DNA of 64,000 nucleotides from Aquirufa antheringensis (GTDB lineage: Bacteria > Bacteroidota > Bacteroidia > Cytophagales > Spirosomataceae), in the NCBI RefSeq assembly GCF_004307425.1, contig NZ_SEWZ01000001.1:187662-251661 (forward strand), written 5' to 3'. The notes below the pieces were generated by a model. The model did no database searches and was not told the origin of the DNA. It saw only the letters and a program-made list of their open reading frames with translations. Made by a program: the position numbers and the translations under genes. This document shows, piece after piece, positions 1 through 64,000 of the stretch. Within the stretch, counting starts at the first letter, position 1, and the number at the start of each line of letters is the position of its first letter.

Positions 1-1143
1 CTGATCTCCGTCGAGCCTGGTCAATTATTGATTAAAATCGTTCACGAAGAGTTAACCCAGTTAATGGGTGGTCAGAAGCAGGACATTAACCTAAAAGGCG
101 ATCCAGCTGTCGTTTTGATTGCCGGTTTACAAGGTTCTGGTAAGACGACTTTCTCGGGTAAGTTAGCTCAATACATTAAAAAAGGGGGTCGCAATGTGCT
201 ATTAGTAGCCTGCGATATTTACCGTCCAGCGGCGATTGACCAATTGAAAGTATTGGGAGAGCAGGTAGGAGTGGAAGTGTACGCAGAGCCTGAAAATAAG
301 AATGCCGTTAGCATCGCGGAGAACGCTTTGTCATATGCCCGTAAAATGGGTAAAAAAGTAGTCATTGTCGATACCGCGGGTCGTTTAGCGGTGGATGAGG
401 CGATGATGAATGAGATCGCAGCCGTGAAGGAGGCGATTAAACCGACCGAGATTTTGTTCGTTGTGGATTCCATGACGGGTCAAGATGCGGTGAATACGGC
501 GAAGACCTTTAATGATCGATTGAATTTTGATGGTGTTGTTTTAACCAAATTAGATGGGGATTCCCGCGGTGGTGCGGCCCTTTCTATCCGTCAAATTGTA
601 GATAAACCAATCAAATTCATTTCTACTGGGGAGAAAATGGAAGCCTTAGATCAGTTCTATCCTGATCGTATGGCGAACCGTATCCTCGGAATGGGTGACG
701 TGTTGTCTTTAGTGGAGCGTGCGCAGCAGGCTTTTGACGAAGATGAAGCAGCTCGTTTAAATAAGAAGATACGCCAAAACAACTTTACATTCGAAGACTT
801 CTACGCACAATTACAGCAAATCAAGAAGATGGGTAACATCAAGGATTTGATGGGTATGGTGCCAGGGATGAGCCAAGCGGTGAAGGATGTGGATATTTCC
901 AATGATTCTTTTAAGCCGATCGAAGCAATCATCAATTCGATGACTGCGAAGGAGCGTCAGAATCCTGATATTTTGAACCCATCGCGCAAGAATCGCATTG
1001 TGGCAGGGTCGGGAACATCGATTCAAGAGGTGAATAACCTGTTGAAGCAGTTCGAAGACATGCGCAAAATGATGAAGATGATGAACAAGGTTCAGGACGG
1101 AAAGATGAAGATGCCTAATTTAGGTGGCATGTTCAAGCGCTAA
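1..1143 (+). CDS. ffh: Signal recognition particle GTPase Ffh (5'-truncated by window edge)
   Basis: Ffh binds SRP RNA and emerging signal sequences and delivers ribosomes to FtsY at the inner membrane. The frame is open to the left edge, so roughly the first 70 residues (most of the helical N domain) lie outside; family members are about 440-450 residues. Visible parts are the GTPase G domain (P-loop GLQGSGKTT, DTAGR, TKLDGDSRGG) and the methionine-rich M domain, with the RKMMKMMN segment near the C-terminus. The TTG at 28 is internal and not a start. The TAA stop directly abuts the stop of the convergent pheT, leaving no room for a separate terminator. Identification is secure. Confidence 0.97.
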   Translation: MISVEPGQLLIKIVHEELTQLMGGQKQDINLKGDPAVVLIAGLQGSGKTTFSGKLAQYIKKGGRNVLLVACDIYRPAAIDQLKVLGEQVGVEVYAEPENKNAVSIAENALSYARKMGKKVVIVDTAGRLAVDEAMMNEIAAVKEAIKPTEILFVVDSMTGQDAVNTAKTFNDRLNFDGVVLTKLDGDSRGGAALSIRQIVDKPIKFISTGEKMEALDQFYPDRMANRILGMGDVLSLVERAQQAFDEDEAARLNKKIRQNNFTFEDFYAQLQQIKKMGNIKDLMGMVPGMSQAVKDVDISNDSFKPIEAIINSMTAKERQNPDILNPSRKNRIVAGSGTSIQEVNNLLKQFEDMRKMMKMMNKVQDGKMKMPNLGGMFKR

Positions 1144-3576
1144 TTACTTTCGAATTAGCGCCCCTATTTCCTTCTCGAATCCTTTCATTAAGCGATCCAT
1201 CGTGGACTCAATCACCTTATCTGTTAAGGTTTGAGACTCATCTTGTAGCGTAAAGCTTACGGAATAAGCTTTCTTGCCTTCGCCAAGATTTTTGCCCTCA
1301 TAGACGTCAAAAATCGACACGTTTTTCAGTAAACTCTTCTCGTATTGCTCCGCTAGTTTGCGAATCGCTTGGTAGCTAACCGTTTTATCAATAACAAGTG
1401 ATAAATCGCGACGAACCTCCGGGAATTTAGAAATCTCTTGGTAGACGAAGTCAGCCTTCTCTTGTTTTACCCAGTAATCCCAGTCGAAATCAGCGAAGAA
1501 GACGTCTTGTTTAACCTCCCATTTACTGGCTAAATTCGGGTGAATCATACCTACTTCGAGACACGCTTTCTTGTTGATGGAAATGCGTAATCCGAAGGCA
1601 AACACACTCGAGTTCTCGATGGTATCTGTCTCAAATTCGGTTACCCCGAGTGAGCGCATTAATTCGATGCTGACTTGATATAAATGGTGAAGTGCCGTTT
1701 TCGTAGGTGCGCTGGACCAGGTTTCTCCGGCCCATAAACCCGTCGTGAATAAAGCTAAATGCTTCTTTTCGATGTATTTAGCGCCTTTTTTATGGTAGGT
1801 TTTGCCAAATTCAAAGACTTTCAAGTCTTTTTGACGGCGGTTAATATTGTGAGCTAACACCTCTAATCCGGAGAAAGACATGTGCTGTCTCATCACGCCT
1901 AGGTCTTCGGAAAGACGGTTTAGGATTTCTACCGTTTCGAAGGATAAATCTTTGGCGATGGCAGCATGTGCATCGGCTTTAGTCAATGAGTTGGTGATGA
2001 TTTCTTGGAAACCTTTGGCCGTCAAAATCTGTGAGATATTCAACTGCACGCGTTCCTTGTCTAACAAAGGGAATTCCGAGATGAAATTCGCACTCAAATG
2101 ATCCGATAACGGGATGTTATCCAAACCATGGATACGCAAGATTTCCTCAATAATATCTGCCTCTCTGGTCACATCGACGCGGTAAGCAGGGGAGATAGCG
2201 ACGAATTCGTCCCCTTTATCTGCTTCGATTTTGAAATCTAACAGCGTCAAAATTTCCTTGATTCGCTCAGCTGCTAATTCAATGCCGATGTATTGTTGCA
2301 CGCGGCGAACGCTGACTGGAATGCTGACTAATTCAACCTGAGTTGGATAATAATCGAACGGCTCAGAGGTGATTTTTCCGCCGGCTAACTCTTGAATTAA
2401 TTGGGCTGCGTATTCCAAAGCGAATAATTTCGCCTGAATATCCGTGCCACGCTCGAAACGGAACGAAGCATCGGTTTTAAGTCCATGGATTTGGCTTGCC
2501 TTACGAATGCGCTCCGGCTTGAAGTGAGCGACTTCTAAAAATACACGTGTGGTGCTGTCTTTAATGCCAGAATCTTCTCCGCCCATCACGCCAGCCATGC
2601 CGATAGCGCCAGAAGCGTCGCAGATCATTAATTCTTCGCCTGTTAATTTGCGTTCAATGCCGTCTAAGGTTTTGAATACGGTACCAGCTGCTAAAGTATC
2701 GACGATTAATTTCCCGCCTTTGATTTCATTCCAATCGTAGGCGTGCATCGGTTGGCCTAATCCGTGGCAGATGAAATTGGTGATATCGACCACGTTATTG
2801 ATGGGACGCAATCCGATGGCTGTTAAACGCTCCTGTAACCAAGCTGGGGAAGGTGCTACTTGAATGCCATCTATCGAGATGCCGCAGAAACGGTCACAAC
2901 CAGCGTCTTTAACCTCTACTGCGATCGGATGCGCATTGCTTTCAATTACTAAAGCAGGCGATGGCAATTGAATTGGAAGACCTGTCACGGCACGAATATC
3001 GCGTGCTACACCCCAGTGAGAGGCAGCATCCGCACGGTTTGGCGTTAATCCGATTTCTAAAACTAAATCTCCAGCGATGTCAAAAAACGAAGCGGCAGGC
3101 GTTCCGTTAGGCACCTGAGTGTCCAGCACTAAAATTCCATCGTGAGAATCTCCTAAGCCTATTTCATCTTCTGCACAAATCATTCCCTCGGAAGGCTGTC
3201 CGTAGACCTTGCGCTTCTCGATTTTGAATAATTCTTTGCCCTCTTTATCGTATAATTGGGTGCCAGGAGTGGCGACGATCACTTTTTGGCCTGCTGCTAC
3301 ATTCGCAGCTCCACATACAATCGTTAATATTTCGTCCAAACCTGCGTCTACCGTCGTCAGGCTCAAGGTTTTCTCTTTCACTTCGAATTTTTCGCAGGTC
3401 AAAACTTCACCCACGACGAATCCTTTCAATCCTCCTGGAACTTTATCGTGCGGCTCAATGCCTTCCACTTCTAGTCCAGTGTTAGTTAATAAAACGTCTA
3501 ATTCTTCGGGGCTACCTTGGGCAGGAAGCTTCGAAATATCAATAAAATCACGTAACCAATTAAGGGATATTTTCAT
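1144..3576 (-). CDS. pheT: Phenylalanine--tRNA ligase beta subunit
   Basis: Beta chain of the alpha2-beta2 enzyme that charges tRNA-Phe in the cytoplasm. At 810 residues it has the usual bacterial length. In order: an EMAP/OB tRNA-binding domain (about residues 45-155, starting FVVGEVLTCEK), the B3/B4 editing region (about 215-400, with the HPMHAYD-like GQPMHAYD segment), the B5 domain, a catalytic-like core, and the C-terminal FDX-ACB anticodon-binding domain (from about 715, FPEVRRDLSLVIDK). pheS is not adjacent. It lies 8 bp downstream of def on the same strand, so the two are probably cotranscribed def-pheT. Confidence 0.97.
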   Translation of the reverse strand: MKISLNWLRDFIDISKLPAQGSPEELDVLLTNTGLEVEGIEPHDKVPGGLKGFVVGEVLTCEKFEVKEKTLSLTTVDAGLDEILTIVCGAANVAAGQKVIVATPGTQLYDKEGKELFKIEKRKVYGQPSEGMICAEDEIGLGDSHDGILVLDTQVPNGTPAASFFDIAGDLVLEIGLTPNRADAASHWGVARDIRAVTGLPIQLPSPALVIESNAHPIAVEVKDAGCDRFCGISIDGIQVAPSPAWLQERLTAIGLRPINNVVDITNFICHGLGQPMHAYDWNEIKGGKLIVDTLAAGTVFKTLDGIERKLTGEELMICDASGAIGMAGVMGGEDSGIKDSTTRVFLEVAHFKPERIRKASQIHGLKTDASFRFERGTDIQAKLFALEYAAQLIQELAGGKITSEPFDYYPTQVELVSIPVSVRRVQQYIGIELAAERIKEILTLLDFKIEADKGDEFVAISPAYRVDVTREADIIEEILRIHGLDNIPLSDHLSANFISEFPLLDKERVQLNISQILTAKGFQEIITNSLTKADAHAAIAKDLSFETVEILNRLSEDLGVMRQHMSFSGLEVLAHNINRRQKDLKVFEFGKTYHKKGAKYIEKKHLALFTTGLWAGETWSSAPTKTALHHLYQVSIELMRSLGVTEFETDTIENSSVFAFGLRISINKKACLEVGMIHPNLASKWEVKQDVFFADFDWDYWVKQEKADFVYQEISKFPEVRRDLSLVIDKTVSYQAIRKLAEQYEKSLLKNVSIFDVYEGKNLGEGKKAYSVSFTLQDESQTLTDKVIESTMDRLMKGFEKEIGALIRK

Positions 3577-3584
3577 CTGTCTAA

Positions 3585-4157
3585 TTAACGAGTAAGCTTC
3601 ATTTTGTAATCCACGGAAACTTTTCCTCGCGTGATATCACTTAACTTATTTTTGATGAGGCGCTTCTTCACGGGATTCAAATGATCTGTGAATAAAATAC
3701 CTTCGATATGATCGTATTCATGTTGGATAATGCGAGCAGCTAAGCTTTCGAAAATATCCGTTCTTTCTTCGCCTTGCTCCGTCCAGTAGTGAATCTTCAC
3801 GTATTCTGGGCGATACACCTCGCCGCGAATACCTGGGATTGAAAGACATCCTTCCTCGAATCCCCATTCGTCGCCTGTTTCTTCCAAAATAGTCGGATTC
3901 ACAAACACCTTCTTAAAGCCGATTAAAGACTCATCTACATCCTCGTCCTTTTCTCCCTCGTTCATGGGACGGCCGTCTACCACAAACAAACGAATGTCCA
4001 TGCCAATCTGTGGAGCAGCTAAGCCAACGCCGCTGGCCGCATACATGGTCTCAAACATATCTTCCGATAATTTGATTAAATCAATGCTTCCTAATTCAAT
4101 AGGAGCGGCGACTTTTCTTAAAACGGGGTCCCCGTAGGGTATAATTGGATAAATCAT
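3585..4157 (-). CDS. def: Peptide deformylase
   Basis: Removes the formyl group from the N-terminal methionine of new proteins in the cytoplasm. All three family motifs are present: GVGLAAPQIG (motif 1), EGCLSIPG (motif 2, metal-binding Cys) and QHEYDHIEG (motif 3, two metal-binding His and catalytic Glu). The 190-residue length fits the family, with a Bacteroidota-type acidic insert (EGEKDEDVDES) between motifs 1 and 2. The ATG start gives the typical MIYPIIPYGDPVLR N-terminus. It is divergent from ppa across a 101-bp gap and heads a likely def-pheT unit. Confidence 0.97.
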   Translation of the reverse strand: MIYPIIPYGDPVLRKVAAPIELGSIDLIKLSEDMFETMYAASGVGLAAPQIGMDIRLFVVDGRPMNEGEKDEDVDESLIGFKKVFVNPTILEETGDEWGFEEGCLSIPGIRGEVYRPEYVKIHYWTEQGEERTDIFESLAARIIQHEYDHIEGILFTDHLNPVKKRLIKNKLSDITRGKVSVDYKMKLTR

Positions 4158-4180
4158 GTCTATTAGCGCAATGCAAACAA

Positions 4181-4188
4181 CAAATTTA
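4181..4188 (-). promoter_or_regulatory. Candidate -7 promoter element of def
   Basis: On the minus strand this reads TAAATTTG, an exact match to the Bacteroidota -7 consensus TAnnTTTG, about 24 bp before the def start. I see no clear TTTG -33 partner at the usual 17-23 bp spacing, so this is a tentative call. Confidence 0.4.
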
Positions 4189-4258
4189 GCAGAATTTATC
4201 CTTTGTTTTTCGTAATTTGCAGGGATTTTTAACCTAAGTTAGATTTAATAAAAAGATT

Positions 4259-4876
4259 ATGAATAGAAACTTCTTTAAGGCACATCCTTGGCATGGCGTT
4301 CAAATAGGTGATCAAATGCCTGAATTAGTGACCGCGTTTATTGAAATTGTTCCTACGGATACGGTGAAATACGAGATTGACAAGCAAACGGGATATCTGA
4401 AGATCGACCGTCCGCAGAAATTCTCGAACATTGTTCCAGCTTTATATGGCTTTTTGCCTCAAACGTATTGTTCTGATGGCATCGCGGAATTAGCGCGCAA
4501 GTATTCTGGTAAGGATATTGAAAGAGGGGATGGCGATCCGTTGGATATTTTAGTGCTTTCAGAGCGTGCGATTACGCACGGAGATATTTTATGTCAAGCG
4601 ATTCCGATTGGGGGAATTCGCATGATTGATAAGGGTGAGGCGGATGATAAAATTATTGCGGTATTGAAGGATGATCCGATTTATGGCAAATGGAAAGACA
4701 TTGCGGATGCACCTAAGGATATCGTGGAGCGCTTGAGACACTATTTCTGGACCTATAAAATGTTGCCAGGAGAAACCTCCTCAAGTGCGGTTGATATTGA
4801 TGATATTTATGGTCGCGAAGTAGCTTTCGAAGTGATTCGTCAAGCGCGCGAAGACTACCGTAAAAACTTTGGTTAG
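4259..4876 (+). CDS. ppa: Inorganic pyrophosphatase (family I)
   Basis: Hydrolyses pyrophosphate to phosphate in the cytoplasm, pulling biosynthetic reactions forward. The signature DGDPLDILVL carries the metal-binding aspartates, and the barrel segments YGFLPQTY and IGGIRMIDKGEADDKIIAV are clear. At 205 residues it is slightly longer than the E. coli enzyme (about 175). The ATG is preceded by an AT-rich leader, and the gene is divergent from def. sppA follows 21 bp downstream on the same strand, so cotranscription is likely. Confidence 0.95.
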   Translation: MNRNFFKAHPWHGVQIGDQMPELVTAFIEIVPTDTVKYEIDKQTGYLKIDRPQKFSNIVPALYGFLPQTYCSDGIAELARKYSGKDIERGDGDPLDILVLSERAITHGDILCQAIPIGGIRMIDKGEADDKIIAVLKDDPIYGKWKDIADAPKDIVERLRHYFWTYKMLPGETSSSAVDIDDIYGREVAFEVIRQAREDYRKNFG

Positions 4877-4897
4877 AAAACCTTAAAATGTAAAGCT

Positions 4898-6667
4898 ATG
4901 TGGCAATTTGTCAAATATTCGTTAGCGACTGTCGTGGGACTTTTTCTTTTTGCGATCGTCTCCTTATTGCTATTGGCTGGTGTAGGTGCCGCCATGGGTA
5001 GTTCGGACGAGGTCTATGATTTGAAAGATAATTCCGTGTTGAAATTGGATTTGAATCGTCCCATCGTGGAGAACGCGACGACGGAGGATAATCCCTTCGC
5101 GGCTTTAACGGATTTGTATTTTGCTCCACCGGAGAATTTGGGATTAATTCAGGTTTTGTCTGCTTTAGAGCGGGCCAAAGTCGATCCTAAAATCAAGGGG
5201 ATCTATTTAGACGCTAGTTTTCCGATCGCCGGATATGCGCAATTATCCGAAATTCGCGAGGCAATTCAGAAGTTTAAAAAGTCCGGCAAGTTTGTGTATG
5301 CCTATGCTAATTCGTACACGGAAAAAGGCTATTATGTATCTTCTGTGGCGGATAAGACCTATTTGAATCCGAATGGTTTATTGGATTTCAATGGTATTAG
5401 CGTTCAATATACGTTCTACAAGAAAGCTTTAGACAAATTAGAAATAGAGCCTTTAGTGTTCCGCGTGGGTACGTACAAATCGGCGGTAGAACCTTTCATT
5501 CGTGAAGATATGAGCGAAGAAAACAAGGCGCAGACATCCTCTTTCTTACAGTCGATTAATACCTATGTGTTTGACAAAATTGCTCGGTCTAAAAATATCC
5601 CCGTTCGTAAATTAGATTTGATTGCGGATAGTTTACAGGCTTTTGAGCCTTCTAACGCGGAGAAATTAGGAATGGTGAAGCAAGGATATTGGGATGAGTT
5701 TGAGGCCTTATTAAAGAAGGGATCTGGAGAAAAAGAAAAGGTGATTTATGTGTCTGTGAATAATTATTTGAAGGCAAAAAATCCAATTGACGAGGTAGAA
5801 GGGAAGGATCGCATTGCGGTTTTAGTGGCTGAAGGAGAGATCTCTGGAACAAGAGCTTCTGAGGGAAATATTGGTTCAGATGATTTCGTGAAAGAATTGA
5901 AGAAATTGCGTGAGAGTAAATCAGTCAAAGCGATCGTGCTTCGCATTGATTCGCCGGGTGGATCCTCTTTAGCTTCCGATATCATGTGGCGTGAGATTGA
6001 ATTAACCAAGAAGGTAAAACCGATTATCTCGTCTATGTCAAATTATGCTGCTTCTGGTGGCTATTATATGGCGATGGGAACGGATGTAATTGTTGCCCAA
6101 CCTACGACTATCACGGGTTCCATTGGTATTTTTGCTGCCTGGTTCAATGTGGATAATTTCCTAAAAAATACCTTGGGTATTACCCAGGATCATGTGAATA
6201 CACATGCGAATTCGAACTTTATGACGTCAGCAGGAGCCTTAACCGATTTCCAAAAATCAGTTGTTCAGAAATCGGTTGACAAAGGCTATCTTTCTTTTAC
6301 GACGAAAGCAGCGGCAGGTCGCAAGATGACATTACAACGCTTGCAATCGGTAGCAGGTGGCCGTGTTTGGACAGGAGCTCAGGCAAAACAAATTGGTTTA
6401 GTGGATGAATTAGGCGGTTTAGATAAGGCGATTGAGATAGCGGCGGCTAAAGCAAAATTAAAGCCGGGTGCTTACAAGGTGTCGGTTTATCCGAAGGCGA
6501 AATCATTCGTGGACGAGTTATTAAGTTCTGCGACTTCTGAAACTTCGTTATCAGAGCGTTTGTTGGCTAAAAATATCCCTTGGGCTTCCTCCATGTTTGA
6601 GGTAAACCGTTGGAAAAAAAGAGAAGGCTTCTTAGCAATGATGCCTTATTTAATGGAATTTGAATAG
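4898..6667 (+). CDS. sppA: Signal peptide peptidase SppA, 67-kDa (tandem S49) type
   Basis: Membrane-anchored serine protease that degrades cleaved signal peptides. One N-terminal membrane segment (about residues 5-35) is followed by two S49 repeats. The first repeat contributes the general-base lysine in the [10 protein letters not shown] segment. The second contributes the nucleophile serine in [10 protein letters not shown], with [10 protein letters not shown] upstream. The 589-residue length matches the long tandem form rather than the short Bacillus form. bioB starts 13 bp after its stop, so ppa-sppA-bioB may form one transcript ending at the hairpin near 7719. Confidence 0.94.
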
Positions 6668-6680
6668 AAATAAAGCTTAT

Positions 6681-7700
6681 ATGGTACGTAATAATTGGAC
6701 TCGGGAAGAGGTAGAAAAAATATACAACCAACCCTTTTTGGATTTGGTCTATCAAGCGGCGACGGTGCACCGCGAGAATTTTGACCCGAATGAGGTCCAA
6801 ATCTCGACTTTGCTTTCCATCAAAACGGGTGGTTGCCCAGAGGATTGTTCTTATTGCTCGCAGGCAGCTCGTTACCACACAAATGTGAAGGTGCAAAAAT
6901 TACTTCCATATGAGGAGGTTATTCAAGCAGCAAACCGCGCGAAAGACAGTGGTAGTTCGCGTTTCTGTATGGGAGCGGCTTGGCGCGAGGTGCGTGATAA
7001 CAAGGACTTTGACCGTGTACTAGATATGGTTAAAGGCGTGAATTCCTTAGGCATGGAAGTTTGCTGTACGTTAGGCATGTTATCTGAAGAGCAGGCGCAG
7101 AAATTAAAGGATGCGGGTCTTTATGCCTACAACCACAATATCGATACGAGTGAGGAATATTACGATGATGTTATCTCAACGCGTACCTACGATGATCGCT
7201 TAGAGACGCTAGGCAACGTACGTAAAGCAAAATTATCTGTTTGTTCAGGTGGTATCATCGGAATGGGTGAAAGTGCGGGAGATCGCATTGGAATGCTTTT
7301 GACGTTAGCGAATTTACCTGAGCACCCTGAATCTGTTCCAGTGAATAATCTTGTTCCAGTGGAGGGAACACCTTTTGAGAATCAAAAGACAGCCTCTGTC
7401 TGGGATCTTGTCCGCGTTATCGCCACGGCTAGAATCATGATGCCCAAGTCCGCGGTTCGTTTATCCGCGGGGCGTTTAGAATTAAACTACGAAGGTCAGG
7501 CTTTCTGCTTTATGGCAGGAGCGAATTCGATTTTCTCTGGGGATGTCTTATTAACGACGCCTAACCCGGATACGAAATCAGATGCGGAATTATTCCAAAT
7601 CTTGAGCATCAAACCGAAGGAAGCGTTCAAAGATGCACGTAAAACAGGGATTGAATTTAATCAGATTCCAAGTGCACAAGGCCTAGAGCACAAGCACTAG
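6681..7700 (+). CDS. bioB: Biotin synthase
   Basis: Radical-SAM enzyme inserting sulfur into dethiobiotin, the last step of biotin synthesis. The radical-SAM cysteines are C52, C56 and C59 ([12 protein letters not shown]). Further cysteines for the second cluster lie in [10 protein letters not shown] and [14 protein letters not shown], and the conserved Arg is in [12 protein letters not shown]. The ATG at 6681 is chosen over the upstream in-frame TTG at 6660, which lies inside sppA and adds a non-conserved tail. The protein is 339 residues. No other biotin genes are nearby. Confidence 0.97.
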
Positions 7701-7718
7701 TTTTTACAAACATAAATG

Positions 7719-7751
7719 AAGCGCTATTTCGAAAGAGGTAGCGCTTTTTTT
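7719..7751 (+). terminator. Rho-independent terminator after bioB
   Basis: An 8-bp stem (AAGCGCTA at 7719-7726 with TAGCGCTT at 7739-7746), a 12-nt loop and a run of seven T. The T-run touches the stop codon of the convergent acetyltransferase gene, so the element may serve both directions. Confidence 0.85.
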
Positions 7752-8181
7752 ATAGTCTTTTCTTCATCCGGTAATGTTGGATTTCGCCGAACAATAGATA
7801 GGATTCGGCGACAATCGTATAGCCAATTGCTTCATAAAAAGGTACGGCATTTTCCCTCGCCTCTAAGACTATTTCGGTCCAGCCTTTTTCAATTGCCTTC
7901 TTTTCTAAGTAAGCCATGATGGCTTTTCCAATTCCTTTTCCCTGAGCAGCGGTTGCAGTAGCTACGCAGCGTACCTGGCCTTGTTTTTCAGCCGATTCGT
8001 GCATGCGAGCTACGCCTAAAACCACCCCGTCTTTCACCGCGATAGCGTGAATAGCTTGGTCTTCATCTGCCAAAACTTCTGAACCCAGCGGTTGGTTCCA
8101 AGGCTCTCTTAATACGTTAAAGCGCAAGGCGTAGTAGGCTTTCCAGTCCGAGTCGGTTTGTGGGGATTTTATTTCTAGCAT
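7750..8181 (-). CDS. GNAT-family N-acetyltransferase
   Basis: Small (143-residue) GCN5-related acetyltransferase; the substrate cannot be told. The acetyl-CoA binding motif A is visible as RCVATATAAQGKGIGKAIMAYLE (Q/RxxGxG/A type), followed by the motif B region IVLEARENAVPFYEAIGYTIV. The start is set at the ATG at 8181 (MLEIKSPQTDSDW). A longer frame runs into the rny terminator hairpin and would translate it, so it is rejected. The gene lies between the rny terminator and the bioB terminator and is probably monocistronic. Confidence 0.85.
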   Translation of the reverse strand: MLEIKSPQTDSDWKAYYALRFNVLREPWNQPLGSEVLADEDQAIHAIAVKDGVVLGVARMHESAEKQGQVRCVATATAAQGKGIGKAIMAYLEKKAIEKGWTEIVLEARENAVPFYEAIGYTIVAESYLLFGEIQHYRMKKRL

Positions 8182-8189
8182 AGAAGTGT

Positions 8190-8222
8190 AAAAAAAATGG
8201 CGCCACCCGCAGGGTGGCGCCA
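8190..8222 (-). terminator. Strong rho-independent terminator after rny
   Basis: Perfect inverted repeat: ten bases of GGCGCCACCC (8199-8208) pair with 8212-8221 around a 3-nt loop, and one more A-T pair lies outside. On the minus strand the stem is followed by eight T (8197-8190). It lies 22 bp past the rny stop and before the acetyltransferase start. Confidence 0.93.
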
Positions 8223-8243
8223 TAAATATACTCGATTTCGATC

Positions 8244-9827
8244 CTATTTTGCAAAGTTCACGGCGCGCATTTCGCGAATCACCGTTACTTTGATTTGACC
8301 AGGATACTGCATCTCTTTCTCGATTTTTTGAGAAATGTCGAATGATAAGTTGGATGCTTTTTCATCGCTTACATTCTCTGAATCGACCATGATACGAAGC
8401 TCACGACCCGCTTGGATCGCATAGCACTTCTGAACACCATCGAATGAGGTAGCCAATGTTTCTAAATCACGAAGACGCTTCATGTACGACTCCATCATCT
8501 CGCGGCGTGCACCTGGACGAGATCCAGAGATCGCATCACACACCTGAATGATAGGAGAGATCATGGAAGTCATCTCGCACTCATCGTGGTGAGCCCCAAT
8601 CGCATTACATACTTCTGGATGCTCTTTGTATTTCTGAGCCAGCTCCATTCCTAACAGTGCGTGAGGAAGTTCAGGCTCTTCATGCCAAACTTTACCAATA
8701 TCATGCAATAGACCTGCACGTTTCGCTAGTTTTGCATTCAATCCTAATTCAGCTGCCATTGTGGCACAAAGCTTTGCGACTTCGCGCGAGTGTTGTAATA
8801 GGTTTTGGCCATAAGAAGAACGGAAACGCATACGTCCCACCATCTTAATTAATTCTGGGTGCAAACCGTGAATACCTAAGTCAATCACCGTCTTCTCACC
8901 GATTTCGATGATCTCATCGTCGATGTTCTTACGGGTCTTATTCACAACCTCCTCAATACGAGCTGGGTGAATTCGGCCATCCTGTACCAAACGGTGCAAA
9001 GATAAACGAGCAATCTCTCGGCGAACTGGATCAAAACCTGAAATGATAATCGCCTCCGGCGTATCATCCACGATGAATTCCACACCTGTCGCAGCTTCTA
9101 GCGCACGAATGTTACGGCCTTCACGTCCAATGATTTTTCCCTTGATGTCGTCTGATTCGATGTTGAATACAGAAACGCAGTTTTCGATCGCGTTTTCAGC
9201 CGCCGTACGCTGAATCGTTTCGATCACGACTTTCTTCGCTTCTTTCGTAGCCGTTAATTTCGCTTCTTCGATCGCTTGTTTCACTAGTGAACTCGCTTTC
9301 GATTCTGCTTCTGCCTTTAAAGCATCCATAATTTGTTGGCGTGCTTCATCTGCTGAAAGACCAGCAATTTTCTCTAGTTGGCTGATCTGATTCGCTAACA
9401 TAGCTTCCGCCTCTTCGCGCTTCTTCTCTACGTCTTCTAGTTTCTTACGGAAATTTTCTTCCTTAGCCTGTACGCTTTGTTTTGCAGAATGCAATTCTTG
9501 TTCAGCCGTACGTTGTTGCTCCGCTTGTTGCGCTAAAACGCGCTCTTTTTCGCGTAGTTTTTGTTCGTTCTCTAACAGAATTCCCTTTTTGTTTTGAGAC
9601 TCTTCTTCGAATTCAGCACGAAGACGTAGGAAGTTCTCCTTCGCTTCAAGCATGCGGTCTTTCTTGATGTTTTCTGCAGAGATTTCTGCATTTTTTAGGA
9701 TGTCTTCCGCTTTGCGTTGTGCATCCCCTTCGATGTTTTTATTTACTTTCGAGTAGAATACTTTCCCGGCAAATAAACCTCCAGCCGCAGCGATAAGAGG
9801 GATAATAAAAGTTAATATAGTGGACAT
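8244..9827 (-). CDS. rny: Ribonuclease Y
   Basis: Membrane-anchored endoribonuclease that starts mRNA decay. An N-terminal membrane helix (about residues 3-22) is followed by a long charged coiled coil to about residue 200, then a KH RNA-binding domain with [15 protein letters not shown]. An HD metal-dependent phosphohydrolase domain follows ([12 protein letters not shown], ending in the conserved [11 protein letters not shown] tail). At 527 residues it matches the Firmicutes enzyme (about 520). It follows zapA by 57 bp on the same strand and has its own strong terminator. Confidence 0.96.
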
Positions 9828-9884
9828 ATAGAACGAATGTGTGTTTATACAGTAGTCCCCGGAAAAATCGAAAGAAAAGGAAAA

Positions 9885-10175
9885 TTATACTGTGAACTCA
9901 GCCGCAAGCGATAACAATTCGTTGTTTTCTTCCAAAACGTCGTCCTGGAGTGAATTGTGTTCTGCGTCAAATTTCAAACCACACATGGCTAAATCGAGTG
10001 CCACCATCGCCATCACGGCTGCGGGATCTGAACTATTTGTCTCCTGTTCGTAATAACGAACAAGTCTGTTCACTAATGATGCTGCATTTCGTACGTAAGC
10101 CTCTTCACCCGGACTAACCCTTAAGGCGATACTTTGTATGCCTACCAGTAGATTACAAGGGATTTTAGGATTCAT
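9885..10175 (-). CDS. zapA: Cell division protein ZapA
   Basis: Small Z-ring-associated protein that bundles FtsZ filaments. The 96-residue length, the N-terminal beta strand (IPCNLLVGIQSIALRVSPGEEAYVRNAASLVN) and the helical remainder (VAMVALDLAMCGLKFD) fit the ZapA family. Its start overlaps the stop of the upstream coiled-coil gene by 4 bp, so the two are translationally coupled. rny follows. Identification rests on pattern and neighbourhood and is good but less secure than for the enzymes. Confidence 0.85.
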   Translation of the reverse strand: MNPKIPCNLLVGIQSIALRVSPGEEAYVRNAASLVNRLVRYYEQETNSSDPAAVMAMVALDLAMCGLKFDAEHNSLQDDVLEENNELLSLAAEFTV

Positions 10176-10501
10176 GGATTGCGTAATTGGTCAATGCAAT
10201 GATCTATTTTTGTAATATATTCTTCTAACTTTTGTTTCAACTCAGCATTGGGAATTGCTGTGTTATCTGTACTAGCTACAATTTTAGCGAAATTATCTGA
10301 TTTTTTAAAGTTTTTCTCCAATTCTTTTAACCGTCTTTGGGTTTTAACCAGTTCCTCTGATTTTAGGGCTAGCTTTTGTTGGAGATCTTCGAGTTCCGCT
10401 TGTTTTTGGACGAGGGTGCCTTGAAATTCGTGTAAACGCGCTACCATCCCGCTGATCTTCAGCTTGAGGTTTAGGTATTGCATTTTTAGTTCACTTTTCA
10501 T
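10172..10501 (-). CDS. Coiled-coil protein coupled to zapA
   Basis: A 109-residue cytoplasmic protein that I cannot assign to a named family. Residues about 15-70 form a heptad-rich coiled coil (KQAELEDLQQKLALKSEELVK). A short linker with TDNTAIPN follows, then a C-terminal amphipathic helix (AELKQKLEEYITKIDHCIDQL). It overlaps both the flippase gene upstream and zapA downstream by 4 bp, so it is made together with ZapA. By position and architecture it could be a Z-ring factor working like ZapB; that is inference, and no sequence similarity to ZapB is claimed. Confidence 0.75.
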   Translation of the reverse strand: MKSELKMQYLNLKLKISGMVARLHEFQGTLVQKQAELEDLQQKLALKSEELVKTQRRLKELEKNFKKSDNFAKIVASTDNTAIPNAELKQKLEEYITKIDHCIDQLRNP

Positions 10502-11991
10502 TTCAGGGTTAAGCTAGGTTTCCCGTTTTTCCAGGAGAATTCTTTCAGTAAAATATAGACCAAAATACAAATAAATCCGATGTTCTGACTGATGAATAAC
10601 GGAATTTGTAAACTGGATAAGATAGAGCCAGACTGTATAGCGATCACACCTAAACCAATGTACACGATGGCTGCCATCCATCGGTAGGGTGCTGGGTCGT
10701 ATTTTTGGCCCCCTACATAACACAATAAAGTCATCACGATGGCTGAAGTCAAGAAAGAATAGGCACAAGCCATATAGCCATAGATAGGGATGAAAATGAC
10801 ATTCCCAATCAAAGTAACGGCTAGTCCAGTCACTGTAATCACCGTACCCATGTAGGTTTTGTTCGTCTTTTTAAACCAAACCGATTGCGTGTAATACACT
10901 CCTAAAAACAAGTTAGCCAGCAATAAAACAGGCACCACCCCAATGCCTTCCCAATAGATGGATTGACGCAAAAATAATCCCTGTATCCAGAATAAATTCG
11001 AACTCACGCCCACCCATAAAATCAAGCAAACGATCACAAACCAATGGCTCACTAGCGCTAAATTCGATTGCGAATTTTCGGCAGACTTAGAACCTAAAAA
11101 GAACGGTTCTGCCGCATACTTAAAAGCCTGAATGGCTAAACTCATAAAAACGGAAAGTTTATAGCAGTTGCCATAAATTCCTAGAGCGTCCTCTGAACTT
11201 CTACCTGGATAAAATCCTTCTGGTAGAAACTCCTCTAGCAATAAACGGTCGAACATTAAGTTAAACATCGCCGCTAAACTCATGAACATGATGGGGAAGG
11301 AGTAGACCCACAATTTTTTCATTTCGGCACTATCCCAGGTCCACTTGAAATCAGTAAAAGAGGAGCGTAACCAATAGAATAGACTTGCGTTTGAAAGTAG
11401 ATTAGCTAGGAAAATATAACCGGCTCCGATACTTGGGAAATAGAGATTCTGTAAAAAGATGGGACCCCAGTGACCTTCCTGCATCGGTTTTAAAAGCGCT
11501 AAAAAGAAAAGGTTCAATCCTACATTTAGGAGGATGGAAACGATTTTTGCCTTGACAAATAATTGAATTTTACGTTCCAATCTTAAACGCGCGAAAGGAA
11601 TAGCTGTCACCGCGTCGATCGCCAAAATCAAGGCTAACCAACGCATGAATTGACCTTTTCCTTCATAGCCTAGTTGTGCCATCAAGGGGTCAGCAAAGAC
11701 AAATAATCCAAGGGTAAAAAGTCCTGAAGTGAGGATGATAGCGGTTAAAATGAGATTGTAATAGCGTTCTGGCGCCTCTTTCGCATAGCGAAAATAAGCC
11801 GTTTCCATTCCGTAGGTGTAGATGATATTAGCAATAGCGACATAGCCGTAGAGCTTCACGTTCACGCCTAAAGCAGCCGGCATAAAGGCGGCGGTATGGA
11901 TGAAAACCAATAAAAAATTCAGGGAGCGCCCCAGGATCGTACTGAATCCGTAGGAAAGGGTTTCGCCAGCTAATTTTTTAAGAATGGACAT
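10498..11991 (-). CDS. Polysaccharide flippase (Wzx/MOP superfamily)
   Basis: Integral inner-membrane protein with about 12-14 hydrophobic segments across 497 residues, matching the polysaccharide-biosynthesis/MVF branch of the MOP exporter superfamily. Such proteins flip lipid-linked sugars to the periplasmic face. Visible markers are the N-terminal TLSYGFSTILGRSLNFLLVF segment and the central SFPIMFMSLAAMFNLMFDRLLL helix. The ATG at 11991 is preferred over a TTG at 12009. No glycosyltransferases are adjacent; the gene starts a run flippase - coiled coil - zapA with 4-bp overlaps, so the substrate is unknown (O-antigen or exopolysaccharide). Confidence 0.85.
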   Translation of the reverse strand: MSILKKLAGETLSYGFSTILGRSLNFLLVFIHTAAFMPAALGVNVKLYGYVAIANIIYTYGMETAYFRYAKEAPERYYNLILTAIILTSGLFTLGLFVFADPLMAQLGYEGKGQFMRWLALILAIDAVTAIPFARLRLERKIQLFVKAKIVSILLNVGLNLFFLALLKPMQEGHWGPIFLQNLYFPSIGAGYIFLANLLSNASLFYWLRSSFTDFKWTWDSAEMKKLWVYSFPIMFMSLAAMFNLMFDRLLLEEFLPEGFYPGRSSEDALGIYGNCYKLSVFMSLAIQAFKYAAEPFFLGSKSAENSQSNLALVSHWFVIVCLILWVGVSSNLFWIQGLFLRQSIYWEGIGVVPVLLLANLFLGVYYTQSVWFKKTNKTYMGTVITVTGLAVTLIGNVIFIPIYGYMACAYSFLTSAIVMTLLCYVGGQKYDPAPYRWMAAIVYIGLGVIAIQSGSILSSLQIPLFISQNIGFICILVYILLKEFSWKNGKPSLTLK

Positions 11992-12025
11992 GCGTGAATG
12001 TTCGGTCAATTCTCAAAGTTACAAT

Positions 12026-12778
12026 TTATTGCTTTTGATAGCCGATGATTTGGTAAAAATGCTCAGAATAACTTTCGCTGATCGGAATATGATTCTCGCC
12101 TATTTTGATTTTTTGGCTGCGAATCGACTCCATCTTGCTGAGTGAAACGATGAACGATTTGTGCACCCGAATGAATTCTGTGGAGGGTAATTTTTCTTCG
12201 ATGGACTTCATCGTCATGCGACAAACTACCGGGAATTTTTGGGTTCTTAGGTGGATTTTAATGTAGTCTTTTAGGCCTTCGATGTAGAGAATGTCTTCGA
12301 GCATAATCTTCATCAACGAGTAATCCGCATGAATGAAAATGAACTCTAATTTAGGAGCTTCTGCAGGCTTATTCAGCATTTGCTTGCTCTTGTGATAGTC
12401 AAGTGCCTTATGACTAGCCTTTAAAAAGCGCTCAAAATTGATGGGTTTTAAGACGTAGTCGATGACATCTAAATTGAAGCCATCTAAGGCATATTGTTGG
12501 TAGGCCGTCACAAAGATAACCATCGGTTTTGTGGTCAAACTTTCTAAAAATTGCAAGCCTGTCATTCCGGGCATTTGGATGTCCAGAAACAATAAGTCCA
12601 CCGGATTATTCTCCAAGTATTCTACTGCCTCCATGGCATTGCGACAGCGCTTCACGAGTTGCAAAAAAGGAACTTTGGAGATGTTATCTTCAACTAAATC
12701 TAAAGCTAAACTTTCATCATCCACTGCCATGCACTTCAAAATGCTACCCGGGATTTCTACTAGATTTTCCTCTGACAT
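12026..12778 (-). CDS. LytTR-family response regulator
   Basis: DNA-binding response regulator of 250 residues. The receiver domain (about residues 12-130) has the acidic pair in MAVDDES, the phospho-acceptor Asp in LLFLDIQMPGMTG, and the switch residues T (VFVTAY) and K (YVLKPI). The C-terminal LytTR DNA-binding domain (about 150-248) shows FIHADYSLMKIMLEDILYIEGLKDYIKIHL and FIRVHKSFIVS. It lies 1 bp downstream of its cognate kinase. Target genes are unknown; the divergent neighbour (DUF1080 operon) is a candidate only by position. Confidence 0.94.
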   Translation of the reverse strand: MSEENLVEIPGSILKCMAVDDESLALDLVEDNISKVPFLQLVKRCRNAMEAVEYLENNPVDLLFLDIQMPGMTGLQFLESLTTKPMVIFVTAYQQYALDGFNLDVIDYVLKPINFERFLKASHKALDYHKSKQMLNKPAEAPKLEFIFIHADYSLMKIMLEDILYIEGLKDYIKIHLRTQKFPVVCRMTMKSIEEKLPSTEFIRVHKSFIVSLSKMESIRSQKIKIGENHIPISESYSEHFYQIIGYQKQ

Positions 12779-12779
12779 A

Positions 12780-13835
12780 TTACAGGTGTTGAATGGTGAG
12801 TGTGATGATAAAATCGGAGCCTGTATCGTTCACCTCTAACTGGTGATTCGTAGGATATAACAATTCCAAACGGCGTTTCACATTCGTTAGTCCGATACCC
12901 GAACTTTCATCTTTCGTCTCGTTCATCGCCGTCCCTTTTTTATTAGCAACGCTGAAAAATAATTCAGAGGTGCTGTCTTTTAATTCGATGTCAATGGTGG
13001 GATTTTCGATGAACCCTACGCCATGTTTGAATGCGTTTTCTACAAAAGGAATCAATAACATGGGCTCGATGTGGCTTGATTTTGGCCCTAATTCATGTTT
13101 AAAATCAATCTGTATATCATCGCCAAACCGAATCTTCTGTAAGTCTATATAACTTTCTAAATAGACTAATTCTTTACTGATAGGAACTATCGAATCATTC
13201 GTTTCGTAAATCATATAGCGCATCAATTCCGATAATTTCACGACTACGGGTTCCACCATTTCAGGCTTTCTGCGGGACAAAGAAACGACGCTATTCAACA
13301 CGTTAAACATGAAATGCGGGCTGATCTGTGAGCGCAAAAAAGAGAGCTCAGATTTCAAACGTTCATTCTCCTGTTCTTTGACCTGCTCATCTTCCTTCAT
13401 TCGGTCTGAAATCAATCGATAGGAAGTACCAATTGCGGCATAAAACAACAATTGGAAGATCATCCGCATTAAGGCACCTCTTCTAGCACCGCCACCCGAA
13501 TGATTGCCTGGGAAGAAATGAGAATAAGCCCAGTGAAATAATTCCTCATGAATCCATAGCATGAAAACAATCGCACCGATGAGGGTCAATAGGTAAATGA
13601 TTACTCCTTTGGCTCTCAATAACTTGGGGAGTAAGATCTCGGTATTTAGATAGAAAAAGGGAATATTGATGACCGTAAAACTGGTCATGTAAAAAATCCA
13701 AAAATAAGAACGGCGAATTTCTTCTGGGTTAGTTGAATTCGTATTAGGTCCTAAAAGGATGGGTAGCGCAATCAGGAAAGCCCAAAAAAACAGGTGCAAT
13801 AACAGATTCCTGAAGGTAGACGTCTTATATATCAT
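12780..13835 (-). CDS. LytS-like sensor histidine kinase (His_kinase family)
   Basis: Membrane sensor kinase of 351 residues with four hydrophobic segments in the first 150 residues. A short coiled coil follows, then the His_kinase domain with phospho-acceptor His in LRSQISPHFMFNVLNSV. The ATPase part has the N box (LLIPFVENAFKHGV) and a G-box (SGIGLTNVKRRLELLY). There is no recognisable extracellular ligand domain. It is the first gene of a two-gene operon with the LytTR regulator. The ligand is unknown. Confidence 0.93.
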   Translation of the reverse strand: MIYKTSTFRNLLLHLFFWAFLIALPILLGPNTNSTNPEEIRRSYFWIFYMTSFTVINIPFFYLNTEILLPKLLRAKGVIIYLLTLIGAIVFMLWIHEELFHWAYSHFFPGNHSGGGARRGALMRMIFQLLFYAAIGTSYRLISDRMKEDEQVKEQENERLKSELSFLRSQISPHFMFNVLNSVVSLSRRKPEMVEPVVVKLSELMRYMIYETNDSIVPISKELVYLESYIDLQKIRFGDDIQIDFKHELGPKSSHIEPMLLIPFVENAFKHGVGFIENPTIDIELKDSTSELFFSVANKKGTAMNETKDESSGIGLTNVKRRLELLYPTNHQLEVNDTGSDFIITLTIQHL

Positions 13836-13955
13836 CGGGTTTTATTTTGCTTTTTCAAGTCAGCGAATTCAAATTAAGAGAATCTTCCTTATATTTCCAT
13901 TAAAATTTCTACCACCGTCCTGAATGTGCCGATGAAAAGGCCAAATGGTTTTCAG

Positions 13956-13963
13956 TAGATTTG
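13956..13963 (+). promoter_or_regulatory. Candidate -7 element for the DUF1080 operon
   Basis: TAGATTTG, an exact TAnnTTTG match, lies 18 bp before the ATG at 13982. No clear TTTG -33 box is seen at the expected spacing, so the call is tentative. Confidence 0.4.
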
Positions 13964-13981
13964 TCTAAAACCTATTTTAAA

Positions 13982-15772
13982 ATGAAGAAATTGCTCCTTT
14001 TGTTGCTGTTCGCCACGCCCTTTTGCGTTTGGGCTCAGCAATCGATTCCCCTCACAGATTTAGCTGCTTTTGATCAACCCAGTCAGAATTGGACGATTGA
14101 ACAGGCCGTGTTTTCTACCTATTCAGATACCGCATTTCAGGTAAGTCCCGGCCAAGGCGTTTTAGTGAATACGCTCAGAGGTGGTAAATACCATCGCACA
14201 GATGATTTGAAGTCCAAAATGCAGCATGGAGATATTCGCCTGTTAGTCGACTTTATGTTGCCTAAGGGTATGAATTCAGGTATTTACATGCAAGGTCGTT
14301 ACGAAGTGCAGTTGTATGATTCTTGGGGAAAGAAAACTGTGAAATACAGTGATTGCGGAGGTATATATGAGCGTTGGGATGATTCGCGTGGAAAAGGAAA
14401 TGAAGGTTACGAAGGTTATGCGCCACGCCAAAATGCGAGTAAAGCTCCCGGCCTTTGGCAAACCTTAGAAATTGATTTTCAGGCCCCTCGTTTCGATGCG
14501 AATGGTAAAAAAATCGCGAATGCCATTTTTAAGAAAGTGATTTTAAATGGCATTTTAGTACAGGAAAATATCGAAGTTTCCGGGATGACGCGCGGTGCAA
14601 TTTTTGATAAAGAAGCGCCCTTTGGCCCTATCTTAATTCAAGGCGATCACGGCCCGATTGCCTTTAGAAATCTGCGTTTTGAGACTTACGAAAAGCCTAC
14701 AGCCTCTCTAGGTGAGGTTTCTTATGACTATTATACAGGCAAATTTACAGACCCAATTATCCCTACTACTAAGCCAGTTTCCTCAGGTAAATTGCCTGCC
14801 TTGACCTACCGTGTCATTCCGGTGAACAATGATTATTTAATCCATTACAAAGCAGAATTGACGATTCCGGAGGATGATACGTATGAGTTTCAAACCTTTT
14901 GGACAGGCTCTGGCGAATTGAAAGTAGATGGTGTCGTCTTGAATAAAGGCGCGCATTGGTTTAACGAAATGGTGCCAGCCTCTACTTTCTTGAAAGCAGG
15001 CAAGCATCGCCTAGAAATTGTTCACATCAAGGATTTCCCTTGGGGTCCTAAGGCCTTGGGTTTGAACGTGAAGCGCATCGGTTCCCGTTTAGTGTCACTT
15101 CACGAGAGAACGTCGTTATTGGATCCAGATGCGGTAGGACTGATCGAGGTAAAAGCGAATGCAGAACCCGTTTTACAACGTTCGTTTGCCTTTCATTTAG
15201 GGAAGAAGAAGACGCACGTGATTCACGTGGGAGATCCTGCGGGATTGCATTATAGCTACGACTTAAAGCAAGGCGCGATTCTTCAAGTTTGGCGGGGTAA
15301 ATTCTTAGATGCCACCCAAATGTGGGATAACCGAGGCGAGCCTCAGACTTCTGAGCCTCTCGGTTTAACGGTCGTTCAAGATGGAAAATTCCCCTTAGCT
15401 TTAGCCCATCAAGCGCAAGCAGATTCAACGGATTTAGTCTACAAAGGCTACCGTTTAGAGGCGGGTCGTCCCATCTTTATATACGAGTGGACTGCGGCGA
15501 AATTGCGCGTTGAAGACCGCATACAGCCGGCGGGAAATGGATTAAAGCGTACGTTGACCTTGGTAGGAGCAAGTCCGCAGAAAACCGATGTGGAAGCGGT
15601 ATTAGCCACGGGACATCATTTGTCTATTTTGCAAAATGGCTTGGCTTCTCAGCCGGGTAATTTTATGGAATGGAAAGGGGCTGCGGCAGAACTTTTGAAA
15701 ATAGCTTCCGGCGCACAACAAATTCGTGTGCCATTTACAGGGGCGCAATTCACTTATGACTTGATTTGGTAA
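13982..15772 (+). CDS. Secreted DUF1080 (3-keto-disaccharide hydrolase-like) protein
   Basis: A 596-residue secreted protein. A signal peptide (MKKLLLLLLFATPFCVWAQ) is followed by a DUF1080/GH16-like beta-sandwich (about residues 20-230), with the family's YEVQLYDSWG and FGPILIQGDHGPIAFRNLR segments. A PA14-like domain follows (about 270-375, DTYEFQTFWTGSGELKVDG) and then a C-terminal domain that I cannot name. DUF1080 proteins are linked to hydrolysis of 3-keto-glycosides. The ATG at 13982 is chosen over a TTG at 13961 because it opens the signal peptide. The cytochrome gene begins 2 bp after its stop. Confidence 0.85.
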   Translation: MKKLLLLLLFATPFCVWAQQSIPLTDLAAFDQPSQNWTIEQAVFSTYSDTAFQVSPGQGVLVNTLRGGKYHRTDDLKSKMQHGDIRLLVDFMLPKGMNSGIYMQGRYEVQLYDSWGKKTVKYSDCGGIYERWDDSRGKGNEGYEGYAPRQNASKAPGLWQTLEIDFQAPRFDANGKKIANAIFKKVILNGILVQENIEVSGMTRGAIFDKEAPFGPILIQGDHGPIAFRNLRFETYEKPTASLGEVSYDYYTGKFTDPIIPTTKPVSSGKLPALTYRVIPVNNDYLIHYKAELTIPEDDTYEFQTFWTGSGELKVDGVVLNKGAHWFNEMVPASTFLKAGKHRLEIVHIKDFPWGPKALGLNVKRIGSRLVSLHERTSLLDPDAVGLIEVKANAEPVLQRSFAFHLGKKKTHVIHVGDPAGLHYSYDLKQGAILQVWRGKFLDATQMWDNRGEPQTSEPLGLTVVQDGKFPLALAHQAQADSTDLVYKGYRLEAGRPIFIYEWTAAKLRVEDRIQPAGNGLKRTLTLVGASPQKTDVEAVLATGHHLSILQNGLASQPGNFMEWKGAAAELLKIASGAQQIRVPFTGAQFTYDLIW

Positions 15773-15774
15773 CG

Positions 15775-17613
15775 ATGAAAAAATATACAGCTTTAGTTCT
15801 CTTGTTTGCAACAGCCCTAGGTGCCTTTGCCCAGACAAAACCAGCTCCTAAAAAGGAGCAAGATTATTACGAAATAAAAACCCTTCCCATCCCGAAAGAG
15901 ATCTATTTAGAGGTGGGAGGATTAGCTACGATGCCGGATGGCCGTTTGGCGGTCAGTACGCGGAGAGGGGAGATTTGGATCGTGGAGAATCCTTACCAAA
16001 AAACAAGTCACCAAACCTATTACCGTCGGTTCGCGAGTGGTTTGCACGAGGTATTAGGACTTGCTTACAAGGATGGCGTATTTTATTGCTCGCAACGCGG
16101 GGAGTTGACGAAAATTTCAGACACGGATCGCGATGGTGTGGCGGATTTGTATGAGCCCATTTACCAATTTGACCTGTCAGGAAACTACCACGAGTACACC
16201 TATGGTCCCGTGATCGATAAGAACGGGGATATGTGGGTGAGTTTGAATTTAGCGTGGGTGGGTTTTGGAGAAGGTAAGTTTTCCAAATGGCGAGGCTGGT
16301 TCGTAAAAATCACCCCAGACGGCAAATTAGAGCCTTTTGCAGGTGGTTTGCGTTCTCCAGCGGGTTATAGCTTTAACGAAGAAGGCGATCTGTTCTACGG
16401 CGAAAACCAGGGAGACTGGGTGGGTTCGGGCCGAGTAACGCACCTAGCTAAAGGCGATTTTGCGGGCAATCCAGGCGGTCTTAAATGGGCGAAAGAACCC
16501 AATAGCCCCTTGAAACTTAGCTTAGAAGAGATTCAAGATAATGGTTCACCGATGTTTGAGGCGGCGAAGAAAAATCCGAAGATCAAATTACCAGCTGTTT
16601 GGTTTCCTCACGCGATTATGGGGATTTCCACTTCAGACATAGTGCAAGACACCACTAGGGGCAAGTTTAGCCCATTCCCTGGTCAGTATTTCGTAGCAGA
16701 CCAAGGGCAATCCAAGGTGATGCGTATGGGTCTAGAGAAAGTGAATGGCGTTTACCAAGGTTTTGCCATCAACTACCGCGAGGGATTCCAGTCAGGAATC
16801 TTGCGCGAACGATTTGGCTTAGATGGCAGCATGTTTGTGGGAATGACGTCTCGTGGCTGGGGAAGTACGGGGAAGGATGATTTCGGTTTGCAGCGCTTGT
16901 TTTGGAATGGAAATATGCCTTTTGAAATCGATATGATCAAAGCGAAGTCAGATGGTTTTGAGTTTAGCTTTACACAGCCAGTAGATGTGAATTCCGTGAA
17001 GAAAGCCGCTTCTTATGCGATTCGGTCGTATATATACAAATACCAACACCAGTATGGAAGCCCGATTATCGAGTTAAAAGACTTAAAAATCAAAGGGGTG
17101 GAAGTGTCAGCTGATCGCAAGAAAGTCCGCATTTCCATCGATGGAATTCGCCAGTTCTTCATTCATGAATTTACTCTAAAGGGGGTGTTGAATGAGAAAG
17201 GGGAGCCTTTGTTGCACGAGACGGCATATTATACCTTGAATGAGATTCCTACGGGTCCTGCTTTAGTGGCGGCGGCACCTGAGGCGGAAATCAAAACGAA
17301 AGTGACAGCTCGCAACGTTAAAAACTCTATGGGCTATGAATTAGGCATTGCGGGTCTATTGAAGAAACATACCTGCTCTGCTTGCCACGCAAAAGACAGT
17401 AAATTAATAGGCCCTGCCTTTACGGAAATCGCTAAGCGTAATTATTCAAATCAGAAGATTTTAGAGTTAGTATATAAGCCTAACCCGCAAAACTGGCCGG
17501 ACTTCGCTACCGAAATGGCACCGATGAGTCACGTGCCCAAGTCGGATGTGCTGAAAATTGCAGGCTGGATTAATGGGCTGCGTGAAACAGAAAGTCTTAA
17601 GAACCACGACTAA
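15775..17613 (+). CDS. Secreted beta-propeller protein with C-terminal cytochrome c domain
   Basis: A 612-residue periplasmic or secreted protein. A signal peptide ends at GAFAQ. A sorbosone-dehydrogenase-like six-bladed propeller follows (about residues 30-390; e.g. EVLGLAYKDGVFYCSQRGELTKISDTDRDGVADLYE). A linker comes next, then a class I cytochrome c domain with heme motif CSACH near residue 533 and a Met-containing tail (TEMAPMSHVP). It is probably an oxidoreductase or electron-transfer partner of the upstream DUF1080 protein in sugar oxidation. The substrate is not deducible. A terminator follows. Confidence 0.85.
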   Translation: MKKYTALVLLFATALGAFAQTKPAPKKEQDYYEIKTLPIPKEIYLEVGGLATMPDGRLAVSTRRGEIWIVENPYQKTSHQTYYRRFASGLHEVLGLAYKDGVFYCSQRGELTKISDTDRDGVADLYEPIYQFDLSGNYHEYTYGPVIDKNGDMWVSLNLAWVGFGEGKFSKWRGWFVKITPDGKLEPFAGGLRSPAGYSFNEEGDLFYGENQGDWVGSGRVTHLAKGDFAGNPGGLKWAKEPNSPLKLSLEEIQDNGSPMFEAAKKNPKIKLPAVWFPHAIMGISTSDIVQDTTRGKFSPFPGQYFVADQGQSKVMRMGLEKVNGVYQGFAINYREGFQSGILRERFGLDGSMFVGMTSRGWGSTGKDDFGLQRLFWNGNMPFEIDMIKAKSDGFEFSFTQPVDVNSVKKAASYAIRSYIYKYQHQYGSPIIELKDLKIKGVEVSADRKKVRISIDGIRQFFIHEFTLKGVLNEKGEPLLHETAYYTLNEIPTGPALVAAAPEAEIKTKVTARNVKNSMGYELGIAGLLKKHTCSACHAKDSKLIGPAFTEIAKRNYSNQKILELVYKPNPQNWPDFATEMAPMSHVPKSDVLKIAGWINGLRETESLKNHD

Positions 17614-17616
17614 ATA

Positions 17617-17651
17617 AAAAAGCTCTCTGTTTATCGCAGAGAGCTTTTTTT
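17617..17651 (+). terminator. Rho-independent terminator after the cytochrome gene
   Basis: A-rich lead, then AAGCTCTCTG (to 17629) pairing with CAGAGAGCTT (from 17637), a 7-nt loop, and a T-run to 17651. The A-run on the other side lets it work for the convergent DUF1573 gene too. Confidence 0.9.
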
Positions 17652-17671
17652 AGGATTAATGTCGATCGAGA

Positions 17672-18049
17672 TTATCTCTTCGCTGCAACACTTCCTTGAA
17701 TCGCTAAAACGATTTGGGAAACTTGGCCATTGTTAATAACCGTAACCGTTTTATTAAAGTTGCCTGGGCGACCAGCAGAATTATACGCTGCTGTAACTTT
17801 ACCTGTTTTGCCTGGCATAATAGGCTCTCTAGTCCAATCCGGAGTGGTGCAGCCGCAAGATGGCTGAACGTTAGAAATAACCACAGGCGTTTTTCCTGTG
17901 TTAGTGAATTCGAAGCTGTACGTTGCTACTGTTCCTTCTGTGATGGTACCAAAATCGTGTTTTTCTTGTTTAAATTTCAAAACACCTTGTGCGTTTGAAC
18001 TGAAGGCAAAGCCTAAAACAAGCGCAAATAGGGCGATTAATTTTTTCAT
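17672..18049 (-). CDS. Secreted DUF1573 protein
   Basis: A 125-residue secreted protein with signal peptide (MKKLIALFALVLGFAFSSNAQ) and a single DUF1573 Ig-like domain. The hallmark segments are FKQEKHDFGTITEG, the central VQPSCGCTTPDWT and a C-terminal beta strand. DUF1573 proteins are common in Bacteroidota and their role is unclear. The start at 18049 is preferred over ATG 18061 because it opens directly with the basic signal-peptide n-region; the much longer frame upstream is not supported. It is monocistronic. Confidence 0.88.
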   Translation of the reverse strand: MKKLIALFALVLGFAFSSNAQGVLKFKQEKHDFGTITEGTVATYSFEFTNTGKTPVVISNVQPSCGCTTPDWTREPIMPGKTGKVTAAYNSAGRPGNFNKTVTVINNGQVSQIVLAIQGSVAAKR

Positions 18050-18078
18050 ATCTATTTTCATTGGTTTTATATACGGTC

Positions 18079-18110
18079 CAAATCTATAAACAATAAAAGA
18101 TTTCGACAAG
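18079..18110 (-). promoter_or_regulatory. Promoter of the DUF1573 gene
   Basis: On the minus strand a TAGATTTG -7 box (18086-18079) lies 20 bp after CTTG (18110-18107), close to the Bacteroidota TTTG/TAnnTTTG layout. The -33 side overlaps a palindrome GACAAG-TTT-CTTGTC (18105-18119), which could be an operator. Confidence 0.5.
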
Positions 18111-18160
18111 TTTCTTGTCCGGATTCTGTTTGTACGCCCAGGATTTTGTTGTATTTTTAC

Positions 18161-20593
18161 GTGTTTAATAAGACCAAGCATTTGAATTCATTTATTTTTT
18201 CTAATCCTCCACATTCATTCGATCCTGCCCAGGTGCTCGAAGACTATCGCTTGGCCGTTATTAGCCGCGCTTGTAGTCTTTTAGTGCGTAAAGAGGTCTT
18301 TTCTGGCCGGGCGAAGTTTGGTATTTATGGGGATGGAAAAGAGTTATGCCAAATCGCTTTAGCGCGGTCTATGCGCCCAGGGGACTATATTTCGGGTTAT
18401 TACAGAGATCAAACGATTGGTGCCGCCATCGGGGATTTAACCTGGCCACAGTACTTTGCGCAACTATACGGTCATCCCGATATTCAATTTGACCCACATT
18501 CAGGTGGACGTCAGATGAATAATCACCACGCCACTCGCTGGTTAGATGAAGTCGGCAAATGGCTAGATCAGACCTCTCGATACAATACCGTGGCCGGAAT
18601 TTCGTCCACAGCGGGCCAAATACCCCGTGCTTTGGGCATTGCCTACGCCTCTAAAATGTACCGGGAAAGGGCAGATTTAAAAGATCATGAAGCACTTTTC
18701 TCTAAACAGGGTCAGGAAGTTTGTTTCACCACGATAGGGGATGCATCCACATCTGAAGGCATGTTTTTAGAGTGTATTAACGCCGCCGGAGTGTTGCAGA
18801 TTCCTATTGTCTTTTCGGTCTGGGATGATGGATATGGTATCTCGGTGCCTATTGAATTTCAAACAACAAAATCATCCATTTCGAAGGCATTAGCGGGTTA
18901 TCAGCGTAATGAGCAGGAGAAAGGACTCGAAATTATACAAGTAAAAGCCTGGGATTATCCCGGTTTAGTGGCGGCCTATCAAAAGGCGGCAGAATTAGCA
19001 CGCAAGGACTTTGTTCCGTGCTTAGTTCACGTCATCGAATGTACGCAACCACAAGGTCACTCGGCTTCCGGTTCTCACGAACGCTACAAATCAGCGGAAC
19101 GCTTAGCTTGGGAATTAGAGGCTGATTGTAACGTGTTGTTCCGTCAATGGGTTTTAGCTGAAAATATAGCCTCCGAAGAGCAATTAAAAGCCATCGACGA
19201 GGAGGCCTCCGTGTTAGCGCGCAAGTACCAGAAAGAAGCCTTTGCGGCCTATATGGCCTCGGTTGAAGTAGATAAAAAGGGTTTTTTACGCATCGCGAAA
19301 AACCTATTAGAATCCACCAATGAACCTAGTTTATTGCAGCCCATTATCGATGAATTAAACGCGCTGCCTTATCCTATTTTTAGCGATTTAGTGCGAGCAG
19401 GTCGCAAGACCTTGCGCGCTTTTCGATTCTACCAAGGGCCTGCAGTTAAACTACTGCGCAAGTGGTTAGATGACCTCGAAAAATTAAACAGAAGACGCTT
19501 CAGTTCACATCAAATGAGTGAGTCGGATGAGTCTCCTTTGTTAATTCAAGGCGTGAAACCGACCTATGAAAAAGAACCCGTTTTAGTAGATGGAAGGGAA
19601 ATTCTGAATAAGGCTTTTTCGCAGTTTTTAGAAGATCCACGTGTATTTATCCTCGGCGAAGACGTAGGGAAAATAGGGGATGTGAATCAAACGTTAGCCG
19701 GATTACAAGAGAAATTTGGGCCGCTGAAAGTGACCGATACTGGTATTCGCGAAGTAAGTATTGTAGGCCAGGGAATCGGTGCTTCGATGCGTGGTTTGCG
19801 ACCGATAGTAGAGATTCAGTATTTGGATTACATATTCTACCCATTCCCCGTGTTATCGGATGACTGGGCTTGTTTACATTACCGCACTGCAGGTGGTCAA
19901 AAAGCCCCCATGATTCTTCGTACGAGGGGTCATCGCTTGGAGGGTATTTGGCATTCTGGAAGCCCTATGGCCGTTTTAATCAACGGTTTACGCGGCGTGC
20001 ATTTCTGCGTTCCTCGTAACATGACGCAGGCAGCTGGGATGTACCGCACGCTTTTAAAGGGCGATGATCCGGGAATTGTGATCGAATGCTTGAACGGATA
20101 TCGTTTGAAAGAGCCTATGCCGTCTAATTTAACCGAAATCGAGGTGCCACTTGGTATCCCTGAAATATTGCGCGAGGGTACAGACCTTACGGTCGTAACG
20201 TATGGTTCGATGTGTCGAATTGTGATGGAAGCGGCGGAGACGTTGGCGGGACTAGGAATTTCCGTAGAGGTGATCGATGCCCAAACTCTATTGCCATTTG
20301 ACAGACACCACAGCATTTTAGCTTCGATTCAAAAGACCCACCGCGTGATTTTCGCAGATGAAGATATGCCGGGTGGAGCATCTGCTTATATGATGCAGGA
20401 GGTCTTAGATAAACAAGGAGCCTTTACCTGGTTAGAAAGTCCAGCCGTTTGTATCGCGGCAACGGCTCACCGACCAGCTTACAGTTCGGATGGAGATTAT
20501 TTCTCTAAGCCTAACACCGAGAATGTCGTGGATGCCGTCTACGAAATCATGCGAGAATCGGATCCGTCGACCTATCCAGCTATCTATTTTTAA
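18161..20593 (+). CDS. Fused alpha-beta thiamine-dependent E1 dehydrogenase (2-oxo acid dehydrogenase E1)
   Basis: Thiamine-diphosphate enzyme decarboxylating a 2-oxo acid and passing the acyl group to lipoyl-E2. The N-terminal half is the alpha subunit, with thiamine/Mg motif GDASTSEGMFLECIN and GYGISVP. The C-terminal half (from about residue 480) is the beta subunit (FILGEDVGKIGDVNQ, GLRPIVEIQYLDY, TYGSMCRIVMEAAE). The fused format is typical of Bacteroidota branched-chain 2-oxoacid enzymes. No ATG fits: candidates are TTG 18146 or 18149, GTG 18161 and TTG 18182, so the start is uncertain. nuoI begins 1 bp after the stop. No E2 or E3 gene is nearby. Confidence 0.88.
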   Translation: MFNKTKHLNSFIFSNPPHSFDPAQVLEDYRLAVISRACSLLVRKEVFSGRAKFGIYGDGKELCQIALARSMRPGDYISGYYRDQTIGAAIGDLTWPQYFAQLYGHPDIQFDPHSGGRQMNNHHATRWLDEVGKWLDQTSRYNTVAGISSTAGQIPRALGIAYASKMYRERADLKDHEALFSKQGQEVCFTTIGDASTSEGMFLECINAAGVLQIPIVFSVWDDGYGISVPIEFQTTKSSISKALAGYQRNEQEKGLEIIQVKAWDYPGLVAAYQKAAELARKDFVPCLVHVIECTQPQGHSASGSHERYKSAERLAWELEADCNVLFRQWVLAENIASEEQLKAIDEEASVLARKYQKEAFAAYMASVEVDKKGFLRIAKNLLESTNEPSLLQPIIDELNALPYPIFSDLVRAGRKTLRAFRFYQGPAVKLLRKWLDDLEKLNRRRFSSHQMSESDESPLLIQGVKPTYEKEPVLVDGREILNKAFSQFLEDPRVFILGEDVGKIGDVNQTLAGLQEKFGPLKVTDTGIREVSIVGQGIGASMRGLRPIVEIQYLDYIFYPFPVLSDDWACLHYRTAGGQKAPMILRTRGHRLEGIWHSGSPMAVLINGLRGVHFCVPRNMTQAAGMYRTLLKGDDPGIVIECLNGYRLKEPMPSNLTEIEVPLGIPEILREGTDLTVVTYGSMCRIVMEAAETLAGLGISVEVIDAQTLLPFDRHHSILASIQKTHRVIFADEDMPGGASAYMMQEVLDKQGAFTWLESPAVCIAATAHRPAYSSDGDYFSKPNTENVVDAVYEIMRESDPSTYPAIYF

Positions 20594-20594
20594 G

Positions 20595-21305
20595 ATGAAA
20601 GCGTATTTTCAGGCTATTTGGGATGGAATTCAGAGTACTCGAAAGGGGATGGCTTTGACGTGGAAGCATGCCTGGGCCGCTCGGAATCAACGCAGCATCC
20701 AAAATATTCAAGATCCTGATTATTTTAATCAAAAGGCTGGTATTGTCACACTTCAATACCCGCAGCAACAAATACCCACTCCCGTTAACGGGCGCTACCA
20801 ATTGCACAACGAAATGGATGATTGCATCGTCTGTGATAAATGTGTGAAAGTCTGTCCGGTGGACTGCATCGAAATCGATCCTATCAAAGCAACGGGTTTA
20901 GTGGGAACGGCTTCTGACGGCTCGCCCATTCGTTTATATGCCGCGAAATTCGATATAGACATGTCCAAATGCTGCTTCTGCGGCCTTTGTACCACCGTTT
21001 GTCCGACCGAATGTTTGACGATGACCTCGGAATACGATTTCTCCGTTTTCGATGTGAAGGAACATAATTTTGAATTCGCGAACTTGACCCCGGAACAAGC
21101 GGCTGAAAAGCGCGCGTTGTACGAGCAATTTGTAGCGGAAAAAGAAGCAGCGAAAGAAGCAGCGAAAGAGGCAGCGAAAACGGCAGAACCTACTGAAGCG
21201 CCGACTACTGAATCAACGGAGGAAAAACCTGCTACTCCTAAACCAGCCTTCAAGCCCGCCTTTAAGCCTAGTTTTAAACCGAAGCCTAAACCTGACGCCG
21301 AATGA
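20595..21305 (+). CDS. nuoI: NADH-quinone oxidoreductase subunit I with an extended C-terminal tail
   Basis: Ferredoxin-like subunit of complex I carrying two 4Fe-4S clusters. The ligands are C77/C80/C83/C87 (CIVCDKCVKVCP) and C126/C129/C132/C136 (with the CFCGLCTTVCP segment), with C91 and C140 pairing across. The ATG at 20595 gives MKAYFQAIWDGIQS; the longer upstream frame lies inside the E1 gene. After about residue 180 comes an unusual low-complexity tail: three KEAA units, a Thr/Glu/Pro stretch and repeated FKP units ending at residue 236. Many NuoI proteins stop at about 165-180 residues. It overlaps nuoJ by 4 bp. Confidence 0.93.
   Translation: MKAYFQAIWDGIQSTRKGMALTWKHAWAARNQRSIQNIQDPDYFNQKAGIVTLQYPQQQIPTPVNGRYQLHNEMDDCIVCDKCVKVCPVDCIEIDPIKATGLVGTASDGSPIRLYAAKFDIDMSKCCFCGLCTTVCPTECLTMTSEYDFSVFDVKEHNFEFANLTPEQAAEKRALYEQFVAEKEAAKEAAKEAAKTAEPTEAPTTESTEEKPATPKPAFKPAFKPSFKPKPKPDAE
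21144..21292 (+). repeat. Tandem repeats encoding the NuoI tail
   Basis: Three near-identical 12-bp units (GAAGCAGCGAAA, 21144-21179; the third differs by one base) encode KEAA-type repeats. Further on (about 21243-21292) shorter repeats encode PAFKPAFKPSFKPKPKP. Both would be prone to length change by slippage while keeping frame. Confidence 0.8.
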
Positions 21306-21808
21306 GCCCGCTTGTGATCGCATTCTTGGTATTAGCCATGTTGACCTGCGGAAGCGCGTTGTCGATGTTGTGGACAAAGAATTTGTTGCATGCGGCTTTG
21401 GCTATGTTCTTGACGATGCTCGGCCTAGCCGGACTGTACGTCTTAGCTTATGCGGACGTTTTAGCGGTCGCGCATTTATTGGTTTATGTGGGTGGTGTGT
21501 TAATCTTGATCTTATTTGGGATTATGTTAACTAATCAAACGGATCCAGCCACCGGGAAGAACCACTTGATGACGCGGGAATCAGGTCGATTGTTGCCTTT
21601 TTCGATTGGATTATCTTTTTTCTTAGGCCTTTTCTGGTTATTCACGAAAGGACCTTGGGTGATTAACTTACCAGTGACGGGAGATTCTAAATTACGGGAA
21701 GTAGGCTTAGGCTTATTGACCGAATATGCTTTTCCGTTCGAATTAGCAGGCGTGTTTTTATTGATTGCCTTAATAGGCGCCACTTTTGTCGCGAAGAACC
21801 ATGACTGA
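21302..21808 (+). CDS. nuoJ: NADH-quinone oxidoreductase subunit J
   Basis: Membrane subunit of complex I, 168 residues with five hydrophobic helices. The third helix contains the conserved YVGGVLILILFGIMLTNQ segment (pi-bulge helix region). The start ATG overlaps the nuoI stop (ATGA) and its end overlaps nuoK by 8 bp, so the three are translationally coupled. Confidence 0.93.
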   Translation: MSPLVIAFLVLAMLTCGSALSMLWTKNLLHAALAMFLTMLGLAGLYVLAYADVLAVAHLLVYVGGVLILILFGIMLTNQTDPATGKNHLMTRESGRLLPFSIGLSFFLGLFWLFTKGPWVINLPVTGDSKLREVGLGLLTEYAFPFELAGVFLLIALIGATFVAKNHD

Positions 21809-22106
21809 TATTCCGGTAATCTATTTCTTGTGGGTGTCTGCGTTTCTGTTTGCGACGGGAATATCGATTTTGCTAGTGAAAAAGAATACGATTTTCGTGT
21901 TGATGGGAATTGAATTGATTTTGAACGCGGCTAATTTGAATTTGGTCGCTTTTTCTAAAAATGATCCTTCCTTGCAAGGCTTGTATCTGAGTATTTTCGT
22001 GTTAGTGGTGGGTGTGTGCGAGATGGCGATCGCTTTAGCGATTATTTTGCAAGTCTACCGAAACTACCGCGCGATCGAAGTGGATCAATTCAAATCTGAA
22101 TACTAG
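21801..22106 (+). CDS. nuoK: NADH-quinone oxidoreductase subunit K
   Basis: Three-helix membrane subunit of complex I, 101 residues. The proton-pathway glutamates are seen in LMGIELILNAANLN (Glu36 type) and in CEMAIALAIILQVYR (Glu72 type). The ATG at 21801 (MTDIPVIYFLWVSA) is the expected start; an upstream frame inside nuoJ is rejected. nuoL, M and N do not follow. Instead the stop shares the palindrome CTAG with the stop of the convergent uvrC. Confidence 0.94.
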   Translation: MTDIPVIYFLWVSAFLFATGISILLVKKNTIFVLMGIELILNAANLNLVAFSKNDPSLQGLYLSIFVLVVGVCEMAIALAIILQVYRNYRAIEVDQFKSEY

Positions 22107-23905
22107 AGGTTATCCAGTTGTTTTTTGAATTGGAGGGCTTTCATTTTGCCTAGGACTTTGGCCAAATCCTCTTCAGACGCCTCCTTCAGCTGCGCAACCG
22201 TCCCAAAAGCTTTCAACAACTTAGCCGCCGTCAATTTCCCAATTCCATCCATGGTCTCCAATTGCGACACGATGAAGTTTTTGCTCCGCTTATTTCTATG
22301 CGCCGTAATCCCAAACCGGTGCGCCTCATCCCGCAACTGTTGAATCAGTTTCAGCGACTCCGATTTCTTATCTATATAGAGAGGTAAGCTATCCTCTGGG
22401 AAATAAATCTCTTCTAAACGCTTCGCAATCCCGATGATGGGGATTTGGCCATATAATCCAATGGCTTTTAAGGCATCACACGCCGAACTCAACTGCCCTT
22501 TTCCACCGTCGACAATAATCAGATTAGGAAGTTCAGCCTCTTCTTCTAACAGACGCGTATACCGCCGGGTTATCACCTCGTACATCGTGGCAAAATCATC
22601 TGGACCTTCGACCGTTTTAGGCGTGAAGGTGCGGTAATCCTTTTTCGACGGCAGCGAATTTTTGAAACACACCATCGCCGAGACCGGATTCGTTCCTTGC
22701 AAGTTCGAGTTGTCGAAACATTCGATGTGTTTAGGTAGGTCGTTCAGGCGCAAATCGTTTTTCAACTTGATCATCACGCGCATCTTGCGATCGCCACCAC
22801 TTTCCTCTGCAGCCTTGCGGTCCGCTTTCTCTTTTCGGAAGTACAAGACGTTCTTTAGCGACATATCTAGGAGCTTCCGCTTGTCGCCTTGACTAGGCAG
22901 CGTGTTTTTTGCGCCCTCGAATTCGATGGACATGGGGATGTTGGTAATAATTTCTTTGGCCTTACTCTGAAACTGATTCCGCTTCTCCCAAATCAACATC
23001 GTCAACAATTCCGCCTCATCCTCTTCTAATTTCTTCTTCACCTCCCAGGTTTGCGATTGCAAAATCGTCCCGTTAATGACCTTCATGAAGTTAATGTAGG
23101 CCAATGACTCATCGGACACCATCGAAAATACATCCACATCATGAATCGATGGATTTACCACGGTCGACTTCGCCTGGAAGTTCTCCAGTAACTGCCACTT
23201 CTCTTTCCACTCCTGCGCCTGCTCAAAAGCGAGCCGGGTGGAGGCTTCTTGCATCTGAGCGATAAAAAAGGTCTTCGCCTTCTGGTAATTTCCCTTCAAA
23301 ATCTGCGACACTTGATCAATGTACTCCATATAGCGCGCCTCCTGCTCTAAACCCTCGCAAGGTCCTTTGCAATTCCCAATATGGTACTCTAAACAGACCT
23401 TGTATTTTCCCGCCTCGATATGCGATTCTTTTAAATTCAGCGCACACGTCCGCAGCGGATACAGCTGGTGCAGCATCTCCAGCAGCGCATTCATTAATTT
23501 AGGATTCGCATAAGGCCCAAAAAACGTCCCCATCGCATGATTTATCCGGCGCTCCGTCACCAATTTAGGAAAGCGCTCGCGGGTCAAGCAAATAAACGGA
23601 TAGGTCTTGTCGTCTCTTAATAAGATATTATACTTCGGCTGAAACTGCTTGATGAGTGTATTCTCTAAAAGCAAAGCATCAAACTCGGAGTGAACAATCG
23701 TAAACTCTAGCTTTCGAATCTGCGAAACCAGTCGCCTTGTCTTATTGTCCTTTCCTTTTGTATTCGTGAAATACGAGCTAACCCGGTTCTTTAAATTCTT
23801 GGCCTTTCCTATATAAATAATGGTTCCCGCTTCATCAAAGTAGCGGTAAACCCCCGGATCTTCGGGTAAAGAGGGAAGGATAGATTTAGGGTCAAAGGTG
23901 GACAT
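22103..23905 (-). CDS. uvrC: UvrABC system protein C
   Basis: Nuclease subunit that makes both cuts in nucleotide excision repair. In order: a GIY-YIG domain (about residues 10-95, GVYRYFDEAGTIIYIGKAKNLKNRVSSYF), a cysteine-containing region (CLEYHIGNCKGPCEG), a UVR helix-turn region (about 205-240), an RNase H-like endonuclease domain (HIECFDNSNLQGTNPVSAMV, LIIVDGGKGQLSSA) and a C-terminal helix-hairpin-helix (MDGIGKLTAAKLLKAFG). The 600-residue length is normal. It probably forms a single-gene unit. Confidence 0.96.
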   Translation of the reverse strand: MSTFDPKSILPSLPEDPGVYRYFDEAGTIIYIGKAKNLKNRVSSYFTNTKGKDNKTRRLVSQIRKLEFTIVHSEFDALLLENTLIKQFQPKYNILLRDDKTYPFICLTRERFPKLVTERRINHAMGTFFGPYANPKLMNALLEMLHQLYPLRTCALNLKESHIEAGKYKVCLEYHIGNCKGPCEGLEQEARYMEYIDQVSQILKGNYQKAKTFFIAQMQEASTRLAFEQAQEWKEKWQLLENFQAKSTVVNPSIHDVDVFSMVSDESLAYINFMKVINGTILQSQTWEVKKKLEEDEAELLTMLIWEKRNQFQSKAKEIITNIPMSIEFEGAKNTLPSQGDKRKLLDMSLKNVLYFRKEKADRKAAEESGGDRKMRVMIKLKNDLRLNDLPKHIECFDNSNLQGTNPVSAMVCFKNSLPSKKDYRTFTPKTVEGPDDFATMYEVITRRYTRLLEEEAELPNLIIVDGGKGQLSSACDALKAIGLYGQIPIIGIAKRLEEIYFPEDSLPLYIDKKSESLKLIQQLRDEAHRFGITAHRNKRSKNFIVSQLETMDGIGKLTAAKLLKAFGTVAQLKEASEEDLAKVLGKMKALQFKKQLDNL

Positions 23906-24399
23906 AGGCCAAAATTAAGCAAAATTCTCTTCTTTGTATTTTTTGTAATTATCTAAGGTGACTCTTTCTTGATTAAGCCCAGATTAATACGTTATTATGC
24001 GTGGGTTAAGGAACATCAAAATCACGACAAAAACAGCTTTTCTGCCGACCAATGCCTTGTTCTTTATTGTATTCAAATGATGAAATAGGCCTCCTGAGGG
24101 CCTATTAAGAGAATACTTCTATTTAAAATAAAAAAAATGAAAAAATATCGAGTGAAAACTTGTGCAGGTTGTTAGAATTGGACATATTTGGCTGTATGTA
24201 ATAGTGTAGCATAGTTAAGAAAGGTATTCTATTTCCGAATCGTTTCCTGCTCTGTGTTGTATTATTTGAAGAATTTGTTTGACGAATAAACCTGTTTAAA
24301 AGCTTAAAATGAATTATCAACCATTATCAGAAAGGAGGCATATCGAACTTTAACACATGAAACCCAAAATTTAATTTAAAAACTAACTTAATCTTTATT
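23906..24399. other. Long AT-rich intergenic region between uvrC and susC locus 1
   Basis: 494 bp between divergent genes with no convincing ORF. It holds an 8-bp inverted repeat AATAGGCC/GGCCTATT (24085-24107, 7-nt loop) without a T-run, several A-tracts (24121-24145), and near-consensus -7 boxes such as TATTATTTG near 24260. A purine-rich AAAGGAGG at about 24331 is not placed before a start. The leader of the SusC gene probably lies here. I see no RNA gene. Confidence 0.5.
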
Positions 24400-27300
24400 A
24401 TGAAAAACAATTTTTACCAAAGTCTACGAAGCTTTCTTTTGCTAGCGATAGTGATGCTAGGAAGCTTTTCGTCATTTGCCCAAGACCGTAAGGTTACAGG
24501 TAAAGTCTCTGGGACAGATTCTCAGGGAATTCCGGGTGTAAGTATCTTAGTAAAAGGAACAAACACAGGAGCTACTACAGATGTTAACGGTGCATTCTCT
24601 GTAACTGTTAAATCTGCAACAGCTGTTTTAAACATTACAGCTGTAGGTTACAAGTCTCAATCCATTACAGTAGGTTCTCAATCTTCTATTAATGTAACAT
24701 TAGCAGAAGACAATTCTCAGTTAGATGAGGTAATCGTAACAGGTTACTCAGTAACGAACAAGAAGGAATCTACAGCTGCTGCTTCTATCGTTAAAGCGAA
24801 GGATTTGCAAATCGCACCTACAGGTAACGTAGAGCAACAATTACAAGGTCGTGTAGCCGGTGTTACTTTGATCACTAACGGACAACCAGGTACGAACAGT
24901 ATCATCCGTGTACGTGGTTTCGGCGCATTTGGTGGTAACGAGCCATTGTATGTTGTTGATGGAGTTCCTGTAGGAACAACTGATTTCCTTTCTCCAGATG
25001 ATATCGAGTCTACTACTGTCTTGAAAGATGCAGCAGCGGCTTCTATCTATGGTGCTCGTGCAGCGAACGGTGTAATCGTTTACACAACTAAGCGTGGTGC
25101 GCGTAACAAAGGTATCACTGTTACTTACGATGGATTGTACGGTGGTACTGATCCTAACGTAGGTGGTGTAGCTAAAATGTTAACTCCTCAAGAGCAAGCA
25201 GACTGGACTCACGTAGGTTACCGTAACAATGCGGCGGCTAACGGAACGTCAGTAGCTTATACTCACCCTCAGTATGGTACTTCAGCGCAAGCTACATTAC
25301 CTACTTATTTGCACTTCAATGGCGCAAATGGTGTGAACTCTGGTGATATGGCTGCAGCTCAAGCAGCTTATGCAGCTAATCCTTTGACTACTTTCGTAAT
25401 CAAAACAAATAAGGCTGGTACTAACTGGTATGATGAAATTACTCGTTTCGGTTCTACTATGCGTCACTCATTAGGTATCCAAGGTGGAACAGCGACAGGT
25501 CGTTTCTATTTAGGTTTATCTGGCCAAGAGCAAGAAGGTATTTTGATTCGTAATAATTTCAAGCGTTATTCTGCGCGTTTCAACTCAGAGTTTGATTTAG
25601 GTAAAAAAGTACGTATTGGTGAAAATATCCAAATGACGTATCGTTCAGTAATTGGTCAAGCAGGTGGTAATAACGGTTTAGGTGTAGCTGGTGATGAATC
25701 AGTAATCTTATCTGCTTACCGTATGCCTACAGCTATTCCAGTTTATGATGAGTTCGGAAGCTTCGCGTCTACTAAGGCTGCAGGTTTTAACAACCCACGT
25801 AACCCAGTTCGTCAAATCTTACGTAACAACTCAAACGATAATAATTACAATGCTTCTGCATTTGGTAACGTATACGTTGAGTATGAGCCAATCAAAGATT
25901 TAATTATCAAATCTTCAATCGGTGGTCAATATGCAGGTTATGCATACAAAGATTATAACTACAAATACTTAGGTGATTCAGAGCCAGAGGCTTCTAACTC
26001 ATTCGGTGAAGGTTCAGGTTATAACTTCGCTTATACTTTCACAAATACAGCTGCTTACAAAACGAAGTGGAGAAAGCATGGTTTAAATGCGTTAATTGGT
26101 ATGGAAGCATTGAATACAGGAGCGGGTCGTCAGATCTCAGGTTCAGGTATCAATCCATTCTCAATGGATACGGATTTCGTAACTTTATCATCTGTACAGT
26201 CACCTGTAGTTAACTCAGGTTTGTATTCTGGTGTTAATTTCTACTCTTTATTCTCTAAGTTAGATTATAACTTCAATGAGAAGTACTATGTAACTGGAGT
26301 TGTTCGTCGTGACGGATCATCTCGTTTCGGTTCGGAGAATCGTTATGGTATCTTCCCTGCAGTATCTGCTGCTTGGAGAGTAACATCTGAAGAATTTATG
26401 AAGGATCTTCCTGCTATCTCTGATTTAAAAATCCGTGGTGGTTGGGGTTTAATGGGTAACTCGAATAACGTAGACCCTGCTAACCAGTTCTCTTTATATG
26501 CTGCTAACCGTGGTAACTCATTCTATCCAATCGATGGTCAATCATCAGGAGCGAACGAAGGATACTACCGTTCTCGTATCGGTAACCCAGCTGCGAAGTG
26601 GGAGACTTCAGAAACAATGAACATTGGTTTTGATGCAACTCTTTACAATGGTAAGTGGGAAATCGTATTAGACGTTTGGAGAAAAGATACACGTGATTTA
26701 TTATTCAACGTGCCTCTTCCAGCGGTAGTAGGACCATCTGCTTCTGCACCTTCAGTAAACGTTGCTAAGATGCGTAACCAAGGTATTGATTTCCAAATCA
26801 TTAACCGTGGAAACATCACTTCAGATTTGAAGTATGAATTAACATTGAACAATTCATTCTTAAAGAACGAAATCGTTGCATTTGCTCCTGGTATCACGAA
26901 CTTAACAGGTGGTGCATTCCGTGGAATCACTCCAGTACGTATGGAAGTAGGTCGTTCTCTATCTTCATTCTACGGATACCAAGTAATTGGATACTTCAAC
27001 TCAGCTGCTGAAGTAGCTGCTGCTCCAGCACAAGATGGAAAAGGCTTAGGTCGTTTCCGTTATGCGGATATCAATGGTGATGGTAAAATCACGACTGATG
27101 ACCGTACCTTCCTAGGTTCTCCAGTACCAACTTACACAGGTGGTATCAACGTAGGTTTGACTTACAAAGATTTTGAATTTGCAACGTATTTATATGCATC
27201 TGCAGGTAACAAAATCTGGAACCAATCTAAGTGGTTTACAGACTTCTTCGGAACGTTTGAAGGATCAGGTAAAGGTGAGCGTGCGAAGCAATCATGGACT

Positions 27301-27633
27301 CCAGCATTAGGAAATAGCGCTGCTGCTCCTATTTGGGAATCAGCTTCGAACTTATCTACTTCAGCCGCAGCTAACTCTTGGTATGTAGAAGATGGTGATT
27401 ATATTCGTGTTCAAAATATTTCGTTAGGATACAATATTCCTAAGAACTATACATCTAAGTTAGGTATCAAGCGTGCAAAGTTTACTTTGTCAGCTAACAA
27501 CATTTTCACTATAACTAAATACAAAGGTTTAGATCCAGGTGTAGGTGGTGCAGCAGATACAGGATTCGGTATTGATGTGGGTAACTACCCAGTGACTCGT
27601 TCATTCAACGCATCAATCAACTTGACTTTTTAA
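24400..27633 (+). CDS. SusC/RagA-family TonB-linked outer-membrane protein (locus 1)
   Basis: TonB-dependent outer-membrane importer of 1077 residues that pairs with the SusD lipoprotein. A signal peptide ends at SSFAQ. A carboxypeptidase-regulatory-like domain follows (about 30-105, VTGKVSGTDSQGIPGVSILVKGTNTGATTDVNG), then the plug domain (about 120-235, with the SusC signature LYVVDGVPVG and DAAAASIYGARAANGVIVYTTKRG). The 22-strand barrel ends in the aromatic SFNASINLTF. Codon use is strongly biased (CGT, GGT, AAC, TTA) compared with neighbours, suggesting very high expression. Substrate is unknown. Confidence 0.95.
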   Translation: MKNNFYQSLRSFLLLAIVMLGSFSSFAQDRKVTGKVSGTDSQGIPGVSILVKGTNTGATTDVNGAFSVTVKSATAVLNITAVGYKSQSITVGSQSSINVTLAEDNSQLDEVIVTGYSVTNKKESTAAASIVKAKDLQIAPTGNVEQQLQGRVAGVTLITNGQPGTNSIIRVRGFGAFGGNEPLYVVDGVPVGTTDFLSPDDIESTTVLKDAAAASIYGARAANGVIVYTTKRGARNKGITVTYDGLYGGTDPNVGGVAKMLTPQEQADWTHVGYRNNAAANGTSVAYTHPQYGTSAQATLPTYLHFNGANGVNSGDMAAAQAAYAANPLTTFVIKTNKAGTNWYDEITRFGSTMRHSLGIQGGTATGRFYLGLSGQEQEGILIRNNFKRYSARFNSEFDLGKKVRIGENIQMTYRSVIGQAGGNNGLGVAGDESVILSAYRMPTAIPVYDEFGSFASTKAAGFNNPRNPVRQILRNNSNDNNYNASAFGNVYVEYEPIKDLIIKSSIGGQYAGYAYKDYNYKYLGDSEPEASNSFGEGSGYNFAYTFTNTAAYKTKWRKHGLNALIGMEALNTGAGRQISGSGINPFSMDTDFVTLSSVQSPVVNSGLYSGVNFYSLFSKLDYNFNEKYYVTGVVRRDGSSRFGSENRYGIFPAVSAAWRVTSEEFMKDLPAISDLKIRGGWGLMGNSNNVDPANQFSLYAANRGNSFYPIDGQSSGANEGYYRSRIGNPAAKWETSETMNIGFDATLYNGKWEIVLDVWRKDTRDLLFNVPLPAVVGPSASAPSVNVAKMRNQGIDFQIINRGNITSDLKYELTLNNSFLKNEIVAFAPGITNLTGGAFRGITPVRMEVGRSLSSFYGYQVIGYFNSAAEVAAAPAQDGKGLGRFRYADINGDGKITTDDRTFLGSPVPTYTGGINVGLTYKDFEFATYLYASAGNKIWNQSKWFTDFFGTFEGSGKGERAKQSWTPALGNSAAAPIWESASNLSTSAAANSWYVEDGDYIRVQNISLGYNIPKNYTSKLGIKRAKFTLSANNIFTITKYKGLDPGVGGAADTGFGIDVGNYPVTRSFNASINLTF

Positions 27634-27652
27634 TTAGCAATAGCCATAATTA

Positions 27653-29413
27653 ATGAATAAGAAAATGAAAAATAATCAGATTTTTAAGCGAATCGCTTTA
27701 GTGAGTGTGTCAGCTCTTACGTTGACCTTCGCTTGTAAGGATCAGTTTTTAGAAGTTCCGCCTACCGCATCATTAGCACAAGCGCAATTATCTTCTAAGG
27801 CTGGTGTAGAAGGTACCTTAATTGGTGCTTACGCTCAGTTAGCTGCAAAAGGATATTCTCGTCTTGCTGCAGGTACTAACTGGGTATGGGGTTCTATCCG
27901 TGGAGGAGAAAGTAACAAGGGTACTGACCCGGGTGACTACTCAAATATCAACACCATGCAACGTTATGAGGTTCAAACTACTGACGGTGACTTGAACTCT
28001 ACATGGCAGGCAAAATACGAGGGTATTGCTCGTTGTAATGCGACGATTAACTTAGCAAATGGTTCGAAAGAATTATCTGCTGCGGATAAAACACGTATTA
28101 TTGCTGAGGCACGTTTCTTACGTGGTCACTACTACTTCGAATTAAAGAAGTTATTTAACTCTGTTCCTTATGTGGATGAGACGTTAGATTACGGAAAAGG
28201 AATCGAAAAAGTAGCTAACACAGAAGCATTCTGGGATAAGATTGAGGCTGACTTTGCGTTTGCATTTGCAAACTTGCCAGCAACTTCTTCCTCTGCAGGT
28301 CGTGCGAACAAATGGGCTGCTGAAGCTTATTTAGGAAAAGTGTTATTGTTCCAAGGAAAGTTTGCTGATGCGAAAGCTAAGTTTACGGATGTAATTGCGA
28401 ACGGTGTAACTACCAATGGTAAGAAATACGGTTTAGTTCCAAAGTTTGCTGAAATCTTCAACGCGGAGAATGACAACAACGAGGAAGCTGTATTTGCAAT
28501 TCAGTCATCTATGAACACGGGTAGCGTGAACAACGCAAACGGTTTCGATGATTTGAACTACCCATACAACACAGGTTCTGATGGTCCAGGTAACTGCTGC
28601 GGGTTCTTCCAACCATCTTTCTCGATGGCGAATGCATATCGTACAGTGAATGGTTTACCTATCTTGACTGAAACAGCTGGAGCACCAGATTATAACTTAG
28701 CTGCTAACGCAGTGAAGAATGACTTTGGTGTTAACTCATCTGCTGCTTTCACAGAAGATACAAACCCATTAGATCCTCGTATTGACCACACTATTGGTCG
28801 TCGTGGTATCCAATACTTAGACTGGATCGAGCACCCTGGTGCTAACTGGATTCGTAAGCAAGATTACGCTGGTCCTTATTCACCTAAGAAATACATCTAC
28901 TACAAGCGTCAAGAGAATACATTAACTGATGGTTCTTCTTGGACACGTGGTTATGCAACGATGAACTTCAACATCATTCGTTTTGCAGATGTATTATTAA
29001 TGGCTGCTGAGGCTGAAATCGAAGCTGGTTCATTAACAACTGCTTTAGGTTACATCAACCAAGTTCGTAACCGTGCGGCTAATCCTGCTGGTTTCGTAAT
29101 GAAAGGTGGTGTTGCTGAGGCAAACTACGTGATTGCACCTTACACAGCTTTTGCTGATAAGGCTGCTGCTACTAAAGCGGTTCGTATGGAGCGTTTATTA
29201 GAATTAGCAACAGAAGGTCACCGTTTCTTCGACTTAGTTCGTTGGGGTACAGACGTTACTACGTTAAATGCTTATTTAGCGTATGAGTCTAAATACTTAG
29301 TTACTAAGTTTGGTGGTGCATCTTACCAAGCGACGGATAAGTATTTACCTATCCCACAAGCTCAAATCGATATCCAAGGTACTTCTATCTTGAAGCAAAA
29401 CGCAGGATATTAA
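27653..29413 (+). CDS. SusD/RagB-family nutrient-binding lipoprotein (locus 1)
   Basis: Surface lipoprotein of 586 residues that acts as the lid of the SusC barrel. A signal sequence ends in the lipobox LTFAC (Cys28 region), followed by KDQFLEVPPT. Helical TPR-like SusD segments are present: AEARFLRGHYYFELKKLF, NIIRFADVLLMAAEAEIEAG and the C-terminal RMERLLELATEGHRFFDLVRWG. The C-terminus is the usual LPIPQAQIDI...LKQNAGY. It starts 19 bp after susC and shares its codon bias. A terminator follows. Confidence 0.95.
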   Translation: MNKKMKNNQIFKRIALVSVSALTLTFACKDQFLEVPPTASLAQAQLSSKAGVEGTLIGAYAQLAAKGYSRLAAGTNWVWGSIRGGESNKGTDPGDYSNINTMQRYEVQTTDGDLNSTWQAKYEGIARCNATINLANGSKELSAADKTRIIAEARFLRGHYYFELKKLFNSVPYVDETLDYGKGIEKVANTEAFWDKIEADFAFAFANLPATSSSAGRANKWAAEAYLGKVLLFQGKFADAKAKFTDVIANGVTTNGKKYGLVPKFAEIFNAENDNNEEAVFAIQSSMNTGSVNNANGFDDLNYPYNTGSDGPGNCCGFFQPSFSMANAYRTVNGLPILTETAGAPDYNLAANAVKNDFGVNSSAAFTEDTNPLDPRIDHTIGRRGIQYLDWIEHPGANWIRKQDYAGPYSPKKYIYYKRQENTLTDGSSWTRGYATMNFNIIRFADVLLMAAEAEIEAGSLTTALGYINQVRNRAANPAGFVMKGGVAEANYVIAPYTAFADKAAATKAVRMERLLELATEGHRFFDLVRWGTDVTTLNAYLAYESKYLVTKFGGASYQATDKYLPIPQAQIDIQGTSILKQNAGY

Positions 29414-29431
29414 TTTGTTCTAATTTTTCTT

Positions 29432-29463
29432 AAAAAAGGTGGGATATTAATTCCACCTTTTTT
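29432..29463 (+). terminator. Rho-independent terminator after SusD locus 1
   Basis: AAAAAAGGTGG (29432-29442) pairs with CCACCTTTTTT (29453-29463) around a 10-nt loop. It separates the susCD pair from the following FG-GAP gene 28 bp away. Confidence 0.88.
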
Positions 29464-29490
29464 ATTTTCGCTTAAGTTTAAAAATGCCCT

Positions 29491-32400
29491 ATGAAGCCTA
29501 TTTACGTCTATTTATTATTGGCTAGTACCTTGCTAGTTTACTCTTGTAAAAACGCCACTACTTTCGAGCTTTTATCCGGTGATGATACCGGTATTCATTT
29601 TTCAAATAAGATCGTAGAGAACGATTCTTTATCTATTTTGAAGTATGAATACCTCTACAACGGAAGCGGTGTGGGTATGGGAGATTTTAATAATGATGGA
29701 CTTGTAGATATCATTTTCTCCGGTTCGCAAGCGAACGCATCCTTGTATATAAACAAGGGAGAAATGAAGTTCGAGGAGCTAAGTAAAACCGCTGGTTTAG
29801 ATACGAAAGACCGTTGGTGTTCGGGTGTTAGTTTAGTGGATATTAATGGTGATGGACTTTTAGATGTCTATGTTTCTGCCACGATGAAGAATGCAGAACG
29901 GGATCGTCAGAATATGCTTTTTGTTAACCAAGGAATTAAAGATGGCAAACCAAGTTTTAAAGAAATGGCTGCTGAGTATGGCATTAATGACAATGGCCAT
30001 AGCGAGCACGCGGCTTTCTTTGATTATGATCGGGATGGGGATTTGGATTTATATGTTTTGACGGATGTAATTGATCAGGTTCCTTCTTTATATCGTCCTA
30101 AAGTGACGGATGGATCGTATCCAAATACGGATAGAATGTACCGCAATGATTGGTCGAAAGAGAAAAATCATCCGGTGTTTACCAATGTGTCGAAAGAGGC
30201 TGGAATTACCATTGAGGGATATGGTTTAGGAATAAATATCTGTGATATCAACCAAGACAATTGGCCAGATATTTATGTGACAAACGATTATGTGTCGGAT
30301 GATATCTTATACATCAATAACCACGATGGGACATTTACGGATCAGGCCAAAGCGTATTTCAAACATACGAGTTTATCTGCGATGGGGAATGACGTGGCGG
30401 ATATCAATAATGACGGGCGTCCGGATATCGTAGCCTTGGATATGTTGCCAAAGGATAATGAGCGTAAGAAGCAATTAGCTCCGCCTAATAGCTATCAGTC
30501 TTATCAAAACAGTGATTTACACGGCTATACCTACCAGTATATGCGCAATTCCTTGCAATTAAATGCGGGGAAAAAGGCAGATGGGTCGCCTGCCCCCTTC
30601 CAAGAAATGAGTTTGATGGCAGGAGTGGCGGAGACAGAGTGGAGTTGGTGTCCATCTTTAGCGGATTTTGATAACGATGGATTCCGAGACTTGATGATCA
30701 CGAATGGTTTCCCCCGTGACGTGACGGATCGGGATTTTATGTTATACCGGGCGAACTCTGCACGATTAGCTTCTGATGCGATTCTTTTAGAACAAATGCC
30801 GGTGATTAAGGTGAATAACTATGCCTTTAAAAACAAGGGAGGAATGCATTTTGACGATGTGAGTGCGGCGTGGGGAATCCAGCGTCCTTCCTTCTCTAAT
30901 GGAGCATCTTATGGCGATTTAGATAATGATGGTGACCTCGATTATGTGGTCAATAATATCAATGACGAGGCATTTGTGTATAAGAACAATACAGTAGAAA
31001 CAAATGCGGACAAGGGGCATTTCCTTCGGGTTAAGTTCGAAGGGAAAGGTCAAAATACCCAAGGAATTGGAACGCGCATCGAGGGTGTTTATGCAGATGG
31101 AACGTATTTCTACTACGAGAATTCGCCTTATAGAGGTTATTTATCGAGTGTAGAAGCGGTGGCGCATATCGGTTTAGGGACGAAGCAGAAGATTAAAGAA
31201 TTGCGGGTTATTTGGCCAAATGATTCCATGCAGGTGATTACAAAGCCGGGGGTGGATCAAGTCTTGCAGGTGAAAATGGCCAATGCAAAGCAGCCTTATG
31301 TTTCACTGTACCAGCAGCAGGAGCCTTTGATGCAAGATGTGACGGATCAAATGCAATTGACTGTTGTGCATAAGGAGTATGATTTCATTGACTTTAATTT
31401 CCAAAGTTTAACGCCATTCAAAATGTCTCAATTGGGTCCAGGGGCTTCAGTGGGGGATGTGAATGGAGATGAATTAGAGGATTTCTTTGTAGGAGGAGCG
31501 AAGTTTTATTCAGGTATTTTCTATTTACAACAACCGTCTGGGAAGTTTATAGCCAAATTCTTAGAGGGACTGGCAGAGAAAAAAGAGAAACTAGGGGAAG
31601 ATTTAGGTTCGCTCTTGATTGATATGGATAAGGATGGGGATTTGGATTTATACATCGCTAGAGGAGGAACGGAGGGCCAAATAGGGGCTTCTAGCTTCCA
31701 AGATGTGGTGTATGCCAATGATGGGAAAGGAAACTTCACTTTAGTCGTTTCAGCCTTGCCTAATTTCACAGAAAGTAATGCGGCGGTGAGAGCGGTGGAC
31801 TTTGATAAGGATGGGGATTTGGATCTTTTTGTAAGTGGTCGTAATGTGCCATTCTCTTATCCACAAGGAACACCATCGCGTTTATTACGCAATGATTCGA
31901 AAGTAGGATTGATTAAATATACCGATGTGACAGCTCAATGGGCGCCAGATTTGTTGAAGCCGGCGCTTGCTTGTGATGCGGTTTGGACCGATATAAATAA
32001 TGATGGCTGGTCTGATTTAGTAGTAGCGGGGGAGTTTATGCCTATTCAGATCTATCAAAATGCTAAAGGGCATTTAGTGAAATTAGATAAGACAGGATTA
32101 GAGGAGATGACGGGACTTTGGGGTTCTGTGGCGGCTGCGGATTTTGACCAAGATGGAGACATGGATTTAGTGGCGGGAAATATGGGTAAGAATACGCTGT
32201 TGCGTGCGAATGCGAAGCAGCCTGTGGATGTTTTGCATGGGGACGTGGATGGAAATGGTGTATATGATGTATTTCCATTCGTTTATTTCCAAAGTGCGGC
32301 TGGAGTGCCGGTTTCTGCGCCTTTGTTTGGCAAAGATGACGTCCACAAACAACTGAATTCGACGCGTCAACGCTGGGTATATTACAAAGAGTATGGTAAG

Positions 32401-32976
32401 ATTACACAAGATGATTTTTTAACAGAGAAGGAGAAGGCTAAGGCGACTAAGTTATCTTTCACTGAAAATGCCTCGATGTATATCGAAAATCTAGGGGGGG
32501 GGCATTTTAAAGCGCAGGCTTTGCCAGATATGGCGCAGCTGTCGTCCTTAAACGGAATGCAAATCTTAGACGTGAATGCGGATGGTTATCTAGATATCCT
32601 ATTTGTGGGTAATAACTTTGCCAATGAAGTGGCGATGGGTCGTTATGATGCGTCGAATGGTGGGGTTCTTTTAGGCAATGGCAAAGGCTTTACTTATGCG
32701 CAGAATTCGGGGATGATGGTGCCTGCAGATGCAAAATCCCTAGTGGGTATTCAAGTAGGTTCAGAACTGGCGTTTATCGCTATGCAGAATAGAGGGCCGT
32801 TGAAAGTATTTAAGCCGTTAGGTTCCTTCGTAAAAGCAGCGGTGAAACCAGGGCAATCATTTAGCTATACTTTCAAAGGTCGTAAGCAAAAGATGGATTG
32901 GAATTATGGCTCCTCTTATTTAAGCCAAAGTGCCAGCGCACAAGCATTCCTTCCTAAGGGAGCAAAACTGAATTAA
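29491..32976 (+). CDS. FG-GAP/VCBS repeat lipoprotein with ASPIC/UnbV domain (CRTAC-like)
   Basis: A 1161-residue lipoprotein (lipobox LLVYSC, Cys19) that is probably surface-exposed. The body is a series of FG-GAP/VCBS calcium-binding propeller repeats (DFNNDGLVDI, DINGDGLLDVY, DYDRDGDLDLY, DLDNDGDLDYV). An ASPIC/UnbV segment lies at about residues 510-590 (GIGTRIEGVYADGTYFYYEN...VIWPNDSMQVI), and a second propeller-like half follows. It follows susCD on the same strand after a terminator. A run of nine G occurs inside the frame at 32494. Function is unknown; likely a glycan or protein-binding partner of the SusCD pair. Confidence 0.88.
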   Translation: MKPIYVYLLLASTLLVYSCKNATTFELLSGDDTGIHFSNKIVENDSLSILKYEYLYNGSGVGMGDFNNDGLVDIIFSGSQANASLYINKGEMKFEELSKTAGLDTKDRWCSGVSLVDINGDGLLDVYVSATMKNAERDRQNMLFVNQGIKDGKPSFKEMAAEYGINDNGHSEHAAFFDYDRDGDLDLYVLTDVIDQVPSLYRPKVTDGSYPNTDRMYRNDWSKEKNHPVFTNVSKEAGITIEGYGLGINICDINQDNWPDIYVTNDYVSDDILYINNHDGTFTDQAKAYFKHTSLSAMGNDVADINNDGRPDIVALDMLPKDNERKKQLAPPNSYQSYQNSDLHGYTYQYMRNSLQLNAGKKADGSPAPFQEMSLMAGVAETEWSWCPSLADFDNDGFRDLMITNGFPRDVTDRDFMLYRANSARLASDAILLEQMPVIKVNNYAFKNKGGMHFDDVSAAWGIQRPSFSNGASYGDLDNDGDLDYVVNNINDEAFVYKNNTVETNADKGHFLRVKFEGKGQNTQGIGTRIEGVYADGTYFYYENSPYRGYLSSVEAVAHIGLGTKQKIKELRVIWPNDSMQVITKPGVDQVLQVKMANAKQPYVSLYQQQEPLMQDVTDQMQLTVVHKEYDFIDFNFQSLTPFKMSQLGPGASVGDVNGDELEDFFVGGAKFYSGIFYLQQPSGKFIAKFLEGLAEKKEKLGEDLGSLLIDMDKDGDLDLYIARGGTEGQIGASSFQDVVYANDGKGNFTLVVSALPNFTESNAAVRAVDFDKDGDLDLFVSGRNVPFSYPQGTPSRLLRNDSKVGLIKYTDVTAQWAPDLLKPALACDAVWTDINNDGWSDLVVAGEFMPIQIYQNAKGHLVKLDKTGLEEMTGLWGSVAAADFDQDGDMDLVAGNMGKNTLLRANAKQPVDVLHGDVDGNGVYDVFPFVYFQSAAGVPVSAPLFGKDDVHKQLNSTRQRWVYYKEYGKITQDDFLTEKEKAKATKLSFTENASMYIENLGGGHFKAQALPDMAQLSSLNGMQILDVNADGYLDILFVGNNFANEVAMGRYDASNGGVLLGNGKGFTYAQNSGMMVPADAKSLVGIQVGSELAFIAMQNRGPLKVFKPLGSFVKAAVKPGQSFSYTFKGRKQKMDWNYGSSYLSQSASAQAFLPKGAKLN
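32494..32502 (+). repeat. G9 homopolymer inside the FG-GAP lipoprotein gene
   Basis: Nine consecutive G read as Gly-Gly-Gly in frame. It is the longest G run I noticed in the window and a possible slippage site. Confidence 0.85.
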
Positions 32977-34442
32977 CGAATCGTATTTCGTAAGAGTCTA
33001 ATCTGAAGGCCAGGTGTTAATTTAACGCCTGGCTTTGGTTTTCCAAATTGAAAATTTCCTAATAACAGGTCGATATCTCCATCTTTATCGAAATCCCCCG
33101 CATCCATTGACATATAGCGGGCATCATCCGGGAGGTTTAAGTTACTGACTTTGAATTGTAGCTTTCCTTGGTTTTGGAAATATAAAAAGGATTCGTTTTT
33201 CCCGTGGTCATTTTCTGGAAAAAAGGCGATCATCGCTAAATCGACATCCCCGTCTCCATCAAAATCACGTGCTAGTGTTTTAGTGGCACCATAGGCAGGA
33301 TAAAAATAAGTCTCTTTGAAGTTATTCTTACCATCGTTTAAAAACAGATGGACACCATGGTAGGCCTTTTTCACAATAGAATTGTCCGCATTGTCTCCAT
33401 TGGAAATGATAAGATCATCGAATCCATCTTTATTTACGTCTACTACATCCATGTAGCTACTACCCCAAACAACATCAAATTGTAGCAGTGGTTTCTCCAC
33501 AAACATCCCATTTCCTTTGTTAATGAATAAGGAAACACCTTCATTCGCCTCTGCCATGAGGACTAAAATATCAGGTTTCCCATCTTTCGTATAATCAGTA
33601 ATGTGGATATTTCTAGCCCCAGGTTGAGACTTCAAGATATGCCTCTCTTTCGTTTTGCCATCAACCCAAACTAATTGACCTGCTTGGAATCCATATTCGC
33701 AGATCAAATAATCCATCGTTCCATCGCCATTAAAGTCAGCTACTTGCATATCAACGGGACGCTTCAAACCATCGACTAATGGGACTAGTTTATTTTTGTG
33801 CTGCACTTCGTACAAGGCCCCTAATTTTTCATCGTTCGGTAGTATTTTTCCTACGCTTAACAAGTAATGGCTATTTTGTAGAAAGGCCGTATGGACGTTA
33901 GGACTAGGCGTGCGAAGCGTCGAATTGACCTGAAGTTTACTGTCTAGAATAAGCGTCTCATTGGTGTTCAGCCCTAACCAAGCTTCCGCTTTAGTGGGGT
34001 GTATTTTAACGGAAGTAACGTGTCCTGCCTGCAGGGTTGAGGAAAGGAAGTCTTCTTGTTTAAAATATAGCGGAGCCGTTAAAATAGGACTTTTGGTTTT
34101 TTGAGGAAGTGGATTTTCTGGGGCGTTCGTCACATAATAATCGACGATTGCCTGCCAATCTTCCACGCTCATCGCCGGCGTGTCGGGATAGATTTTCATT
34201 GCCACAGCGGTTTGAAATTGCTCCTCTGGAATTTGAGCAGCTAGTTCAAATTTATTACGCATTCCTAGCCGATAGGACATATCCACGAGCACTTTATCGT
34301 TCCAAGTTTTTTTGTCCAAAAGACTCGGATCGGGGAACTTGTGGCAAGAACTACAGTTTTCTTTGGCTAACTCTTCTCCTGTTTTTTTAGAACTACAAGC
34401 AAAAGTCAATAAGGCAATAAAAATAATGGCTACAATTCTCAT
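32973..34442 (-). CDS. Lipoprotein with cytochrome c motif and FG-GAP repeats
   Basis: A 489-residue lipoprotein (LLTFAC lipobox). Directly after the anchor is a heme-binding motif CSSCH (C30, C33, H34) in a short cytochrome c domain to about residue 110. The remainder is a propeller with calcium-binding FG-GAP repeats (DFNGDGTMDYL, DVNKDGFDDLI, DFDGDGDVDLA, DFDKDGDIDLL). It is the last gene of porW - PBP1A - this gene, with 4-bp overlaps. Its stop shares the TTAA palindrome with the stop of the convergent FG-GAP lipoprotein. It may be an electron-transfer or sugar-oxidation protein; unproven. Confidence 0.85.
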   Translation of the reverse strand: MRIVAIIFIALLTFACSSKKTGEELAKENCSSCHKFPDPSLLDKKTWNDKVLVDMSYRLGMRNKFELAAQIPEEQFQTAVAMKIYPDTPAMSVEDWQAIVDYYVTNAPENPLPQKTKSPILTAPLYFKQEDFLSSTLQAGHVTSVKIHPTKAEAWLGLNTNETLILDSKLQVNSTLRTPSPNVHTAFLQNSHYLLSVGKILPNDEKLGALYEVQHKNKLVPLVDGLKRPVDMQVADFNGDGTMDYLICEYGFQAGQLVWVDGKTKERHILKSQPGARNIHITDYTKDGKPDILVLMAEANEGVSLFINKGNGMFVEKPLLQFDVVWGSSYMDVVDVNKDGFDDLIISNGDNADNSIVKKAYHGVHLFLNDGKNNFKETYFYPAYGATKTLARDFDGDGDVDLAMIAFFPENDHGKNESFLYFQNQGKLQFKVSNLNLPDDARYMSMDAGDFDKDGDIDLLLGNFQFGKPKPGVKLTPGLQIRLLRNTIR

Positions 34443-36760
34443 TCAGGTAAGGCGGTTGCGGTTGAGCTGTTTAGTGTGGAATCACCTCCGATTCCTCCTA
34501 CACAGCTAAAGTCAAAGGCTAAGTTCTCCGGTTTGATAAAAGGCATTTTTTGGTAGCCATCTAAAGCGAGCGATCGGTCGCTGTAGACTTTTTCCATGAA
34601 TTTCGTGAAGGCTGGCATCGCCATTTTAGCGCCCTGCCCTAGTTGAATGTTTCTGAAGTGAATGCTTCGGTCATCTCCGCCTACCCAAACGCCGGTGACT
34701 AATTTTTGGGTAACTCCCATAAACCAACCATCAGAGAAGTTCGAAGTGGTACCCGTTTTAGCACCAATTTCATTTCCTGCTGCGATAAAACTGCGGTTTA
34801 GACCTTCCGCCGTTCCGCCTGGTTCGCGTACCGCGCCTTGCAACATAAAGGTCATCAGGTAAGCCGTTTCAGGTTTCATGACGGCTTTTGCGGTAGGAGA
34901 AAACTCGCGTAGCACGACTCCGTTTTTATCCGTAATTTTTAGGATGATGATTGGGTCAATTTTTTCACCTCCATTAGCGAAGGTACTGTAGGCAGATACT
35001 TGTTCGAAAACGGAAACTTCGGATGTGCCTAAACATAAGGATGGGCCTTCGTAAAGTGAGCTGTTAATCCCTGCTTTGTGGGCAAAGTCCGCAATTTTAC
35101 TGGCGCCTAAGGATTTCATCAGTTTAGCTGATATCGTGTTGATGGAGCGACCCATCGCCCGGCGAAGGGTTAAACTTTCGTAGCTGTATTTGCCGTCGGA
35201 GTTTTGGGGAGTCCAGGTGTCGTTTGTTAATCCATCCTCAGTCCCAAAAGTCACCGGTTCATCCACGTATTTATCACACGGAGTGGCAATTTCGTTTTCG
35301 ATCGCTGCCCCATAAACGAATGGTTTGAAGGTAGAGCCTGGCTGGCGCTTACTTTGGGCGATATGATCATACTTAAAATACTTGTAATTAATGCCGCCTA
35401 TCCAGGCCTTCACGTGGCCATTCGTTGGATCCATGGACATCATTCCCACGTTTAGAATACGTTTGTAGTAGCGCATCGAGTCCAAAGGACTCAAGGTCGT
35501 GTCAATATCCCCGTGGTAAGAGAAAACGGTCATTTTGATAGGGCGATTTAGTTCTTCCCAAACCCGCATCTCATCATTATTATAGGCCTCCATCAAGTCG
35601 CGGTACCGTTGCGTCCGCTTCATAGCAGAAGAAATGAAGCCCTTGATTTCTTGCATCTTTTCGTTCACCCACGGATTTCTGCCAGCCCAATGCTGGTTGA
35701 ACGTAATTTGCTGGGTCTTCATGTGCTCTTGCACGGCATCTTGCGCATATTTCTGCATCCGCGAATCGATGGTCGTATGAATGCGCAATCCGCTGGTGTA
35801 CAGATTTAATTGCTGGTCTTCAGGGCGGTCTTTGTTGATTTCTTGGATGATTCCCAAAATTTCTTTTCGAATCGACTCGCGCAAATAAGGCGCTGCCCCT
35901 GTATTTTGATTCTCTACTTTGTATTTCAAATTCAAAGGATCAGCCTTCATCTTTTCGGCATCCTCCTCTGTTAGGTATTCGTATTTGGCTAATTGACCTA
36001 GAACGGTATTGCGACGTGCCAAAGTGCGTTCTGGGCGAATACGGGGATCGTATAAAGATGGATTTTGTAGTAGTCCGATTAAGGTGGCGGCTTCCGGATA
36101 GGTGACTGTCTGCACATTTTTTTGGAAATAGGTTCTGCAGGCGACTTGAATACCATAGGCATTATTACCAAAGCTGACCTCATTCAAATACATCGCCAAA
36201 ATCTCTTGCTTCGTGTAGCGACGCTCTAATTTGATGGCTAGAATCCATTCCTTGATTTTGGCAATCGCCGTCTTCAAACCTCCCACCTTCATCAGCAAGC
36301 CCATATAAATAGGATCGTCCTCCCCGTATTCTAACGAACGAGTATGGAATAGGTTCTTTGCTAATTGCTGGGAAATGGTACTACCTCCGCCGGATGTCCC
36401 AAAGGAAAATAAAACCCGCGCCATCGAGCGCACATCGATACCGGAGTGGCTGATAAATCGTGCATCCTCGGTTGCCATCAAGGTATTGATTAAAATAGGA
36501 GAAAGTTCTTCGAATTCGACCGGATTGCGGTTTTCTCTAAAGTATTTGCCTATCTCTTCTCCATCCTCAGAGATCAAGAGTGAGGCTTCCTGGCTTTTCG
36601 GATTTTCTAATTCCTGAAGGCTGGGCATTCCCCCAAAAAGCCATAAAAAATTATAATTCACCGCCGCAATAAATAGGATGGCAAATAAGAAAGTGCCTCC
36701 AAAGATTTTGTAGGCGAGGGTAATTTTATTCAATTTAGATTCCTTTTTAGGTTCTATCAT
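34439..36760 (-). CDS. mrcA: Penicillin-binding protein 1A (bifunctional transglycosylase/transpeptidase)
   Basis: Class A PBP that polymerises and cross-links peptidoglycan in the periplasm. One N-terminal membrane helix (about residues 16-40) precedes the GT51 domain with EDARFISHSGID near residue 100 and GGGSTISQQLAKNLF. The transpeptidase motifs follow: STFK (QPGSTFKPFVYG), SIN (GRSINTISAKL) and KTG (GAKTGTTSNFSDGW). 773 residues is normal. It overlaps porW upstream and the cytochrome/FG-GAP gene downstream by 4 bp each. Confidence 0.95.
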   Translation of the reverse strand: MIEPKKESKLNKITLAYKIFGGTFLFAILFIAAVNYNFLWLFGGMPSLQELENPKSQEASLLISEDGEEIGKYFRENRNPVEFEELSPILINTLMATEDARFISHSGIDVRSMARVLFSFGTSGGGSTISQQLAKNLFHTRSLEYGEDDPIYMGLLMKVGGLKTAIAKIKEWILAIKLERRYTKQEILAMYLNEVSFGNNAYGIQVACRTYFQKNVQTVTYPEAATLIGLLQNPSLYDPRIRPERTLARRNTVLGQLAKYEYLTEEDAEKMKADPLNLKYKVENQNTGAAPYLRESIRKEILGIIQEINKDRPEDQQLNLYTSGLRIHTTIDSRMQKYAQDAVQEHMKTQQITFNQHWAGRNPWVNEKMQEIKGFISSAMKRTQRYRDLMEAYNNDEMRVWEELNRPIKMTVFSYHGDIDTTLSPLDSMRYYKRILNVGMMSMDPTNGHVKAWIGGINYKYFKYDHIAQSKRQPGSTFKPFVYGAAIENEIATPCDKYVDEPVTFGTEDGLTNDTWTPQNSDGKYSYESLTLRRAMGRSINTISAKLMKSLGASKIADFAHKAGINSSLYEGPSLCLGTSEVSVFEQVSAYSTFANGGEKIDPIIILKITDKNGVVLREFSPTAKAVMKPETAYLMTFMLQGAVREPGGTAEGLNRSFIAAGNEIGAKTGTTSNFSDGWFMGVTQKLVTGVWVGGDDRSIHFRNIQLGQGAKMAMPAFTKFMEKVYSDRSLALDGYQKMPFIKPENLAFDFSCVGGIGGDSTLNSSTATALPE

Positions 36761-38790
36761 TTGTTCATCAGCTTTAGCATTTCAGAGGCTTCTTTCGCCA
36801 GAGGGCTAGTAGAGAATAATTGGACAAATTCTTCCAATATTCGTTTCGCTTCCGCCGTCTCGTGTAATCCCGCTTTTGAAAGCGCCATTAAAAATACGAT
36901 TTTATCTTCCAATTTGCTACCCGGGTAGTTTTGTTGGGCAAAAAGGCAAGCCTCGTAACTTGCTGCAAATTGGCCAGCTTCAAAACGCTCAAATGCTCCT
37001 TCATATTTCTTTTGCGCCAGTATTTCTTTGTTTTCAGCTAAGGTGCCGTTCTCTAATTTGAGAATCATGGTCTTAAAATAGCTACTTGGATAGCGTTCAA
37101 ATAAGTGGGAGCGGAAGCTGGTTTTTGTAGGACCCTCGTTGCTTAAATAGAGTACATACAAAGCTTCTGCTTCGTAGGTCGTGCTCGGATATTCCGTTAG
37201 CAAGCGTTTTAACGTCACGTGGGCTAATTCATTTTCACCTAATTCTAAGCGAGCTAATTTGCCTAATTTGAAGAGCGATTCTTCGATTATCTTCCCAGCT
37301 TTCAATTGAGCTGCCGGAGTCGATGGAATGGCTTTTAGCCAGTTTTCTTCGAGAATGCTTTCTTTACGGACGGTCTTTTCGGCTGTACTAGTACTCGAAA
37401 CAGTCTGCGCCAGTGTCGTGTTTTTATTTTTCAGGTTCCAAAAATCTTCCAACGTTCGATTCCCCCAACGGTTACTAAATTCAATGGCTCCTTGAATGCG
37501 GGCTTGCTCATTATTGAAATAGAAGTTTTGTTGATCTGCGTTAAAGGGACGTCGGGTAAAAATGGGTGCAACTGTTTTCTGCACCACGGTTTTAACGGTG
37601 TCCTTTTGCTGTTTTAAGAACAGCTCATGCAAGGCTGCCAGACTTAGGTTGGCTAAGCGGAGCAAGGAATCTTGCAGATTAATTTGTTTCGCAAAGCCGC
37701 TGTAGGTTCCCCAGGACTTTTTAAGTTTTTGGGCCTTTGCATAATCCGGGTGATTTGCAGCAAGGTAGGTCGCAGCACTATCGTAATAGTGAGCAGCTAG
37801 GTCGTAATCCTTCATTTGTTTGGCAAATAAGCCTCCCAATTGATAATATAATTCGCCCTTGTTAGGATTATTTTCACCGCCCTTTTCCCAATTTTCTTTG
37901 GCCTTTTTAAAGTCTTTTTTCCCGTAATAGTATTGCCCGATTTTTACGTAAATAAAAGATTTACTCTCCTCGTTTTTAGGGTCCTTCAGCATGTTGAGCA
38001 AGGCCTCTAGATTGCCTTCTTGCTGGTGGATAGCCAGGTTTGCCTGTAATTGTAAATCGTAACTCGGTTTATTGTTTAGGACACTTCGGTAGTTTTCTAC
38101 AGCTAAAGTAGGCTGATTATTGTCGCTCAATAGTTGCGCCATAATGAACGAGATACGGGCTTTCTCTTCGCCTTTTTTCAGGTAGCGCTGAGCCTCTTGT
38201 AAGACCGCGACGGCTTTGATGGGTTCATTAAGTAGCTGAAAGGAATAGGCTTTCAAGAGGAGAAATTGTTTTTTCTCGTTTGTATTCAAGGGATTTTCGC
38301 TCAAGAATTCTTCTATTTTTTCAGCAGAACTAAATTCCTGCTGTTGCAAATAGATTTCGTACAAGGCGAGTAAAGCCTCCGGTCTGATATCAAGAGAATT
38401 AACGTATTTATAGGTTTCGATGGCATTTTTTAGGTCATTTTGGTATAAACGACCACGGGCAATTAACAGGTAGGCGTCAATTATGAAATGAGAATTTTGG
38501 TGCCGGTCAATGACTAAAGAGGCCTTGCGAATCAATTCTTTGATGTCCTTTTCGTTGCCTTGTTTGAAACTAGAATCGCGTGGAATAATGATGGGCAAAA
38601 TGGAGTTGTAGCTCTCTTTGCGTTCCGAGAAGTATTTTTTCTGAAGTTCTTTATCTAATCTAGAAGCCTGCCAAATCGCATTGTATTTCGCATTCACATT
38701 GTGAAAGGCAACGGCCATGGGCTTGTTGCTATACTGTGAACAAGACCAAGTGCTGAGGGCTAGAAAAAGAATGACGAGACTCCGGTGCAT
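36757..38790 (-). CDS. porW: PorW/SprE-like TPR lipoprotein of the type IX secretion system
   Basis: Predicted lipoprotein of 677 residues (lipobox LSTWSC). After the anchor comes a segment typical of PorW/SprE (AFHNVNAKYNAIWQASRLDKELQKKYFSERKESYNSILPI), followed by many tetratricopeptide repeats (e.g. GELYYQLGGLFAKQMKDYDLAAHYYDSA). In Flavobacterium and Porphyromonas this family is needed for type IX protein secretion and gliding. ATG 38790 is chosen over a TTG at 38814. Other T9SS genes are not in the window. The assignment rests on remembered family pattern, so moderate confidence. Confidence 0.8.
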   Translation of the reverse strand: MHRSLVILFLALSTWSCSQYSNKPMAVAFHNVNAKYNAIWQASRLDKELQKKYFSERKESYNSILPIIIPRDSSFKQGNEKDIKELIRKASLVIDRHQNSHFIIDAYLLIARGRLYQNDLKNAIETYKYVNSLDIRPEALLALYEIYLQQQEFSSAEKIEEFLSENPLNTNEKKQFLLLKAYSFQLLNEPIKAVAVLQEAQRYLKKGEEKARISFIMAQLLSDNNQPTLAVENYRSVLNNKPSYDLQLQANLAIHQQEGNLEALLNMLKDPKNEESKSFIYVKIGQYYYGKKDFKKAKENWEKGGENNPNKGELYYQLGGLFAKQMKDYDLAAHYYDSAATYLAANHPDYAKAQKLKKSWGTYSGFAKQINLQDSLLRLANLSLAALHELFLKQQKDTVKTVVQKTVAPIFTRRPFNADQQNFYFNNEQARIQGAIEFSNRWGNRTLEDFWNLKNKNTTLAQTVSSTSTAEKTVRKESILEENWLKAIPSTPAAQLKAGKIIEESLFKLGKLARLELGENELAHVTLKRLLTEYPSTTYEAEALYVLYLSNEGPTKTSFRSHLFERYPSSYFKTMILKLENGTLAENKEILAQKKYEGAFERFEAGQFAASYEACLFAQQNYPGSKLEDKIVFLMALSKAGLHETAEAKRILEEFVQLFSTSPLAKEASEMLKLMNK

Positions 38791-38858
38791 AAGGTTCAAA
38801 AGAACAATTTTCAAATTTACGATTTATCTTCCCGAAAATTGGATAAATTTAGGTGAAT

Positions 38859-39044
38859 ATGAATTCTTACCAAAAATTCTTGGGCGCCGCATTTCAGATG
38901 CTCGTCACCATTGTAGCGGGCGTTTTTGCGGGCCGCTATTTAGACGCCTATTTTTTCACTGACAAGCCTTGGTTTACGATCATTTTCTCGCTGGGATCGA
39001 TTGCCTTTGCGCTTTTGGCACTCATCAAAAGTCTTCCCAAATAG
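38859..39044 (+). CDS. AtpZ/AtpI-like F1F0-ATPase accessory membrane protein
   Basis: A 61-residue two-helix protein matching the AtpZ (ATPase gene 1) family: GAAFQMLVTIVAGVFAGRYLDAYF...PWFTIIFSLGSIAFALLALI. The family is associated with ion handling or assembly of the F0 part of ATP synthase. The ATG at 38859 is used; a GTG two codons upstream is possible. It is about 8.5 kb away from atpB and on the opposite strand, and lies just upstream of mrdA, which is an unusual place for it. Confidence 0.75.
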   Translation: MNSYQKFLGAAFQMLVTIVAGVFAGRYLDAYFFTDKPWFTIIFSLGSIAFALLALIKSLPK

Positions 39045-39070
39045 CGTTCGCAGAAGCGCAGATAATTCGT

Positions 39071-39078
39071 TATTTTTG
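39071..39078 (+). promoter_or_regulatory. Candidate -7 element of mrdA
   Basis: TATTTTTG, an exact TAnnTTTG match, lies 19 bp upstream of the TTG start of PBP2, implying a very short leader. A clear -33 TTTG is not seen. Confidence 0.45.
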
Positions 39079-39097
39079 TCATTAAAATCTTATTTCC

Positions 39098-40954
39098 TTG
39101 TTAAGTCAGCGGCGAAATTTCATCTTCTTGTTCTTCGGTATTGTGGGGCTCCTGTTCATTGGTAAATTATTTTACCTACAGGTGATCGATGATACCTATG
39201 AAAAAGCCGCAGATAATAACGCAATTCGCAAGATTATTCAGATTCCTTTTAGGGGAGAAGTCTATGACCGCTACGGAAAATTAATTGTCTACAACACGCC
39301 AGTATACGATTTGTATATGATTCCACGCAAAGCGGTGGTGAAGGATACGAATCATTTTTGCCGGGTTTTCGGTGTCACGAAAGAATATTTTATCAAAACC
39401 ACGCAGCGCGCTCGTGCCTATTCGCGCGTGAAACCGAGTCTGTTTTTAAAGCATTTGTCCAAGGAAGATTTTGCTAGCGTGCAAGATGCGATGGTCGATT
39501 TTCCAGGCTTCTTTTTTGAAACCAATGCCTTCCGCACCTATCAGTCGCGTTCCTTTTCGAATGCCTTAGGCTACGTAGCAGAAATTAGTCCCAATGCCCT
39601 AGTGGATCAAAGGGACGATTATTACCGTCAAGGTGACTATGTGGGAATTTCTGGTATTGAGTCATTCTACGAAGAAACTTTGCGCGGGCAACGCGGGGTG
39701 AAATACCGCATGGTGAATAGCAATGGGGTGGAGAAAGGCGATTATAAAAATGGCTCATTGAATATTAATCCGGTTTCGGGAAATAACTTGTACACCTCCA
39801 TCGATCTGGCGATTCAAGAGTATGCGGATAGTTTGATGCAGCATAAGGTGGGTAGTTTAGTGGCGATTGAGCCTTCGACGGGGGAAATTTTGGCGATGGT
39901 TTCTGCCCCATCTTACGATGCGAGTCAATTAACGGGGAATAATTTTTCCAAATACTACCAGGAGCTTGCTTTAGATCCCATGAAGCCCTTGCTGAACCGT
40001 CCGCCATCGGCCTATTATCGTCCGGGATCTACCTTTAAATTAGTGCAAGCCCTCGTGGGACAGCAATTAGGCTTTATAGGGCCAGGAACGGTGTTTTCCC
40101 ATGCAGGGGCTCCAGTAAAATGCCATGGTCATGGACCGGTGGATTTGCGCGGAGCGATTCGGGTTTCGTGTAACCCCTATTTCTACCACGCCTTCCGTAA
40201 AATGATTTACGATAATACGACAGGTGATACCTACGAACGCTCCGCTAAAGGTTTGCAGCGTTGGTCAGATTTAGTCGCTAACTTCGGCTTTGGACGTAAA
40301 CTAGGGGTCGATTTAGGGAATGAGAAGAAGGGGATTTTGCCCAATGTGGAATATTATAATTCCGTCTATAAAGGCGAAAAGATGTGGAAGTTCTCGAATA
40401 TTTACTCGATTAGTATTGGAGAGGGCGAAATCGTGGTGAGTCCTTTGAAAATGGCCAATTTAGCGGCGATTATTGCGAACAGAGGCTGGTACATACCGCC
40501 GCACGTGGTGAAAGGTGTGGGACTTCAGAAATCAATTGATCCTTTCTACAAGACGCCGGTGAAGGTAGGGGTGGAATCAAAATATTTCAATGTCGTCATC
40601 GACGGAATGGAAGATGCGGTAACGCATGGAACGGTAGAGGCAGATGGTCGCATTCCGGATATCAAGATGGTGGGTAAGACGGGTACGTCCCAAAACCAAA
40701 AAGGCAAAGATCACTCCATCTTCATCGCCTTCGCCCCTCGTGATAACCCGAAGATTGCCATTGCGGTGTTTGTGGAGAACGCCGGTTTTGGTGGATCTGC
40801 GGCGGCACCGATTGCTTCTTTAGTGGTGGAAAAATACTTGAAACGGAAAGTCGACCGCAAGGCGGTGGAAACCAAGTTTATGAATATGAATTACCTGCCT
40901 AATGTGTATAGCGTAGTGCGTAAAAAGGCAGCTCCAGATTCCACGAAAAAATGA
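39098..40954 (+). CDS. mrdA: Penicillin-binding protein 2 (elongasome transpeptidase)
   Basis: Class B PBP cross-linking lateral-wall peptidoglycan in rod growth. One membrane helix (about residues 8-25) precedes the PBP dimerisation domain (FRGEVYDRYGKLIVYNTPVYDLYMIP). The transpeptidase motifs are STFK (YYRPGSTFKLVQAL), SCN (IRVSCNPYFYHAF) and KTG (VGKTGTSQNQKGKDHS). 618 residues is normal. The only start fitting the family is TTG at 39098; there is no ATG near. It overlaps rodA by 4 bp (ATGA). mreBCD, often found directly upstream in related genomes, is absent here. Confidence 0.94.
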   Translation: MLSQRRNFIFLFFGIVGLLFIGKLFYLQVIDDTYEKAADNNAIRKIIQIPFRGEVYDRYGKLIVYNTPVYDLYMIPRKAVVKDTNHFCRVFGVTKEYFIKTTQRARAYSRVKPSLFLKHLSKEDFASVQDAMVDFPGFFFETNAFRTYQSRSFSNALGYVAEISPNALVDQRDDYYRQGDYVGISGIESFYEETLRGQRGVKYRMVNSNGVEKGDYKNGSLNINPVSGNNLYTSIDLAIQEYADSLMQHKVGSLVAIEPSTGEILAMVSAPSYDASQLTGNNFSKYYQELALDPMKPLLNRPPSAYYRPGSTFKLVQALVGQQLGFIGPGTVFSHAGAPVKCHGHGPVDLRGAIRVSCNPYFYHAFRKMIYDNTTGDTYERSAKGLQRWSDLVANFGFGRKLGVDLGNEKKGILPNVEYYNSVYKGEKMWKFSNIYSISIGEGEIVVSPLKMANLAAIIANRGWYIPPHVVKGVGLQKSIDPFYKTPVKVGVESKYFNVVIDGMEDAVTHGTVEADGRIPDIKMVGKTGTSQNQKGKDHSIFIAFAPRDNPKIAIAVFVENAGFGGSAAAPIASLVVEKYLKRKVDRKAVETKFMNMNYLPNVYSVVRKKAAPDSTKK

Positions 40955-42240
40955 CAGATTCGAATCACATACAAGGCCGGATTGACTGGATCACTGTGGG
41001 ATTCTATGTCTTATTCGTGGGTTTAGGCTGGTTGAATATTTATTCGGCCGTATACAGCCCAGATGCGCCATTGGCCTTTTCTGATGCTGCTTTTTATAAT
41101 TCCAATGCCGGCAAGCAACTCGTGTGGATCGGGACAAGCTTCGTATTAATCGTCTGCATTTTGGTGATTGATTTTCGTTTTTTCGAATCCTTTGCCCTCT
41201 TTATTTACCTCGGTTTATTGCTGTTGTTAATCGCCGTTCCTTTTCTAGGGGTAACCATTAATGGATCCCATTCGTGGTTTAAATTTGGGTCTGTGACGAT
41301 TCAGCCGGCGGAGTTTGCGAAAACAGCCACGGCTCTTTTACTTGCTAAATACCTCAACGACCCCTTAGTTAATTTGACGAAATTCCCTTTTCAATGGAAA
41401 GCGGCGCTCATCATCGGCATACCGATGGTATTGATTATCGGTTCCAATGAGACGGGGTCTGCCCTTGTGTTCGCCTCTTTTATGATTCTTTTATATCGAG
41501 AAGGATTGCCGGGAGCGTATCCAGCCTTGTTTATTGGGGGCATTGTCTTGTTTGTATCTGCTCTGTTAGTCAAGGCTTGGGTGATTTTCTTAGTACTGTT
41601 GCTTATGGCAGGACTTTTAGTCTTATTTATGCCCATTTACATGCAACGCGATCCTAAGACCTATTTGCGCTTATCTGGGGGTATAGCGGGTATTATGACG
41701 CTGGCCTTATTAGTGGATTGGGTAGTGAATAATGTGTTGAAAGAGCACCAAAGGAATCGAATTCGCGTCTTGATTGATCCTGGTTTTGATCCCCGCGGTT
41801 TGGGTTATCAGGTGACGCAATCGAAGATTGCGATTGGTTCAGGTGGATTTTGGGGCAAAGGATTTTTAGGCGGTACTCAGACGAAATTTGATTTCGTTCC
41901 GGAGCAAAGCACGGATATGGTATTCTGTACGATAGGGGAAGAGCATGGATTCGTGGGAGTGATGTTGATGATACTTTTCTTCTTGGGATTCCTGTGGCGA
42001 TTGATGTATTTAGCGGACTTGCAGCGTTCTCGATTTGCCCGGGCCTATGGCTTCGGATTAGTAGGAATTCTGTTTTTTCACTTTTTAGTTAATATAGGGA
42101 TGACGATCGGTTTGATGCCCATTATGGGGATACCCTTGCCTTTCTTCAGTTACGGCGGGTCCTCTTTGTGGTCCTTCACTATTTTACTATTTATCTTTTT
42201 AAAGTTAGACTCTCACCGGTCTGATATGCTTTCTCGCTAG
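40951..42240 (+). CDS. rodA: Rod-shape determining SEDS glycosyltransferase RodA
   Basis: SEDS-family peptidoglycan polymerase, the partner of PBP2. It has about ten membrane helices over 429 residues. Family hallmarks are NGSHSWFKFGSVTIQPAEFAKTA, the large loop with GSGGFWGKGFLGGTQTKFDFVPEQSTDMVFCTIGEEHGF, and the C-terminal GIPLPFFSYGGSS. It is translationally coupled to mrdA and is followed 1 bp after its stop by an MFS transporter gene. Confidence 0.95.
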   Translation: MTDSNHIQGRIDWITVGFYVLFVGLGWLNIYSAVYSPDAPLAFSDAAFYNSNAGKQLVWIGTSFVLIVCILVIDFRFFESFALFIYLGLLLLLIAVPFLGVTINGSHSWFKFGSVTIQPAEFAKTATALLLAKYLNDPLVNLTKFPFQWKAALIIGIPMVLIIGSNETGSALVFASFMILLYREGLPGAYPALFIGGIVLFVSALLVKAWVIFLVLLLMAGLLVLFMPIYMQRDPKTYLRLSGGIAGIMTLALLVDWVVNNVLKEHQRNRIRVLIDPGFDPRGLGYQVTQSKIAIGSGGFWGKGFLGGTQTKFDFVPEQSTDMVFCTIGEEHGFVGVMLMILFFLGFLWRLMYLADLQRSRFARAYGFGLVGILFFHFLVNIGMTIGLMPIMGIPLPFFSYGGSSLWSFTILLFIFLKLDSHRSDMLSR

Positions 42241-42241
42241 T

Positions 42242-43474
42242 ATGGAAAACGAAACAATTTCTGCCAAAGCCAAAATGCTCATCGCCGTCGCCGCACTCGG
42301 CTACTTCGTGGATGTGTATGACCTCATCTTGTTTTCTGTGGTTAGAAATCCAAGCCTGATTAGCCTTGGCCTGAAAGGGGATGACTTGTTGAATCAAGGC
42401 TTAAACCTGATGAATGTGCAGATGGGCGGGATGTTGCTGGGTGGAATTTTGTGGGGTATTTATGGCGATAAGAAAGGACGTAAATCGGTTTTGTTCGGGT
42501 CTATTCTTTTGTATTCAGCTGCTAACGCCCTAAATGGATTAGTGACGGATTTGAATATGTATGCTATTTTGCGTTTTATCGCTGGGATAGGTTTAGCGGG
42601 GGAATTAGGTGCCGGGATTACGTTGGTGAATGAAACCTTACCTCCCTCCAAGCGAGGCATCGGGACTTTAATCATTGCTGGTGTGGGTGCGGCAGGAGCT
42701 GTATTTGCGCCCATTATTGCCGGTTTGAGTTCGGATCCTGAATGGTGGCGATCTTGCTATTTTATTGGTGGTGGAATGGGATTAGCCCTTCTGTTATTGC
42801 GCTTGGGGACTTTTGAATCTTCGATGTATACGGAGATGGATTCAACGGTTAAAAGGGGCAATTTCTTTCAGCTATTCTCGAATGGTGCTACCTTCAAGAA
42901 ATACTTGTATTGCATTTTGATGGGCTTGCCCATCTGGTATATTATCGGAATTCTCGTTTTCTCGGCGCCAGAAATCTCCAAACTCATCGGTATCGACGGA
43001 AAAATTAGCGGAGGCGATGCGATTATGTTTTGCTATCTAGGACTTGCATTAGGAGACTTTGCCTCGGGTGCCTTAAGTCAGTGGCTGAAAAGCCGAGGAA
43101 AGGCGGTTTTAACGTATTTATTTATCGCCGTGGGTATTTGCGTGTATTATCTGTTTGGGATGTCTAACATTACGACGACGCATGCCTATGTGATGATAAC
43201 GCTTTTAGGCTTCTTTGGAGGATATTGGGCTGTATTTTTGACTTTCTCGTCTGAGCAGTTTGGGACGAATGTACGGATGACAGTGACAACGACGGTGCCT
43301 AATTTCGTGAGAGGCGCCTTGATTCCCATTTCCTTGCTCTTTCAATTTTTGATTCCATCGGTTGGCTTGATTCACGCTGCCGCTTATGTAGGAGTTTTAT
43401 GCTTTACTTTGGCCATCTACTCTGTTATTCAGTTGAAAGAAACGTTCGGTAAATCACTAGACTACACAGAATAA
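42242..43474 (+). CDS. MFS transporter
   Basis: Twelve-helix major facilitator transporter of 410 residues. The loop 2-3 signature is GDKKGRKSVLFG, and a second GLALGDFASGALSQWLKSRGKAV loop lies between the halves. The N-terminal GYFVDVYDLILFSVV resembles metabolite/proton symporters of the sugar-phosphate or aromatic-acid branches, but substrate cannot be assigned. It lies 1 bp after rodA, and its stop overlaps the start of the next gene by one base, so it is coupled with the kinase-like protein. Confidence 0.88.
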   Translation: MENETISAKAKMLIAVAALGYFVDVYDLILFSVVRNPSLISLGLKGDDLLNQGLNLMNVQMGGMLLGGILWGIYGDKKGRKSVLFGSILLYSAANALNGLVTDLNMYAILRFIAGIGLAGELGAGITLVNETLPPSKRGIGTLIIAGVGAAGAVFAPIIAGLSSDPEWWRSCYFIGGGMGLALLLLRLGTFESSMYTEMDSTVKRGNFFQLFSNGATFKKYLYCILMGLPIWYIIGILVFSAPEISKLIGIDGKISGGDAIMFCYLGLALGDFASGALSQWLKSRGKAVLTYLFIAVGICVYYLFGMSNITTTHAYVMITLLGFFGGYWAVFLTFSSEQFGTNVRMTVTTTVPNFVRGALIPISLLFQFLIPSVGLIHAAAYVGVLCFTLAIYSVIQLKETFGKSLDYTE

Positions 43475-44496
43475 TGGCGCTCATCTCGAAGAAGAAAAAT
43501 CTGTATCGGATTAATCAGCAGCTGAGGCGGTATTTGCATAAATACAACCGGGAGCACGCGATGAATATCAGTTATGCGGATTTGTTACGCTATGATAATG
43601 CGATTGTGCTGTATGATAAGAATGAGGTGGATACGCTTTGGGAGACCGTCTTTTATTCGCCAGGAGATCAGGAAGAGGTGTATGAGGCGTTGAAGCAGAT
43701 CTACGCGGATTTAAAAACGGATGGTAACGAGGAGGTAATCAAGCACTTAGTGATTGATCGGGTGGATTATTGCACCTATGGCAACACGCATCCCTTTCGG
43801 ATTCGGATTGTGAACCGGGTGAATGATAACTTTGATTATTTCTACATTAAAATCGCGGATGCCTCTCGCGTGTATGGCCTGGAATTAGAGCATATTTTAT
43901 CGCCAAATCGGATCAATTATGTCACCCATGAGAATACATTGGTCGAGGAGCATATTGCTGGAGTGCCAGGCGATGCCTTTTTAAAGCAGGATTTGGAGAC
44001 GGATTTAGAGTCGCCTATTCGTTTAGCGAAGGAATTTGTGAAGTTTAACGAGCGCTGTCTCGTTCAATTATTGGGCGATATGCACAGCGCTAACTTTGTC
44101 ATTATTACGACGCCGGATTTTGAGGAGATTTATTACCGGATTCGTCCGATTGACTTTGATCAGCAGTGTTACGAAGGCAAGAAAACGGTCTATTTACCGC
44201 AATATTTCAAGCAAAATAACGCCCTGATTGAGCTAGGGATGAAGTATATGACGCCTGAATCGGTTTGGCAATACCAGATCGAAGAACGCTCGATGATTTC
44301 CTCTCGTTTGAAGTCAGAGAGTCAACGCGTGTACGATTTAATGAACGTGATGGCAAAAGATGAGATCGCGCCGCCTGAAAATGTGGAACAATTGAAAACA
44401 GAACTAGCGAAGCATTATGAAGATAATCGCTTTTTGAAGTGCCAAACGATGGGAGAGATCGTATGGTTAAGCCTTGAATTAGTGATGCGCCACTAA
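43474..44496 (+). CDS. Unrecognised protein with kinase/APH-like catalytic motifs
   Basis: A soluble 340-residue protein I cannot name. Residues 201-208 read GDMHSANF, and 226-230 read IDFDQ. This is the spacing and chemistry of the Brenner loop (GDxHxxN) and metal-binding Asp (IDFD) in aminoglycoside phosphotransferase/kinase-fold enzymes. A possible ATP-anchoring lysine lies in FYIKIADAS (about K126), and a glutamate follows in LELEH. A long N-terminal basic region (residues 1-30) and a helical C-terminus flank it. It is coupled to an MFS transporter and abuts DUF423. Phosphorylation of a small molecule or protein is plausible but not shown. Confidence 0.7.
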   Translation: MALISKKKNLYRINQQLRRYLHKYNREHAMNISYADLLRYDNAIVLYDKNEVDTLWETVFYSPGDQEEVYEALKQIYADLKTDGNEEVIKHLVIDRVDYCTYGNTHPFRIRIVNRVNDNFDYFYIKIADASRVYGLELEHILSPNRINYVTHENTLVEEHIAGVPGDAFLKQDLETDLESPIRLAKEFVKFNERCLVQLLGDMHSANFVIITTPDFEEIYYRIRPIDFDQQCYEGKKTVYLPQYFKQNNALIELGMKYMTPESVWQYQIEERSMISSRLKSESQRVYDLMNVMAKDEIAPPENVEQLKTELAKHYEDNRFLKCQTMGEIVWLSLELVMRH

Positions 44497-44868
44497 TTAC
44501 TTCTTAAAGATGGACCACATCATGAGTCCATATCCCATGAGGAAACACAATCCGCCAATTGGCGCCACGGCTCCGAAAATTCCCTGATTAGTCAAGCAGA
44601 TCAAATACAAAGAACCCGGAAAGATAATGCAGCCGGCAAAATGAAAATAGGCCGCTGTCTTCAGGTGTTTATTGCTAAAGTTCATTTGCCAAACTCCCAA
44701 GATCAACAACGTAATTCCTCCATACATTTGGTAGCGTGCTGCTGTCTCAAATGTTTCTAGGCGATTAATCTCGCGTAAATAGTCCTTCCACGCGTGTGCC
44801 CCAAAAGCGCCTATGGCAACAGAAAGTCCAGCAATAAGTGAGCCGAAAAAGAGCGAGAATTTTTTCAT
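44497..44868 (-). CDS. DUF423 membrane protein
   Basis: A four-helix inner-membrane protein of 123 residues. The family signature SLIAGLSVAIGAFGAHAWKDYL is at the N-terminus, followed by FETAARYQMYGGITLL, FHFAGCIIFPGSLYLICLT and APIGGLCFLMGYGLMMWS. DUF423 (YgdD in E. coli) has no settled function. It is read in the same direction as the atp genes but is separated from atpH by a terminator. Its stop directly abuts the stop of the convergent kinase-like gene. Confidence 0.9.
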   Translation of the reverse strand: MKKFSLFFGSLIAGLSVAIGAFGAHAWKDYLREINRLETFETAARYQMYGGITLLILGVWQMNFSNKHLKTAAYFHFAGCIIFPGSLYLICLTNQGIFGAVAPIGGLCFLMGYGLMMWSIFKK

Positions 44869-44879
44869 GGAGGAGAGAT

Positions 44880-44907
44880 AAAAAAAGGCCTTGTTTCCAA
44901 GGCCTTT
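44880..44907 (-). terminator. Rho-independent terminator after atpH
   Basis: On the minus strand AAAGGCCTTG pairs with CAAGGCCTTT (44907-44898 with 44893-44884) around a GAAA tetraloop and is followed by a T-run to 44880. It ends the atp gene run 4 bp after the atpH stop. Confidence 0.93.
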
Positions 44908-44910
44908 CGA

Positions 44911-45447
44911 TTAAGATGCTAAAGAAACTTTCAAATCGTTCAGCTTCCGCTTGATCGAATCATCGATCTGTTGGTCACCTACTTTCAAAATGAATCCACC
45001 GATCAGGCTTTCATCAATTTGTTCGATCAATTCTACTTCTTTACCGGTGTAGTCTTTAACGATTTTCGCTACTGTTGCTTTTTGATCTGCTGTTAAGCTA
45101 GATGCTGTAGTAACGGTTGCTTTTTGGATTCCTTTGTAATCCGTGTACATCGAGATGAATTCCTTTGCCACAGCAGGAAGAATCTTCTCGCGGTTTTTGT
45201 TCGTGATGATCACGAAGATTCCGTAGGTAACTGGATTGAATTTATCCTTAAATAGCTTCGCTAGGATAGCTAATTTCGTATAATGCTTAATGATTGGGCT
45301 CTTTAGCGCTAACACTAATTCGTGACTGGCGTCGCAGGTTTCTGCGAAATCTATCATGTCTTTAGCTACTGCCTCTACTGCGTTCTTTTCGATCGCGAAG
45401 TCTAGCAGGGATTTAGCGTAACGGTGAGCTACAATTAATTCTGACAT
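44911..45447 (-). CDS. atpH: ATP synthase F1 subunit delta
   Basis: Connects the F1 head to the F0 peripheral stalk. 178 residues with the OSCP/delta pattern: N-terminal VAHRYAKSLLDFAIEKNAVEAV and C-terminal EQIDESLIGGFILKVGDQQIDDSIKRKLNDLK. It lies 11 bp after atpF. Unusually a strong terminator follows immediately, so alpha (atpA) and gamma (atpG) are not in this operon. Confidence 0.95.
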   Translation of the reverse strand: MSELIVAHRYAKSLLDFAIEKNAVEAVAKDMIDFAETCDASHELVLALKSPIIKHYTKLAILAKLFKDKFNPVTYGIFVIITNKNREKILPAVAKEFISMYTDYKGIQKATVTTASSLTADQKATVAKIVKDYTGKEVELIEQIDESLIGGFILKVGDQQIDDSIKRKLNDLKVSLAS

Positions 45448-45458
45448 GGTCTATGCGA

Positions 45459-45953
45459 TTAAGATAATTTAACGTCAGCCATCCACTCAGTCACTAATTT
45501 TTCCTGAGCTGCTTTGTCTTTTAATTGGCTTTTTAACACTTTTTCCGCTAAGTCTAACGAAAGAGAAGCCGCTTCCTTACGGATGGCTGCTACAGCACTT
45601 GCTTTCTCTTGTTCGAAGGCTACGCGCGCTTTTTCGATTTCTTGGTTAGCGGCTGTTTGTGCATCTAATTTAGCTTGAGAGATCATCGCATCGGATGCCT
45701 CTTTCGCTTGCTTGATCAACGCATCACGTTCAGCACGCGCTGAAGTGATTAATTGCTCATTACCTGCTTTCAATTCGGCCATTTCAGCACGTGTTGTTTC
45801 AGATAATTTGATCGCCTCGTCGATCGATTGCTCGCGTTCAGCTAACGATTGAATGATTGGTTTCCAAGCAAATTTGGCTAAAAGGAAGAATAAGATTCCA
45901 AAGACAATTAGTTGCCAGAAGATAAGTCCAAAGTCTGGGGTGATTAACTCCAT
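45459..45953 (-). CDS. atpF: ATP synthase F0 subunit b
   Basis: Peripheral stalk subunit of 164 residues. One N-terminal membrane helix (FGLIFWQLIVFGILFFLLAKFAW) is followed by the WKPI motif and a long Ala/Glu/Lys-rich coiled coil to the end. It is separated from atpE by 127 bp that contain two stem-loops, one resembling a terminator. Confidence 0.95.
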   Translation of the reverse strand: MELITPDFGLIFWQLIVFGILFFLLAKFAWKPIIQSLAEREQSIDEAIKLSETTRAEMAELKAGNEQLITSARAERDALIKQAKEASDAMISQAKLDAQTAANQEIEKARVAFEQEKASAVAAIRKEAASLSLDLAEKVLKSQLKDKAAQEKLVTEWMADVKLS

Positions 45954-45983
45954 AGTATGTTAATTTTTTTGTAAATCGTGTCA

Positions 45984-46026
45984 AAAAACGCAATTTGGCA
46001 CCTAATGTAAACCAAATTGCGTTTTA
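45984..46026 (-). terminator. Terminator-like hairpin between atpE and atpF
   Basis: A perfect 14-bp stem: 45986-45999 (AAAACGCAATTTGG on +) with 46013-46026, 13-nt loop. On the minus strand it is followed by six T (45989-45984). It sits inside an operon that should continue into atpF, so it likely causes partial termination or protects the atpE 3' end. Confidence 0.75.
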
Positions 46027-46035
46027 AATGGGGTA

Positions 46036-46071
46036 GAATCGGATGCAAAGGCTAACCCTTTGGAGATTCTG
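46036..46071 (-). other. Second stem-loop in the atpE 3' region
   Basis: Outer arms AGAATC/GATTCT (46036-46041, 46066-46071) and inner arms CAAAGG/CCTTTG (46047-46052, 46058-46063) with a 5-nt loop. It has no T-run, so it is more likely an mRNA 3'-stabilising or processing structure than a terminator. Confidence 0.55.
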
Positions 46072-46080
46072 ATTGGTTTC

Positions 46081-46326
46081 TTATTTCAAAGTAACCAATA
46101 GACAAATTACAGCAGCGAATAACGCAACCGCCTCAACGAAGGCAGCAACGATTAACATCGCACCTTGAATTTTTCCAGACGCTTCTGGTTGACGAGCGAT
46201 AGCTTCCATGGCAGAACCACCGATACGACCGATACCCATTCCAGCTCCTAAAGCAGCTAAACCAGCACCAATACCTGCAAGACCAAGACCTACAGAAACT
46301 TCTAATAAAATCGATAAAATAGACAT
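46081..46326 (-). CDS. atpE: ATP synthase F0 subunit c
   Basis: Rotor-ring subunit of 81 residues with two membrane helices. Helix 1 is Gly/Ala-rich (GLGLAGIGAGLAALGAGMGIG). The polar loop is GGSAMEAIARQPEASGKIQ, and the ion-binding carboxylate is the Glu in AAFVEAVALFAAVICLL. The ring requires roughly ten copies per complex, which fits the hairpins directly downstream. Confidence 0.96.
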   Translation of the reverse strand: MSILSILLEVSVGLGLAGIGAGLAALGAGMGIGRIGGSAMEAIARQPEASGKIQGAMLIVAAFVEAVALFAAVICLLVTLK

Positions 46327-46362
46327 ACGATTTGGGTTTATATAAAAAAAATAATTTACAAA

Positions 46363-47469
46363 TTAATGGTGATGCTCTTCTACCGCCGCTCCGATATAAG
46401 TCGAAACTAACATCGTAAAGATGAAGGCTTGAATGAAGGCAACAATCAGCTCAATTACGTTCATGAAAAGCGAGAAAGGGACTACTGCTAGACCTAAAGC
46501 CGCGTTTTCAAAAATGAAAATCAAGGATACTAAACTTAATAAAATGATGTGACCCGCTGTAATGTTCGCAAACAAACGAACCATTAAAGAGAAAGGCTTC
46601 ATGAAAATACCTACGATCTCTACCGGCGTTAAAATAACTAACATCCACTTAGGAACACCTGGCATCGCGAAGATGTGCGTCCAATATGTAGAACGGCCAT
46701 TGAAGTTCGTTACAAAGAAGGCAATGATCGCTAACACTAAGGTTACCGCGATATTTCCCGTTAAGTTAGCTCCACCGGGAATTAAACCTAACATGTTATT
46801 AAACCAAATAAAGAAGAAGATCGTCAATAAATACGGCATGAAACGACGGTAGTGTTTTTCGCCAATGTTATTCTTCGCAATTTCATCGCGAACGAAAATG
46901 ATGATCGGTTCGAACATCGATTGCATTCCTTTAGGAGCTCTGTGAGGATTTTCCTTGTATTTGCGACCAATACCGATGAAGATAGTCAATAATAAAACCG
47001 CTGAAAGCAACAAAGAAGCTACGTTCTTCGTGATAGAAAAGTCATAAACTTTCTCGCCATTTTCTGCGTGTATCTTTCCGTGCTCTAAAACGAATCCGTT
47101 GTAAGGAATTTCTTCATGGTGTTCGTTTTTGAAATTAGATGACGAGAATACTTGAACACCTGCTGATGTTGTGTACACGATGCAAGGCAAAGGTAAAGTC
47201 GCATGGAAATGGCCAATCGTAAAGAAATGCCAATCGTGCTCATCCGCAATGTGGTGAAGAATTAATTTACCTGGATCAAATTTTTCAGATGGAGCTTCAT
47301 GAGCTGCAGGAGTAGCTGCGTGAGCCGCCGTATCTGCGTGAGCAGAATCGTGCGCTACAACTGGTTCGTTTGCGAACACATTAAAGCTAATAAAGCTTAA
47401 GAAAAGCCCTAGTAGTATATTCGAAAAGTACATTTTTTGTGTTGAAGTCTTGACCTGCATCTGAAACAT
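46363..47469 (-). CDS. atpB: ATP synthase F0 subunit a (long N-terminal extension)
   Basis: Stator channel subunit. The essential arginine lies in SLMVRLFANITAGHIILLSL, and the last helices are NVIELIVAFIQAFIFTMLVSTYIG. At 368 residues it is about 100 longer than the E. coli protein. The extra part is a signal-peptide-like start (FSNILLGLFLSFISFNVFA) followed by an Ala/His-rich stretch and a periplasmic domain, as is usual in Bacteroidota. ATG starts at 47469, 47460 or 47433 are all possible; the longest is given. Confidence 0.93.
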   Translation of the reverse strand: MFQMQVKTSTQKMYFSNILLGLFLSFISFNVFANEPVVAHDSAHADTAAHAATPAAHEAPSEKFDPGKLILHHIADEHDWHFFTIGHFHATLPLPCIVYTTSAGVQVFSSSNFKNEHHEEIPYNGFVLEHGKIHAENGEKVYDFSITKNVASLLLSAVLLLTIFIGIGRKYKENPHRAPKGMQSMFEPIIIFVRDEIAKNNIGEKHYRRFMPYLLTIFFFIWFNNMLGLIPGGANLTGNIAVTLVLAIIAFFVTNFNGRSTYWTHIFAMPGVPKWMLVILTPVEIVGIFMKPFSLMVRLFANITAGHIILLSLVSLIFIFENAALGLAVVPFSLFMNVIELIVAFIQAFIFTMLVSTYIGAAVEEHHH

Positions 47470-47484
47470 TAATCTTGCTATTTT

Positions 47485-47844
47485 CTAAAAACGTCGCAAG
47501 TTACGAAGCAAACCAAAAATTTCAAAATTTGTGCTACATAAATAGAGTACAAAAAAGTTGCTGACGAACAAGACAAGGTTTGGGGTGTGGATATAGGCGA
47601 AGAAACCGATAAAAACGACGCTTAAAATAAAGCGAATCGTCAAGGAAATCATCTGAAAAGGAATGAATTTCTCGCCTTCGTTTTTTAAACCGAGTTGAGC
47701 GAGGTTGAAGGTCAAATAGGTTTGGAACAACAGAAAGACAAAGATGAATTTCAAGTCCGGGTGTAAATAGGTTAGGAAAGATGTCTGTGCAAGAGCATAC
47801 AGAATACCACCTAGAAGACCGTAAAAAATTGCCATTTTTAACAT
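47485..47844 (-). CDS. Small membrane protein upstream of atpB (AtpI-like position)
   Basis: A 119-residue protein with about four hydrophobic helices (AIFYGLLGGILYALAQTSFL, FIFVFLLFQTYLTFNLAQL, FILSVVFIGFFAYI, NLVLFVSNFFVLYLCST). I do not recognise a named family. Its position just before atpB on the same strand (15 bp gap) and its four-helix layout match the AtpI accessory slot of ATP synthase operons. The start could also be ATG 47835. Confidence 0.7.
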   Translation of the reverse strand: MLKMAIFYGLLGGILYALAQTSFLTYLHPDLKFIFVFLLFQTYLTFNLAQLGLKNEGEKFIPFQMISLTIRFILSVVFIGFFAYIHTPNLVLFVSNFFVLYLCSTNFEIFGLLRNLRRF

Positions 47845-47944
47845 GGGACAAATATCGGTAGAAAGGAATTAATCGGCAAAGTTTTTGGAAAAAAGCGATT
47901 TCGGCTGTTAATTGCATCCTCAAATCAAAAAGCCTCGCTTGTTG

Positions 47945-48057
47945 ATTTATAAAGAAGAAGGGAGAGACTAGGCTCAGTGAACTTCTGGCAACCCGTCTGC
48001 AAAGCAGACCCCGGTGCTAATTCCTACCCCAGGCGGTGCCTGTTTAGGGAAATATAA
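47945..48057 (+). promoter_or_regulatory. SAM riboswitch (S-box/SAM-I-like) upstream of metX
   Basis: The leader contains the S-box landmarks in order: GGAGAGACTAGGCTCAGTGA, then CTGGCAACC, a P3 stem TCTGC-AAA-GCAGA (47996-48008), then GGTGCTAATTCC and a P4-like CAGGC-GGT-GCCTG. A P1 stem can form between TTTATA (about 47945) and TATAAA (about 48053), just before the metX start. No separate T-run terminator is seen, so control of translation initiation is more likely. SAM binding would switch off methionine synthesis. Confidence 0.85.
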
Positions 48058-48069
48058 ACCATTTTGTGC

Positions 48070-49170
48070 ATGCAAGCTGAGTTTCATCATTTTCATTCCG
48101 CGTCCCCATTTGCCCTTGAATTAGGGGGTGAATTACCTGCTTTGGATTTATCTTACCAAACCTGGGGCAAACTCAATGCTAAAAAAGACAATGTGGTCTG
48201 GATTTGCCACGCCTTCACCGGAAGTCACGATGTGGCAGAATGGTGGCAAGGGCTCGTAGGCCCCGGAAAGTTATTCAATCCAGAAAACAATTTAATCGTC
48301 TGTGTGAACATTTTGGGTTCTCATTATGGTTCGTCTGGCCCCTTAACGGTGGATCCGAGAACTGGAAAGCCTTATTTTCACTCGTTTCCGGACGTGACGA
48401 TTCGCGACGTGGTTTCTAGTTTCGAGATTCTGCGCAAGGAATTGAAGATCAATCGCATCAAAACCTGCATCGGTGGTTCCCTGGGAGGTCAGCAGGCGGT
48501 GGAATGGGCGATTGTGAATCCCGGTTTGATCGAAAACCTGATTTTAGTAGCGACGAACGCCGTGCATTCACCTTGGGGAATTGCCTTTAATGAGTCCCAA
48601 AGAATGGCCATCGAAGTCGACCCCTCTTGGAAGGAATCACAGCCTAAAGCCGGTTTAGAAGGAATGAAGGCTGCTCGTGCGACCGCTTTGATCTCTTATC
48701 GGAATTACGAAACCTATCAGATTACGCAAGCCCGTAAGGAAAATACCTATGGTTCTTCCCTTCGTGCCGTTTCCTATCAACGCTACCAAGGCGAAAAATT
48801 AGCCCAACGCTTCAATGCCTTTTCCTATTATCAATTATCGAAAATGATGGATTCGCAGGATGTGGGTAGAAATCGTGGCGGAGCCATCGCTGCATTAAAA
48901 TTGATTCAATCAAAAACCCTGGTCATTGGTATTAAATCTGATGCCTTGTTCCCGATTGTGGAGCAAGAGTTTTTGGCTAAATACATTCCTGGTGCCTCTT
49001 TCCACGTCATCGACTCCCTGTATGGGCATGATGGATTCTTAATCGAAAGTGGCTTGATGACCAAGGCCGTTCGATTGTGGCAGAAATTACAACGCCTCGA
49101 AGTCAATCCGATGGCCGATTTCTTCCAAGCTTTAGAAGCTAAACTCGCATCCCATGAAATTTCACAATAA
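48070..49170 (+). CDS. metX: Homoserine O-acetyltransferase
   Basis: Alpha/beta-hydrolase fold enzyme activating homoserine for methionine synthesis. The nucleophile Ser is in CIGGSLGGQQAVEWA. The catalytic Asp lies in VIGIKSDALFPI and the His in DSLYGHDGFLIE. Also present are the N-terminal YQTWGKLN and NILGSHYGSSGPLTVDPRTGKPY segments. 366 residues is normal. ATG 48070 is chosen because it follows the riboswitch; the TTG at 48064 is less likely. It overlaps the next gene by 17 bp. Confidence 0.94.
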   Translation: MQAEFHHFHSASPFALELGGELPALDLSYQTWGKLNAKKDNVVWICHAFTGSHDVAEWWQGLVGPGKLFNPENNLIVCVNILGSHYGSSGPLTVDPRTGKPYFHSFPDVTIRDVVSSFEILRKELKINRIKTCIGGSLGGQQAVEWAIVNPGLIENLILVATNAVHSPWGIAFNESQRMAIEVDPSWKESQPKAGLEGMKAARATALISYRNYETYQITQARKENTYGSSLRAVSYQRYQGEKLAQRFNAFSYYQLSKMMDSQDVGRNRGGAIAALKLIQSKTLVIGIKSDALFPIVEQEFLAKYIPGASFHVIDSLYGHDGFLIESGLMTKAVRLWQKLQRLEVNPMADFFQALEAKLASHEISQ

Positions 49171-49939
49171 AGTTGTTTGGATTACGGGGGCATCCTCTGG
49201 AATCGGTGAAGCCTTAGCTTATGCTTTCGCGGCGGAAGGCGCGCTTTTAGTGTTGTCTGCTCGCAGAGAAGAAGAGTTGCAGCGGGTGGCCAAAGCTTGC
49301 GGCAATGGGTACGTGCTCCCTTTCGACATGCTATCGCTGTCAGAACACGCAGATCGCGTGCAGGATGTCATTCAAACCTATGGTCGTATCGATTATTTGG
49401 TTTTGAATGCCGGAGTTTCTCAGCGTTCTTTTGTAAAAGATACGGAATTCGACGTGTATCGCCGTCTTTTTGAGGTGAATTTCTTTTCGATTGTCTCTTT
49501 GACACAGGCTGTTTTGCCTGTCTTTACCGCCCAAAAATCGGGCGTTTTTGTTCCGATTGCTTCGGTCGCTGGACGTATTTCTACGCCGCGCAGAGCCGCT
49601 TATGGTGCGACGAAACACGCGTTAATCGGATTCTTTGATTCAGTTCGCGCGGAGGTTTTCAATGATGGCATTCGCGTGACCACGATTTTGCCGGGTTACA
49701 TCAGGACGAATATTTCCCTTCACGCGATGAACGAGAATGGGGAGGCATACGGAAAGATGGATCCGAATCAGGCCAAAGGCTTAGATCCCAACGTCACCGC
49801 ACAGAAAATCTTGCAAGCCGTGCTAGCACAGAAAAATGAATTCTTTGTCGGAGGTTTCCTCGAAGGATTTGGCCTATTCGTCAAGCGTTTCTTTCCTTCG
49901 ATTATGCCGTTTATGCTACGGAAGATTAAGAATACGTAG
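49154..49939 (+). CDS. Short-chain dehydrogenase/reductase
   Basis: NAD(P)-dependent SDR of 261 residues. The cofactor motif is TGASSGIG, with NAGVS after strand 4. The catalytic triad is Ser in PIASVAGR and Tyr/Lys in YGATK. The C-terminal membrane-proximal segment FVKRFFPSIMPFMLRKI resembles DHRS7-like members. The start lies inside the end of metX, so it is translated from the same riboswitch-controlled transcript, although a role in methionine metabolism is not evident. Its end overlaps the convergent nucleoside transporter by 14 bp. Confidence 0.9.
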   Translation: MKFHNKVVWITGASSGIGEALAYAFAAEGALLVLSARREEELQRVAKACGNGYVLPFDMLSLSEHADRVQDVIQTYGRIDYLVLNAGVSQRSFVKDTEFDVYRRLFEVNFFSIVSLTQAVLPVFTAQKSGVFVPIASVAGRISTPRRAAYGATKHALIGFFDSVRAEVFNDGIRVTTILPGYIRTNISLHAMNENGEAYGKMDPNQAKGLDPNVTAQKILQAVLAQKNEFFVGGFLEGFGLFVKRFFPSIMPFMLRKIKNT

Positions 49940-51116
49940 TCTTTTTTTCATTAAAGAAGAAAACGAAAAGCAGCAAAACGACTCCTGCAATCGCAGCCGG
50001 AACCATCCAAACCGCTTGCCAATTCTTGACGTCATTTATAGTATAATAATCTAATACGATTCCTGATAGCTTCGATCCGATGCCCATTCCGATGCCATAG
50101 GTGGCAAACGTGATTAAACCTTGTGCGGAATTTTTGATTTTATCGCCGGCTTTTTGGTCCGTATAAATCTGTCCGGTCACAAAGAAGAAATCGTAGCAAA
50201 CGCCGTGCAGAATAATCCCGATATACAGGATCCATTCGCTTGAAATTCCATCCCCATAACCGAAGCAAAGGAATCGAATAATCCACGCCACTAAACCCAC
50301 GACAAGCATTTTCTTTACACCTAATCGGGTAAAGGCAATCGGAATTAACAGCATGAAAATCACTTCAGAAGCCTGTCCTAAAGACATTTTGTTCTCTACA
50401 TTGCTCATATGTGCATCCGTTAAGGATGGATTTGCCATCGCATAATAGAAGGACAAGGGGATGCAGATCAAAATCGAAGAAATAAAGAAGATCAAGAAAG
50501 AACGGTCTTTAAAAAGTTTCAGCGCATCTAAACCCAAAATCTGTGCTACTGACGCATTCTTATCAGCTTTAGGAGGCGTATTAGGTAAGGTAAACGAGTA
50601 AATTCCTAGAAGGAAGGAAGTGTACATCGCGATCTCAAAAATGGCCACCTTGTCTCCCAGCGCATAAAATCCAATAATATTAGTCACCACTATCCAAGCA
50701 ATCGTTCCTGTCACGCGAATCGTAGGGAATTCCTTTTCTGGATTAGACATCTGGTTCATTGCAATCGAATTCGATAAGGCCAAATTAGGGGCAAAGCAAA
50801 GTGTATAGGCTAAGATATACCAGAAAAAGGCTTCAGGGTCTCTTTCTAAGCTCAAGAAGTAGAGGATCACACCGCCCAAAATATTTAAAAAGCCCATGAC
50901 TTTTTGAGCAGCAAAAAAGCGGTCTGAAATCAAGCCCACGAAGAAAGGGGCAAAGATGGAAGCAATCGCAAAAGTGGTGTAAGCATTCCCTACTTGATCA
51001 CCCGTAGCGTGAAGATTATCTAATAAGTATTTACTCATTTGACCATACCAGGCGCCCCATCCGAAAAACATCAGGAACATCATGGACATGAGTTGGAATT
51101 TTACGCTACTTTTCAT
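49926..51116 (-). CDS. Nucleoside:H+ symporter family MFS transporter (NupG-like)
   Basis: Twelve-helix transporter of 396 residues in the nucleoside-symporter branch of MFS. The N-terminus MKSSVKFQLMSMMFLMFFGWGAWYGQMSKYL and GLISDRFFAAQKVMGFLNI are typical, as is HGVCYDFFFVTGQIYTDQKA in the second half. It probably imports nucleosides across the inner membrane. It is preceded by an AT-rich region with a consensus -7 box. Confidence 0.88.
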   Translation of the reverse strand: MKSSVKFQLMSMMFLMFFGWGAWYGQMSKYLLDNLHATGDQVGNAYTTFAIASIFAPFFVGLISDRFFAAQKVMGFLNILGGVILYFLSLERDPEAFFWYILAYTLCFAPNLALSNSIAMNQMSNPEKEFPTIRVTGTIAWIVVTNIIGFYALGDKVAIFEIAMYTSFLLGIYSFTLPNTPPKADKNASVAQILGLDALKLFKDRSFLIFFISSILICIPLSFYYAMANPSLTDAHMSNVENKMSLGQASEVIFMLLIPIAFTRLGVKKMLVVGLVAWIIRFLCFGYGDGISSEWILYIGIILHGVCYDFFFVTGQIYTDQKAGDKIKNSAQGLITFATYGIGMGIGSKLSGIVLDYYTINDVKNWQAVWMVPAAIAGVVLLLFVFFFNEKKTTYS

Positions 51117-51408
51117 CTTTTTTTAGGTTTAGAGAGACCAAAAATACAAATTTGTGCGAAATTTAAAATTTTCTGAAAATATATTTTTCGGGCTTTTTGT
51201 CGGTTTTCCTATACCTGTTTTCCGTATTTTTTTCATTTTTCCGAAAGACAAGTCTGTTTTTGTATCGGCTTTTTGGGATTATGGCAAAAATCTCATTTTA
51301 TCCCCCAAAAACACTACTTGGCTCCGCTTTTCTCCCGGGGTTTACTTATTTGATAAACCGTATTATTTATCGTTTTTTTGAGGACTGAAATGTATTCAGC
51401 CACTCATT
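51117..51408. other. AT-rich divergent intergenic region
   Basis: 292 bp between the divergent transporter and DUF3592 genes. Apart from the minus-strand -7 box at 51139, it contains several T-rich stretches with embedded TTTTTG (about 51237-51275) that could host promoters. Short open frames here have no family features and no start signals; I regard them as non-coding. Confidence 0.5.
51139..51146 (-). promoter_or_regulatory. Candidate -7 element of the nucleoside transporter gene
   Basis: Minus strand TATTTTTG, an exact TAnnTTTG match, lies 22 bp before the ATG. The -33 region is only T-rich. Confidence 0.45.
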
Positions 51409-51873
51409 ATGTTCGGAATCTTATTAATATCGGCGCGGCCAACAGGAGAATTTCACGGATCGATGCCCTTGTTTTTGGGAGCATTTACGGTGATCTCCTT
51501 GGTATTAATTGGTTTTGGGATAGTCCTTTTCAAAAAGCGAAAAGAGTGGATACATAATTCGAAAATGACCTACGGCAAAATCGTCGAAATTTCGAAGCGT
51601 TATTCCCGCGATGACCACAGCGGTCGCTTCCCCATTTATTTCCCAATTGTCTCTTACTATGTGAACGGTTTGGAATTTAGACGCGAAGCGGATAAAGGTT
51701 TGGCCAAAAACTGTGAAATAGGGCAAGAAATCCCCGTTCGTTACCTTTCCGAGAATCCCTACGAAGCCTCTTTAGCTGAAAATACGGTTCCCGGTTTAAA
51801 TCCATCGATCTTCTTTGCGATGGGCCTCTTGATGCTAGCTAGCGCGATCATCTTGTTGATCATGAAGTCCTAA
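51409..51873 (+). CDS. DUF3592 membrane protein
   Basis: A 154-residue protein with a membrane helix at each end (about residues 18-40 and 132-151). A DUF3592 beta domain lies between them (TYGKIVEISKRYSRDDHSGRFPIYFPIVSYYVNGLEFRREAD...VRYLSENPYEASL). The function of the family is unknown. The myo-inositol oxygenase gene follows after 47 bp; a shared transcript is possible. Confidence 0.8.
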   Translation: MFGILLISARPTGEFHGSMPLFLGAFTVISLVLIGFGIVLFKKRKEWIHNSKMTYGKIVEISKRYSRDDHSGRFPIYFPIVSYYVNGLEFRREADKGLAKNCEIGQEIPVRYLSENPYEASLAENTVPGLNPSIFFAMGLLMLASAIILLIMKS

Positions 51874-51920
51874 TTTCATTTTTCGTAGCCTTTTTGTAAA
51901 TTGGTCCAAAATCTAGGACT

Positions 51921-52748
51921 ATGGAAACCCCTATTAAAGAAAAAGAGCAGTTTAGAAATTACGATCAAGGTGATATCACCGCTGCCGTAAAAGAACATTA
52001 CCGCAAAATGCGCTCTCGCCAAACCTACGACTACGTTCAGCGCATGAAGGCCAAATACCTGACATTCGAACGTCCCATGGATCTTTGGGAAATGATGGAG
52101 CGCCTAAACGTCCTCGTCGATGTTTCCGATCCTGATTTAAATCTACCTAACATCATTCACCTATTGCAATCTGCAGAAGGTATGCGCGCGGACAATCGCC
52201 CCGACTGGATGCAGTTAGTCGGTTTAATTCATGACCTCGGAAAGGCCATGTACTTATTCGGTTCAGACGAAGACGGCACTTCACAAGCCGAACAATGGGG
52301 ATTAGTAGGAGATGTATTTGTCATAGGATGTAAATTGCCAGACTCTTGTGTCTATCCAGAGTTCAATGCCTTGAATCCGGACATGCAAGACCCTCGCTAC
52401 AATACCGAATTAGGAGTTTACGAAGCAGGATGTGGTCTAGATAACGTTCATCTAGCCTGGGGACACGATGAATATTTATTCCAAATACTACGTAATCACC
52501 AAGAGAATACTATCCCAGAAGCAGGAATGGCCATGATTCGGTATCATTCATTCTACCCATGGCACTCAGGCGGTAGCTACAAAGCTTTGCTGAACGATAA
52601 AGACTCGCAATACCTCGAGTGGATCCGCGATTTCAATCAATATGATTTGTATACCAAATCTCCTGTGATTCCTGTGTATGAGGAATTGAAGGAGTATTAT
52701 AAGCCGATTGCGGAGAAATATCTCGGTAAAGGGCCTATTTATTGGTAG
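51921..52748 (+). CDS. miox: Inositol oxygenase (MIOX)
   Basis: Di-iron enzyme cleaving myo-inositol with O2 to D-glucuronate. All six iron ligands known from the mouse enzyme have counterparts: His in NIIHLLQSAEGMR, His-Asp in LIHDLGK, His in AWGHDEYLF, His in IRYHSFYPWHS and Asp in NQYDLYTKSPV. The 275-residue length and the C-terminal YLGKGPIYW match animal enzymes (about 285). The TAG stop is the first codon of a long hairpin. No uronate or inositol genes are adjacent. Confidence 0.96.
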   Translation: METPIKEKEQFRNYDQGDITAAVKEHYRKMRSRQTYDYVQRMKAKYLTFERPMDLWEMMERLNVLVDVSDPDLNLPNIIHLLQSAEGMRADNRPDWMQLVGLIHDLGKAMYLFGSDEDGTSQAEQWGLVGDVFVIGCKLPDSCVYPEFNALNPDMQDPRYNTELGVYEAGCGLDNVHLAWGHDEYLFQILRNHQENTIPEAGMAMIRYHSFYPWHSGGSYKALLNDKDSQYLEWIRDFNQYDLYTKSPVIPVYEELKEYYKPIAEKYLGKGPIYW

Positions 52749-52811
52749 TTCTTTAGAGGCTCCTTAAAAACGGCGCAAGCACATGTTTTTTGCGGAGCCT
52801 CTAAAGAACTA
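52746..52811 (+). repeat. Long-armed hairpin unit 1 with conserved core
   Basis: A perfect 18-bp stem (52746-52763 with 52794-52811). A bulged extension adds four pairs (TTGG 52742-52745 with CCAA 52813-52816), so pairing reaches into the last codon of MIOX. The left arm starts exactly at the MIOX stop codon. The 30-nt apex is 3 nt + a 23-nt core (52767-52789: AAAAC, GGCGCAAGCACAT, GTTTT) + 4 nt. There is no T-run after the stem. Confidence 0.9.
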
Positions 52812-52839
52812 TCCAAAATAAAAAGGGCTCTTGGCCTCA

Positions 52840-52903
52840 TAAAACTAAAATACCCCTTGAAAATGGCGCGAGCACATATTTTCTACGGGGTATTTTAGTT
52901 TTA
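52840..52903 (+). repeat. Long-armed hairpin unit 2 with conserved core
   Basis: A perfect 17-bp stem (52840-52856 with 52887-52903), unrelated in sequence to the stem of unit 1. The apex has the same 3 + 23 + 4 nt layout. The core (52860-52882) reads AAAAT, GGCGCGAGCACAT, ATTTT: three changes from unit 1, two of which are a compensating pair. It lies in the gap, not attached to a gene end. Confidence 0.9.
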
Positions 52904-52959
52904 ATCTCTTTCTGAAATAAGTTTTAGATTGGGGTCAAAAATCGCCACCTATTTCCAGA

Positions 52960-53027
52960 GATAAATTTCTTCTCCCTGCTACAAAACATGTGCTTGCGCC
53001 GTTTTAAGCAGGGAGAAGAAATTTATC
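52960..53027 (-). repeat. Long-armed hairpin unit 3, inverted orientation
   Basis: A perfect 21-bp stem (52960-52980 with 53007-53027), again unrelated to the other stems. Read on the minus strand, its core (53005-52983) is identical to that of unit 1. Its arm begins at the second base of the TGA stop of the minus-strand NTF2-like gene, so relative to that transcript it sits exactly as unit 1 does after MIOX. Confidence 0.9.
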
Positions 53028-53550
53028 ACCATCCATCATCCGCCTTCGGCTTCGCCACCGCTTTCTTAACCGGTGCAGCTGCTTTTGTAGGAGTGGACTT
53101 CGTTGCACCTGTTTTGGCACCCTGACCCGTCGCCAGATTAACATCTAAAGGCACCCGACTATATACGCGACAAACGATTTTCCAATCGTCGTTCATTTTA
53201 ATTAAGCTTAGTAAATCGATGTACTTGAAATCATCAAACTTGAATTCCACTGTCGCTACCGCCGAAGTTCCAGCATAAGAGTAATTTAATAGAGCTCCAG
53301 TTGCTTTTGCGCCGCCTGCTGGCATACCTGCGATGAATTTACGCAAAGGGGTGTCTGTGATTTTTCCAGTCGTGGTATTGAGGTTTCTCAGTAGTGCATT
53401 GCTTGCGAAAGCACGGCCAAGGCTAGCTGTGTCGCCTTTTGTGAAACCTTCCGTGTAAGAAGTAATGGCAGATTTAATGCCCTCGTCTTCTGATTGAGCG
53501 AAAGCCGAGGTGGCTACTAGGCAAAACAGTGCAATAAATAGATTTTTCAT
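53026..53550 (-). CDS. Secreted NTF2/SnoaL-like (lumazine-binding type) protein
   Basis: A 174-residue exported protein. A signal peptide (MKNLFIALFCLVATSAFAQ) is followed by an NTF2-like alpha+beta barrel (about residues 22-135: AITSYTEGFTKGDTASLGRAF, ATVEFKFDDFKYIDLLSLIKMNDDWKIVCRVYSR). A disordered Lys/Ala/Pro/Thr-rich tail ends DDGW. It resembles the putative lumazine-binding group; function is not known. It follows the serine hydrolase gene after 11 bp, likely as one operon. Its stop lies in the arm of hairpin unit 3. Confidence 0.82.
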   Translation of the reverse strand: MKNLFIALFCLVATSAFAQSEDEGIKSAITSYTEGFTKGDTASLGRAFASNALLRNLNTTTGKITDTPLRKFIAGMPAGGAKATGALLNYSYAGTSAVATVEFKFDDFKYIDLLSLIKMNDDWKIVCRVYSRVPLDVNLATGQGAKTGATKSTPTKAAAPVKKAVAKPKADDGW

Positions 53551-53561
53551 GGTTTGTTTAA

Positions 53562-54788
53562 TTAATTGCCTCCTGAAGATTCGCTTTCTGCTGGGAGATT
53601 TTCTCCTTTCAGGAAGAATTTCGCTTTTTCAGGATACAAGATGGATTGAACGATATTGACTTTGGCTAACGAATGATTCGCCATATTACCTAAAATGATA
53701 ATAGCCGAATTGTCTTTTTGATTATGCAAATAATAATTTTTGAATCCGTGCCACCAGCCTGTGTGGTAAGTAAGCCATTCTCCATTCTCAAGTTGCTTCA
53801 ATCGCCAGCCTAAGCCGTAGTTCGTTGCAAGGACTTTAGGCTTCGTATGTTGTGGTGTAAATGCTTCCGCTAAGGAGCTAAGTTTGACTACCGTTTCTGA
53901 ATTCAAAGCCTGGTCCCAAAGAAACATATCCTCCACCGTAGAATAAATTCCTTTGTCCCCGGTAACACCATCTAAATGGTCGAAACCTACCACGGCAAGT
54001 CCGGAACGTTTGGGTTGATAGCCAGTAGCCGATTTTTTAAGTAATTCCGGGTGTTGCGGATCATATACAAAAGACTCGCTCATGCCCGCAGGCGTGAAAA
54101 TGTTTTCTTTTACGTATTCCCTGAAACCTTTACCGCTAATGCGCTCTACGATATAAGCCAATAAAATGTAATTGGTATTATTGTAATGAAACTGGCGATT
54201 CGGGTGGTAATCGATGCCCGGTTTGATTTTGTTGAACAGTTCGACCACTTTGGCATTTGTTAACGGGGCTTTCTTGTCATAGTATTTATCCAAACAATAG
54301 GCGTAATTAGGTAGGCCAGACTTGTGTGTCAATAAGCTGCGAATGGTGATGCTGGAATCGTAGGGAAAACCGGGGATGTGTTGTTCTACTCGATCATCGA
54401 GTTTTAATTTCCCTTGTTCCATCAATTGTAAGATGGAAACGGCGGTGAATTGCTTAGAAACGGAGGCTAATTGAAAGGGAGTTCGCGTACTTAATTGTGC
54501 TTTCGTGAAGTTATTCGCAATCCCAAAAGCGCGTTTGTAAATAATCTTACCATATTGTGCGACTAGCACGGTACCATTGAATCCTGTTTTCTTTTGTAAG
54601 GTTTTAAAGAAGGTATCGAGTTTAATCGCTTTTTGCTGCGCTATTTTAGGGTCAAATAAACTCGCAATACTATCGTTTCTCTTTTCGACCGCGCTGTTTT
54701 TGGCAAAAAAATGACCAGGAACATTATTGCAGGAGGCCATGCAGAATAAGGATGCCAAAATACTAAGAGCCAAAGACCTACGATTCAT
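53562..54788 (-). CDS. Serine hydrolase lipoprotein (beta-lactamase class C/PBP4* family)
   Basis: A lipoprotein of 408 residues (lipobox FCMASC) of the beta-lactamase-like serine hydrolases. The nucleophile motif SxxK is in [23 protein letters not shown], the YxN-type motif in [11 protein letters not shown], and the third motif in [14 protein letters not shown]. Many such proteins are DD-peptidases or esterases rather than true beta-lactamases, and resistance should not be inferred. It is divergent from yidD. Confidence 0.88.
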
Positions 54789-54859
54789 ATGCGAAATTGC
54801 GAAATGTATTTGTTAAATTTAAAAGCAATTTAATCAGAAAAGGCCTTATTTCAAACCCT

Positions 54860-55084
54860 ATGATACAGCGGATTTTTGTTTTCTTTTTTCTAGTCTTCAT
54901 TCGCTTATACCAAGGGATGATTTCTCCCTTTCTTCCTAATTCCTGCCGCTACACGCCTACCTGTTCTGAATATGCTAAGATAGCCTTTCAAAAGCACGGC
55001 CTAATCGAAGGTTTACGTCTTACCTTGAAACGGGTAGGTAGTTGCCATCCCTGGGGAGGAAGTGGTCATGATCCGGTGCCTTGA
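54860..55084 (+). CDS. yidD: Membrane protein insertion efficiency factor YidD
   Basis: A 74-residue membrane-associated protein with the full family signature: [28 protein letters not shown] and [15 protein letters not shown]. YidD assists YidC-dependent membrane protein insertion. The start is set at ATG 54860 ([10 protein letters not shown]); a TTG 21 codons upstream would add a non-conserved extension. It lies alone, without rnpA, rpmH or yidC. Confidence 0.93.
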
Positions 55085-55094
55085 ACTCCGACGC

Positions 55095-55113
55095 AACAGT
55101 GTAGCACTGTTTT
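55095..55113 (+). terminator. Weak terminator-like hairpin after yidD
   Basis: A 7-bp stem AACAGTG/CACTGTT with a 3-nt loop, then a short T-run, 10 bp past the yidD stop. Confidence 0.5.
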
Positions 55114-55452
55114 AATTGTATTATTCTAATTTTATCCTAAATTATTTTTGGCATTAGATTACCGAAAAAAAAGTGATTTTTTTTTCAAAAAAGTTTCTAT
55201 TGAAAAAATACAATCGAATGCGAGCTGTTTTGGAGGTTTTGGTCTAAAAATGACTTTGAAATAGGGGCTCTGTTTATAATTAGCTAACAATTAGATTATT
55301 TTCAGATTCTGTCCTATACTGTGCTAGCTTTCAACAAAATCTAGATTAAGTACAATTTGTGGCCCTAAAGTCATCGTTTCATTATCTATTTTCATTTTTT
55401 TATTCAATTTATTCTTACTTTTTTTGTGAAGGTTTTGAAATTAGTCTCCTTG

Positions 55453-55466
55453 TGTAAACGATTACA
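55453..55466. promoter_or_regulatory. Candidate LacI-family operator upstream of susC locus 2
   Basis: TGTAAACGATTACA: perfect TGTAA/TTACA half-sites around a central ACGA with the CG typical of LacI/CcpA-family operators. It lies 112 bp before the susC start. No LacI-type regulator is encoded in the window. Confidence 0.4.
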
Positions 55467-55578
55467 AGGGCATTTCAGAAGGCTTCGGCCAGCAGAAACT
55501 CTGTCTTCTATATATTAAAGGAATAAGAACAAGACCTACAAGAATCATTAATCATTTTTAACCCTTAATTTTTCACTT

Positions 55579-58575
55579 ATGATTCATTCTTACAAAAGAG
55601 TGGGTCGCCTTGTGCGATCAAGTGTTAGTAACCTAGGCTTCAAGCAAGCTTTTAGTGTTGCTGTAGCACTATTAATTTCCTTGGGTGCTTTTGCTCAAGA
55701 TGTGGTTTCAGGGAAAGTTACTGATGCTGCTGATGGCTCAGCAATCCCTGGTGTTTCTGTTACTGTTAAAGGTACTACAAAAGGTGCTCAAACTGACATT
55801 AACGGTACCTATAAAGTAAACGCAGGAAGTGGAAGCACTTTAGTGTTCACATTCGTAGGTTATACTTCTAAAGAAGTAAAAGCTACAGGTTCTGTAGTAA
55901 ACGTTTCTTTAGCTGCAGACAACAAATCTTTAGAGGAAGTTGTGGTAGTAGGTTACGGTACACAAAAGCGTAAAGAGATTTCTGGAACTGTAACAAGTTT
56001 AGGTTCTCGTGAATTTAACGCGGGTGTAGTAACTAACCCATTAGCTGCTGCTCAAGGTAAAGTGGCTGGTTTAGTAATTACGCAGTCTTCAGGAGATCCT
56101 AACTCTCGTCCAACTGTTCGTTTACGTGGTACAGGTTCATTGAACGCAGGTTCAGAGCCATTATACGTAATTGACGGTGTGATTGGTGCTCCTATCGAAA
56201 ACGTTGCTCCAGAAGATATCTTATCTATGGACGTTTTACGTGATGCATCTTCTGCTGCTATCTACGGTTCTCGTGGTGCGAATGGTGTTATCTTGATCAA
56301 CACAAAACGTGGTAAATCAGGTGCTCCTACAGTTGATTATTCAGCTTATGTAGGTGCTGAGACTATTTCTCAACGTCCTGAGTTATTAAACGCTGCTGAA
56401 TTCCGTGCTGCTGCATCGAAATACAAGCAAACATTTGATGACAACGGTGCTAACACAGATTGGTTAGACGTTATTACACGTACTGCGGTTTCTCAAAACC
56501 ACAACGTAGGTGTTTCTGGCGGTTCAGAAAATTTATCATACCGTGCTTCAGTAGGTTATTTAGACCAAACTGGTACATTGATCGGTTCAGCTAAAGATCG
56601 TTTAACAGGTCGTTTGAACTTAGATGCTAAGGCATTAGATGGTAAGTTGATGATGAAATTTAACATGTCAGCTATGCAAACAAACGGTACATTCTCGGAT
56701 AACCGTGCAGTAGGTTTTGCCATGAACATGCGTCCAACTGATCCAGTTTATGCTGCAAACGGAAATTATTTCCAATTGCCAGGTACATTCGCAAACTTTA
56801 ACCCGTTAGCGGCTTTAGAGAAGAAATCTAACACACAACGTTTACAAGATTTCTTATTCAATGCATCTGCTGCTTATACTATCTTAGATGGTTTAGTATT
56901 CAACGTTTCAGGTACATTACGTACTCAAAACGCGAACAACTCTTATTTCGCTTCAACTACTCCAGGTAACTTATTGTCTACTGTAGGTGGAAACTCTGCT
57001 TCTCGTTCATTGAACTCAGTAACGGATAAGCAATTAGAAGCTACTTTGAACTGGACTAAGAAATTATCTGATGTGTCTACTTTGACATTATTAGGAGGTT
57101 ATACTTACCAAGATGTAGTTAACGACGGTTTCGGTGCTGCTAACAACAACTTCTTAACAGATGCGTTTGGTGCTGATAACATTGGTTCTGGTTTAGGTAT
57201 TCGTACGAATCCTTCTTTATTGTATTCTTACAAAAACGAATACAAATTAGTTTCTTTCTTAGCTCGTGCTCAATACTCGTTAATGAACAAGTATTTCGCT
57301 ACAGTGAACATGCGTCGTGATGGTTCGACTAAATTCGGTGATAACAACAAGTGGGGTTTATTCCCATCGGTTTCAGTGGGTTGGTCATTATCTGAAGAAG
57401 CATTCTTAAAAGGAAATACTACAATCGACAACTTGAAGCTTCGTGTTTCTTGGGGTAGAACAGGTAACTCGGAAGGTATTCGTCCGTTGTTATCTAAATC
57501 ATTCTACGGTCCATCAGGGTCATACTATGATGGTTCAGCAGATGACTTCTTACCTGCATACGCTATCCAATCTAACCCGAACCCTAACTTGAAGTGGGAG
57601 ATTAACGAAAACTACGGTGCTGGTATCGACTTCTCTATCTTGAAAGGTAAGTTAACTGGATCGATTGACTGGTATACTCGTCAAACGAAGGATTTATTGT
57701 ACACGGTTAATGCTCCGCAAGAAAAAGGATATGTATATCCTACGATCTTAGCGAACATTGGTTCGATGCAAAACCGCGGTATTGAAGTTTCGGCTACTTA
57801 CCAATGGTTAGATACACAAGATTGGTCAATTAGCTCTACATTCGCTGGTTCATTCAACCAGAACGAATTGATCGCATTGAAAAATGATGAGTTCGCTGCA
57901 GCAGACCAAGTATTCTTGTCTACTACTTTAGGAAGCTTTATCCGTGGTACATCAGCTGTAAACTTCTCAGTTTTACAAGCTGGTCAACCAGTAGGTGTGT
58001 TCTACGGAGCGAAAATTGCGAAAATCGAAAATGGTCGTTATGTATTCCAAGACCTTAACGGTGATGGTACAGTAGATCCTAACGCAAAAGATCGTACTTA
58101 CTTAGGTGATCCTAATCCTAAATTTGTAGGAGGTTTAACTACGAACGTACGTTACAAGGCATTTGACTTACAATTCCAATTCACTGGAAATGCAGGTGCT
58201 AAAATCGTTAACACAAACAACCTATTATTAGGTCGTCAAGATGGACGTATTGCTGAATCAAATGCATTGAAATCTGCTTTAACATCGATTATCAATGATG
58301 AGCGTACTATCCCTATGGATTACTACGTAGAATCAGGAGATCACATCCGTTTGAACAACGCTTCATTAGGTTACACTTTTGCATCTAAAGGTGTATTCAA
58401 AAGAGCTCGTGTTTATGTAGCTGGTAACAACTTATTGTTGTTCACTAATTACTCTGGTGTAGATCCAGAAGTTAGCCAAAACCTAGCCATTGGTTCTGCT
58501 GCTCCAGGTATCGATGTTCGTGAGACATATTACAAAACTCGTGCATTTACTGCGGGTATCAATTTGTCTTTCTAA
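55579..58575 (+). CDS. SusC/RagA-family TonB-linked outer-membrane protein (locus 2)
   Basis: TonB-dependent importer of 998 residues. A signal peptide ends at LGAFAQ. The carboxypeptidase-like domain follows (VSGKVTDAADGSAIPGVSVTVKGTTKGAQTDINGTYKV), then the hinge VVVGYGTQKRKEISGTV and the plug with the SusC signatures EPLYVIDGVIGAP and RDASSAAIYGSRGANGVILINTKRG. The barrel ends FTAGINLSF. Codon usage is as strongly biased as in locus 1. Sequence differs clearly from the locus 1 protein, so a different substrate is likely. Confidence 0.95.
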   Translation: MIHSYKRVGRLVRSSVSNLGFKQAFSVAVALLISLGAFAQDVVSGKVTDAADGSAIPGVSVTVKGTTKGAQTDINGTYKVNAGSGSTLVFTFVGYTSKEVKATGSVVNVSLAADNKSLEEVVVVGYGTQKRKEISGTVTSLGSREFNAGVVTNPLAAAQGKVAGLVITQSSGDPNSRPTVRLRGTGSLNAGSEPLYVIDGVIGAPIENVAPEDILSMDVLRDASSAAIYGSRGANGVILINTKRGKSGAPTVDYSAYVGAETISQRPELLNAAEFRAAASKYKQTFDDNGANTDWLDVITRTAVSQNHNVGVSGGSENLSYRASVGYLDQTGTLIGSAKDRLTGRLNLDAKALDGKLMMKFNMSAMQTNGTFSDNRAVGFAMNMRPTDPVYAANGNYFQLPGTFANFNPLAALEKKSNTQRLQDFLFNASAAYTILDGLVFNVSGTLRTQNANNSYFASTTPGNLLSTVGGNSASRSLNSVTDKQLEATLNWTKKLSDVSTLTLLGGYTYQDVVNDGFGAANNNFLTDAFGADNIGSGLGIRTNPSLLYSYKNEYKLVSFLARAQYSLMNKYFATVNMRRDGSTKFGDNNKWGLFPSVSVGWSLSEEAFLKGNTTIDNLKLRVSWGRTGNSEGIRPLLSKSFYGPSGSYYDGSADDFLPAYAIQSNPNPNLKWEINENYGAGIDFSILKGKLTGSIDWYTRQTKDLLYTVNAPQEKGYVYPTILANIGSMQNRGIEVSATYQWLDTQDWSISSTFAGSFNQNELIALKNDEFAAADQVFLSTTLGSFIRGTSAVNFSVLQAGQPVGVFYGAKIAKIENGRYVFQDLNGDGTVDPNAKDRTYLGDPNPKFVGGLTTNVRYKAFDLQFQFTGNAGAKIVNTNNLLLGRQDGRIAESNALKSALTSIINDERTIPMDYYVESGDHIRLNNASLGYTFASKGVFKRARVYVAGNNLLLFTNYSGVDPEVSQNLAIGSAAPGIDVRETYYKTRAFTAGINLSF

Positions 58576-58628
58576 ACAAAATACCACTCTATTAGTTATA
58601 TAACTTAATTAATAAAATAATTAAAAAA

Positions 58629-60098
58629 ATGAAAAAATATATCTATAAAGTACTTTCAGTAGGTGTTTTCGCTTCGTTAGCCCTATCGTCTTGTACAGAT
58701 TTAACTGAGCCAGTTTACGATTCGATCCCTGCGGATCAGTTCTTGAAAACTGACGCTCAAATTGCTGCGGCATTAGGACCTGCTTATGGTGGTCTACGTG
58801 GTATCACTTGGGATTGGTTTAATCCAAGTGAAGCATCTTCGGATGAGTTAATCGTTCCTACACGTGGTGGTGACTGGTTTGACGGTGGTGACTGGTTAGC
58901 GTATTCTCGTCACACATGGACTCCACAACACGGTCCTATCAATGGAATGTGGGGATTCATTTTTGGTAACATCTCTCAGGTGAACCAATTGATCCCAGTG
59001 GTTGCTTCTAACCAAAAAGCAGTAGATGAGTTACGTGCAGTACGTGCGATCTATTACTTCATGGCGGTGGATGCATTCGGTAATGTACCTATCGTAACAG
59101 ATAACAAGTCTTCTGCTGCGACTAAGACGCGTGCTGAGGTTTATGCATTCATCGTTTCAGAATTGACTTCTGCTATTCCTAACTTGCCTTCAGGTAAGGC
59201 TTACTCTCGTATGACACAAGATGCTGCTAAAGCATTGTTAGCGAAAGTATACTTAAATGCAGCAGTTTATAGCGGTACAGCACAATGGCAAAAAGCGTAT
59301 GATACAGCTGATCAAGTTATCAAATCTTCGAACAACTGGTCATTAGCTTCTTCTACGTTGTCTAACTTTATCGTTCAAAACCAAGGTTCTAACGAGAATA
59401 TCTTCGCGATCCCTTTTGATTCATTCAAAGCGGGTGGTATGAACTTCCAAATGAGAACGTTACACTATGCTAACCAACAAACGTATGGTTTAGGTAACTC
59501 TCCTTGGAACGGTTTCTGTACTTTAGCTGACTTCTATAACTCATTTGAGTCTGGTGACTTACGTGGTGCTATGTGGATCAAAGGACAGCAATATGCTGCT
59601 TCTGGAGCTAAGTTGAAAGATGCAAAAGGTGCTGATTTAGCATTCGTTGCGGATTGGGATAAAGATCAAATGACTGATGCAGATGCAGTTTACCAAGTAG
59701 CTGGTATCCGTTCTCAGAAATATGAGATCCAAAAGAACAACCCGAACGGTGATCAATCAAATGACTACGTATTCTTACGTTTAGCTGACGTTATCTTAAT
59801 GCGTGCTGAAGCTGCTTTCCGTTTAGGAAATACAGCGCAAGCGTTGACAGACGTAAATGCTATCCGTACTCGTTCAGGTGTTGCTCCGTTGACTGCTATT
59901 ACAGCTGATGATATCTTAGCTGAGCGTGGTCGTGAGTTAGCTTGGGAAGGATGGAGACGTAACGACTTAATTCGTTTCGGTAAGTTCTCTGTTGAGCGTA
60001 AGTTCATGAAGGTGACTGACAAGACGCGTGAATTGTTCCCAATTCCACAACCTCGTCGTGATGCTAACCCATTATTGACTCAAAATCCAGGATATTAA
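58629..60098 (+). CDS. SusD/RagB-family nutrient-binding lipoprotein (locus 2)
   Basis: Lipoprotein of 489 residues (lipobox LALSSC) pairing with the upstream SusC. SusD features are ELRAVRAIYYFMAVDAFGNVPIVTD, DAAKALLAKVYLNAAVYSG, YVFLRLADVILMRAEAAFRLG and the C-terminal RGRELAWEGWRRNDLIRFGKF...LFPIPQPRRDANPLLTQNPGY. It begins 53 bp after susC. A terminator follows directly, as in locus 1. Confidence 0.95.
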   Translation: MKKYIYKVLSVGVFASLALSSCTDLTEPVYDSIPADQFLKTDAQIAAALGPAYGGLRGITWDWFNPSEASSDELIVPTRGGDWFDGGDWLAYSRHTWTPQHGPINGMWGFIFGNISQVNQLIPVVASNQKAVDELRAVRAIYYFMAVDAFGNVPIVTDNKSSAATKTRAEVYAFIVSELTSAIPNLPSGKAYSRMTQDAAKALLAKVYLNAAVYSGTAQWQKAYDTADQVIKSSNNWSLASSTLSNFIVQNQGSNENIFAIPFDSFKAGGMNFQMRTLHYANQQTYGLGNSPWNGFCTLADFYNSFESGDLRGAMWIKGQQYAASGAKLKDAKGADLAFVADWDKDQMTDADAVYQVAGIRSQKYEIQKNNPNGDQSNDYVFLRLADVILMRAEAAFRLGNTAQALTDVNAIRTRSGVAPLTAITADDILAERGRELAWEGWRRNDLIRFGKFSVERKFMKVTDKTRELFPIPQPRRDANPLLTQNPGY

Positions 60099-60116
60099 TC
60101 TGACGGTTTTTGATAG

Positions 60117-60150
60117 AAAGGCAGAACCATTTGGTTCTGCCTTTTTGTTT
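60117..60150 (+). terminator. Rho-independent terminator after SusD locus 2
   Basis: A 12-bp stem AAAGGCAGAACC (60117-60128) with GGTTCTGCCTTT (60133-60144), a 4-nt loop, and a T-rich tail. It has the same position relative to the FG-GAP gene as in locus 1. Confidence 0.92.
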
Positions 60151-60181
60151 TAGGCGGGTTTTATATGCCCCTCGTATTTTG

Positions 60182-60189
60182 TATTTTTG
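60182..60189 (+). promoter_or_regulatory. Candidate -7 element of the FG-GAP lipoprotein gene
   Basis: TATTTTTG, an exact TAnnTTTG match, lies 25 bp before the ATG at 60215, supporting independent transcription after the SusD terminator. A T-rich stretch sits 19 bp upstream in place of TTTG. Confidence 0.5.
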
Positions 60190-60214
60190 TAGCGCAAAAA
60201 TTCGATCATTCAGA

Positions 60215-63200
60215 ATGAAAAATTACCCTTTAATCTTTCTTATTTCCATTAGTCTTTTCTCCTGTTCTCAGCAGGAGGACAATCTTTTCGAGGAGTTGCC
60301 TGCGGAGCAAACCGGTATTGATTTTGTCAACCGTAGTTTGGAGAAAAAAGAGTTCAATATCTTCAATTACCGCAATTTCTATAATGGAGGAGGCGTGGCG
60401 ATAGGCGACGTGAATAATGATGGTTTATCGGATCTTTTTGTGACCTCTAATTTCGAAGACAATAAGTTGTATTTGAATAAGGGGTCGATGAAGTTCGAGG
60501 ATATTACGGTGAAGTCAGGGATTGTGGGGAAGAAGTTTTGGTCTACTGGTGTTACGTTTGCAGATGTGAATGGAGATGGCTTGATGGACATCTATGTGTG
60601 TAATTCAGGTTCACGTGATCAGCGTGGGAATCAATTGTACATTAATCAAGGAATAAAGGGTGGTGTGCCTACTTATAAGGATCAGGCTAAAGAAGCTGGT
60701 CTAGAAGATGGAGGATTTTCGACGCACGCGGCTTTCTTCGATTACGATCGCGATGGCGATTTGGATATGTATTTGTTGAATAACAGTTTCACCCCGATTG
60801 ATAAATTAGGGTATACGAATTTGCGGGAGGAGCGAGATAAGTTAGGGGGTGATAAGTTATTTAGAAATGATAGCAAGGATGGAAAGGAACTTCATTTTAC
60901 CGATGTGTCGGAGACGGCAGGTATTTATGGAAGTTTAATTGGTTTTGGTTTAGGAATTACGATAGGCGATGTCAATAATGACAACTGGCCTGATATTTAT
61001 ATTTCAAATGACTTTTATGAGCGTGATTATTTATATATCAATCAAAAGAACGGCACGTTTAAGGAAGATTTAGAGAATGAGATGCCGCATATTTCGCTTA
61101 GTTCGATGGGTGCGGATATGGCGGATTTGAACGACGATGGCTACATGGACATCTTCGTAACGGATATGTTGCCGGGCGACGATCGCCGGTTAAAGACTAC
61201 GTCGGTATTTGAGGGATATAACCTAGTGGAGTTGAAGAAGAAGCGTGGGTTTTGGAATCAATATATGCGCAATAATTTGCAGCTGAATAATGGCGATGGC
61301 ACCTTCTCTGAGGTGGGTCAATTAGCCGGTGTACATGCGACGGATTGGAGCTGGGGCGCCTTGATCTTCGACATGGACAATGACGGAAAGAAGGATATTT
61401 TTGTGGCGAATGGTATTGCGAAAGATCTAACGGATCAAGATTTCGTCGATTTCTTAGGCGATCGCAACACGATGCAGCAAATGCTAGATGGCAAGAAGTT
61501 CGATTACAAAGAGTTTACAGATAAAATCTCCTCCGTACCTATCCCGAATTACGCCTACAAAAACGAGGGCGATTTGAAATTCTCGAATCAAGTAAAATCA
61601 TGGGGTTTAGAGGGCCCAGGATTCTCGAACGGTTCTGCCTATGGTGACTTAGACAATGATGGTGATTTAGACTTAGTGGTGAATAATGTGAATGCACCTT
61701 TGTCAGTTTATAAAAACAAGTCGAATGAGAAGTTAAAGAACCATTATTTGACCGTACATCTGAAAGGGGCGGATCGTAATTTGAATGGTATCGGAGCTCG
61801 CGTAACGGTGTATCAGAAAGGCGGATTCAAAGTATTGCAGCAAATGCCGAATCGCGGTTTTCAATCGTCGAGTGATCACCAAATGGTCTTTGGATTAGGA
61901 GCGAATGGAGCGATTGATTCGGTACAGGTTTTATGGCCAAACGATAAGATCGAAACAATTAAATCTGTGAAAGCGGATCAGATCATTACCCTTAAGCAGG
62001 AGAATGCAAAGGAGATCTTCCACTTTTTTGAGGCGAAACAAACACCGATTTTTGCAGATGTGACATCTGGTTTATTGGATTATCTACACGTGGAAAGTAT
62101 GTTCAATGACTACGATCGCGATGTGTTATTAAAACAAAAGTATTCTACACAAGGACCAGCTTTAGCGGTGGGTGATGTAAATGGTGATGGTCTAGAAGAT
62201 ATTTACCTAGGTGGGGCAGCGGGTCAAATCAAGCAATTATTTATCCAAAAAACCGGTGGCAAATTCGTCAATTCTCCTCAAGCAGATTTCAGTTTAGATC
62301 AGACTACTGAGAATACGGATGCGACTTTCTTCGATGCGGATAAAGATGGCGACTTAGATTTGTTCGTGGTAACGGGAAGTAATGAGTTCGCGGAGAATGC
62401 GCCGGAACTTCACGATTTATTGTATTTGAATGACGGCAAAGGCAACCTAAAACGTGATGTTCGATTCCCAATGATTTACGAAAATGGTTCAAGTGTATCT
62501 GCTGCGGATTACGATAAGGATGGTGACATCGATTTATTCGTGGGAACGCGGATGATCAATGCGAAGTATGGCCAAAGTGCCCAAAGCAATCTGTTTATCA
62601 ACGATGGAACGGGAGGGTTCAAGAATCAGTCAAAACGCTACATGCCACAAGTGACAGAGCTAGGGATGGTGACTGATTCAGAATGGGCTGATGTGAATGG
62701 CGATGGCTATGTAGATCTTTTAGTGACGCAAGATTGGGGTCCGGTGGTTGTGTTTAAGAATGAAAGAGGTAGAAAATTAACGAAGCAGGAGCCCGTTGCG
62801 GGATCGGAAGGACTTTGGTCTTGTATTAAACCGGCGGACATAGATGGCGATGGGGATATGGATTTTGTGCTGGGGAATTTTGGCCTAAATTCTAAGATTA
62901 AAGCCTCAGCTGAGTCACCGGCCTACTTACACGTAGGGGATTTTGATAAGAATGGTGCCATCGAACAAATCATCTCTTGCGTAACAGAGGATGGAAATAC
63001 CTATCCGATGGTGTTGAAAGGGGAGATGCAGCGTGCGCTTCCGATGATTAAGAAAAAGTTCATCAAGTACAAGGATTATGCGAACAAAACGGTAGACGAA
63101 TTATTCACGGAAGAACAGCGTGAAGGTGGAACTGTGCGTCAAATTACGACCACTCAATCGTCCTTTATGATCAACGATGGGAAAGGCAACTTTAGCTTGC

Positions 63201-63514
63201 AAGCACTTCCTTACCAGGCTCAATTCTCTCCTATTAGGGGAATTCAAGCAGCCGATTTCAATAAGGATGGCAAACTAGATATTTTATTAGCGGGTAATTT
63301 CTTTGATTCACTTCCGGAATGGGGGCGATTTGATGCGAATTATGGTCTTCTACTAGAAGGACAAGGAAAAGGGAAGTTCGCCGTGAAATTATCAAAGCAA
63401 ACAGGATTTAAAACCCTCGGTCAAGTACGTAATATGGCGCTCGTAAAAGGAGGAAAGTCGACGTATGTAGTATTGGCCAAAAATGATGACAAAGCCCAAG
63501 TATTTAAATTTTAA
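60215..63514 (+). CDS. FG-GAP/VCBS repeat lipoprotein with ASPIC/UnbV domain (CRTAC-like), copy 2
   Basis: A 1099-residue lipoprotein (lipobox SLFSC). It has the same architecture as the locus 1 protein: FG-GAP/VCBS repeats (DVNNDGLSDLF, DVNGDGLMDIY, DYDRDGDLDMY, DLDNDGDLDLV), an ASPIC/UnbV segment (GIGARVTVYQKGGFKVLQQM...VLWPNDKIETI) near residues 525-590, then a second repeat-rich half (DADKDGDLDLF, DYDKDGDIDLF). ATG 60215 opens the signal sequence; the longer upstream frame starts in the terminator and is rejected. Another paralogue follows 4 bp later. Confidence 0.88.
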   Translation: MKNYPLIFLISISLFSCSQQEDNLFEELPAEQTGIDFVNRSLEKKEFNIFNYRNFYNGGGVAIGDVNNDGLSDLFVTSNFEDNKLYLNKGSMKFEDITVKSGIVGKKFWSTGVTFADVNGDGLMDIYVCNSGSRDQRGNQLYINQGIKGGVPTYKDQAKEAGLEDGGFSTHAAFFDYDRDGDLDMYLLNNSFTPIDKLGYTNLREERDKLGGDKLFRNDSKDGKELHFTDVSETAGIYGSLIGFGLGITIGDVNNDNWPDIYISNDFYERDYLYINQKNGTFKEDLENEMPHISLSSMGADMADLNDDGYMDIFVTDMLPGDDRRLKTTSVFEGYNLVELKKKRGFWNQYMRNNLQLNNGDGTFSEVGQLAGVHATDWSWGALIFDMDNDGKKDIFVANGIAKDLTDQDFVDFLGDRNTMQQMLDGKKFDYKEFTDKISSVPIPNYAYKNEGDLKFSNQVKSWGLEGPGFSNGSAYGDLDNDGDLDLVVNNVNAPLSVYKNKSNEKLKNHYLTVHLKGADRNLNGIGARVTVYQKGGFKVLQQMPNRGFQSSSDHQMVFGLGANGAIDSVQVLWPNDKIETIKSVKADQIITLKQENAKEIFHFFEAKQTPIFADVTSGLLDYLHVESMFNDYDRDVLLKQKYSTQGPALAVGDVNGDGLEDIYLGGAAGQIKQLFIQKTGGKFVNSPQADFSLDQTTENTDATFFDADKDGDLDLFVVTGSNEFAENAPELHDLLYLNDGKGNLKRDVRFPMIYENGSSVSAADYDKDGDIDLFVGTRMINAKYGQSAQSNLFINDGTGGFKNQSKRYMPQVTELGMVTDSEWADVNGDGYVDLLVTQDWGPVVVFKNERGRKLTKQEPVAGSEGLWSCIKPADIDGDGDMDFVLGNFGLNSKIKASAESPAYLHVGDFDKNGAIEQIISCVTEDGNTYPMVLKGEMQRALPMIKKKFIKYKDYANKTVDELFTEEQREGGTVRQITTTQSSFMINDGKGNFSLQALPYQAQFSPIRGIQAADFNKDGKLDILLAGNFFDSLPEWGRFDANYGLLLEGQGKGKFAVKLSKQTGFKTLGQVRNMALVKGGKSTYVVLAKNDDKAQVFKF

Positions 63515-63518
63515 AACA

Positions 63519-64000
63519 ATGCGTACCAATTATTTTTCAATTCTCTTTCTTTCTATTGTTCTTTTTGCCTGTAATTCAGGTGATGATGTAGTGCTTTTTG
63601 AAAAATTAGATGCAGAAAAAACGCACATCGATTTTTCAAATAATATCACAGAAACGAAGGATTTCAATATCCTAGATTATCTCTATTTCTACAATGGAGG
63701 CGGAGTTTCGTCTGGTGATATCAACAATGATGGCCTGGTAGATTTGTTTTTTGTGTCAAACCAAGGCAAAAACAAATTGTACCTGAACAAGGGAGATATG
63801 CAATTTGAAGACATCTCCGTGAAGGCAGGAATCGAAGGATTCTCTGACTGGAAAACGGGGGTGACGATGGCCGACGTAAATGCGGATGGCTTTTTGGATA
63901 TCTACATTTGTGCGGTAGGGAATTACAAAGGTTTAGAAGGGTCGAACGAGTTATACATCAACAACGGTGACAATACGTTTACAGAGAAATCGAATGAATT
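63519..64000 (+). CDS. FG-GAP/VCBS repeat lipoprotein, copy 3 (3'-truncated by window edge)
   Basis: The open frame runs to the right edge (160 codons visible). A signal sequence ends in LFAC (Cys18). The beginning parallels its upstream neighbour: FEKLDAEKTHIDFSNNITETKDFNILDY, NGGGVSSGDINNDGLVDLFFVSNQGKNKLYLNKGD, DVNADGFLDIYICAVGN. It starts 4 bp after the preceding gene, so the two form a tandem, cotranscribed pair of paralogues. Confidence 0.85.
   Translation, partial: MRTNYFSILFLSIVLFACNSGDDVVLFEKLDAEKTHIDFSNNITETKDFNILDYLYFYNGGGVSSGDINNDGLVDLFFVSNQGKNKLYLNKGDMQFEDISVKAGIEGFSDWKTGVTMADVNADGFLDIYICAVGNYKGLEGSNELYINNGDNTFTEKSNE

Follow-up and report, generated by a model that had tools for sequence, protein, structure and literature searches.

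A group of long gene-end hairpins was found in the freshwater bacteria Aquirufa antheringensis and its sister species in which the tip stays while the arms are often replaced between close relatives, with turnover at several sites. With moderate confidence, we believe that these hairpins are lineage-restricted palindromes of gene ends, with a variable arm, a conserved tip and an inverted copy of the arm, and that they were formed by fold-back copying at the tip. Three of them lie in the window, the stretch of 64,000 nucleotides of the A. antheringensis genome (G000) that was analysed.

The three hairpins sit in a 277-bp gap separating two convergent genes, a MIOX-family gene (PF05153; 51921..52748, + strand) and a Lumazine_bd_2-family gene (PF12893; 53026..53550, - strand). 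Unit 1 (52746..52811, + strand, 66 nt) has an 18-bp perfect stem with arms at 52746-52763 and 52794-52811 and its core at 52767-52789. Unit 2 (52840..52903, + strand, 64 nt) has a 17-bp perfect stem with arms at 52840-52856 and 52887-52903 and its core at 52860-52882. Unit 3 (52960..53027, 68 nt) has a 21-bp perfect stem with arms at 52960-52980 and 53007-53027, and its core (52983-53005) lies on the minus strand. The initial annotation had described three units of 64-68 nt with perfect stems of 17-21 bp in this gap, and its coordinates and lengths were correct. It had given the apex as 3 nt, a 23-nt core and 4 nt; units 1 and 2 agree with this, and the apex of unit 3 is shorter. As it had also claimed, the core is identical in units 1 and 3 and differs at three positions in unit 2, and the tip alone is conserved among the three units, whose perfect arms are unrelated to each other.

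Of the three differences in the core of unit 2, two together amount to a compensatory replacement of C-G by T-A in the collar, and the third is inside the GNRA-like loop (GCAA/GCGA). The predicted fold of units 1 and 2 consists of a lower stem, a small internal loop, a collar (AAAAY/RTTTT), a 3' bulge and a mini-hairpin with a GNRA-like loop, and unit 3 is predicted to form a single nearly continuous stem with the same top. The folding z-scores of units 1, 2 and 3 were -8.7, -7.8 and -11.2, and none of 200 shuffles folded equally well. By a rough calculation, 1.4e-4 perfect hairpins with arms of at least 17 and loops of 3-30 are expected by chance per 64 kb at this composition. The three hairpins are real and far beyond chance. 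The window holds nine perfect hairpins with arms of at least 11 and loops of 3-45, and the six besides the units have arms of 11-14. The MIOX-family gene ends in TAG, and the left arm of unit 1 starts at the first base of this stop codon; the Lumazine_bd_2-family gene ends in TGA, and unit 3 starts at its second base, so that the stop codon opens the hairpin in both cases. The tips of these two units have the same sense as the adjoining genes. The initial annotation had mentioned neither the inversion of unit 3 nor that each outer unit opens at a stop codon.

Related hairpins were found at the same MIOX/lumazine locus in eight sister species. The array varies by species: some hairpins are intact, some have other arms, some are chimeras (in G037 and G011), and half-palindromes broken inside the core also occur. 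A 13-nt core was found in 12 of the 38 genomes of the genus, and in eight of these 12, G000 included, it lies between the same two genes. A single match without matching arms was found in each of G002, G003, G016 and G024. G017 is a ninth species with hairpins at this locus, but with other apices. The 23-nt core has three copies in G000, and this number did not change when up to 3 mismatches were allowed. The initial annotation would have given up the element if its core occurred nowhere else in the genome or its relatives, and half of this holds within this genome, because the core has only these copies at one locus. In relatives, the core was found with self-complementary flanks. It had proposed to test whether the flanks are always self-complementary; in some genomes the core matches have no arms. 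With up to 2 mismatches, the 23-nt core was found among 222 genomes of the family in eight genomes of the genus and in three of genus g29, where the sites have no arms. The armless matches (the 13-nt core in four genomes of the genus, the 23-nt core with 2 mismatches in three g29 genomes) look like chance. No copy of the core was found in viral contigs.

In G011 and G029 the gap holds an extra small gene (L029 and L031) between MIOX and the hairpins, which looks like a glyoxalase/VOC protein gene, and a hairpin or hairpin remnant starts at its own stop codon. Unit 2 may be the 3' hairpin remaining from a lost gene, because the region in G011 and G029 comes after the stop codon of this extra gene, which is absent from G000. 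A short remnant resembling the start of the extra gene, with a hairpin directly after it, was seen in G027. A probable relic, recognised by eye, lies at 52919..52942 (- strand) and would consist of half of a type E tip (ATTTTT, minus strand) and an old distal arm GACCCCAATC.... Fragments like it are present in G027, and type E tips are intact in G008, G011 and G017. In three further sister species, irregular tandem TAGACGTTGGACGT-like units replace the hairpins 3' of the MIOX stop codon (L041-L043).

The initial annotation had recognised no known family, and our searches agree with this. Rfam gave 12 matches at E up to 1 for positions 52000-53800, every one below the gathering score, and a known Rfam RNA was rejected for this region on that ground. 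None of the nine hairpin-bearing genomes has a match to the Y1/RAYT transposase domain PF01797, which at E ≤0.001 was found in 12 of the 38 genomes of the genus, all outside the nine. REP/RAYT elements (PMC3733652) resemble the present hairpins as short intergenic palindromes, some with structured loops. As described in that source, they are classified by stems of 6-13 bp with a GTAG or CGTC end, whereas here the stem sequence differs between sites and the hairpin genomes have no RAYT-type domain. A conserved stem in many copies, as in REP families, was not found: the arms of the three units are unrelated, and the exact core has three copies at one locus. As raw occurrences, CTAC or GTAG adjoins some tips and not others. 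REP/RAYT identity was rejected on the lack of the Y1 transposase domain. A literature search over a limited set returned no recognised description of tip-conserved, arm-variable palindromes in bacteria. In sponge mitochondria, the repetitive hairpin elements described in PMC2800124 are likewise intergenic, but their stems are conserved and their loops variable, which is the opposite of the present hairpins. The organelle palindromes of Volvox (PMC2670323) are similar in having a common loop motif and nested palindromes; they are sequence families with loops of 3-5 nt, and the account in that source, as far as it was consulted, notes no mirrored gene ends.

The tip also occurs at other gene ends. 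The covariance model R1, built from 16 units, matched 9 of the 38 genomes of the genus at E ≤0.001; these were the same nine species, with matches at further loci there too. Seven further genomes of the genus matched only at E 0.05 to 0.8. Twenty R1 stretches were fetched, and most have long gene-end palindromes with differing arms and diverged tips. L107 has an ordinary-looking hairpin. L110 has an imperfect hairpin, which one of two scans did not return, and L119 gave none. The diverged tips form about seven subfamilies in nine species, with the collar AAAAY...RTTTT. When each is read in the sense of its neighbouring gene, the tips align as AAAAYGGCGCRAGCACATRTTTT, AAAATGGCCTACGTCATATTTT, AAAATGTCGTTACACAAATATTTT, AAAACTGCCTTACGACAATGTTTT, AAAATGTTATTACATAAATATTTT and AAAATTGTGCTGCGCAATAATTTT, plus AAAATGCGCTTCGCGATATTTT, and the registers differ among the subfamilies. 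With a coarse filter for hairpins with an AAA...TTT apex, G000 yielded 8 in 450 kb and G011 yielded 7 in 398 kb, whereas in 200 kb each the sister species G022 yielded 1 and the sister species G006 none; the tip of the single G022 hairpin is not of these types.

The arms of the tip-hairpins were compared between G000 and G011, whose coding identity is about 90% (91 and 89%). The G000 sample contained 54 gene-end hairpins, and 46 of them could be placed in the G011 sample. The median arm identity of the 40 ordinary gene-end hairpins was 1.00/1.00. For the 6 tip-hairpins it was 0.60/0.64, and random 18-mers gave 0.57 ± 0.11. The G000 sample holds nine tip-hairpins, one of which (435058) was left out of the comparison. 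Two (40119 and 44376) keep the tip family and have different arms in G011. Unit 3 (240621) corresponds to a chimera in G011 in which the core and one arm are kept, and unit 2 (240501), which is outside the comparison of 46 hairpins, has both arms identical in the two genomes. At 39783, 240407, 341822 and 374320, G011 has no hairpin with the same tip, so these places show gain, loss or replacement and not a change of arms beneath a fixed tip. The ends of the M20 peptidase and RF-1 genes carry one tip family in G000 and G011, with different arms. The RF-1 protein is 98-100% identical in eight clade members, and its gene end has at least four arm types around a single tip family; some of the hairpins there are perfect, some chimeric and some accompanied by relics. 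The RF-1 hairpin of G027 is mismatched; G017 has a perfect hairpin with the left arm of G027, followed by a tip and the right arm type of G027. At 39783, the arms are common to G000, G017 and G037 with one change, so that arms are also heritable. The unchanged arms of unit 2, the kept arm of unit 3 and the common arms at 39783 show that turnover is not general. A search with 24 arm sequences in 18% of G000 and 16% of G011 returned the hairpins themselves and weak matches only. The source of new arm sequence stays outside the fold-back proposal.

At the end of its chain-6 NADH dehydrogenase gene (PF00499), G011 carries a hairpin whose right arm, when mirrored, reads GAG CGA AAC TTT TAA. The gene itself ends in GAG CGT AAT TTT TAA in G011 and, read by eye, in GAG CGA AAC TTC TAA in G000. 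The arm therefore seems to have been copied, inverted, from an earlier version of the coding end, because the mirror has the CGA AAC of G000 and not the CGT AAT of its own gene. At 39783, the last 10 coding nucleotides and the stop codon are mirrored in the right arm with one mismatch; G011 has no hairpin there, yet it carries nearly the mirrored coding end. At these two places the arm was found to be an inverted copy of a pre-existing flank, which is a feature of template-switch palindromes. The RF-1 relics of G000, G011 and G017 terminate in the mirror of the gene end, and so, clearly, does one of the three relics at the lumazine gene in G027. At C1:341822 of G000, the relic of a left arm is the exact mirror of the right arm, whereas the left arm now in place departs from it at two bases; the remains of an older hairpin appear to enclose the whole. 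Chimeras and half-palindromes broken inside the tip were found around intact copies. The claim that the arms are unrelated is true among the three units, but the arms are not simply independent, since those examined closely are inverted copies of the neighbouring gene end.

Template switching in replication can create reverse-complement copies that make a perfect stem in one event and can repair existing stems (Monttinen and Loytynoja 2022, PMC8794818). In that account, such hairpins are described from the histories of RNA genes, whereas the present case has a conserved tip recurring at numerous gene ends, accompanied by relics and chimeras. What was observed is that the tip is conserved, that arms turn over at several places, and that mirrored gene ends, relics and chimeras exist; the copying mechanism and, in most cases, its direction are what we infer from them. 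The tip, with its collar (AAAAY/RTTTT), mini-hairpin and short 3' bulge, would be the fold-back point. During DNA synthesis, a strand ending in the tip would pair with itself, be extended along the adjacent arm, sometimes past the stop codon and into the final codons, and then return to the template. One such event would give a new perfect palindrome and leave the old arm and part of the tip outside as a relic. Recombination or deletion between tips would swap arms and produce chimeras, and the next fold-back would restore perfection. The order of states at the hairpin sites is likewise a reconstruction, and more than one reading is possible. We consider it possible, and hold this tentatively, that the tip is a new genetic element in its own right: an armless tip of about 23 nt, selfish or functional, which would prime fold-back on its flank and so make a perfect palindrome of the local gene-end sequence. 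The initial annotation had also thought of a new small genetic element, or of a structured RNA. Its interpretation is supported in part: hairpins of the same type exist in sister species and, with diverged tips, at other gene ends, but the exact core does not recur across the genome.

The hairpins begin near stop codons, and the tips are co-oriented at ten gene ends. This would be expected of structured RNA 3' ends, in which the hairpin is selected in the mRNA for stability or processing, a protein binds the tip, the arms merely pair and their replacement is fast compensatory evolution. The C-G/T-A covariation in the collar and changes on both sides in 18 of 18 arm pairs of 16 related units agree with this reading, which we nevertheless regard as unlikely. 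Among 903 arm pairs of 47 distinct hairpins selected at stem scores of at least 10, a filter that raises the Watson-Crick share and treats G-T and A-C alike, 848 were Watson-Crick, 8 G-T, 23 A-C and 24 other. The deficit of G-T against A-C (p = 0.011, for related and hence non-independent sequences) counts against selection on the sense RNA, because such selection would favour G-U over A-C. Moreover, the arms differ as blocks while ordinary terminators remain identical, and the mirrored coding bases and half-palindrome relics are not predicted by RNA selection.

The orientation of 41 hairpins was listed, with genes taken as open frames of at least 70 codons and not as annotations: 29 were sense (one entered twice), none antisense and one both, and 11 had no stop codon in range. 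Because these data also served to fix the direction of each tip subfamily, the orientation is tested only where a subfamily has more than one gene end. Such subfamilies provide two informative gene ends for subfamily A, four for B and three for F, or about six independent agreements. The common tip direction is thus weaker than the raw count indicates, and it is suggestive and not overwhelming. A model of replication only does not predict it. The position at stop codons and the common direction hint at a putative selected role of the transcribed hairpin at the mRNA 3' end. In our reading, the arms are made and repaired at the DNA level, and the place and direction of the hairpins may have a reason at the RNA level.

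An intrinsic transcription terminator of the ordinary kind, if its stem were unusually long, would also lie directly 3' of a stop codon, including between convergent genes, and the present hairpins are indeed located just downstream of stop codons. We hold this explanation to be very improbable. A T run of at least 5 at the stem end was found in 0 of 15 tip-hairpins versus 30 of 36 ordinary gene-end hairpins, and the classical terminator was rejected for the missing T run; ordinary gene-end hairpins also mostly keep their arms. The constant direction of the tips relative to the genes would equally suit an insertion of 3' UTR copies by reverse transcription, and a fold-back copy is expected of cDNA. 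The reverse transcriptase domain PF00078 was found in 3 of the 9 hairpin genomes and had no match in G000, which is 99.55% complete. Reverse transcription as a requirement was rejected because of this absence from G000 and most hairpin genomes, and we give the explanation hardly any credence.

Several tip subfamilies at various gene ends, spread over nine species of this genus, together with the apparently nested hairpin at C1:341822, could point to a small non-autonomous mobile element of the REP or MITE type, which would be moved by a transposase and insert at gene ends or hairpin tips. A case in another genus may be added to these. R1 gave two more matches among the 222 family genomes, in G083 and G214, at one place each with E near 4e-4. 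The G083 stretch (L213) has no hairpin at score 13 with a loop of 9 or more. In G214, a long palindrome close to a gene end has the tip AAAATGGCGCAAGCTCTTTT, and 240 kb sampled from this genome contained three palindromes with a common 27-nt inner part (TATGCCATRTCT...AGAYATGGCATA) and unrelated outer arms. Judging from these sequences, the G214 palindromes are perhaps the same phenomenon with an unrelated tip in a second genus. We find a mobile element improbable, since the Y1 domain is absent from the nine hairpin genomes, the arms are unrelated rather than conserved, and the mirroring of host gene ends in right arms is not given by simple insertion. The genome of G214 is 7.5 Mb in size, and the sampled 240 kb (L214 to L225) hold 20 near-perfect palindromes with scores of 17-44, many of them near gene ends, for example at 10247-10365 of L219. 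A GTCTACGTC palindrome in G214 resembles the TAGACGTTGGACGT-like tandem units of the three sister species.

For fold-back copying, the persistence of its products is also of interest. Perfect palindromes are commonly expected to disappear or be cut, and SbcCD cuts palindromes. The SbcD profile (TIGR00619) matched 0 of the 38 genomes of the genus, while 13 of 14 controls matched, 8 of them over the cut-off. Sister species without these hairpins likewise have no SbcD match. The apparent lack of SbcD across the genus would permit long palindromes and may let them persist, and the missing match offers a genetic handle. RNA stems, by the usual view, evolve through single base-pair changes. The hairpins are a natural bacterial system in which whole stems differ between close species around a constant tip, so that the evolution of stems by template switching becomes directly testable. 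They also call for caution, because covariation nearly without G-U intermediates can reflect the copying of DNA rather than selection on RNA.

Other repeats were observed in the intergenic regions of the genus. A further intergenic repeat, GGTAAATGGTGAATGG, occurs in runs near hairpin sites at C1:39900-40080 and 44500-44600 of G000 and at C1:326070-326134 of G011. In two other sister species, G014 and G020 (L188, L190, L205 and L206), short intergenic hairpins of the AGACGCGATACCTCGCGTCT type are repeated.
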